Assembly: GCA_024637215.1 (NCBI GenBank)
Contig: JAGXFM010000025.1
Coordinates: forward strand, 1 to 35,200
Origin: Sulfuricurvum sp.
GTDB taxonomy: Bacteria; Campylobacterota; Campylobacteria; Campylobacterales; Sulfurimonadaceae
DNA: 35,200 bases
Reading direction: 5' to 3'
Position numbers and translations under genes: made by a program. Of the stretch, positions 1 to 35,200 are shown piece after piece (the stretch's first letter is position 1; every line of letters starts with the position of its first letter). The notes under the pieces are model-generated. The model was not told the DNA's origin, did no database searches, and saw nothing but the letters and a program-made list of their open reading frames with translations.

Positions 1-1
1 G

Positions 2-1048
2 AGTATCGTCGTTATTGTGTTTGTATCCGTACTAAACATTTTCTTCGGTCGAGAGGTTTTGAATCCGCTTGAGGGGTTACGCAGCCGTATCGGTGCGCTG
101 GTAAGCGGGGATAAAGATTTAACGAAACGTCTTGAAGTGGTTAAAAAAGATGAGTTTGCCGATGCGGCACTTGCCGTCAATAATTTCGTTTCAATGGTGC
201 AAGAGACGGTGAATGAAGTAAAAGATCTCGGAAAACAAAATGCGATGATCGCTACGACGATTACTGAAGCGACACGAACCATCTCTAACGGTGTGGAGCA
301 AGAGAGACAAATAGTCGAGGCGACAACACAAAAAAGCCATTCGATTAAAGAGATACTCTCCGGTGCCATCGCAATCTCGGAACAAACACAGCGCAATGTC
401 GCCAATGCTAACGGAGAATTAGTAACGGCGAAAGATGCTTTGTATCGACTTGTCGGTGAGGTCGATGGGTATATTGAAACAGAACATGAGATGTCAACAC
501 AGCTTATTGCACTGCGTAATGATGCCGACCAAGTGAAAAACGTATTGGGAGTTATCAAAGATATTGCCGATCAAACGAATCTTTTAGCCCTTAATGCCGC
601 TATTGAAGCGGCACGTGCCGGAGAACACGGGCGCGGATTTGCCGTTGTTGCCGATGAGGTACGAAAATTGGCGGAACGAACCCAGAAGAGTTTGACCGAG
701 ATTGAAATCAGTGTCGGAACGATTGTGCAATCGATTAACGATGTGAGCGATAAAATGGGTGAGAACGCCAAAAATATGAACGAACTGACCGTTATTTCGA
801 AAGAAGTAGAGGAAAAAATATCAGCCACCTCTTCGGAAATGGAGCGCTCGGTAAGTGTTGCGGAACGCTCTTATAACGATTCGGTTGAAGTTGTGGGTCA
901 TATTGAGTGGATTATAGAGAAGATTTCACAAATCAATGTTGTTTCGGAAGCGAATAAGAAAAGTGTTGAACAGATTGAGAACGATTCTAATCAACTGATG
1001 TTGGTAGCACAATCACTTTCTGCGCGCATTAATGAGTTTAAGAGCTAA
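2..1048 (+). CDS. Methyl-accepting chemotaxis protein, 3' part (5' truncated by window edge)
   Basis: This is the cytoplasmic signalling part of a chemoreceptor that would control CheA kinase activity through CheW. The frame is open from the first bases and begins inside a hydrophobic stretch, so the gene starts upstream; the GTG at 17 is not a real start. After the membrane segment comes a HAMP-like region (about bp 60-210), then a long coiled coil. The highly conserved MCP hairpin tip is at about bp 551-691, with [20 protein letters not shown] and [18 protein letters not shown]. The C-terminus ends in NEFKS and has no CheR/CheB-tethering pentapeptide. The sensory domain lies outside the window, so the ligand is unknown. 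The 3' end overlaps the convergent cupin gene by 11 bp. Confidence 0.93.
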
Positions 1049-1346
1049 AAACTCCTAGCCATAGGGCATCTTTGGACGTTGAAAGTACTCGATGGGGAGT
1101 GTGACGCGGGATAAAGCAATAATCTCCGGCTTGGAGATTCACCTTAACATCCTTTAGCTCCATTCTCGCTTCTCCAGCTAAAAGAATCACCCATTCATTT
1201 TCTTCTTGATTGTAAAGTTCTCCGGGTGTTTTAAGCCATGATCGAATGGATTCGATTTTCAGTGAATTGTTTTGAAAGAGGGTCGTAAAGATTTCCCTGT
1301 TTTCATCTGGCTCTAGGGCGTTGTAAAGATTGTTTATAGGTATCAA
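1038..1346 (-). CDS. Small single-domain cupin protein
   Basis: A 102-residue protein with one cupin beta-barrel. The first cupin motif is seen around [13 protein letters not shown] (about residues 49-61) and the second around [14 protein letters not shown] (about 74-87). The histidines of the second motif are kept, while the first motif has Glu/Asn where many cupins have His, so metal binding is possible but not assured. The start is TTG at 1346; an AGGAG lies 6 nt upstream of it on the minus strand, and no ATG is nearby. It is convergent with the chemoreceptor gene and divergent from aroK across 62 bp. Small cupins of this kind bind sugars, amino acids or metals; nothing here fixes the substrate. 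Confidence 0.82.
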
Positions 1347-1408
1347 GAAGCACTCCTAAGTTAACGCATGATATGATTGCATGATTATAAACTAACAGTA
1401 GAGAATTT

Positions 1409-1915
1409 ATGAAAAATATTGTTCTAATCGGTTTTATGGGAGTCGGTAAAGGCTCCGTTGCGCGTGAAATAGTAAAGCAGTCTGATTTGGTTGCTTTGGA
1501 TACTGACGATATTATCGAAAGTATGGAGAACCGTCGCATTAAAAAAATCTTTGCCGAAGAGGGGGAAGAATATTTCCGTTCCCTCGAGCGTAAAGTGGCG
1601 CAGTGGCTTCAAAAAGAGGTGCGGGGAACGCTGATCTCTACGGGGGGCGGATTTTTTAAAGTGCCGAATCTAAAAAAAATCGGGACGGTAGTCTATTTGT
1701 CGGCACCGTTTGAGACGATTCACAGCCGTATCCTTGAGCACCCCGATGCGGAGAAAAAATTGCGTAAACGTCCTCTGTTTCAAGATGTCGATAAAGCGAT
1801 CAAACTGTATGATGATCGCTCAGCTCTTTATAAAAAAGTGGCAGATATTATCATTGATGTGAGTAACAAAGAGATATCAGAGATTGCTAAAGAGATTTTA
1901 AAAAAGGTGAAATAA
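1409..1915 (+). CDS. aroK: Shikimate kinase
   Basis: Phosphorylates shikimate to shikimate-3-phosphate with ATP, the fifth step of the chorismate pathway, in the cytoplasm. At 168 residues it has the normal family length. The visible motifs are the P-loop GFMGVGKGS (8-16), the shikimate-binding DTDD (31-34) and FR (56-57), STGGG (77-81), the lid arginine in RKRPL (119-123) and DDRSALY (135-141) carrying the late arginine. The P-loop is unusual: the lysine is followed by Gly-Ser instead of Ser/Thr directly, giving a GKGS as in adenylate kinases. It leads a run with the thioredoxin-like gene (1 bp gap) and hisD, so it is probably co-transcribed with them. Confidence 0.93.
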   Translation: MKNIVLIGFMGVGKGSVAREIVKQSDLVALDTDDIIESMENRRIKKIFAEEGEEYFRSLERKVAQWLQKEVRGTLISTGGGFFKVPNLKKIGTVVYLSAPFETIHSRILEHPDAEKKLRKRPLFQDVDKAIKLYDDRSALYKKVADIIIDVSNKEISEIAKEILKKVK

Positions 1916-1916
1916 A

Positions 1917-2330
1917 ATGATGAAAATTATTTTTATTATGATGTTTGCAGCTCTTTCACTATTCGGAGCCGGTATTAAGTGGGAAAAAGATATTGCGGTA
2001 GCCGTTGAAAAAGCTTCTAAAGAACAAAAACCTTTAATGGTATTGGTGACGAAGAACGGATGTAAATGGTGTGATATTTTAAAACAAGGTACTCTCAAAA
2101 ACCCAAAAGTTGTTGCGATATTGAACCGTGATTTTGTTTCTTATGAAGGGGTTGTAGATGAGGGTACGGTTCCCCCCTCATTAATGACACAAGGGACTCC
2201 TGCAACATGGTTTATAAAAGATAAATCACCGATGTTTGAACCGATAATGGGTGCGGTAGAGGGTGAAGATTTTCTAAAAGCGCTCGATATCGTTAAACAA
2301 GAGTACAAAAAAAGTGCGACGAAAAAGTAA
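1917..2330 (+). CDS. Periplasmic thioredoxin-fold protein (CKWC)
   Basis: A 137-residue thioredoxin-like protein. The first 18 or so residues form a signal peptide (MMKIIFIMMFAALSLFGAG), so the product is probably exported. The redox motif is Cys49-Lys-Trp-Cys52, preceded by KNG, and the cis-proline loop is visible in GTPATWF. The KNGCKWCD context resembles the Thioredoxin_7/SoxW-like families rather than classical TrxA (WCGPC). The role is probably thiol reduction or disulfide handling in the periplasm; the partner is not known. The ATG starts one base after the aroK stop, and a second in-frame ATG follows at 1920. No link to the flanking amino-acid biosynthesis genes is apparent beyond shared transcription. 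Confidence 0.82.
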   Translation: MMKIIFIMMFAALSLFGAGIKWEKDIAVAVEKASKEQKPLMVLVTKNGCKWCDILKQGTLKNPKVVAILNRDFVSYEGVVDEGTVPPSLMTQGTPATWFIKDKSPMFEPIMGAVEGEDFLKALDIVKQEYKKSATKK

Positions 2331-2342
2331 AAAGGATAATCA

Positions 2343-3635
2343 ATGACCCTTATTCATACCAATGAACCCAATTTCACTACCGTTTTTAGCGAACTGCTAG
2401 GACGGGGAAAGATGGATATGGAGCACGTCTCTTCGATTGTTAAGGGAATTATCGATGAGATCCGATCCCAGGACGATGACGCATTGATGACGCACATTGC
2501 TAAATTTGATCGATGGAGCCCTTCATGTGGTGCTGACTTGCGTATTGATACGGCGGATATGAAACGAGCGTATGAGGCATTAGACCCTACGCTGAAAGCC
2601 TCTTTGCATTTAGCGTATGACCGTATTCGCGCTTATCATGAGAAACAGCTTCCGAAGAGCTGGTTTGATACCGAAGCTAACGGGACAATTTTAGGACAGA
2701 AAGTGACTCCGGTTGATCGTGCCGGGCTTTATATCCCCGGAGGAAAAGCAGCGTACCCGAGTTCATTACTGATGAACGTTATCCCGGCACAAGTTGCAGG
2801 GGTGGCGCATATCGTAGTAACGACTCCGACTCCCGATAATGAACCCAATGAACTTTTATTGGCGGCATGCCACTTGTGCGGTGTGAGCGAAGTATTTAAA
2901 GTAGGCGGCGCCAGTGCGATTGCGGCGATGGCGTACGGTACGGCCACTATTCCCAAAGTGGATGTCATCACAGGTCCGGGAAATATTTTTGTGGCTACTG
3001 CGAAAAAAATGGTATTCGGAGAGGTCAATATCGATATGATCGCAGGGCCGAGTGAGATAGGTGTATTAGCGGATGATTCGGCAAACCCTGTCCATATCGC
3101 CATCGATCTGCTTTCACAAGCGGAACATGATGAGATGGCGAGTTCTATTTTGATCACCCCCTCAGAGAAATTCGCTAAAGCCTGTGCAATTGAAGTAGAA
3201 AATTGGTTGAAAAAACTTCCTCGTGAAGAGATTGCTCGTAAATCGATTGAGGAACGTGCTGCGATTATCGTCAGTGAGTCGATGGAAGAGGCGATAGCTT
3301 TGATGAACGAAATTGCCCCTGAGCACCTTGAAGTAGCAACGGATAACCCATTTGCCCTTTTGCCGTCGATTAAACACGCCGGAGCGATTTTTTTAGGTCA
3401 TTATACGCCGGAGGCAATAGGTGATTATGTGGCGGGGCCGAATCATACTCTCCCTACCGGTGGGACGGCAAAGTTTTATTCACCTCTTGGGGTTGAGAAC
3501 TTTATGAAAAAATCCTCAATTATCTCTTTTTCACGCCAAGCGATCAATGAAATCGGCGAAGCGTGTGCTCTTATTGCACATACTGAAGGGCTTGGTGCCC
3601 ATGAAGCATCGGTTCGCTGCCGACTCGATAAATAA
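2343..3635 (+). CDS. hisD: Histidinol dehydrogenase
   Basis: Catalyses the last two steps of histidine synthesis, oxidising L-histidinol to L-histidine with two NAD+ and a zinc ion. The length of 430 residues is normal. Family landmarks are GLYIPGGKAAYPSSLLMN (128-145), ITGPGNIFVATAKK (209-222), AGPSEIGVLAD (234-244) and PEHLEVATD (326-334, with the catalytic Glu-His). The zinc ligands are Gln259 and His262 in SQAEHDE, Asp361 in GDYVAGPNHTLPTGG, and His420 in GAHEASVR. An AAGGAT Shine-Dalgarno sits 5 nt before the ATG. It follows the thioredoxin-like gene by 12 bp and is not in a his operon here, which is common in Campylobacterota. Confidence 0.97.
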   Translation: MTLIHTNEPNFTTVFSELLGRGKMDMEHVSSIVKGIIDEIRSQDDDALMTHIAKFDRWSPSCGADLRIDTADMKRAYEALDPTLKASLHLAYDRIRAYHEKQLPKSWFDTEANGTILGQKVTPVDRAGLYIPGGKAAYPSSLLMNVIPAQVAGVAHIVVTTPTPDNEPNELLLAACHLCGVSEVFKVGGASAIAAMAYGTATIPKVDVITGPGNIFVATAKKMVFGEVNIDMIAGPSEIGVLADDSANPVHIAIDLLSQAEHDEMASSILITPSEKFAKACAIEVENWLKKLPREEIARKSIEERAAIIVSESMEEAIALMNEIAPEHLEVATDNPFALLPSIKHAGAIFLGHYTPEAIGDYVAGPNHTLPTGGTAKFYSPLGVENFMKKSSIISFSRQAINEIGEACALIAHTEGLGAHEASVRCRLDK

Positions 3636-3653
3636 ACCTTTCTTATTCTTTCA

Positions 3654-3670
3654 TTTCCCTGCGAGGGAAA
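3654..3670 (+). terminator. Hairpin after hisD (possible weak terminator)
   Basis: TTTCCCT pairs perfectly with AGGGAAA around a GCG loop, 18 bp after the hisD stop. No clear T-run follows on either strand, so this is a hairpin of uncertain function and not a textbook intrinsic terminator. Confidence 0.35.
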
Positions 3671-3766
3671 AATTTCCAAACGGTTACATATCAAAAAGTT
3701 ATAGCAAAAATGGGTTTCCTTTTAGTTTCGGTTAAACCTAATTTAGCTACTATCAACCCAGCAGAA

Positions 3767-3795
3767 ATGCCGTCAAATGCCTGTAATCACGGCAT
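3767..3795. repeat. Inverted repeat upstream of the molybdoenzyme operon
   Basis: ATGCCGT (3767-3773) and ACGGCAT (3789-3795) form a perfect 7-bp inverted repeat with a 15-nt spacer. It sits in the 229-bp gap between hisD and the ferredoxin subunit, about 70 bp before that gene's ATG. It could be an operator or a leader hairpin. Confidence 0.35.
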
Positions 3796-3807
3796 CAAAT
3801 AAAGATT

Positions 3808-3846
3808 ATTCATGTTACTTATGACATGAATGGCATTCACGTGAAT
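3808..3846. promoter_or_regulatory. Double palindrome, candidate operator of the molybdoenzyme operon
   Basis: Two adjacent dyads share one half-site. ATTCATGT (3808-3815) and ACATGAAT (3824-3831) are separated by 8 nt; after GGC comes the perfect 12-bp palindrome ATTCACGTGAAT (3835-3846). The half-site ATTCAYGT therefore occurs four times in 39 bp. The block ends 7 nt before the Shine-Dalgarno AAGGAGA (3854-3860) of the ferredoxin gene. This placement and symmetry suit a dimeric regulator or a leader RNA structure. I do not recognise the motif as that of a known regulator. Confidence 0.5.
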
Positions 3847-3864
3847 CAGGAATAAGGAGAATAT

Positions 3865-4500
3865 ATGCAATTGGGTTTCTTGGTAGACCTTCGCCTTTGC
3901 ATGGGGTGTAAGGGCTGTGAGATCGCCTGTAAAGTGGAAAACGAAGTTCCGCTTAGTACATGGCGTCTACGTGTCAAATATGTTGATGTGGGAACATTCC
4001 CGGAGACGAAACGGACCTTTACACCGCTTCGTTGTAATCATTGTGCAAATGCACCATGTGAACGTATTTGTCCGGTAAGTGCATTGCACTATCTTGAGAA
4101 CGGTATCGTTAATATTGATAAAGAACGCTGTATCGGCTGTGCCGGTTGTGTTATGGCCTGTCCCTACGGTGCGATTTACATTGACCCACAAACCCAAACG
4201 GCGGATAAATGTACCTATTGTGCTCACCGCGTTGCGAGTGCGATGATGCCATCATGTGTTGTTGCGTGTCCGGTCGAAGCGAATATCTTTGGCGATTTGG
4301 ATGATCCGATGTCGAACATCAGTAAATATATCCAATCTCACCAAGGTAACGTCCAAGTTCGTAAACCGGAAAAAGGGACATTCCCTCATCATTATTACGT
4401 CGGTGGCGGTAATGTAACGTTGAATCCTCTCGCATCTTTCCGCGGTGAGGGACACAACCTCTTCAACAAACTTACTCATCTCCCAATAGGAGGGCACTAA
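3865..4500 (+). CDS. Four-cluster 4Fe-4S ferredoxin subunit of a CISM molybdoenzyme (PsrB/TtrB/NrfC type)
   Basis: The electron-transfer subunit that links the catalytic molybdoenzyme and the membrane anchor encoded downstream. It has 211 residues and 16 cysteines in four ferredoxin-type groups: C12/15/18/22, C57/60/65/69, C89/92/95/99 and C116/119/131/135. This is the pattern of PsrB, DmsB and NrfC proteins and predicts four [4Fe-4S] clusters. There is no signal peptide, so if the complex is periplasmic it must travel with the Tat signal of the catalytic subunit. Shine-Dalgarno AAGGAGA sits 4 nt before the ATG. The gene overlaps the next by one base (TAATG). The order B-C-A is the same as in ttrBCA operons, although the proteins are not clearly tetrathionate reductase subunits. 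Confidence 0.93.
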   Translation: MQLGFLVDLRLCMGCKGCEIACKVENEVPLSTWRLRVKYVDVGTFPETKRTFTPLRCNHCANAPCERICPVSALHYLENGIVNIDKERCIGCAGCVMACPYGAIYIDPQTQTADKCTYCAHRVASAMMPSCVVACPVEANIFGDLDDPMSNISKYIQSHQGNVQVRKPEKGTFPHHYYVGGGNVTLNPLASFRGEGHNLFNKLTHLPIGGH

Positions 4501-5399
4501 TGGTACACGAAACAATAGCGGCAACCAATGCGGTTGTAACTCTTGACGTTGCTCTTCCGGGAATCGTATGGGGTTGGATTATTACGATGAATATGTGGGC
4601 AAAAAGTATCGGTACCGGTATTATTTTCCTCGGCTTTTTCTTATTGAAAAAATACCCTGAGCAAACCGGATTTATCCGTTTTCCGATTGTAGCGATTTCG
4701 ATTGTCTTTATCCATATTTTCTTATTTTTTACAGTCATCGATTTGCATCAAATGTTCCGTTTCTGGCACATTTTCTTCTATCCTCATTTGACATCGGCGA
4801 TTACGATCGGTGCGTGGATGGCGACAGGTTTCGTAGGATTGCTGTTTGGTATGGCGTACGCGATCTATATGAAAAAAGATGAAGCACTGTATGACAAACT
4901 TCTCGGGTGGACCGTACTTCTTGCCGTTCCGGTTACATTGTATACCGCAGGGCTTATGGCACAATCGACGGCACGTGAATTGTGGCAAATGCCGACAGAA
5001 TCAGCACAAATGATTTTAGCCGCGTTATTAGCCGGTACTTCTGCCATGATTTTGCTAGGGGGAAATAAATTCTCAGATCTCATCAAAAGAGATCTTGCGA
5101 TTATTTTGGGCCTGAGTGCGGCGGCAGCGTTTATCCTTTATATGGCGGAGTTGATCTTTGGGTCAATGAAAGCTGAAGAAGTGGCGGCAGTGTTGCATTA
5201 TGTCAAAGGCGGCGAGTACACCGTTATGTTCTGGATCGGTCAGGTTATGGCATTCATCGTTCCGATGATTTTTGTATGCTTGAGCATTAAAAACCAATCG
5301 TATTATTTACTGAAAATTGCTGCAGTAACAGCATTGATCGGTTTGTGGGTAACTAAACATGTATGGTTAGTTATTCCTCAACTGTTACCAATGAGCTAA
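4500..5399 (+). CDS. NrfD/PsrC-type membrane subunit of the molybdoenzyme
   Basis: A 299-residue integral membrane protein expected to anchor the complex and exchange electrons with menaquinone. I count eight hydrophobic segments at roughly residues 28-50, 60-80, 98-122, 134-153, 168-187, 197-219, 240-262 and 267-289, as in PsrC. No heme-ligand pattern is obvious, which fits NrfD-type subunits. Translation starts at ATG 4500, sharing the last base of the preceding TAA, with AGGAGG just upstream. The catalytic subunit starts 12 bp downstream. Direction of electron flow (reductase or dehydrogenase) cannot be told from the sequence. Confidence 0.9.
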   Translation: MVHETIAATNAVVTLDVALPGIVWGWIITMNMWAKSIGTGIIFLGFFLLKKYPEQTGFIRFPIVAISIVFIHIFLFFTVIDLHQMFRFWHIFFYPHLTSAITIGAWMATGFVGLLFGMAYAIYMKKDEALYDKLLGWTVLLAVPVTLYTAGLMAQSTARELWQMPTESAQMILAALLAGTSAMILLGGNKFSDLIKRDLAIILGLSAAAAFILYMAELIFGSMKAEEVAAVLHYVKGGEYTVMFWIGQVMAFIVPMIFVCLSIKNQSYYLLKIAAVTALIGLWVTKHVWLVIPQLLPMS

Positions 5400-5411
5400 A
5401 GAGGATTAATT

Positions 5412-8400
5412 ATGATGTATTTAGAAAGTAGAAGAACATTTTTAAAAGGGACCGCGCTCACCGTAGCGGGTGCCGCTATCGCAAAGGGAGTATTTTCAAC
5501 AGATGCTGCCGCTGAATCAGTCAAAGCGAGCAAATTTACCAATACACCCGATAGCCTCTCATTCTATCCTCCTCAAGATCAGTGGAACAGTTTCCAAGAG
5601 CTAGACGGTGTAGACTGGAAGCGCGGCGGTATTGATCGTCACGGGGTACAAAGTGAAGAGAATCCTGAGGGTATCTATGTCAATGACTATATGATCGTTC
5701 CGACGGCATGTTCGAACTGTGAAGCCTCATGTGGTTTGACGGCGTGGATCGATAAAAAGACCTTTACCGTTAAAAAATACATGGGTAATCCTCTTCATCC
5801 TGCATCACGCGGTCGTAACTGTGCGAAAGGGTATGCGGTTCAATCGCAAATGTACGATCCGGATCGTATCCCATTCCCACTCAAACGTGCTCCGGGTTCA
5901 AAACGGGGTGAGGGTAAATGGATCCGTACGACGTGGGATGAGGCGATGTCTACCATCGGTAAAAAAATGGCCGATACCATCCGTAAAGGTGATGACCTTT
6001 CTAAGAAGTCAGTGATGTATCATGTCGGTCGCCCGAACGAGAATGGTTTTGTTCCTCAAATCTGGGAAACATTGGGTCTTGATTCGTACAATTCGCATAC
6101 CAACATCTGTTCGTCAAACGGGCGTACTCCGACGATTTGGACAGCAAATGATGACCGTACTAGTCCAGACTGGGCAAATGCTAAGCTCATTTTCTTAAAC
6201 TCTTCGCATGCCGCGGATGCGGGACACTACTTTCAACAATCGGCAAGTTTTATCGCAGACGCTCGTAAAAAAGGGGCTAAGCTTGTCGTTATGGACCCTC
6301 GTATGTCAAACTCTGCGGGGATGTCCGATCTTTGGATTGCGGCATGGCCGGGGACAGAAGCGGCAATTTACCTCTATTTGGCCAACCGTATTCTCAGTGA
6401 AAATATGACGGACAAAAAGTTTGTGAAAAAATGGTTCAACTGGGAAACCTTGATGAACGATTCTGAACATTTGAATTTTATGTTCGAAAAAGGGCAAATA
6501 AACAAACTCCCGGTAGACCGTAGCTTTGAGAGCTATATGGAACTCCTAAAAGATATGTATGCCCCTTATACGCTTGATTATGCGGTCAAAGAGACCCATG
6601 TTCCGGCGTATAAACTCGAAAAATTGTATGAAATGTTTATTTGGGCAGGCGATGCAATCTCTACCTATATCTGGCGTGCAGCGGCTGCGGGTAACCGTGG
6701 TGCATGGATGGGCGGACGTGCGGCCTATTTCTGTATCGGTCTTCGCGGAGCTATCGGAACAGAGGGGGGAACATTCTTCCACCACTGGCATGTTATCTCC
6801 GTTTCGGGTAAAGGGGGAAGCTCAACCGTCGGTCAAGGGATCGCCGGTGCCGATGTACCGAAAGTAAAAGTATGGAACGAGCTTACATGGCCACCGGAGT
6901 GGCCGTTATCAACGTATGAACTCTCCTATTTACTACCGCATCTTTTAAGTGATAAAGAGTGGCAGAAAAAATGGAATGATAGAGGATTAAACGTACCGAG
7001 TAAACTCGCGGTTTGGATTCCGCGTATGTATAATCCGGTATGGATCAATCCGGATGGATTCCGTTGGCTGGAAGTGTTGAAAAACGAAGAGATCATGGAA
7101 CTCACTATGAATCTCTCTCCGGTGTGGTCAGAGACCAATTGGTACATGGACTACGTTCTCCCTGTTGGACTAGCGGGTGAGCGACATGACCAACACTCAG
7201 AAGCAACAATGCCGGCACGTTGGACAAGCTTCCGTCAACCGGTATTGCGTGTAGCGTTGGAAAAATCGGGTTGGAAAGCGAAAAATCCTGCCCGTGCAAC
7301 TCTTGAAGCTCATATCAAAGCCGGTTTGGGTGAAGTATGGGAAGAGAATGAGTTCTGGTTTGATTTGTGTGTTAATTACATTGATGCGGACGGGTCTCTC
7401 GGTATCAAGAAAATGTGGGAATCCAAACGTCATCCGGGTAAACCGGTTACCATCGCAGAGTGGTACGATGCGGCGTTTGGTGATAACTTGCCGAAGCTCA
7501 AAGAGACGGCAACCAATGATCCACGTTACATGAACGAAGAGTTTCCGGTTTATTCGTATCTTCGTGATTACGGTGTGTGGATGGAAGAGGATAAAATCTT
7601 TAATGCACAAGAGCGTGAACTCAAATTTGAAGAGGGCGAAGTTATTTCTCATGGACATAAGTTTGCTGCTTCAACGATGAGTATCGGTGCAGGCGGTGTT
7701 ATTTCTGCACAAGATCATCACGGTAAAGAGAAAAAAATCGGTATTGAAATCGACGGTAAGAAAATGGAAGGATTTGCAACTCTAACTAAAAAGTTAGAGT
7801 TCTATACTCAGTGGGCTACCGATTGGCATTGGAGAGAGTATGCTATGCCGTTTTATCCGCGTAATGATGAGGAGAAAAACCAATACATTCATTTGGTCTC
7901 TCACGTCAACCATAAATACATGACGGAAGAGAATGCATTTGCGCTCAATACGGTATTCCGTTTGCCGTACAACATTCACACCCGTTCGGCGAACTCGAAA
8001 CATCTCATGGAGATCAGCCAAAACCATGACCCGATCTGGATTTCGACTAAAGATGCACAGCGTCTCGGGTTCAAGCGTGGTGATGCGATCCGTGTTCGTA
8101 TCGTGGATACCGTTTCAGGACTTGAGGGAGGTCATTTTGTTGCGATGGCGGTTCCGACTGAGGGTGTACTTCCTGGAACACTCGCATGTTCGCACCATGG
8201 CGGACGCTGGAAACTGACCAATGCGGTTACGATCCCTAACGGGGTGAGTGATGGTAAAGTCGCACCGGGCGTAGCACCGCGTGATCTTAATAATAAAGAG
8301 TTCTTAGCAGAATCTCCGGCGAATGTCGGTAAAGCGGGCGGTCAAAGTATTATTGACGATTACGAAGGTACTACGGGGCTTAACAGTTTCGGTGTTCCGG

Positions 8401-8804
8401 TTGCCGAGATCCAAATGGACGGTAAAGTCGGTAAACTCAAATACGTCGAGGGGATCAAACCTTTCCATACAGAACGTTTTGCCGAATATAATCGTGACTC
8501 TGGCAATATTTGGTGGGATGGACTCTCCGGTTCATGGCAAAATGCCGTTGCGGCTCCACATCCTGACCCAGTTTCGGGTATGCACTGCTGGCATCATAAA
8601 GTTCTACTAGAGCCGGCACAAGCGGGTGATAAAATCGGAGATATTTTCGTAAACTACGACAATAACTTCAAAGTGTATCAAGCATGGAGAGATACATTGA
8701 CTCGTGGATTGGATTCCAATTCAACACTTCGACGTCCTCGTCACATCAAACGCCCATGGGTTAATCTTGATCCGTCGGTTTATGAAGTCAGTATCAAGTC
8801 ATAA
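5412..8804 (+). CDS. Tat-exported molybdopterin oxidoreductase catalytic subunit (DMSO reductase superfamily)
   Basis: A 1130-residue catalytic subunit carrying a bis-molybdopterin guanine dinucleotide cofactor and one [4Fe-4S] cluster. The N-terminus has an exact twin-arginine motif SRRTFLK (6-12), a hydrophobic stretch and an Ala-rich cleavage region, so it acts in the periplasm. The cluster cysteines are C100, C103, C107 and C137 (C-X2-C-X3-C-X29-C). C233 in SHTNICSSNGRT is a candidate molybdenum ligand. The late segment with WYMDYVLPVGLAGERHDQ is typical of the superfamily. It is much longer than PsrA/PhsA (about 760 residues) and somewhat longer than TtrA. The substrate is unresolved: sulfur species (polysulfide, tetrathionate, sulfite) are the best guesses in this kind of organism. 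Cytoplasmic SoeA is argued against by the Tat signal. Confidence 0.9.
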   Translation: MMYLESRRTFLKGTALTVAGAAIAKGVFSTDAAAESVKASKFTNTPDSLSFYPPQDQWNSFQELDGVDWKRGGIDRHGVQSEENPEGIYVNDYMIVPTACSNCEASCGLTAWIDKKTFTVKKYMGNPLHPASRGRNCAKGYAVQSQMYDPDRIPFPLKRAPGSKRGEGKWIRTTWDEAMSTIGKKMADTIRKGDDLSKKSVMYHVGRPNENGFVPQIWETLGLDSYNSHTNICSSNGRTPTIWTANDDRTSPDWANAKLIFLNSSHAADAGHYFQQSASFIADARKKGAKLVVMDPRMSNSAGMSDLWIAAWPGTEAAIYLYLANRILSENMTDKKFVKKWFNWETLMNDSEHLNFMFEKGQINKLPVDRSFESYMELLKDMYAPYTLDYAVKETHVPAYKLEKLYEMFIWAGDAISTYIWRAAAAGNRGAWMGGRAAYFCIGLRGAIGTEGGTFFHHWHVISVSGKGGSSTVGQGIAGADVPKVKVWNELTWPPEWPLSTYELSYLLPHLLSDKEWQKKWNDRGLNVPSKLAVWIPRMYNPVWINPDGFRWLEVLKNEEIMELTMNLSPVWSETNWYMDYVLPVGLAGERHDQHSEATMPARWTSFRQPVLRVALEKSGWKAKNPARATLEAHIKAGLGEVWEENEFWFDLCVNYIDADGSLGIKKMWESKRHPGKPVTIAEWYDAAFGDNLPKLKETATNDPRYMNEEFPVYSYLRDYGVWMEEDKIFNAQERELKFEEGEVISHGHKFAASTMSIGAGGVISAQDHHGKEKKIGIEIDGKKMEGFATLTKKLEFYTQWATDWHWREYAMPFYPRNDEEKNQYIHLVSHVNHKYMTEENAFALNTVFRLPYNIHTRSANSKHLMEISQNHDPIWISTKDAQRLGFKRGDAIRVRIVDTVSGLEGGHFVAMAVPTEGVLPGTLACSHHGGRWKLTNAVTIPNGVSDGKVAPGVAPRDLNNKEFLAESPANVGKAGGQSIIDDYEGTTGLNSFGVPVAEIQMDGKVGKLKYVEGIKPFHTERFAEYNRDSGNIWWDGLSGSWQNAVAAPHPDPVSGMHCWHHKVLLEPAQAGDKIGDIFVNYDNNFKVYQAWRDTLTRGLDSNSTLRRPRHIKRPWVNLDPSVYEVSIKS

Positions 8805-8814
8805 GACTTGATAC
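8791..8814 (+). repeat. Perfect 10-bp hairpin spanning the stop codon of the catalytic subunit
   Basis: GTATCAAGTC and GACTTGATAC pair perfectly around an ATAA loop that contains the TAA stop (8802-8804). A pyrimidine-rich but not T-run sequence follows. It may stabilise the upstream mRNA, act as a partial terminator before the accessory genes, or bind a protein. Confidence 0.5.
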
Positions 8815-8891
8815 CCCTTCTAATCTCCCTCCCTTATGCGCTTTTTAGCCGCTTAAGTTACAATCACGCTACTTTATTAAAGGTTTTATGA

Positions 8892-9509
8892 ATGGACGAA
8901 ATTATCGCACGCAGTAATTTATATGCGTTGTTATCACGAATATTACTCCAAGAACTGGATGTTGAACGTTTGGAGATTCTTCGTAACGATGAAACAGTTT
9001 TAGAATTTATGCCCCATTGGCGTGACTGGGAACCTCGTCGTGAGACTGAAGCTCAAAAACTATTGGAAGAGTATTTGAACCCTGACTTTACCAACCTCTC
9101 ATTGCTTCATTTAGTACCGTATGAGACGTTTTATACCCGTAGCGATCAAATGATCGAAACGGGCGGAGCGAATCCGGTCACCGATATCTATAGCGCCTAT
9201 GATTTTCTAGTGGATTATGAGGTCGCACGCGTCGTATCTGCAGACCATATCGGTATTGAGATGGAGTTTATGCATCACTTATGTGAAGCACAGCTTAAAG
9301 CCATGGAGGAGAGTGACCAAGAAGCGGTTCAAGAGTTGATTCGTGTGCAACATCAGTTTTTGAATACTCATTTGCTTCGCTGGGCACCTATGTATCTCAT
9401 CAACATGAAATATGAGTCTCGCACTCCGCTCTATTACGACAGCGCAGAGATGGCTTTAGAGTTTATCCTCTCTGATAATGAAACATTGAGTGCTCTGGTT
9501 CAAGCGTGA
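8892..9509 (+). CDS. TorD/DmsD/NarJ-family molybdoenzyme chaperone
   Basis: A 205-residue all-helical cytoplasmic chaperone expected to bind the Tat signal peptide and/or apo-form of the catalytic subunit encoded 87 bp upstream and to control cofactor loading before export. Family features are the YETFYTRSD segment (about 77-85), the conserved DHIGIEMEFMHHL (about 118-130) and FLNTHLLRWAPMYL (about 156-169). Length is typical. The ATG at 8892 is preferred over the out-of-phase ATG at 8888; AAAGG lies 8 nt upstream. It overlaps the next gene by 4 bp (GTGA), so translation of the two is probably coupled. Confidence 0.88.
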   Translation: MDEIIARSNLYALLSRILLQELDVERLEILRNDETVLEFMPHWRDWEPRRETEAQKLLEEYLNPDFTNLSLLHLVPYETFYTRSDQMIETGGANPVTDIYSAYDFLVDYEVARVVSADHIGIEMEFMHHLCEAQLKAMEESDQEAVQELIRVQHQFLNTHLLRWAPMYLINMKYESRTPLYYDSAEMALEFILSDNETLSALVQA

Positions 9510-10603
9510 GTCTACTAGAGCTATCACCCGCACAATGCGTCCGCGCTTTGAGTGTCAACTCACTCTGCTCGCTATGTGCAGATGTTTGTCCTACGAATGC
9601 CATTGCGCTAGGCGGACGTCTCCCCTCGATCAATCAATCACTTTGCGTTGGATGTTCGGGGTGTGTGGCGGTATGTCCGAGTGAAGCATTAGTATTGGAT
9701 GATTTTAATCCGACGGAGTTTTTCTTTAGCTTCGCCTCAGAAGAGGGGAATTTGGTTTCGTGCCAAAAGAATGTTCCCTGTATCACTGCTCTCTCATGTG
9801 AGCATTTAATCTCGTTGTGTAGCCTTAAAAAAGGGTTGGTTCTCGATATCGGGCATTGCAGCAGTTGCGACATCGGTCACAAAGTGCTAGCGGTGATGGA
9901 AGAGAGAGTTCAGAGTGCAAATTATCTCCTCGAAGCGATAGAAGTTGAGAGCAGTGTCATGCGTGAAGAGAGAGCTTACAGTAGCCCTGAGGCGGATGAG
10001 CCTAAGGATCGGAGAGATTTTTTTAAAACGTTCCATTTGCGTGGGATTGCAAAAGCCAAGCACAATTTTGAAAAAGAGGTACAAAGCACGACCGATGAGT
10101 TTATTGAAGCGAGTATTGATAGCTCTCACACCCAAGAGCTGCGTACGAAAAAAATCACCAATCGGCGGAAACTTTTTTTTACAGCACTAAAAAGGGTAGA
10201 AAAGCCAGCCCAGTTTCACGTCGTAGATGCTCAGATGATTGCTTTTACCTCTCAAAAGATTATGGATGAGACTAAATGCACGGCGTGTCAGATGTGCTAT
10301 CGTATTTGCCCTACGGCGGCACTCACCTCTGATATGCGCAATTCGAAGATTGATTTTGACCCGTTTCTATGTGTCAAATGTCATTTGTGTCATGATGTAT
10401 GTGAAAGTAATGCAATCAGTGTTTCAACCTCCTATAATCTTACGGAGTGGTTTGAGCCGAAAGTGCAAAATCTCATCACCTTTCTTGTCCGTCGATGTGA
10501 TGAGTGTGACGCTCTTTTTAGCTCGGTTGGGGGTGAAAAGATTTGCCGCCGCTGTCAACTTGAAGAGGAAGAAGCTCTGGAATTATGGGGATTAAATAAA
10601 TGA
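9506..10603 (+). CDS. Multi-cluster 4Fe-4S protein with C-terminal zinc-ribbon-like tail
   Basis: A 365-residue protein with 26 cysteines; I cannot assign it to a named enzyme. The N-terminal half has two ferredoxin groups (C11/21/24/28 with a stretched first spacing, and C47/50/53/57) and then six scattered Cys (86, 92, 98, 105, 118, 121). A charged linker follows with DRRDFFKTF (168-176) and NRRKLFFTAL (219-228), both resembling twin-arginine motifs though far from the N-terminus. Two canonical groups come next (C258/261/264/268 and C289/292/295/299), then C331-X2-C334-X12-C347-X2-C350 like a zinc ribbon. The start is GTG, overlapping the chaperone stop. Up to four [4Fe-4S] clusters are predicted. 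Context suggests an electron-transfer or maturation role for the molybdoenzyme. Confidence 0.85.
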   Translation: MSLLELSPAQCVRALSVNSLCSLCADVCPTNAIALGGRLPSINQSLCVGCSGCVAVCPSEALVLDDFNPTEFFFSFASEEGNLVSCQKNVPCITALSCEHLISLCSLKKGLVLDIGHCSSCDIGHKVLAVMEERVQSANYLLEAIEVESSVMREERAYSSPEADEPKDRRDFFKTFHLRGIAKAKHNFEKEVQSTTDEFIEASIDSSHTQELRTKKITNRRKLFFTALKRVEKPAQFHVVDAQMIAFTSQKIMDETKCTACQMCYRICPTAALTSDMRNSKIDFDPFLCVKCHLCHDVCESNAISVSTSYNLTEWFEPKVQNLITFLVRRCDECDALFSSVGGEKICRRCQLEEEEALELWGLNK

Positions 10604-11037
10604 TGAATAACGATAATACAATAACATCTGAGACAAAGCTGTACGGATATATTGCCGAAAATGCCCATAGCAGTCGCTTTTCGCTCACACTGAATAAGCT
10701 TTATAAAGAGAACGGGCGTGACGCGATGATGATCCCGATGAATATCCGAGTCGATGATGTCGCCTTTACGATATCTCAAATGCGTAGTTCCAAGCTCAGT
10801 GGTGCCATTATCGGGAGTGAGTATCAAGAAGAGGCGTTCTCTTTGGTGGATGAAGCATCTGAAATAGCACAAGAGAACGGCTATTGCGACTCTATTATGA
10901 TACGAGAGGGAAAATTGATCGGGGATTTGATTATGACGAGAGCATTAGAACGCTATGCGGATCGAGACGATTTTGTGGATGATATCGCAATGCGCGCACA
11001 GTGTCACTATTTTTACGATTTAACTACAGGAGAATAA
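10600..11037 (+). CDS. Orphan AroE substrate-binding-domain-like protein, catalytic residues absent
   Basis: A 145-residue protein that aligns by eye with the N-terminal substrate domain of shikimate dehydrogenase: KLYGYIAENAHSSRFS (13-28) with the family's Y-x-[IV]-x-x-x-x-x-HS region, GAIIGSEYQEEAF (68-80) against GANVTVPFKEEAF, and REGKLIGD (102-109) against the LxxGDNTDG strand. The catalytic Lys is Gln76 and the catalytic Asp of GDNTD is Met112. The NADP-binding Rossmann domain is missing altogether. It is therefore not an active dehydrogenase; it may have become a binding or scaffold protein. It overlaps the upstream Fe-S gene by 4 bp (ATGA) and the next gene follows by 1 bp, so it belongs to the molybdoenzyme accessory block. 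Confidence 0.72.
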   Translation: MMNNDNTITSETKLYGYIAENAHSSRFSLTLNKLYKENGRDAMMIPMNIRVDDVAFTISQMRSSKLSGAIIGSEYQEEAFSLVDEASEIAQENGYCDSIMIREGKLIGDLIMTRALERYADRDDFVDDIAMRAQCHYFYDLTTGE

Positions 11038-11038
11038 A

Positions 11039-11533
11039 ATGAAAGCAAATGATTTTAGTGATTTAAAGGCTGAGTTTGATGAGTTTATACGGGAAAAATG
11101 CGACAGTGGAAGTTGTGAAACTGGAAATGAAGAGAGTACTACTGATGATGAGCCGGTTCCTAGTTTTGTGGATGAATTATCTGATAAATTACTAGCACCC
11201 TATTATAGCGGTGTTTATTTCTCACGCCTTGATATCAAACGTGTTGCCGAAGCGATCGATGAGTCGATTCCGATCAAAGAGCGTAAGAAAATGATTAAAG
11301 CTCTGTTTCGCCATACGACCTCTAAAGGATATTTACGTTCGGCGTTTGATGAGTTTAACCGTCATTTTGGAGGAAGGGTACTTATTTATCAAGAGTTATC
11401 GGAAGCGTTTCCTGCATCAAAAAAACTTTTCGATGAGAATATCGAGAAAATAAAAAAGACGCAAAAAATGTTGGATCAAATCGTTTTAGACTTTGAAGAG
11501 ATTGAACCGACTGATGAGCCGATGATGATATAA
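11039..11533 (+). CDS. Conserved-looking protein of unknown function in the molybdoenzyme accessory operon
   Basis: A 164-residue, acidic, probably helical soluble protein that I do not recognise. It has an acidic low-complexity N-terminal third including C-X4-C (CDSGSC, 21-26), a middle part with SRLDIKRVAEAIDES and a basic KERKKMIKALFRH, and a coiled-coil-like stretch near residues 125-152. No signal peptide or membrane segment is visible. CAGGAGA precedes the ATG, which starts one base after the preceding stop, so co-translation with the AroE-like gene is very likely. It is the last gene before a 136-bp gap, so it probably ends the operon. Its role is unknown. Confidence 0.75.
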   Translation: MKANDFSDLKAEFDEFIREKCDSGSCETGNEESTTDDEPVPSFVDELSDKLLAPYYSGVYFSRLDIKRVAEAIDESIPIKERKKMIKALFRHTTSKGYLRSAFDEFNRHFGGRVLIYQELSEAFPASKKLFDENIEKIKKTQKMLDQIVLDFEEIEPTDEPMMI

Positions 11534-11604
11534 GAGGAAAATACTTAACGATTGCAACTATTTTAAATTTTTATAGTGTAATAAAATACTTTTTGATAAA
11601 AATG

Positions 11605-11613
11605 TGCTAGAAT
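11605..11613 (+). promoter_or_regulatory. Extended -10 promoter candidate for the dCache-GGDEF gene
   Basis: TGC followed by TAGAAT gives an extended -10 element 57 bp before the ATG at 11670. The surrounding 136-bp gap is very AT-rich, and I see no good -35 at the usual spacing. Confidence 0.4.
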
Positions 11614-11669
11614 AGGATAAAAACTAAGAGTATTAGATCCAGTTATCTAAGATTTAAAAAAGAAAACAT

Positions 11670-13478
11670 ATGAGTTTTAAACGACGTATTCAAGTGTTCA
11701 TAACCGTACTTATACTCGTTGTATCAACAATTTTAACTTCCTATTTCCTTTATCATGAAGAGCAAATTGCCGCAGAAAAAGCATTTCACTCATCTCAAAA
11801 TATTAAAAGGGTATATGACTCTATCCGTAAAGATTTGGAGTCATTTTACATTTATCGTGCCTATGCCAATCTCCGCTCAACCGGAGTCAAAGAGGCGATG
11901 GACGCACGTGATCAAGAAAAGCTGTATGCCCTTACACTCCCCCGCTACACGACATTACGAGAAGAAAATCCCCATTTGATTGTTATGCAATTTCATGCAC
12001 CGGATGGAAAATCGATACTTCGAATGCACCGAAAAGAGGTCTTCGGCGATGACATTGCTGCACGTCGTCCGATGTTAAAAAATACCCACGCAACACAATC
12101 GGTTCATTGCGGATTTGAGGGGGGAATCGAAGGGATAGGGTATCGTATAGTTGTGCCGTTTAGCGATAAAAATAAATATGTCGGTGCTCTTGAATTTGGT
12201 ATTGATCCGGATGTAATTATTAGCAAACTTGTTCAAACAACTAAAATGGAAACTCTTTTTATGCTTCATGAGAGCCGCATGGCGGCAGCGGACACACAAA
12301 AATATCAAGCGCGTTACAGCGGTTATCTCTTTTCCCATTTGACTCCCTATCAGAAACCGTTGATAGAGGAGTTCGTAAAAGAGAATTCAAGTTTAAATCA
12401 GCGTATTATTCATTATCAAGGGAAAAAATACGATGTTATTCCCATTTATTTAAATGGAAATGACGGTAAACCTATTGGTATATTTTTGTGTTTTAATGAT
12501 GTAACGAGAGGCTTTCAAGAGATATCTGAAGTTATTTTAGAGAGTCTTATGATAACCCTTAGTATGATCATAATACTGTTGGGAATATTTGAGTATGCCT
12601 TTGCACGTATGACAAAGAAAATGGTTTTTCAGGAGACCTATACCTCTACGATTTTGAATTCTCAAAAAAACATCATTGTAGTCATGGACAACGGAGAAAT
12701 TATTTACGCCAATAACGCATTTTTTGATTATTTTCATTATCGCTCTTTAGAAGAGTTTCGACAAAATCACCGATGCATTTGTGAACTGTTTGAAAAATCG
12801 GAAACGGAAACGTATATCCAGTCCGAAATGAACGGGATGGGATGGGCAGAATACCTTCTGGAAAATAAAGAGCGAGAAAACCGGGTTAGAATGACGGTCA
12901 ACGGTATAACATCGACATTTACGGTGGACGTTCAGAAAATGGAATACGAAGAGGTACTCCGTTATGTTGTCGTATTTAATGATATTACCAATTTAAACAA
13001 TTTAGCGACATTAGACAGATTGACTCAAATCGCCAACCGTTTTGAATTTGACAAAATATTAGGCCATTCTATTGATGTTGCTCGGCGGTATGAACGTTCA
13101 TTCTCTATTATTTTACTGGATATTGACCATTTTAAATCGGTCAATGACCATTTTGGGCATTTAGTAGGCGATGAAGTTCTTAAAACGTTTAGTGAGCTTT
13201 TGCGTAAGCAGATACGACAAAGCGATGTTGTCGCACGTTGGGGAGGGGAAGAATTTATCATTCTTCTGCTGGATACTTCTTTGCCTTCTGCGATTAAAAT
13301 GGCAGATGCACTGCGCCAGCGTATAGAAGTAAACCCTTTTGAGACGGTTGGGAATATAACCTGTTCCATTGGGGTGGCAGAGTTCAATCTTGCGGATAAA
13401 GCCGATGATTTATTACACCGCGCCGATCAAAAACTCTACCGTGCCAAAAACAGTGGGCGAAATCGGGTAATGGCTTAA
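11670..13478 (+). CDS. Membrane dCache-PAS-GGDEF diguanylate cyclase
   Basis: A 602-residue sensor expected to make cyclic di-GMP. TM1 is at about residues 9-28, then a periplasmic double-Cache domain (29-287; landmarks GKSILRMH, ARRPMLKN, GIGYRIVVPF) and TM2 at about 288-309. A PAS-like domain follows (about 325-445), then GGDEF. The active-site signature is GGEEF (525-529), and the inhibitory RxxD site RQSD (516-519) lies exactly five residues upstream, so both catalysis and product inhibition look intact. The periplasmic fold resembles dCache_3 sensors of small organic ligands; the ligand is unknown. The 3' end overlaps the convergent pgpA by 4 bp. Confidence 0.92.
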   Translation: MSFKRRIQVFITVLILVVSTILTSYFLYHEEQIAAEKAFHSSQNIKRVYDSIRKDLESFYIYRAYANLRSTGVKEAMDARDQEKLYALTLPRYTTLREENPHLIVMQFHAPDGKSILRMHRKEVFGDDIAARRPMLKNTHATQSVHCGFEGGIEGIGYRIVVPFSDKNKYVGALEFGIDPDVIISKLVQTTKMETLFMLHESRMAAADTQKYQARYSGYLFSHLTPYQKPLIEEFVKENSSLNQRIIHYQGKKYDVIPIYLNGNDGKPIGIFLCFNDVTRGFQEISEVILESLMITLSMIIILLGIFEYAFARMTKKMVFQETYTSTILNSQKNIIVVMDNGEIIYANNAFFDYFHYRSLEEFRQNHRCICELFEKSETETYIQSEMNGMGWAEYLLENKERENRVRMTVNGITSTFTVDVQKMEYEEVLRYVVVFNDITNLNNLATLDRLTQIANRFEFDKILGHSIDVARRYERSFSIILLDIDHFKSVNDHFGHLVGDEVLKTFSELLRKQIRQSDVVARWGGEEFIILLLDTSLPSAIKMADALRQRIEVNPFETVGNITCSIGVAEFNLADKADDLLHRADQKLYRAKNSGRNRVMA

Positions 13479-13984
13479 AAGCTTGGTATTTTAAGAATAA
13501 CTTGCCAAATGATAGCGGCAGTGATACCTGCGGCGAATCCGGCGATGATGTCATCTCCCATCACCCCAAGTCCACCCTTGGCTTCACGATCTATGCGACC
13601 GATAATTGAGGGTTTTTTGATGTCATAAATGCGAAAAAAGATAAAGCTAAGGGCTATTTGGATCGCAATTCCGTTCTCCCACTGCATCAGTGTCGCCATG
13701 TCAAATCCGATCCCCGGAGCGATGGAGAGGGCTAACCATAGACCGACGAGTTCATCGATAACAATTCGCTGATCATCATGGTTGTTTGAAGCGGCTTCAT
13801 ACGTATTGATACTTTTAATAGCGATTAGGGTTATGAGCAGTGCTGCCAAAAAAAGGGTTTGCGGGCCAAAATAGAGGAGTATCGCAACTCCTAACGGTAA
13901 CGAAGCAATCGTCCCCACAGTGCCGGGAGCTTTAGGACTGAGGCCGCTGTAGCCGACGGTAAGAAAAAACCATTGAAATTTCAT
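13475..13984 (-). CDS. pgpA: Phosphatidylglycerophosphatase A
   Basis: Dephosphorylates phosphatidylglycerol phosphate to phosphatidylglycerol in the inner membrane, a step of phospholipid synthesis. The protein has 169 residues, normal for PgpA. Family motifs are SPKAPGTVGTIASLP (16-30), IDELVG (76-81), DIKKP (121-125) and GGLGVMGDDIIAG (137-149), which carry the acidic catalytic residues, with about four hydrophobic segments between them. It lies 13 bp downstream of the ATP-sulfurylase-like gene on the same strand and probably closes that operon. It is functionally unrelated to its upstream neighbour. Confidence 0.92.
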   Translation of the reverse strand: MKFQWFFLTVGYSGLSPKAPGTVGTIASLPLGVAILLYFGPQTLFLAALLITLIAIKSINTYEAASNNHDDQRIVIDELVGLWLALSIAPGIGFDMATLMQWENGIAIQIALSFIFFRIYDIKKPSIIGRIDREAKGGLGVMGDDIIAGFAAGITAAIIWQVILKIPSF

Positions 13985-13997
13985 AGGTAATTATCCT

Positions 13998-15188
13998 TTA
14001 GTTGAGAGAGGTCGTTTGATAAAGGCGCATTAATGCGACATAAAAATCTTTTTCGGTGTGCTCTTCGAGAAGACCGTTAACGGGCATAATATCGTAATAG
14101 AGTTTGGCCAAATTTTTAAATCGGTTAGGATAAAGGGATGCGACGATCATCGACGATATCTCTTTACGAACTAAAACGGCCGGAGGTAAAAGCCCTTGTC
14201 TCATTAACTCAAGAATTGATTCGGAATGGTATGAGATATGGTGATGATGACCATGCGGGCAGGTTTGGACACTGACGAGTGTTTTGCATTGATTACAATA
14301 GACGTATTCGCTTGCAATTCCCACTTCGATCTCGATCCCGACGAGGCGGTCAATAATCGATTTATTGGCGTTATGGTCGTAGTACATGCCGATTCCGGCA
14401 TGGTTTTGACCGATCATAAGACGGTTACACCCATAGTTTTTGGCCACAATGGCGTCTAAAATAACTTCATTACTTCCGGCAAAAATATAGCTACTCTCGA
14501 GAGGAATTATGACGACGCGATTACGAGGAAGATAGTTCTCGACGAAAAATTTCAGGGTCTCAAAGCGGAGATCATATTTCAAATCGGCATTATTGTATGG
14601 CTTGAGGAGGAAAATAACAATCAGATCGGTGCGCTCTAGGCTTTGTCGAATAAGGCGCTCATGGGCACGATGGAGCGGGTTTGCCGCCATAAATAATGCT
14701 GTGATATGTTCGGCTCCGATTTGCTCTTTTGCCTGATTGACCATCTCCTGAAGGGATTGGACACTGGAAAGATCGATGGAGTATTCCCCACAAATGGCAT
14801 ATTTTCCCAATCGTTTATGGGTTGCATTGACTCCTGGATGGGATAAATCTTCAGTCCCATAAATTTGGTGCAACCGTTCTCGAGGGTCGATGGGATAGAC
14901 TTCGTCAACACAAAGCTCTCCGACAACGAGGTTATCACAAATCAGATCAAGAATTTCCCCTTTTGTTGTTGAGGTGAGGATCGTTTCATTGACTTTTCCG
15001 CTGGGAGAGAGGATAAGGGGAAAGGGGAATGTTTTACCGAGAAACATGCCACTGCTTAGAACTTCTTTGCTCTGAGCTTCATTCATAAGGGCTGTTACGG
15101 GACTGAGCATACCTGCTTTGAGTAAAGTGAGGGCGGATACGGCCTCTTGGTCAATATAGAGGGCTCTATTTTTTCTTGACAATGCCAT
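13998..15188 (-). CDS. ATP-sulfurylase-like protein (sulfate adenylyltransferase family) with altered active-site motifs
   Basis: A 396-residue protein with the complete Sat architecture: PUA-like N-terminal domain (about 1-155), nucleotidyltransferase domain (about 160-310) and zinc site C298/C301/C310 with nearby His in YCNQCK and CPHGHHHH. ATP sulfurylase interconverts sulfate plus ATP with APS, and oxidises APS during sulfur oxidation. Here the hallmark QTRNPxHRAH reads FMAANPLHRAH (166-176), GRDHAG reads GQNHAG (260-265), AGPREA reads AGSNEV and LSGTKVREML reads YHSESILELM. The two HxxH histidines remain, but residues that bind sulfate and phosphates are changed. Either a divergent Sat or a relative with another substrate. 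The ATG lies inside the upstream regulator gene (23-bp overlap); the conserved N-terminus needs this start. Confidence 0.8.
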   Translation of the reverse strand: MALSRKNRALYIDQEAVSALTLLKAGMLSPVTALMNEAQSKEVLSSGMFLGKTFPFPLILSPSGKVNETILTSTTKGEILDLICDNLVVGELCVDEVYPIDPRERLHQIYGTEDLSHPGVNATHKRLGKYAICGEYSIDLSSVQSLQEMVNQAKEQIGAEHITALFMAANPLHRAHERLIRQSLERTDLIVIFLLKPYNNADLKYDLRFETLKFFVENYLPRNRVVIIPLESSYIFAGSNEVILDAIVAKNYGCNRLMIGQNHAGIGMYYDHNANKSIIDRLVGIEIEVGIASEYVYCNQCKTLVSVQTCPHGHHHHISYHSESILELMRQGLLPPAVLVRKEISSMIVASLYPNRFKNLAKLYYDIMPVNGLLEEHTEKDFYVALMRLYQTTSLN

Positions 15189-16053
15189 ATTTCTTTCTCT
15201 TTTCCCATAAACTTTTGCGTGAAATTCCCAGTTTTTTCGAGAGTTCTGTATCCGGGTATCGGTTTTGAAAATGGATCATAATGTATTTCACATACTCTTC
15301 GATCGGTAAAATCTCTCCTTGATCAAAAAGATGGTTTTCACTTTCGATTTCGATCAGTTTGAAAGGGGGATTATCGATCGGATCACTGCTGGCGACGATA
15401 CACTCTTTTCCTGCAATTAGTTCATAAAAGGCTTTATGCTCACTTTTTTTGAGGTTTTGAAAATCGGTGATAAACAAGATCACATCGTCATTCGGTGCTG
15501 CAATATCGCTAAATGCTTTGGCGGAAGAGAGTGAGATGAATTGGAGTGTTTTATCATGATGTGCCGCATAACGAAAGGCAAACGCATCGGCATATTTTTG
15601 GTATCCGCTGCAAATAAAGAGGGGAAGTTCGGTTTTATCCAAATCTTCGTCTACATTAATCGAGTTAAAGGTGTGGGTGAGATAACGCTCATACGTTTGG
15701 TTTTGACGGCGAAGACGTTCATGATTTTGGAAGTGTTGAATTTTTCGGATGAGTTCTTCAATCATAAAAGGTTTGAGAATGTAATCTTTGGCCCCCGCTG
15801 CGAGAGGTTTGGATACGGTATCGTTGCTCACATAGCTGACCATCAAAATAACGACGGCATTTTTATACGCTTCGATGACAGGATAGATATCTTGACCGCT
15901 GATATTGGTCGAGAGGAGGACAACATCATACGGAGTTCCGCGAAGCCCTTCTTTGGTTGAACTGGAAATATCACAGTTGTGGCTTAAATCGCTTAGTTTA
16001 GAAGCGATACTTTGAGCAAGATAGATCTCGTTTTCGATAATGAGTATATTCAT
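15166..16053 (-). CDS. Degenerate NtrC-type response regulator (receiver without phospho-acceptor, Fis-type HTH)
   Basis: A 295-residue regulator. The N-terminal receiver fold (about 1-115) keeps the late lysine (K94 in ILKPF), but the phospho-acceptor Asp is Ser48 in VVLLSTNIS and the acidic pair is Glu7-Asn8, so ordinary phosphorylation is unlikely. The middle (about 140-250) looks like a shrunken AAA+ region without a Walker A motif. The C-terminus LGISRKSLWEKRKKYGI is a classic Fis-type helix-turn-helix of NtrC proteins. The ATG at 16053 is preferred over the in-frame TTG at 16065 because it overlaps the ispDF stop as ATGA. The protein may bind DNA constitutively or sense by another route; the overlapping ATP-sulfurylase-like gene downstream could be its partner. 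Confidence 0.82.
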   Translation of the reverse strand: MNILIIENEIYLAQSIASKLSDLSHNCDISSSTKEGLRGTPYDVVLLSTNISGQDIYPVIEAYKNAVVILMVSYVSNDTVSKPLAAGAKDYILKPFMIEELIRKIQHFQNHERLRRQNQTYERYLTHTFNSINVDEDLDKTELPLFICSGYQKYADAFAFRYAAHHDKTLQFISLSSAKAFSDIAAPNDDVILFITDFQNLKKSEHKAFYELIAGKECIVASSDPIDNPPFKLIEIESENHLFDQGEILPIEEYVKYIMIHFQNRYPDTELSKKLGISRKSLWEKRKKYGIVKKK

Positions 16054-17171
16054 CCGTTTTTCCAATCAAAATAGTGTACTGATGCGGTTGCAATCACGCC
16101 GATACCTTCCTTACGTCCGATAAATCCAAGATGCTCAGTGGTGGTCGCTTTGACATTGAGCCGTGCAGGGGGGATATGGAGCAATGAAGCTAGAGTAGAG
16201 CGCATTTGCTCTTTATAGGGGGCCATTTTCGGTGCTTGAGCAATGATGGTGATATCCGCGTGCAAAATGACAAATCCGAAATGATGGAGCTTTTCGACAC
16301 AGCGTGCTAAAAGATCCTTTGAATCAATATTTTTATAGGCAGTGTCGGTATCGGGGAACAGCATCCCGATATCTCCCAAACAAGCAGCTCCAAGTAAGGC
16401 GTCGATGAGAGCATGGATCGCAACGTCTCCGTCACTGTGAGCTTTAAACCCGAAAGGAGATTCTATATTGATTCCGCCGAGAACCATCGGCTTAGCCTCT
16501 TCAAAAGGGTGAACGTCAAATCCATTACCGGTAAACACTACAGAAGAGGGAGAGGAAAGACATTCGATAGATGCGGTATCGGCAGTATGCGTTATTTTTG
16601 CGGCACGCGGATCACCGAGGACAAAGTGGCGTGTACCTCCGGAGGCGACAACGGCGCTGCTCTCATCGGTAAATTCCACATCCGTTTCCAAAGCACGGCG
16701 TAATACGTCGGTACGGGAGAGTTGCGGGGTTTGAATCCGCTTGACTTTCTCACGCTCTATCGTTTGATCACCGTACACAACCGTGTCATGAACATCGAGT
16801 GCGGGAACAATGGTATCCGCAACCCCTTTATGCTCTAACAGTCTAGCGATGAGGTCGGGATCAATACAGGCACGAGCGATATCGCTTACCATGACATAAG
16901 GAGTTTTAACTTCGTTGAGCGCATTTTTAAGTGATTGTTGGCGGGTCTCTCCCCCTGCAACAATAGTAAAATCACACATAGAACGGATAAAAGGGATCTC
17001 ATCCGGATGGGCAGAGAGGATAATGGAAGCTTCGGGGAGTGATTCTTTGATACGGTTAGTAACATAAAGCCAGAGAGGATCATGGCCAATACGGAGCCAT
17101 TGTTTTTTTACAGGTACTTTAAAACGGGTAGAGTTACCTGCGGCAAGCAAAACAAGGGTTAAATCAGACAA
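16050..17171 (-). CDS. ispDF: Bifunctional IspD/IspF (MEP pathway of isoprenoid synthesis)
   Basis: The IspD half makes CDP-methylerythritol from MEP and CTP; the IspF half makes MEcPP from CDP-ME 2-phosphate. The IspD nucleotide-binding segment LLAAGNSTRF is at residues 8-17 and VMVSDIARACID near 93-104. The IspF domain starts near residue 213 with GNGFDVHPF (metal ligands D219, H221) and continues with KAHSDGDVAIHALIDALLGA and ATTTEHLGFIGRKEG. Fusion of the two is usual in Campylobacterota. I start at TTG 17171: AGGA lies 6 nt upstream and a TATAAT box lies just before it (17202-17207), which rules out the longer GTG start at 17210. The length is then 373 residues. Confidence 0.95.
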   Translation of the reverse strand: MSDLTLVLLAAGNSTRFKVPVKKQWLRIGHDPLWLYVTNRIKESLPEASIILSAHPDEIPFIRSMCDFTIVAGGETRQQSLKNALNEVKTPYVMVSDIARACIDPDLIARLLEHKGVADTIVPALDVHDTVVYGDQTIEREKVKRIQTPQLSRTDVLRRALETDVEFTDESSAVVASGGTRHFVLGDPRAAKITHTADTASIECLSSPSSVVFTGNGFDVHPFEEAKPMVLGGINIESPFGFKAHSDGDVAIHALIDALLGAACLGDIGMLFPDTDTAYKNIDSKDLLARCVEKLHHFGFVILHADITIIAQAPKMAPYKEQMRSTLASLLHIPPARLNVKATTTEHLGFIGRKEGIGVIATASVHYFDWKNG

Positions 17172-17201
17172 AATGTATCCTATTTTGTAAACTGTTACGA
17201 A

Positions 17202-17207
17202 ATTATA
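17202..17207 (-). promoter_or_regulatory. -10 box of the ispDF operon promoter
   Basis: TATAAT on the minus strand places a transcript start near 17195, about 24 nt before the TTG start of ispDF. No good -35 is visible; the upstream region is A/T-tract rich. Confidence 0.55.
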
Positions 17208-17245
17208 CACTTAAAAAGCTTTTTTTTATCTTGTTTGCGATAAAT

Positions 17246-17296
17246 TATAAGATACTTCAAGAGGAAACGAGAGTTGTTTTCCTAAATCCTCTTGAA
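17246..17296 (+). promoter_or_regulatory. thiC upstream region: TATAAG box and 10-bp inverted repeat with alternative hairpins
   Basis: A -10-like TATAAG (17246-17251) precedes a perfect inverted repeat TTCAAGAGGA (17256-17265) / TCCTCTTGAA (17287-17296). Inside it AGGAAAC (17262-17268) can pair instead with GTTTTCCT (17276-17283, one bulged T). ATTTTTTAT follows the repeat directly. This could be an intrinsic terminator/attenuator in the leader or a DNA operator. A second TATAAG at 17346-17351 gives a better-placed promoter, about 29 nt of leader. I find no TPP riboswitch consensus. Confidence 0.45.
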
Positions 17297-17368
17297 ATTT
17301 TTTATCTAAATTGAAACAGATACGACCCTTTTAGGGGCTCTTATCTATAAGTCCAATTAAGCTTTTGA

Positions 17369-18763
<1,395 letters not shown>

Positions 18764-18785
18764 AAACTACAAGGAGAATATATTT

Positions 18786-19961
18786 ATGACAGAAGAAATT
18801 GTAAAATCGGCGTTATCGAAAGTTACCTATCCGGGGTTCACGAAAGATATCGTAACTTTCGGATTCGTTAAAGAGATCAAAATTGATGGGAGCAATGTCA
18901 GCGTGATAGTTGATATCACCTCAAGTGCGCCGGAAGTGGCACATCAAATCACAACAGAAGCAACCGATGAACTCAAACGTATCGGTGCAAGCGAAGTGGT
19001 AGTTAACATTACCGCACCGAAAATGCCGCGCGAGAGTTCATCTAAGGGGAAAAATATTGCCCCTCAGGTGAAAAACTTCATTATGGTAAGTTCGGGTAAA
19101 GGGGGAGTCGGAAAATCGACCACTTCCGTTAATCTTGCGGTAGCTCTTGCGATGCAAGGGAAAAAAGTGGGATTGTTGGATGCCGATATCTATGGTCCTA
19201 ATATTCCTCGTATGATGGGACTTGATGGTCAAAAACCTGAAGTGGTCGGAAATAAAGTCCTCCCATTAAAAGCATACGGTGTCGAAGTGATGTCTATGGG
19301 CTCACTCATGGAAGAGGGGCAGTCATTAATTTGGCGCGGTGCGATGATTATGAAAGCAATCGAGCAGTTCTTACGCGATATAGTATGGTCGGATTTAGAT
19401 TGTCTCGTTATCGATATGCCTCCGGGTACGGGAGATGCGCAGTTAACATTGGCACAAAGTGTTCCGGTTACCGTAGGGGTTACGGTGACCACACCTCAAA
19501 TGGTGTCACTGGATGACTCACGTCGAAGTCTTGATATGTTCAAAAAACTTCATATTCCGATCGCGGGTGTTATCGAAAATATGTCTGGATTTATTGCTCC
19601 CGATACCGGAGTTGAGTATGATATTTTCGGTAAAGGGACATCTGAAGCAATGGCTATACAGTTTGATACTCATATTTTGGCGCAAATTCCTATTGAGCCA
19701 TCCATCCGTACCGGTGGAGATGAGGGTAAACCGATTACCTATTATGCGCCGACTTCCGAAACTGCAAAGCGTTATATGAAGGCAGCCGAAGATTTATGGG
19801 CAACCATCGAGAAAATTAATGCGGAGGGTGGAGTGGACAATCAGGCGATCCAACCGAATACCCCTCCGGGCGTATCAGCATGTTCAACTGCCGCTGCACC
19901 GAAAGCAGCAGAAGTAGCTCCATCCGGTGGAAGCTGCGGTACTGGCTGCGGCTGTCACTAA
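18786..19961 (+). CDS. mrp: Mrp/ApbC-family Fe-S cluster carrier P-loop ATPase
   Basis: A 391-residue protein with an N-terminal MIP18/DUF59 domain (about 1-80) and a deviant-Walker ATPase: SSGKGGVGKSTTSVNLA (102-118), LDADIYGPNIPRMMG (131-145) and VIDMPPGTGDAQL (208-220). The family binds and passes [4Fe-4S] clusters to apo-proteins in the cytoplasm. The CxxC normally found after ENMS and used to bridge the cluster in the dimer is missing here: FIAPDTG (269-275) has Ala271 and Thr274. The C-terminal tail instead has Cys366 and a SCGTGCGCH end (C384, C388, C390). CAAGGAG precedes the ATG. It sits directly after thiC and ends at a terminator. Confidence 0.93.
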   Translation: MTEEIVKSALSKVTYPGFTKDIVTFGFVKEIKIDGSNVSVIVDITSSAPEVAHQITTEATDELKRIGASEVVVNITAPKMPRESSSKGKNIAPQVKNFIMVSSGKGGVGKSTTSVNLAVALAMQGKKVGLLDADIYGPNIPRMMGLDGQKPEVVGNKVLPLKAYGVEVMSMGSLMEEGQSLIWRGAMIMKAIEQFLRDIVWSDLDCLVIDMPPGTGDAQLTLAQSVPVTVGVTVTTPQMVSLDDSRRSLDMFKKLHIPIAGVIENMSGFIAPDTGVEYDIFGKGTSEAMAIQFDTHILAQIPIEPSIRTGGDEGKPITYYAPTSETAKRYMKAAEDLWATIEKINAEGGVDNQAIQPNTPPGVSACSTAAAPKAAEVAPSGGSCGTGCGCH

Positions 19962-19973
19962 ACCCCTCTCTTC

Positions 19974-20007
19974 TCCCCTCGATTTGGAGGGGAATCCCCC
20001 TTTTTTT
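19974..20007 (+). terminator. Intrinsic terminator after thiC-mrp
   Basis: TCCCCTC (19974-19980) pairs with GAGGGGA (19987-19993) around a GATTTG loop; CCCCC and a run of seven T follow to 20007. The 3' arm can alternatively pair with the CCCC next to the T-run. It lies 13 bp after the mrp stop. Confidence 0.75.
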
Positions 20008-20029
20008 ATATCTCTAATCTTTTTTTCAG

Positions 20030-20035
20030 TATAAT
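20030..20035 (+). promoter_or_regulatory. -10 box for the heme-sensor GGDEF gene
   Basis: A consensus TATAAT in a T-rich context 31 bp before the ATG at 20066. No clear -35; T-tract upstream as is common in Campylobacterota promoters. Confidence 0.5.
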
Positions 20036-20065
20036 CGATCTATTTACGTCAATAAGTCAGGAATA

Positions 20066-21859
20066 ATGAAAAAAGAGAAAACATTTATTACCCTTGTTAT
20101 CAGTATTGTAATCGTGATGATTATTCTCGTTGCCGTTTTAGCGGCAACTTTTCGGTATATGGGGTTGCAATCGGCTCAGAGTAAAGCCGATTTAGCGGCA
20201 CAGATTGTTCGAGAATCGTTAACATCGCATATGATTAGCGGAAGTGCCGATTACCAAAACGAATTACTGAAACAGATTGATACGTTGGAAGGGATGAAAC
20301 GTGCTTGGGTTGTCCGCTCCGAGAGTCTCAGTCGTCAATACGGAAAAGGGATACATCCTCAAGAACCCGTTGACGATATCGATCGTGCGGTATTACGCGA
20401 AGCTAAAAGTATTGAAAATATTTCAGGTTCATTATTCTCTGACACCCTTTACCGGCTCTCTATCCCTTACGTTGCTACGGAAAAGGGAAAAATTGATTGT
20501 CTTAGCTGTCATGATTCCAAAGTAGGGGATGTTTTAGGGGTTGTATCCATTGAAATAGAGATCAATGACCTTAAAGTAACCGGATTGATCGCCGTTGCCA
20601 TAGCAATCACCGTTTTATTGCTCTTAACGTTTTATCTTCTCAAAAATGTACGTCGTTTTATCGCTTCATACAAAGAGACATTGGATGCCGTTGCCCTCAC
20701 TATGGAGTGCGCTGAGCGCGGCGACTATAGCCATCGTATCGACTCTTCAGAGACACTGGACGGTTATAATGCCGCGATGTGGACGAATTCCGTCATGGAA
20801 AAACTTGATACGACGTTGAACGAGAGCGGTAAAAAAATGGCTGCGCTTATCCGTTTAGATCAGCACAACAGCAATCCGCTCTATACCCTTCAGATGGGAG
20901 TGGATCAACTGTATGAAGTGGAACGATTTAGAGCAGAGATTGAGAAAGATCAGAACCTCGAAGAGGTATATGGACGAATCATTGCATTACTTCGTACCCG
21001 TTGGAATTTAAACAATTTCAATATTTTAGAACTCAACCCCCTTGATAAAACTACGCACGTGGTTCATACGGAAAAGAGTTTATTGTGTGATGCCCTTAGC
21101 GGCTGCCGTGCAGATCATACAAGCGGTATGGTCGATTCGACCCAGTGTGAGATTGCCTGCCCTAAAATGATTGATCCTGATGCTCATTATGTGTGCCAAA
21201 GCTATCCGATTGTCGATGATTTGGATATTGTAGTCTCTCTCGTTACTTATGATGTTCGTGAAGTGAGCATGATACGCTTAGCATTAGAGCAGTTAGGAAA
21301 TTATATTAATGCTTCAAAACTTCAGATTATTAATAAAAAACTACAGCAGACCGTTCGGATCGATTCTATGACACAGCTCTATAATCGCACGTATCTTGAA
21401 GAGCTTACAAAACTTATAATGGCTCAGTCTACGCGAACGATGATCCCTTACGGTATCTTAATGATCGATATGGACCAGTTTCATCTGGTTAACCAATCTT
21501 ATGGGAATACCATCGGAGACGAGGTGATTAAAGCGATGGCGCGTAACATCCATGAGAACATTCGACAAGGGGATATCCTTGTCCGTTACAGCGGTGATAC
21601 GTTTGCGGTCATTCTTTACGATTATGAAGAGAATGATGTGCATGAAGTGGCGGAAGCCATACGCGTCTCTTTCAAGAAAAAAATCAGAGTCAATACGTAT
21701 GCTATTTTGAAAACAGTAAGTATTGGAGTCTCTCTTTTCCCATTGCAAACGCATGATATGATAGAGGGGATTGAATACGCTAAGAGAGCGTTGCTAGAGA
21801 CGAAACACCAAGGGGGGAATGCCTCTTTAGTATACGATAATAAGAGAATGCCGGTTTAA
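20066..21859 (+). CDS. Membrane heme-c-type sensor with degenerate GGDEF domain
   Basis: A 597-residue signalling protein. TM1 is at about 7-28; the periplasmic part (29-172) resembles DUF3365/Tll0287-like sensors and carries a c-type heme motif CLSCH (145-149). TM2 is at about 173-192, followed by a HAMP-like linker. A GAF-like region (about 290-425) holds five cysteines (341, 347, 361, 365, 377). The C-terminal domain is of GGDEF type, but its signature is SGDTF (509-513) in place of GGDEF/GGEEF, so cyclase activity is unlikely. The RxxD site (RQGD, 500-503) is kept, so it may act as a c-di-GMP receptor. AGGA precedes the ATG. It is a paralogue of the convergent gene downstream. Confidence 0.88.
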   Translation: MKKEKTFITLVISIVIVMIILVAVLAATFRYMGLQSAQSKADLAAQIVRESLTSHMISGSADYQNELLKQIDTLEGMKRAWVVRSESLSRQYGKGIHPQEPVDDIDRAVLREAKSIENISGSLFSDTLYRLSIPYVATEKGKIDCLSCHDSKVGDVLGVVSIEIEINDLKVTGLIAVAIAITVLLLLTFYLLKNVRRFIASYKETLDAVALTMECAERGDYSHRIDSSETLDGYNAAMWTNSVMEKLDTTLNESGKKMAALIRLDQHNSNPLYTLQMGVDQLYEVERFRAEIEKDQNLEEVYGRIIALLRTRWNLNNFNILELNPLDKTTHVVHTEKSLLCDALSGCRADHTSGMVDSTQCEIACPKMIDPDAHYVCQSYPIVDDLDIVVSLVTYDVREVSMIRLALEQLGNYINASKLQIINKKLQQTVRIDSMTQLYNRTYLEELTKLIMAQSTRTMIPYGILMIDMDQFHLVNQSYGNTIGDEVIKAMARNIHENIRQGDILVRYSGDTFAVILYDYEENDVHEVAEAIRVSFKKKIRVNTYAILKTVSIGVSLFPLQTHDMIEGIEYAKRALLETKHQGGNASLVYDNKRMPV

Positions 21860-21877
21860 TAGCACTCTCTTTTAAAA

Positions 21878-23716
21878 TTAAAATTGATCTCCGCCGGTAA
21901 ACATGCGTGCTTCAAATTCGATAACGCGGTTACGCCCCGTATGTTTACCCTCATAGAGAGCAATGTCTGCGAATTTAATTACTTTCCAGATAGAGTCGGC
22001 TTGGGAAGGGAAATGAGCAATCCCGATACTGAGTGTTTTTTGAACGGTATCATTTCCGAATTGAAATTTCTTCTCATTGAAAACTGTCCGTATTTTTTCA
22101 GCTACTCCCACTGCCCCCTCAGGTGTTGTATTATGGAGCAGTACCAAGAACTCTTCTCCGCCGTAGCGTACCGGAAGATCGGCTTTACGAATACTTTGTA
22201 CCAAGATTTCAGAGAGAGATTTGATTACAACATCTCCGGCATCGTGGCCATAGGTATCATTTATCATTTTAAAGTAGTCAATATCAATCATAAGTACGGC
22301 ATACGTGACATGAGAGCGTATCGCTTGTTCAGCACTTTTATCAATAAATTCTTCTAAAAAGCGGCGGTTATAGAGTCCTGTCGCCCCGTCTCTCAGAGAA
22401 GAATCTCGTAACTTATCCATAAGACTTCGACTCTCAATAACCGCTTTAGCCGCTTCGAAATAGTTTTTAATACTTGGCAACGCAAGATTCATCATTTCAA
22501 TGGTTTCCGTATCTTTGGCTGAATAGGAGAGGATTAGGGCCAAATCATCGTTAATATTAAAAGGGATACAAGAGTACTCTTTCTCATCTGCACAGTTGGC
22601 ACAAATACCCGGAAAATCGGTGGAGTAGACGTCTGTTGCGGTACGGTAAGCTCGACACTCTTGCGTATCTTTGTCTGCACTTGGAAGACAAAAGCTCTTG
22701 TGATCGGTAATATAAATAAGCTTACGCTCTTTTGTTGTTTTATCTACTTCATAGAGGGCAAAATGGTCAAAATGGAATTTTCCTTTTAAAACATAAATGA
22801 ATCGAGAGTAGACATCATTTTTATTACTGTCCATTTCGATTGTCTTTTTAAATTTATAGACATCGGAGAGCTCTTGAATAATGACACCTGCTGTACTAAG
22901 TGGGTCACTGCTACAGATATTAGAGCGAGAAGCGAAGGTATTGAGATTGTGTTTTATCCCTCCGAACGTATCTTCCATCTTTTGAAACAGGGTATTCATC
23001 TGTTCGGCAACTTCACTTCCCGCATCTTTGAGCGTGGTAGTAAAGCGGAAACTGAAATCTCCGGTACGCGCTCGTTTAATACCATTTTGAAGATTTTCAA
23101 AGAGTTTCATATAAGGTTTGAAATAATGGTTTGTCACCCACAAGGCAATGACAATAAAGATGACATTAATGGCAAAAATTTTAGCAATGGTCATAGCGCC
23201 CGTTTGACGAATTTCATTGATATTGAACTCCATACTGATAGCTCCTAAAACATCCCCTTCTTGGACGTTATGGCAGGTGAGACAGTTTGGATTCCCATAT
23301 GCGGTTGCGGTGTAGGGGATCGTAACCCGTAAAACGGCATTTTGAGGATCTTCCCGAATTTCTCGGACGGTTAGCCCTTCTTTTAAAACTTGACGGTCCA
23401 TAGCATCTCGAGGCTTTTCATTTTGCATCCCCTCGCCGTATTGTTTGATAACGCTATCGGCACGAACGATCCAAAGGGCTTGAACATCTTTGATATTGGC
23501 AATATTACCGAGAAAAAACTCCCGCTTATCCATGATGCCGTTAACCATATGTGCCGTTAGGCCGTCGCGGACAATCTCAGCCGTCATCTTTGATTTTTCG
23601 ATAGCGTTGTTATAGCCATAATCACGAAAGTTAAGCGCGACGTTGGTGATAGTTGCAACAGCAAGACCAATCAACATCAAAGCAACGATAAATAATATTT
23701 TACGGTTGGCATTCAT
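21878..23716 (-). CDS. Membrane heme-c-type sensor diguanylate cyclase (active-type GGEEF)
   Basis: A 612-residue paralogue of the convergent gene 20066-21859, with the same layout: TM1 (about 7-29), periplasmic DUF3365/Tll0287-like sensor with CLTCH at the identical position (145-149), TM2 (about 176-195), linker, GAF-like Cys-rich region (C343, C354, C372, C375, C383) and GGDEF. Here the signature is intact: GGEEF (519-523) with RxxD (RKAD, 510-513) five residues upstream and the metal-binding MIDIDYFKMIND. It is expected to synthesise c-di-GMP, with output set by a periplasmic heme sensing redox state or a small gas. AAGG lies upstream of the ATG. Only 18 bp separate the two stop codons. 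Confidence 0.92.
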   Translation of the reverse strand: MNANRKILFIVALMLIGLAVATITNVALNFRDYGYNNAIEKSKMTAEIVRDGLTAHMVNGIMDKREFFLGNIANIKDVQALWIVRADSVIKQYGEGMQNEKPRDAMDRQVLKEGLTVREIREDPQNAVLRVTIPYTATAYGNPNCLTCHNVQEGDVLGAISMEFNINEIRQTGAMTIAKIFAINVIFIVIALWVTNHYFKPYMKLFENLQNGIKRARTGDFSFRFTTTLKDAGSEVAEQMNTLFQKMEDTFGGIKHNLNTFASRSNICSSDPLSTAGVIIQELSDVYKFKKTIEMDSNKNDVYSRFIYVLKGKFHFDHFALYEVDKTTKERKLIYITDHKSFCLPSADKDTQECRAYRTATDVYSTDFPGICANCADEKEYSCIPFNINDDLALILSYSAKDTETIEMMNLALPSIKNYFEAAKAVIESRSLMDKLRDSSLRDGATGLYNRRFLEEFIDKSAEQAIRSHVTYAVLMIDIDYFKMINDTYGHDAGDVVIKSLSEILVQSIRKADLPVRYGGEEFLVLLHNTTPEGAVGVAEKIRTVFNEKKFQFGNDTVQKTLSIGIAHFPSQADSIWKVIKFADIALYEGKHTGRNRVIEFEARMFTGGDQF

Positions 23717-23815
23717 ATTTTATTACCTTATATATTAACGGATGAAAATAGAGAGTTATTTTGAGAAGACAATAGCTAAATAATTTTTAAAAATAGATGA
23801 AAGTAGAGTTAAAGC

Positions 23816-23838
23816 GTTACGGCCTATTCAACCGTAAC
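23816..23838 (-). terminator. Hairpin at the end of glmS (possible terminator)
   Basis: GTTACGG and CCGTAAC form a perfect 7-bp stem around a 9-nt loop that includes the glmS stop codon. Only a moderately T-rich sequence follows on the minus strand, so termination strength is doubtful. Confidence 0.35.
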
Positions 23839-25638
23839 ACTTTTGGCGAGATTGCGGGGCATATCGACATCATTACCAAGGCGGATAGCGATCTCCATGG
23901 ATAGGAGTTGTAGTACCACCATCATTTCAAAAAACTCACACATATAATCGTCATGGGTATGGGTTCGGATATGATCGTCCGCTTTGTCAAAATCAAGAGG
24001 ACTGATGGAACAGATCGTAGAATCCCGCGCACTGAGTTCTTCGATATTGCTTTTGGTTTTATCATAAAGTTTATGTTCCGGAAGGAGTGCGATGGTAAAG
24101 AGCTCAGGATCGGCAAGGGCAATAGGTCCGTGTTTCATCTCACCGCTTGGATACCCCTCTGCATGGAGGTAGGTGATCTCTTTAAGTTTTAAAGCTCCCT
24201 CCAACGCAAGCGGGAAGAAAACATCTCTCCCGATGAAAAAGAAACCGTGCCCATGCAAATAGCGTTTGCTTAAGCGACGTAGTTGCTCATGCAGAGCATT
24301 CTCAACACTCACGGTTGAGGGGAGGGTGCGTAGAAGCTGAATTTGACGTTTGATCTCTTCGGAAGGGAGGGTTTTTCGTATCCCTCCAAGATAGAGGCTC
24401 AGCATCCATAACACACACACTTGGGTAGCAAATGCTTTGGTCGAAGCGACCCCTTTTTCGATTCCGGCACGGGTGAGAATAGAAGCATCAGCAAGTCGTA
24501 CCATGGAGGAGTTGTCTACATTACAGATAACCATCGTTTTAAGGTTATTGCGTTTTGCCATTTTGAGACTCTCTAAGGTATCGGCCGTTTCACCGCTCTG
24601 AGAGATAACGACGAAAAGGGTATCGGGAGTGAGGAAAGGTTCACGATAGCGAAATTCGCTGGCAATTTCGACTGAGGTTTTAATTTTTGCATGACGCTCA
24701 AACAGATAGCTGGCAACGAGCGCGGCATGATAGCTCGTACCGCACGCACAAAATTTGATTTCGTTTATCCCCTCAAATAGATTACCTTCAAGCTCTTCAA
24801 AATAGACACTTTCATCACGTAGACGTCCGAGGAGGGTATCGGCGAGTACACGGCTTTGCTCATAGATCTCTTTTTCCATAAAAAATCGAAATCCCTCTTT
24901 TTGAGCGGAGAGTTTGTTTTCGGAGAGGGGGGTAAAGCGGAGTACTACAGCATGATTAGTTTCATCGAACAATGAAATTCCCTCTGCGGATGCATAGCCG
25001 TAATGACCGTCTTCGAGGTAGATCACTTCATGGCACTTGCCGATTAAAGCGGCATCAGAAGAACCGAAAAGGGTCTCATTTTCTTTGTTACGCCCGATAA
25101 TCATCGGAGAGCCGTGTTTAGCAAAGAAAATTGTCCCCTCAACATCGGCGTTGACGAGCAGTATCGCATACGCTCCTTGGAGCTGTGAGAGGGTTTGTTT
25201 AAACGCTTCAAACGGACTTGAGGCACTTTTGAGTTGATACTCAAAGAGATGGACGATCACTTCGGTGTCGGTTTGACTTAAAAATTGAACCCCTTGCGCG
25301 GTAAGCATTGTTTTAAGTTCTTGGTAGTTTTCGATGATACCGTTATGAACAACATATGAATTTTGCCCTAAATGCGGATGGGCATTGAGTTCAGTAGGTT
25401 TGCCGTGGGTTGCCCATCGTGTATGTCCGATTCCGACAGAAAAACCGGTACTCTCATAATTTTGGGCTTTTTCTTCAAGGTTAATGAGTTTTCCGACCGC
25501 TTTAAAAAGGGAAAAATGTCCCTCTTGCAAGACCGCGATCCCTGCAGAGTCGTAACCGCGATATTCGAGTTCTCGAAGTCCGTCGATCAATATCTTTTTA
25601 ACCGGTTTGACTCCGATATATCCGACGATACCGCACAT
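23824..25638 (-). CDS. glmS: Glutamine-fructose-6-phosphate aminotransferase (isomerizing)
   Basis: Makes glucosamine-6-phosphate from fructose-6-phosphate and glutamine, the entry to peptidoglycan and LPS amino-sugars. It has 604 residues, normal length. The N-terminal Ntn glutaminase starts with the nucleophile Cys2 in MCGIVGYIG; ELEYRGYDSAGIA and GHTRWATHG follow. Two SIS isomerase domains show CGTSYHAAL, ISQSGETADTLESL and KGVASTKAFATQV. The C-terminal LAKSVTVE is the canonical end. It follows glnD on the minus strand by 2 bp, so a nitrogen sensor and a glutamine-consuming enzyme are co-transcribed. I see no room for a glmS ribozyme between the two genes. Confidence 0.97.
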   Translation of the reverse strand: MCGIVGYIGVKPVKKILIDGLRELEYRGYDSAGIAVLQEGHFSLFKAVGKLINLEEKAQNYESTGFSVGIGHTRWATHGKPTELNAHPHLGQNSYVVHNGIIENYQELKTMLTAQGVQFLSQTDTEVIVHLFEYQLKSASSPFEAFKQTLSQLQGAYAILLVNADVEGTIFFAKHGSPMIIGRNKENETLFGSSDAALIGKCHEVIYLEDGHYGYASAEGISLFDETNHAVVLRFTPLSENKLSAQKEGFRFFMEKEIYEQSRVLADTLLGRLRDESVYFEELEGNLFEGINEIKFCACGTSYHAALVASYLFERHAKIKTSVEIASEFRYREPFLTPDTLFVVISQSGETADTLESLKMAKRNNLKTMVICNVDNSSMVRLADASILTRAGIEKGVASTKAFATQVCVLWMLSLYLGGIRKTLPSEEIKRQIQLLRTLPSTVSVENALHEQLRRLSKRYLHGHGFFFIGRDVFFPLALEGALKLKEITYLHAEGYPSGEMKHGPIALADPELFTIALLPEHKLYDKTKSNIEELSARDSTICSISPLDFDKADDHIRTHTHDDYMCEFFEMMVVLQLLSMEIAIRLGNDVDMPRNLAKSVTVE

Positions 25639-25640
25639 AG

Positions 25641-28148
25641 TTATTCTCCTACCAATTTAGCAATTATTTCGCGCGCATTATCGCACATTCTATTTTGTTT
25701 TTCAATTAAGAAGTGGTCACGTGCCATATTTTTGTTGGTATGGATCTTAGCAGTTGCGATATTGATCTGTGCTTCATCGAAACATTGGACAAAATAGGCC
25801 AAAAGCCCCCGTTGATTTGTTGTGTTGAGATTGAGTTGTGCGTAATGAATAGAGTGGTCACAATCGAGAGTAATTTCATTCGGTTTAATGATCGGTTTAG
25901 CGAGGGTCAGTTTTTTAGTCATATCAAACGCCTCTTCGACGATAATCTGAATTTGCTCCATTGTCCCCTCTAACGGGCGTTGTAAAAATTCGATTTTAAA
26001 GTATTTGATCCCGTCAAAAAGGGTGAAAATATCCATTGATGCTACGTCAAGATAGCTGAGTTTTCCTAATAAGTACCCAAGATTCAGAGGGATACGACGG
26101 AAAATGTGGATGACAAGTCCCCCTTCGATGTTAAGTTGATAGGTAAAGGTTTGGCATTCAAAGGCCTCTTTGGAAATATTGATAATTTCACTAGGGGTAT
26201 GTTTGAAAAAGAAAAGGTTGGATTCGATGGAGAGGAGTTTTTTCTGCTCAATTTTCGAGAGTTGAATAAATTCAGGATCGTGGATCAGACGTTTTTCTTT
26301 ATTTTCACGTTTAATAGCATCGGTAATCCGATCATTTTGGGAGGCGATTTCAAGGGAAGCTTCATAGAGTTCATGGAGTAGATTTGCACCGAAACTGGTA
26401 TAGGTTCCACTCCCCACACCGTTAATATCGGCATAGGTCAGAATATAAAGAAGGGTTAGATTCTCCGGCGTTTTGATTTTGGACATAAATTGGTAGAGGG
26501 TTTTTTCGTTGTAAAGATTTTCACGATAAGCGACGTTGCTCATTAAAACATGGTATCGTACGAGAAGCGCTCCTCGCTCGAACTGCGGAGTTGGAAGTTT
26601 CAAATTTTTGAGGAATGGGACGATAAGTTTTGCCCCCACTTCAGAGTGATCTTGTTTGCGCCCTTTGCCGGTATCATGTAAAAGTATAGCTGCTTTGAGG
26701 AGGAGCTTATCCGATGTATTTAGAGGATGATAAAGTGCTTCGACATACGGGTCTTGAATATTTTCAAGGGCTTCAATGCATTTAATCGAGTGTAAATCGA
26801 CAGGGTAATGGTGATACCCGTCAAATTGCGGTAAATGAAGTACTTTCTTAAACGCGCCGATGAGGTGATGTAAAATTCCCGCATCATAAAAGAGTTTTAC
26901 AATGACGTAAAAATGTTGGCGTTCAAAGAGCTTACGCAATAATGTGTAGGTTTTCACTTTGAGCGGATGTTTGATGTGGGTGTAGGTGAAATGAAACAGA
27001 ACACTGGAATCAAAATTCCATTCACGATCTTCGAGATTAACCAGTAACTCCAAGAGAGTGTCGATGGGAGGGGTTGCGATGTTATAGGAAGCGTAGAGTG
27101 TTGCGTCGATACGGTAGAATCCTTTTTGGAGTCTCCCTGCACGGAGTGCTGAAATTTGAGTAGGATCATTGAGATAAAGGCGAGCCATCTTTTTGACATA
27201 AATCTGAGTGAAATTATTAATCCGCCATTGCGCTTCCAACAACCGACTGACCAGTTTACGCTCGTCACTAAACCCAAGCATTTGTGCGATGCGCGGCATG
27301 TAATCAAGAACGAGTTGATCTTGTTGTTTGCCGCTGAGCAGATGGAGGGCACTACGGACGCGAAAGAGCAGCTCAAGAGCAATCCTATAATCACGGTAGT
27401 GTTCATCGCTAAAGAGTTCATTGCTGAGCTCTTTGAGACTATTGACGCCATAAATGGTTTTTGCTATCCAATAAAGCAGTTGCGAATCACGTAATCCACC
27501 TACCCCCTCTTTGATATGAGGTTGCATTGAAAAAGGAAATTTTCGACGACGAATATCGGCTTCTTCAATTTTAGCCAGTATAAACGTTTTTGGGTCATCA
27601 TTTCGGATAAGGGTTAAACGGTTTTGTGTGACACTCCACGTAAAGGGGGAACCAATGATGAGACGCGACTCCATGAGTGCTGTCTTGATGGTAATATCTT
27701 CCCGTGATGCACTCAATAAGTCATTGACATCATGAACACGATGGCCCAGTTTAAGCCCTGCATCCCATGCTAAATAGAGAAATTTTTCGATGATGGAAGC
27801 GGTATTGTATCCGTCGTTTTTTTCATACACGATCATGAGGTCGATATCACTGTGGACGCAGAGCTGCTCTCGACCGTAGCTCCCAAGTGCGATGAAAGCG
27901 ATAGGGATGGAGCTGCGCATCGGCAGATAGTTTCCAAACATCCGTCGCAGGATCGTTTTATACATGAGAGAGACAATGGAATCAAGTGTTTTGGTGTGAA
28001 TGACAAGAAAATCTTTTCCCTGATTACGTTCAAAGAGTTCCAAAAGTGAATTTTTATAATCGGAAATATACGTTTTAAAAAGTTTAGATATCTCAAAATC
28101 GCTTGCATTACGCTCGATGAGGTCTTCAATCTGTTCGCTGATGCTCAT
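25641..28148 (-). CDS. glnD: [Protein-PII] uridylyltransferase / uridylyl-removing enzyme
   Basis: Senses glutamine and adds or removes UMP on PII proteins. With the start at ATG 28148 it has 835 residues. The nucleotidyltransferase motif is GSYGR (89-93) with SDID (100-103); the HD hydrolase site is LLHDTGKG (489-496) preceded by HHYPVDLHS; two ACT-like regions follow, the last with TTNQRGLLAYFVQCFDEA. The frame is open further upstream to 28256, but that extension is low-complexity hydrophobic, would lie across a TACAAT promoter box (28169-28174), and the MSISEQIEDL start fits the family. Directly upstream of glmS. Confidence 0.94.
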   Translation of the reverse strand: MSISEQIEDLIERNASDFEISKLFKTYISDYKNSLLELFERNQGKDFLVIHTKTLDSIVSLMYKTILRRMFGNYLPMRSSIPIAFIALGSYGREQLCVHSDIDLMIVYEKNDGYNTASIIEKFLYLAWDAGLKLGHRVHDVNDLLSASREDITIKTALMESRLIIGSPFTWSVTQNRLTLIRNDDPKTFILAKIEEADIRRRKFPFSMQPHIKEGVGGLRDSQLLYWIAKTIYGVNSLKELSNELFSDEHYRDYRIALELLFRVRSALHLLSGKQQDQLVLDYMPRIAQMLGFSDERKLVSRLLEAQWRINNFTQIYVKKMARLYLNDPTQISALRAGRLQKGFYRIDATLYASYNIATPPIDTLLELLVNLEDREWNFDSSVLFHFTYTHIKHPLKVKTYTLLRKLFERQHFYVIVKLFYDAGILHHLIGAFKKVLHLPQFDGYHHYPVDLHSIKCIEALENIQDPYVEALYHPLNTSDKLLLKAAILLHDTGKGRKQDHSEVGAKLIVPFLKNLKLPTPQFERGALLVRYHVLMSNVAYRENLYNEKTLYQFMSKIKTPENLTLLYILTYADINGVGSGTYTSFGANLLHELYEASLEIASQNDRITDAIKRENKEKRLIHDPEFIQLSKIEQKKLLSIESNLFFFKHTPSEIINISKEAFECQTFTYQLNIEGGLVIHIFRRIPLNLGYLLGKLSYLDVASMDIFTLFDGIKYFKIEFLQRPLEGTMEQIQIIVEEAFDMTKKLTLAKPIIKPNEITLDCDHSIHYAQLNLNTTNQRGLLAYFVQCFDEAQINIATAKIHTNKNMARDHFLIEKQNRMCDNAREIIAKLVGE

Positions 28149-28168
28149 AGTAACTACTTTTTGAAGAT

Positions 28169-28174
28169 ATTGTA
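28169..28174 (-). promoter_or_regulatory. -10 box of the glnD-glmS operon
   Basis: TACAAT on the minus strand, about 20 nt before the preferred glnD ATG (28148). It is back to back with the mqnE promoter, 15 bp away. Confidence 0.45.
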
Positions 28175-28189
28175 CCGTTTTTCTTTTGC

Positions 28190-28195
28190 TATAAT
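28190..28195 (+). promoter_or_regulatory. Extended -10 promoter of mqnE
   Basis: TGC-TATAAT gives an extended -10 element, with an expected start near 28202 and a leader of about 25 nt before the ATG at 28227. A T-rich stretch lies upstream and there is no clear -35. Confidence 0.6.
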
Positions 28196-28226
28196 GCGCC
28201 AAAAAATAAGCAATAAAGAATAAACA

Positions 28227-29288
28227 ATGGATTTGATAGCAAAAGTAAAACGACATGAACGTCTGAGTTTCGAGGAAGCGGTCGCACTTTATGATTTAGA
28301 CCTCTTTACCCTTGGCGAACTTGCGGATGAGCGTCGTAAAGCATTACACGGTAAACGTACCTATTTTAATATCAACCGTCACATCAATCCGACCAATGTA
28401 TGTAAAGACATTTGTAAATTTTGTGCCTACAGCGCAAGCCGTAAAAATCCGAACCCTTATACGATGAGCCATGAAGAAATTTTGACGATTACGGATGATA
28501 TCGTTGCGCGCGGTATTTCGGAAGTTCATATCGTCTCTGCCCACAATCCTGAAACGGGATTGGAGTGGTATCTCGAAGTATTCAGTAAAATAAAAGCTCG
28601 CCATCCCAACCTCCATATCAAAGCCCTCACAGCGGCGGAAGTCCATTTTCTCGCCGAAGAGTACGGCAAAAGCTACGATGAGATTATCGATCTCATGATA
28701 ACCAACGGGGTTGACTCGATGCCCGGAGGCGGTGCGGAGATTTTTGACGAGAAAGTACGCGATTACATCTGCAAAGGGAAAGTTACTTCCGCACAGTGGC
28801 TCGAAATCCACCGCAAATGGCACGAACGTGGGATGAAATCCAATGTAACTATGCTCTTCGGTCATGTTGAAGAGCGACATCATCGGATCGATCATATGAT
28901 CCGTATTCGAGACTTGCAAGATGCAACAGGGGGGTTTAACTGCTTTATCCCTCTGGTGTATCAAAGCGAGAACAACTTTTTGAACGTCAAAGAGTCGATT
29001 ACGGCACATGAAATTCTCAAAACTATGGCGATTAGCCGTATTGTTCTCGATAATGTCTCTAACCTCAAAGCTTACTGGGTCACTTCAACGGTAAATCTGG
29101 CACTTGTCGCCCAAGAGTTTGGGGCGAATGACCTTGACGGTACGATCGAGCGCGAGTCGATCAACTCTGCTGCCGGAGCCAAAAGTGCGAATGGTGTCAA
29201 TCTTGAAGAGTTCGTTGCTCTAATAAAGAACAGCGGTTTTGAGCCGATCGAACGTGATAGCCTGTATAATACAATCAAAGCATGGTGA
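28227..29288 (+). CDS. mqnE: Aminofutalosine synthase (radical SAM, futalosine menaquinone pathway)
   Basis: Joins the radical of SAM to 3-[(1-carboxyvinyl)oxy]benzoate to give aminofutalosine, an early step of menaquinone synthesis in organisms without MenFDHCEB. The radical-SAM cluster motif is C59-X3-C63-X2-C66 in CKDICKFCAYSA. The MqnE hallmarks HHRIDHMIRIRDLQDATGGF and FIPLVYQSENN follow, and it has the expected length of 353 residues. MqnC is less likely given this signature. It leads a cluster with the glutamine amidotransferase (9 bp gap) and a membrane protein. The menaquinone produced would serve the NrfD-type complex encoded earlier in the window. Confidence 0.93.
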   Translation: MDLIAKVKRHERLSFEEAVALYDLDLFTLGELADERRKALHGKRTYFNINRHINPTNVCKDICKFCAYSASRKNPNPYTMSHEEILTITDDIVARGISEVHIVSAHNPETGLEWYLEVFSKIKARHPNLHIKALTAAEVHFLAEEYGKSYDEIIDLMITNGVDSMPGGGAEIFDEKVRDYICKGKVTSAQWLEIHRKWHERGMKSNVTMLFGHVEERHHRIDHMIRIRDLQDATGGFNCFIPLVYQSENNFLNVKESITAHEILKTMAISRIVLDNVSNLKAYWVTSTVNLALVAQEFGANDLDGTIERESINSAAGAKSANGVNLEEFVALIKNSGFEPIERDSLYNTIKAW

Positions 29289-29297
29289 GGAACAGCG

Positions 29298-29867
29298 ATG
29301 ATTTTAATGATTGATAACTATGACAGTTTTACCTACAACATTGTTCAGTATTGTTTGGAACTTGGGGCTGATTTGAAAATTATCCGTAACGATGAACTCA
29401 CGGTCGAAGAGATCGAAGCGTTGCATCCCGAAAAAATCATCATCTCTCCGGGCCCTGCAACCCCTGATGATGCGGGAGTGACACTCGATGTAATTCGTCA
29501 TTTCGCCGATAAAGTACCTATTTTAGGAATTTGCTTGGGACATCAAAGCATCGCACAGGCGTTTGGTGCTAATGTGGTACGCGCCAATCGGATGATGCAC
29601 GGGAAAACGTCTAAAATGATTCGTTCGGGAGATACCCCTATTTTTAATAAATTACCGGAGATGTTTACCGCTACACGTTATCACTCATTGATTGTTGAGC
29701 AGGAAAATCTCCCCGATGTGATTATTCCGACGGCGTATAGTGAAGATGACCATGAAATTATGGCATTAGAGATCAAAGATAAACCTATCTACGGTGTTCA
29801 ATTTCACCCAGAATCGATTATGAGTGAATTCGGACATGAGATACTGAACAACTTTTTGAAACTATGA
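29298..29867 (+). CDS. trpG: Anthranilate/aminodeoxychorismate synthase glutamine amidotransferase subunit
   Basis: A class I glutamine amidotransferase of 189 residues that supplies ammonia to TrpE or PabB. The catalytic triad is visible: Cys79 in GICLGHQ, His170 and Glu172 in QFHPES. The N-terminal MILMIDNYDSFTYN and ISPGPATPDDAG (49-60) are characteristic of TrpG/PabA. Which partner it serves cannot be decided from the sequence, and a single protein may serve both. No trpE, trpD or pabB is adjacent; the gene sits between mqnE and a membrane protein, overlapping the latter by 4 bp (ATGA). Confidence 0.92.
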   Translation: MILMIDNYDSFTYNIVQYCLELGADLKIIRNDELTVEEIEALHPEKIIISPGPATPDDAGVTLDVIRHFADKVPILGICLGHQSIAQAFGANVVRANRMMHGKTSKMIRSGDTPIFNKLPEMFTATRYHSLIVEQENLPDVIIPTAYSEDDHEIMALEIKDKPIYGVQFHPESIMSEFGHEILNNFLKL

Positions 29868-31048
29868 GAGAAAAAGTTCTTTTTTTAGCACTCTTAGGGG
29901 TTAATTTTTTAGTCCTTGTTTTGCAAATAAAAGGGCTCTCTATCGGGTATCATGAAGCGCAAATTTTATACGGTGAAGTATCCCCTTTACAACTGCTAAT
30001 CTCTTCTTCGCTCCATTTTTTCGGACAAAATGATTATATGCTTAGAGTGCCGATGATTGTACTTCATCTGCTTTCGGTCGTGTTACTTTACGGCATTTCA
30101 AAACATTATGTTTCACGGGAGCATGATCGTTTATGGATCGTTCTCATTTATATCCTTCTCCCCGGTGTCACGAGTGCGGCTTTGATTGTGGATAATGCGG
30201 GATTAGTTATTGCCTCATTATTCCTTTTTGTGTACATTCATCTTAATTTTGGACGCTATGCTTTGGGACTGATCCCTATCCTTGTTGTCATTGATCCTGC
30301 ATTTGCTTATCTTTTCTTTGCAATAGCTCTTTATGGTCTTTACCGAAAAGAGTATCTGTATACTTTATTCGGAGTGGTAGCTTTAATATTTTCTCTCAGC
30401 GTCTATGGGATACATGTCGGGGGATCGCCGGAGAGTCGTTTTTTGGATGCTCTGGGTGTGTATACGGCCATATTTTCACCTATTGTCTTTCTTTATCTTT
30501 TTTATGTTCTGTATCGTCGTATGATTTCCAAGGAGTGGGATCTAATTTGGATGATTGCGATGAGTGCCTTTATGATTTCCTTGTTGCTCTCATTTCGGCA
30601 AAAAGTAGAAATTCAAACCTTCGCCCCCTTTTTACTTTTGGCGTTACCGCTCGCGGCACAAACTTTTTTACACACCTATCGTATTCGCTTACGTGAATTC
30701 CGTGGACGGTACCGCTTCCTTTTTTATACGGCGTTTACCCTTTTAGTCCTCAATGTATTAGCGGTATTTTTTAACCACTATTTTTATCGCTTTTTAAATA
30801 ATCCGACACACCATTTCTCTTATCCGATGCATGTTGCGAAAGAACTTTCGGCAGTGTTACATCATGATAATATCAAATGCATTGATGCAGGAAATGAGAA
30901 ACTTCAATTACGTCTCCGTTTTTACGGAATCACACACTGTGAGGAGTATCGTTTGGAGAATGAGATGGCTCCGAGAAGTAAAAAAGTTACAATAAGTTAC
31001 ATTAAAAAGCCAATTTATGAGATGTATGTTACCAAAGTAAACAAATAA
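29864..31048 (+). CDS. Polytopic membrane protein, GT-C/ArnT-like glycosyltransferase relative
   Basis: A 394-residue protein with about nine or ten hydrophobic segments. The N-terminal layout, with TM1 followed by GYHEAQILYGE (28-38), then LRVPMIVLHLLSVVLLYG, resembles the GT39/ArnT type of polyprenyl-phosphate-sugar glycosyltransferases. The usual first-loop Asp-Glu is His-Glu here. A short periplasmic tail replaces the large C-terminal domain of ArnT or PMT proteins. Activity is therefore uncertain. Translation is coupled to trpG through the ATGA overlap, which is more likely co-transcription than shared function. Envelope or lipid glycosylation is the best guess. Confidence 0.68.
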   Translation: MREKVLFLALLGVNFLVLVLQIKGLSIGYHEAQILYGEVSPLQLLISSSLHFFGQNDYMLRVPMIVLHLLSVVLLYGISKHYVSREHDRLWIVLIYILLPGVTSAALIVDNAGLVIASLFLFVYIHLNFGRYALGLIPILVVIDPAFAYLFFAIALYGLYRKEYLYTLFGVVALIFSLSVYGIHVGGSPESRFLDALGVYTAIFSPIVFLYLFYVLYRRMISKEWDLIWMIAMSAFMISLLLSFRQKVEIQTFAPFLLLALPLAAQTFLHTYRIRLREFRGRYRFLFYTAFTLLVLNVLAVFFNHYFYRFLNNPTHHFSYPMHVAKELSAVLHHDNIKCIDAGNEKLQLRLRFYGITHCEEYRLENEMAPRSKKVTISYIKKPIYEMYVTKVNK

Positions 31049-31099
31049 TCATCTTTTTTCTGCAAAAACTTCCGAGAAGTCATTCAAATTCCCTATAAA

Positions 31100-31108
31100 T
31101 GATATAAT
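31100..31108 (+). promoter_or_regulatory. Extended -10 promoter of aclBA
   Basis: TGA-TATAAT forms a consensus extended -10 element 32 bp before the aclB ATG; AAGGAG follows as the Shine-Dalgarno. The -35 is poor. It marks aclBA as a transcription unit separate from mqnE-trpG. Confidence 0.6.
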
Positions 31109-31140
31109 TTTCGTTAAATAGATTATTCGAAGGAGTTGCA

Positions 31141-32457
31141 ATGGCTCAAAGAGCGATTCGTGAATACGATGGTAAAGCAATTTTCTCTAAACATTGGGAA
31201 AAATACTTCAGTGGGTTTCATTACGGTTTTAAATCAGTATTGGTAACCAATGGTGATGAATTACGCGCATGTGCGCAAAAACACGGATTTGAGTGGTTAA
31301 AACAAGAAGCTCTTGTAGCAAAGCCGGATATGCTATTCGGTAAACGGGGTAAAAATGATCTTGTATTGTTTAAAACCAATAAACCGGGTGATGTCACTCT
31401 TGAAGAAGCTGCCAAATGGATTGATGAAAAAATTTCTCACGAAACGACGCTTCTCTCCGGTCAACATGGAACATTGACCCATTTTATTGTTGAGCCGTTC
31501 ACTCCGCACTCTCAAGATCAAGAGTACTATATTTCAGCAACGACGGTCGGTGAAGACGATGTACTTTATCTATCGGCTGAGGGCGGTATGGAAGTTGAAG
31601 AGGGATGGGAAGAGAAAGTTAATGAAGTAACGATTCCGATCACGATGGATGATGCAAATATTGCACATTTGATCCGTGCAAACGTTCCTGCAGGAATTCC
31701 GGCGGAAAATAAAGAGCGCTTTATCACTTTTGCTGAGCAATTTTACAAATTCTATCGCGATTTGAACTTCGCTTATCTTGAAATCAATCCAATCGTTATG
31801 ATCGGTAACGATATGCATATTCTTGACCTTGTTGCACGTCTTGATGATACCGCAGGATTTATGATGGGTGAATCATGGTGCGGGGCCGAGTTCCCGACAG
31901 CGTTTGGGATGGAAGATCAATCTCCGGAAGAAAAAGCAATTGCAGAAGCAGACTCGAAATCGGGTGCTTCATTGAAACTTACGATCCTTAATCCGATGGG
32001 GCGCATTTGGACCATGGTTGCAGGTGGCGGTGCATCGGTTGTATATGCCGATACGATTGCAGACCTATCAGGAAATGTAGCCGATCTTGCGAACTACGGT
32101 GAGTATTCGGGCGGACCGACAACGGGTGAAACCAAATTTTATGCGGATACCGTATTGGATTTGATGACACGCCACAAGGATCCGAAAGGGCGCGATAAAA
32201 TCCTTATCATCGGCGGTGCGATTGCCAACTTTACCGATGTCGCAAAAACATTTACCGGAATTATCCAATCGTTTGAAACCTATGCAGATCGTATGAAAGA
32301 GCATAATACACGTATTTATGTACGCCGCGGCGGACCGAACTATGAAAAAGGTCTTAAAGATATTAAAGAAGCAGCAGACCGTTTGGGTCTCTATATCGAA
32401 GTTTATGGGCCAGAAACGCATGTCACTGACATTGTCCGTATGGCTTTAGAGAAATAA
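31141..32457 (+). CDS. aclB: ATP-citrate lyase beta subunit (reductive TCA cycle)
   Basis: With AclA it cleaves citrate to acetyl-CoA and oxaloacetate using ATP and CoA, the key carbon-fixing step of the reductive TCA cycle. The 438-residue protein has an N-terminal ATP-grasp region like succinyl-CoA synthetase beta (KPDMLFGKRGKNDLVLFK, about 61-78; YLEINPIVMIG) and a C-terminal CoA-ligase-type domain (GRIWTMVAGGGASVVYADT; NYGEYSGGPT). The unit of a separate B and A gene, 438 plus about 605 residues, is that of Campylobacterota and Chlorobi, not the fused animal enzyme. AAGGAGT precedes the ATG. aclA follows within 10 bp. Confidence 0.96.
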   Translation: MAQRAIREYDGKAIFSKHWEKYFSGFHYGFKSVLVTNGDELRACAQKHGFEWLKQEALVAKPDMLFGKRGKNDLVLFKTNKPGDVTLEEAAKWIDEKISHETTLLSGQHGTLTHFIVEPFTPHSQDQEYYISATTVGEDDVLYLSAEGGMEVEEGWEEKVNEVTIPITMDDANIAHLIRANVPAGIPAENKERFITFAEQFYKFYRDLNFAYLEINPIVMIGNDMHILDLVARLDDTAGFMMGESWCGAEFPTAFGMEDQSPEEKAIAEADSKSGASLKLTILNPMGRIWTMVAGGGASVVYADTIADLSGNVADLANYGEYSGGPTTGETKFYADTVLDLMTRHKDPKGRDKILIIGGAIANFTDVAKTFTGIIQSFETYADRMKEHNTRIYVRRGGPNYEKGLKDIKEAADRLGLYIEVYGPETHVTDIVRMALEK

Positions 32458-32467
32458 GGAGAGAATG

Positions 32468-34285
32468 ATGGGTGCTTTATTTACAAAAGATACACAAGCA
32501 ATTTTTTGGAACAACAACGCGAGCGCTATCCAACGTATGTTGGATTATGACTATGTTATCAATCGCACAAAACCCTCAGTTGCGGCAATCGTTGCTCCAA
32601 CGTCAGGTAATAAATTTGAGAAATTTTTCTATGGTCCCGATGAGATTATGGTTCCGGTTTTCCGTAACACGACTGAAGCGGCAGCAGCATTTCCTAATGC
32701 AGACGTTCTTTTAAACTTCGGATCATTTCGTACCGCGTATGACGTTACGATGGAAGCGATCACTCTTAAAGGGCAGTTCAAAACCGTCATGGTTACGGCT
32801 GAGGGGATTCCTGAGCGACTTGCTCGTAAAATGAACCAAGCGGCTCGTGATGCGGGTGTTGTTGTGATCGGACCGGCTACGGTCGGCGGTATTGCACCGG
32901 GCGGTTTCAAAATCGCAAATGTCGGCGGAACCATCGAAAATATTATTAACTCTAAATTGCACCGTGCAGGTTCATGTGGACTTGTAACCCGTTCAGGCGG
33001 TTTGTTCAATGAACTTTCCAACATCGTCAGTATCAATGCTGACGGTATCGCTGAGGGTGTTGCAATCGGTGGAGACCGATTTGTCGGATCGGTATTTATC
33101 GATAATCTTCTTCGTATGGAGAGTAACCCTGAAGTTAAATATATGGTTCTTCTCGGCGAAGTAGGGGGGACAGAAGAGTATAAAGTGATCGAAGCAGTAA
33201 AAGCGGGCAAGATCAAAAAGCCGATCATCGCATGGTGTATCGGTACCATCGCTAAACATTTCAGCTCAGGTGTTCAATTCGGTCACGCAGGTGCTTCGGC
33301 AAATGCGGATGCTGAAACAGCTGCAGCTAAAAATACGGCAATGGCAGCGGCAGGTATTCATGTCCCTGCGAGCTTCAACGATCTTCCACACACAATCGCG
33401 GAAGTCTACGGAAAACTTCGCGCAGCAGGTACTATCGGTGAGATTGTTGAACCGGAATTACGTGAAGTACCAAAAGTACGCCGTAAAAAAGAGTTCATTT
33501 GTACGATCTCTGATGACCGTGGTGATGAAGCAACCTACGCAGGTTATCCAATCAGTTCAGTGGCAACACCTGAGACAGGTTTTGGAATCGGTGATGTTAT
33601 TTCACTCCTTTGGTTCAAAAAACGTTACCCGAAATGGGCAACCGATTATCTTGAGACGGTTATCAAAACCGTTGCCGATCACGGTCCTGCCGTTTCAGGT
33701 GCCCACAATGCAAAAGTGACTGCTCGTGCAGGGAAAGACGTTATCAGTTCACTCGTAACGGGACTTTTGACCATCGGACCACGTTTCGGTGGTGCGATTG
33801 ACGATGCGGCACGTTATTTCAAATACGCAAACGACCGTGGTATGTCTCCGGCAGAGTTTATCGATTATATGAAGAAAGAGGGTAAAACCATTTCGGGTAT
33901 CGGTCACCGTATCAAATCGGTTCGTAATCCTGACCTTCGTGTATCGGGATTGAAAAAATATGCGGCAGAGCACTTCCCTGCAACACCATTGCTTGATTTT
34001 GCCCTTGAAGTCGAAAAGTTGACCACGTCGAAAAAAGATAACTTAATCCTGAACGTTGACGGTACTATCGGTATCTTGATGGTCGATATGTGGCGTGCAC
34101 TTGGTTATTCTGAGTCTGATATTGACGGCTTCATCGAAGCAGGTGCTTTGAATGCATTCTTCGTAGTGGGTCGTTCAATCGGATTTATCGGTCACATTTT
34201 GGATGAGAAACGTCTCGGTATGCCGATGTATCGCCATCCGACCGATGATATCCTCTACAACGTCGAACTCGCTGACGAAATTTAA
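32468..34285 (+). CDS. aclA: ATP-citrate lyase alpha subunit (reductive TCA cycle)
   Basis: The subunit that carries the phosphohistidine and the citryl-CoA lyase module. The N-terminal half is like succinyl-CoA synthetase alpha: APTSGNKFEKFF, IGPATVGGIAPGGFKIAN and the active His273 in GVQFGHAGASA. The C-terminal third is citrate-synthase-like: SGAHNAKVTARAGKD, IGPRFGGAIDDAARYF and GIGHRIKSVRNPD. Two ATG codons lie in tandem at 32465 and 32468; the second is chosen because the Shine-Dalgarno AAGGAG (32456-32461) is then 6 nt away, not 3. The length is 605 residues. It is co-transcribed with aclB and followed by a hairpin. Confidence 0.96.
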   Translation: MGALFTKDTQAIFWNNNASAIQRMLDYDYVINRTKPSVAAIVAPTSGNKFEKFFYGPDEIMVPVFRNTTEAAAAFPNADVLLNFGSFRTAYDVTMEAITLKGQFKTVMVTAEGIPERLARKMNQAARDAGVVVIGPATVGGIAPGGFKIANVGGTIENIINSKLHRAGSCGLVTRSGGLFNELSNIVSINADGIAEGVAIGGDRFVGSVFIDNLLRMESNPEVKYMVLLGEVGGTEEYKVIEAVKAGKIKKPIIAWCIGTIAKHFSSGVQFGHAGASANADAETAAAKNTAMAAAGIHVPASFNDLPHTIAEVYGKLRAAGTIGEIVEPELREVPKVRRKKEFICTISDDRGDEATYAGYPISSVATPETGFGIGDVISLLWFKKRYPKWATDYLETVIKTVADHGPAVSGAHNAKVTARAGKDVISSLVTGLLTIGPRFGGAIDDAARYFKYANDRGMSPAEFIDYMKKEGKTISGIGHRIKSVRNPDLRVSGLKKYAAEHFPATPLLDFALEVEKLTTSKKDNLILNVDGTIGILMVDMWRALGYSESDIDGFIEAGALNAFFVVGRSIGFIGHILDEKRLGMPMYRHPTDDILYNVELADEI

Positions 34286-34298
34286 TTCTTTTTCTATA

Positions 34299-34319
34299 AT
34301 CCCCATGTTTTGTGGGGAT
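34299..34319 (+). terminator. Hairpin after aclA (probable terminator)
   Basis: ATCCCCA pairs perfectly with TGGGGAT around a 7-nt loop, 13 bp after the aclA stop. The following sequence is T-rich but broken (AGAATCTCTCTTTCTT), so it may be an incomplete terminator. Confidence 0.5.
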
Positions 34320-34354
34320 AGAATCTCTCTTTCTTCCACTCCTTCATTTTTAGT

Positions 34355-34360
34355 TATAAT
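34355..34360 (+). promoter_or_regulatory. -10 box of the pseudopilin gene
   Basis: A TATAAT consensus 39 bp before the ATG at 34400, in an AT-rich region between the aclA hairpin and the pseudopilin gene. AAAGG at about 34386-34390 could serve as Shine-Dalgarno. Confidence 0.45.
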
Positions 34361-34399
34361 CGTTTTTTGATAAATTTTGATTTCTAAAGGTTTCTATAG

Positions 34400-35017
34400 A
34401 TGAAACGTTTTGCTTTTACGATGCTTGAATTGGTATTTGTCATTATAGTAATAGGTATTTTGTCAGTTTTGGCTATGCCGAGTTTTACCTCCAACTCATT
34501 GCAAAAAGCAGCAGAACAAGTTGCAGGGCACATTCAATATACGCAGCATCTTGCTATGATAGATGATAAGTTTGATCCTTTGGATCAATTATGGTTTCGT
34601 GAAAATTGGCAGATTGAATTTGTTTCTACCGCTTCTAATGTATGGTATAAAATTTATTGTGATACAGATCATAATGGAAATTCAGATAGTGTCACTCATA
34701 AAGAGGTTGCTACTGATCCATTAAGCGGTGACTCATTAGATGGAAATAGTGATATTACCGATCTTAAAAAGGAGTATTCAATTGTGAGTGTTACGTTTTC
34801 TGCAAACTGCAAAGGCAATGGTACTGGCAAAGAATTGTCATTCAATGCATTAGGACGTCCTTATTTTTATATCACAAGTGCAAATCCACCAATTACAAAT
34901 ATGAATCAATATTTACTTACTTCTGATTGTAATATTACATTAGTCCATGAAAATGAGGGAAATGCGACGATTATAGTACGTCCGGAGACCGGTTATGTAT
35001 CGGTTGTCTACAACTAG
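34400..35017 (+). CDS. Type II secretion/type IV pilus-type pseudopilin (prepilin N-terminal methylation motif)
   Basis: A 205-residue pseudopilin. The N-terminus MKRFAFTMLELVFVIIVIGI is a short basic leader followed by a prepilin cleavage site between Ala5 and Phe6 and the conserved Glu at +5 of the mature protein, then one hydrophobic helix. The usual Gly at -1 is Ala, a form common in Campylobacterota. The globular part has two or three Cys and a DTDHNGNSDS stretch, which may bind calcium as in GspG/GspH-like folds. No other secretion or pilus genes are nearby, so it is a solitary minor pseudopilin. The gene looks more AT-rich than the adjacent aclBA. Confidence 0.87.
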   Translation: MKRFAFTMLELVFVIIVIGILSVLAMPSFTSNSLQKAAEQVAGHIQYTQHLAMIDDKFDPLDQLWFRENWQIEFVSTASNVWYKIYCDTDHNGNSDSVTHKEVATDPLSGDSLDGNSDITDLKKEYSIVSVTFSANCKGNGTGKELSFNALGRPYFYITSANPPITNMNQYLLTSDCNITLVHENEGNATIIVRPETGYVSVVYN

Positions 35018-35037
35018 AACCGGATTCTTTTTATTTT
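34999..35037 (+). terminator. Probable intrinsic terminator of the pseudopilin gene
   Basis: CGGTT (35001-35005) pairs with AACCG (35018-35022), with an A-T/A-T extension past a bulged G. It overlaps the stop codon and is followed by TTCTTTTTATTTTC. Confidence 0.5.
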
Positions 35038-35061
35038 CTAGTAATTTTCTCCTTTTACCTC

Positions 35062-35090
35062 TTGACATTTTATATGATTTCCCCTATAAT
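35062..35090 (+). promoter_or_regulatory. Perfect consensus sigma-70 promoter, probably of an rRNA operon
   Basis: TTGACA (35062-35067) and TATAAT (35085-35090) are both perfect and separated by the optimal 17 bp; a T-rich UP-like stretch precedes. No other promoter in the window is this good. The expected transcript start is near 35097. Confidence 0.8.
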
Positions 35091-35096
35091 TCCCGT

Positions 35097-35200
35097 CCAC
35101 AAACGCTGATGAGCCTTGAGTTAAGGTATTGAGTTTGAGTTTGCGATCATTGAAAACTAAGTAGGTTAAACGGTTCGGGGCTATGCTTCGAGACGTTGAC
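35097..35200 (+). other. Leader region downstream of the consensus promoter (putative pre-16S leader), truncated by window end
   Basis: The 104 bases after the promoter hold no open frame. They contain GCGATCATTGAAAACTAAGT, which resembles processing/leader segments found before 16S rRNA genes. The mature 16S 5' end is not reached. The assignment rests on promoter strength and the non-coding, structured look. Confidence 0.5.

Follow-up and report, generated by a model that had tools for sequence, protein, structure and literature searches.

A gene on the minus strand of a 35,200-nucleotide stretch of DNA (hereafter, the window) from an uncultured Sulfuricurvum encodes a relative of ATP sulfurylase (Sat) in which the substrate motifs have been replaced. 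Does its product still activate sulfate, and if not, what might it do instead? We refer to the gene as satL, for Sat-like, and to its product as SatL. The gene is near-universal in Campylobacterota, has been reported to be essential in Campylobacter jejuni and Campylobacter coli, and is labelled as sulfate-activating, which it is very unlikely to be.

The satL open reading frame starts with ATG and encodes 396 amino acids. Pfam recognized PUA_2 (1.3e-15) and ATP-sulfurylase (5.2e-57) domains in the protein. An AlphaFold model built from a 68-member alignment had a mean pLDDT of 88.2 and a pTM of 0.86. The top Foldseek matches of this model were all Sats, the best being the zinc-type enzymes 1v47 (E 1.2e-28, TMt 0.84) and 8a8d. 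Pfam, AlphaFold, and Foldseek thus all placed the three domains (I, II, and III) of the Sat fold in SatL. The protein nevertheless scored about half of the curated cut-offs of the ATP sulfurylase models, with 144.7 versus 322.95 bits for TIGR00339 and 192.9 versus 387 bits for PRK04149, whereas canonical Sats from Campylobacterota reached or nearly reached them (290-328 and 382-422 bits, respectively). The features of the gene and of its product are as follows, all on the minus strand.

13998..15188, minus strand: satL, Sat-like protein with a PUA-like domain I, a nucleotidyltransferase-fold domain II, a zinc domain III, and a new C-terminal tail; Cj1609 orthologue by operon context
14676..14690, minus strand: MAANP, residues 167-171, replacing the QTRNP loop that binds sulfate and the alpha-phosphate; Arg in 0/83 family members
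14661..14672, minus strand: HxxH, H173-H176, retained in the window protein; elsewhere in the family the first His has been lost at least four times and the second at least three times
14463..14480, minus strand: AGSNEV, residues 237-242, replacing AGPREA/AGPKEA
14394..14411, minus strand: GQNHAG, residues 260-265, replacing GRDHAG
14238..14297, minus strand: zinc site C298-C301-C310-H312 and the family-specific H315-H316-H317 (CPHGxHHH), near-invariant (n=83)
14208..14228, minus strand: HSESILE, residues 321-327, replacing the pyrophosphate-binding SGTxxRE
14001..14132, minus strand: C-terminal tail, residues 353-396, family-specific and not found in canonical Sats; two predicted helices, invariant Y383, conserved FY..L..L.QT.SL, last residues of low pLDDT

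The original prediction had read these four replacements from the window alone and had noted that both HxxH histidines and the zinc site remain. All of these readings were right, and the same pattern of altered motifs recurs in 83 orthologues. As a reference we used nine canonical Sats, six from Campylobacterota together with 1v47, 8a8d, and 4dnx. In the alignment, the Q, T, R, and N of QTRN, the GRD motif, the residues of the GxxKxxD loop, and Ser, Thr, and Arg of SGTxxR were present in all nine. The window protein has all of these changed except the Asn of QTRN and the Asp of GxxKxxD, two residues that are not kept across the satL family, and it has lost R249 too. An apparent insertion of one residue in the QTRN loop of the multiple alignment is not claimed here, since the gap can be moved upstream of the motif. 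The HHH cluster, Y320, and the tail, which spans about 45 residues in the family, are new and conserved in satL and absent from the canonical Sats compared.

The structure of A. vinosum Sat assigns roles to the lost residues. There, the contacts to sulfate come from Gln199, Arg201, and the backbone NH of Ala299; those to the alpha-phosphate from Thr200, the NH of Arg201, and Asn202; and those to the ribose from the NH of Gly295, the O of Arg296, and His298, while Asn202, His205, His208, and Arg365 serve pyrophosphate (PPi) and the transition state (PMC3779200). Combined with the losses in satL, these roles indicate that the side chains binding sulfate, and most of those binding PPi, have been lost, and that the ribose/adenosine side of the site is mostly kept. 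The prediction had also spoken of two signature arginines that contact sulfate and nucleotide. Both are indeed lost, but only the Arg of QTRNP binds sulfate through its side chain, the Arg of GRD making a backbone contact to ribose. The Arg of SGTxxR, in the PPi site, is a third loss. SatL almost certainly does not make APS.

Distribution of the family was examined across the phylum. A PF01747 protein was encoded by 307 of 397 Campylobacterota genomes (~77%), nearly always in a single copy. Genome contigs yielded 515 satL relatives; among the best 80, those named to genus or higher were all Campylobacterota, and three were titled only 'bacterium'. Within the same best 80, the closest relatives of the window protein were 87-94% identical, which places the window in Sulfuricurvum. 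The window protein itself carries the marks of the family, the CPHGxHHH zinc/His motif and the FY..L..L.QT.SL tail. The gene was missing from tested genomes of genera g19, g31, g32, and g35 (family f2, Helicobacter-type), from g13 of family f6, and from some f7 genera. The terms 'Helicobacter-type', 'Sulfurospirillum-like', and 'Campylobacter-type' are our own reading of genome groups, drawn from size, family, and gene content.

An alignment of 83 satL members from 13 GTDB families separated what the family has abandoned from what it maintains. The sulfate-binding Arg of the RNP loop was present in none of the 83 and in 9/9 canonical Sats; the GRD Arg was kept in seven members and the SGTxxR Arg in four. 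C298, C301, C310, P311, H312, G313, H315, G332, P335, P336, R341, S345, and Y383 were invariant, and H316 and H317 nearly so. Site rates agreed with these counts: against a mean of 1.04, the zinc Cys3His site, HHH, and the FY..L..L.Q tail lay at the floor (0.16), and the lost motifs GxxKxxD and SGTxxR evolved at 1.77 and 1.13. By domain, domain III was the slowest (0.64) and domain I the fastest (1.35). HxxH, H263, R174, E177, and R181 likewise ranked with the slowest sites of the whole protein. The tree, however, placed at least four losses of H173, three of H176, and two of H263, always with the zinc site, H315, and Y383 intact; N170 was likewise lost repeatedly with the rest intact. C298, C301, C310, H312, H315, and Y383 were never lost. 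Because HxxH has been lost in several lineages, the function shared by the family does not need HxxH catalysis. The nucleotide-site histidines being dispensable in this way, the working part common to all members may be domain III, with its zinc, HHH, and tail.

Comparison with Sulfuricurvum relatives gave a dN/dS of 0.02-0.04, with dS near saturation. In a tree including the nine canonical Sats, satL was set apart by a long branch (1.49), with low support (0.40) for the rooting split. Strong purifying selection and the 83 orthologues rule out a relic, chance, or sequencing decay as the source of the altered motifs. That satL is a decaying, functionless remnant of a Sat would suit the lost catalytic motifs and the disappearance of the entire gene from several lineages, but is scarcely credible given the dN/dS, the invariant new residues, the retention in ~77% of genomes, the full-length open reading frames, and the reported essentiality.

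Sulfate activation was then considered at the level of whole genomes. The original prediction had proposed a search for a second, canonical Sat, and would have counted it as evidence against itself if a strain in need of a Sat had satL as its only one. No other Sat was found in the window genome (assembly 84% complete), and a cysK-cysH-cysD-cysN-sulfite reductase cluster lies elsewhere in it (G000:C47). Sulfate is therefore activated by CysDN, which fills the role, so the objection does not apply. Many relatives have neither route. Among 37 genomes tested, 21 near-complete, satL-positive ones lacked CysD/CysH (E 1e-15); two of the 21 carry a separate canonical Sat, leaving about 19 near-complete relatives with satL and without any CysD/CysH or canonical Sat. 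An APS kinase homologue was present in 3 of 20 satL genomes tested, all three from one genus (Campylobacter-type), and absent from the other 17. A search for AprA gave no match in 20 genomes, and none in control genomes either. satL and a canonical Sat occurred together in five Campylobacter-type genomes, and a canonical Sat occurred alone in one Sulfurospirillum-like genome. These results show that satL represents a conserved, constrained, non-canonical Sat-fold family that is not coupled to sulfate assimilation.

The possibility that SatL is a genuine but atypical ATP sulfurylase in sulfur metabolism, for example one with a low rate or one acting on selenate or molybdate, is what databases and a review of Sulfurimonas assume. 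Its fold and zinc site, the naming of orthologues as sulfate adenyl(yl)transferase in papers, and the APS kinase homologue of the three Campylobacter-type genomes speak for it. We nevertheless consider it very improbable, since SatL no longer has the side chains by which sulfate and PPi are held, the window genome has CysDN, many satL genomes have no CysD/CysH and 17/20 have no APS kinase, and five Campylobacter-type genomes encode a canonical Sat in addition to satL. The gene is thus misannotated as ATP sulfurylase in databases and papers: it is related to Sat, works unlike one, and should not carry that name. In the Sulfurimonas review, sulfate assimilation is given as the role of the universal 'Sat-type ATPS' (PMC4584964); judging by our census, that protein is probably SatL, misassigned. 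Relabelling satL changes reconstructions of sulfur pathways such as the one in that review.

The surroundings of satL offer other leads. The gene lies in an operon with the following additional features.

16050..17210, minus strand: ispDF, bifunctional MEP-pathway enzyme, first gene of the operon
15166..16065, minus strand: cemR, orphan response regulator of the CemR/HP1021/Cj1608 type
15166..15188, minus strand: cemR/satL overlap of 23 nt, the 3' end of cemR with the start of satL; the satL ATG lies inside Tyr-Gly codons of the CemR helix-turn-helix
13475..13984, minus strand: pgpA, phosphatidylglycerophosphatase A, 13 nt after satL

The order ispDF-cemR-satL-pgpA was kept in most loci examined across the families sampled, with exceptions in f7 and f9. 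Of 77 loci, 68 had an overlap of exactly 23 nt between the end of cemR and the satL ATG, and 75 kept the same frame. This overlap may reflect translational coupling; its position is partly fixed by CemR itself, since the ATG falls within the C-terminal Tyr-Gly codons of that protein. Scans for promoters and terminators gave counts near those of shuffled sequence. In f7 genomes, satL lies outside the cemR operon, divergent beside queH (epoxyqueuosine reductase) and adjoining an endonuclease IV-like gene (L071 5860-8289, L087 5857-8174), and in one f9 genome it lies with pgpA and a polA-like gene. All satL-less genomes tested keep a full-length CemR except G007. The near-complete genome G007 (f6, g13) lacks satL and gave only weak response-regulator matches to CemR, so that both may be missing. 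Two f5 loci (L064, L065) have an extra gene of ~215 amino acids between satL and pgpA, and the ispDF open reading frame of L067 encodes 620 amino acids rather than the usual 370-390, possibly through an extra domain or a fusion.

Elsewhere in the window, positions 3865-11037 hold a membrane molybdopterin oxidoreductase cluster (Fe-S subunit, NrfD, 1130-amino-acid Mo subunit, TorD-like chaperone, and ferredoxin), after which comes a 145-amino-acid protein with the N-terminal domain of shikimate dehydrogenase only. The two ATP-citrate lyase genes (31141-34285) have just upstream of them, at 29864-31048, a gene for a 394-amino-acid protein that matched no Pfam family.

From gene order and the family census we infer that satL is the orthologue of C. 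jejuni Cj1609. ispDF (Cj1607), Cj1608, and Cj1609 are co-regulated (PMC4435418). Cj1609 was reported to be essential in C. jejuni and C. coli and not in two other species compared (PMC10077673); this essentiality could be due to polarity on pgpA. An aerotolerant derivative of C. coli carried sat A290V as one of several substitutions (PMC5366326 Table 2). If that sat is the satL orthologue, A290V would fit a link to oxygen metabolism, although it is one of many mutations.

With sulfate activation set aside, the original prediction's choice between a different anion or nucleotide substrate and a regulatory role can be addressed. Its premise, that SatL is not an ordinary ATP sulfurylase, was borne out by the family-wide losses, by CysDN in the genome, and by the persistence of satL without sulfate-assimilation genes; as to the choice itself, the repeated loss of HxxH in lineages that keep the zinc, HHH, and tail elements leans toward a regulator or adaptor. 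The reading that we favour, tentatively, is that SatL is an old, vertically inherited, neofunctionalised paralogue of ATP sulfurylase, a repurposed (pseudo)enzyme with a regulatory or adaptor role and no sulfate activation. The old ATP cleft would still bind a nucleotide or a similar ligand in most lineages, and domain III with its zinc and HHH, together with the tail, the sole part conserved everywhere, would form the working surface. HHH would bind metal, and the conserved, low-pLDDT end of the tail would suit a partner-binding peptide in the model. SatL might then act as a ligand- or metal-responsive regulator or adaptor, made in step with CemR, the orphan redox/energy regulator, through the translationally coupled overlap. 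Against this stand the slow evolution of HxxH, H263, R174, E177, and R181, which suits catalysis in most lineages too, and the position of satL away from cemR in f7. CemR is also kept in Helicobacter-like and Sulfurospirillum-like genomes that lost satL, and both the overlap, with its position partly set by the conserved CemR C-terminus, and the essentiality, if polar, may have other explanations.

A real contender is an active nucleotidyltransferase with a changed acceptor, in which ATP or another NTP would still be bound through HxxH/GxxH, the sulfate pocket would have become uncharged or would take another substrate, and HHH with a second metal would replace the arginines. The slow rates of H173, H176, H263, R174, E177, and R181, the fully Sat-like predicted fold, and the reported essentiality of Cj1609 suit an enzyme. 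So does the position of HHH: in A. vinosum-type numbering the cluster falls between strand 12 and helix 12, in the zinc-bearing segment that leads to this PPi-binding helix, which in the A. vinosum enzyme borders the cleft on its PPi side (PMC3779200). Such an enzyme is difficult to reconcile with the recurrent loss of HxxH, N170, and H263 while the rest stayed intact, and with the loss in most members of both triphosphate-contacting motifs (Asn of RNP and Arg of SGTxxR). That Helicobacter-like and Sulfurospirillum-like genomes have lost the gene implies that the reaction is dispensable or replaceable. We know of no unfilled adenylylation step in satL-bearing genomes, which also counts against it. 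The several losses of HxxH, set against the retention of zinc, HHH, and tail, lead us to prefer a regulator or adaptor to a new adenylyltransferase. It is unlikely that SatL is a structural or RNA-binding protein in which the PUA-like domain I and the zinc ribbon would bind RNA or the ribosome and the nucleotidyltransferase core would be a scaffold. Domain I matches PUA_2, the zinc/HHH region is the most constrained part, and queH, beside which satL lies in f7, is a tRNA-modification gene; yet domain I evolves fastest, PUA_2 is normal in Sats, and only in one family is queH a neighbour of satL.

Within the favoured regulatory or adaptor reading, a more specific and rather doubtful proposal is that SatL would supply the missing signal input of CemR, as a co-translated, nucleotide- and metal-sensing pseudo-ATP-sulfurylase that would report adenylate/energy or redox state to this master energy regulator of Campylobacterota. 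Cj1608 is CemR, and its signal perception is unexplained (PMC11334517); this gap and the fixed coupling suggest the link, and the lineages that have kept only one of the two genes weaken it. An obligatory partnership is not supported, as CemR persists without satL. Literature searches on HP1021 with sulfate adenylyltransferase, and on abu0128, returned nothing. What the analysis adds to the original prediction is the age and phylum-wide spread of the family, the conserved operon that it shares with cemR, and the HHH cluster and tail, both new. SatL is a phylum-typical protein with a remodelled active site, and its gene has a fixed overlap with that of the energy regulator of the phylum.

Compared with known systems, SatL shares with the zinc-type Sats of Thermus thermophilus (1v47) and Methanothermococcus thermolithotrophicus (8a8d) the whole-chain fold, domain order, Cys3His zinc site, HxxH, and 23-27% identity over nearly the full length. 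Unlike them, it has the sulfate-binding Gln and Arg, the GRD Arg and Asp, GxxKxxD, AGPREA, and SGTxxR replaced, has gained the HHH cluster and a 45-residue tail, and shows no linkage to sulfur genes. Domain III of the M. thermolithotrophicus enzyme also forms the dimer interface (PMC10322725). In keeping its fold while its catalytic motifs eroded and another surface was conserved, SatL resembles, as a general concept, pseudo-enzymes of the nucleotidyltransferase fold; the literature searched yielded no characterised pseudo-enzyme of Sat origin. The reaction annotated for satL is catalysed by the heterodimeric ATP sulfurylase CysDN, which consists of unrelated PP-loop/GTPase proteins encoded at another locus with cysH and sulfite reductase. 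The closest counterpart is Cj1609 ('sulfate adenyltransferase'), which follows ispDF (Cj1607) and cemR (Cj1608) in the same order; most genomes of its genus type have no other Sat-type gene. The Cj1609 side is more divergent, members of the presumed corresponding genus g15 being 37-38% identical.
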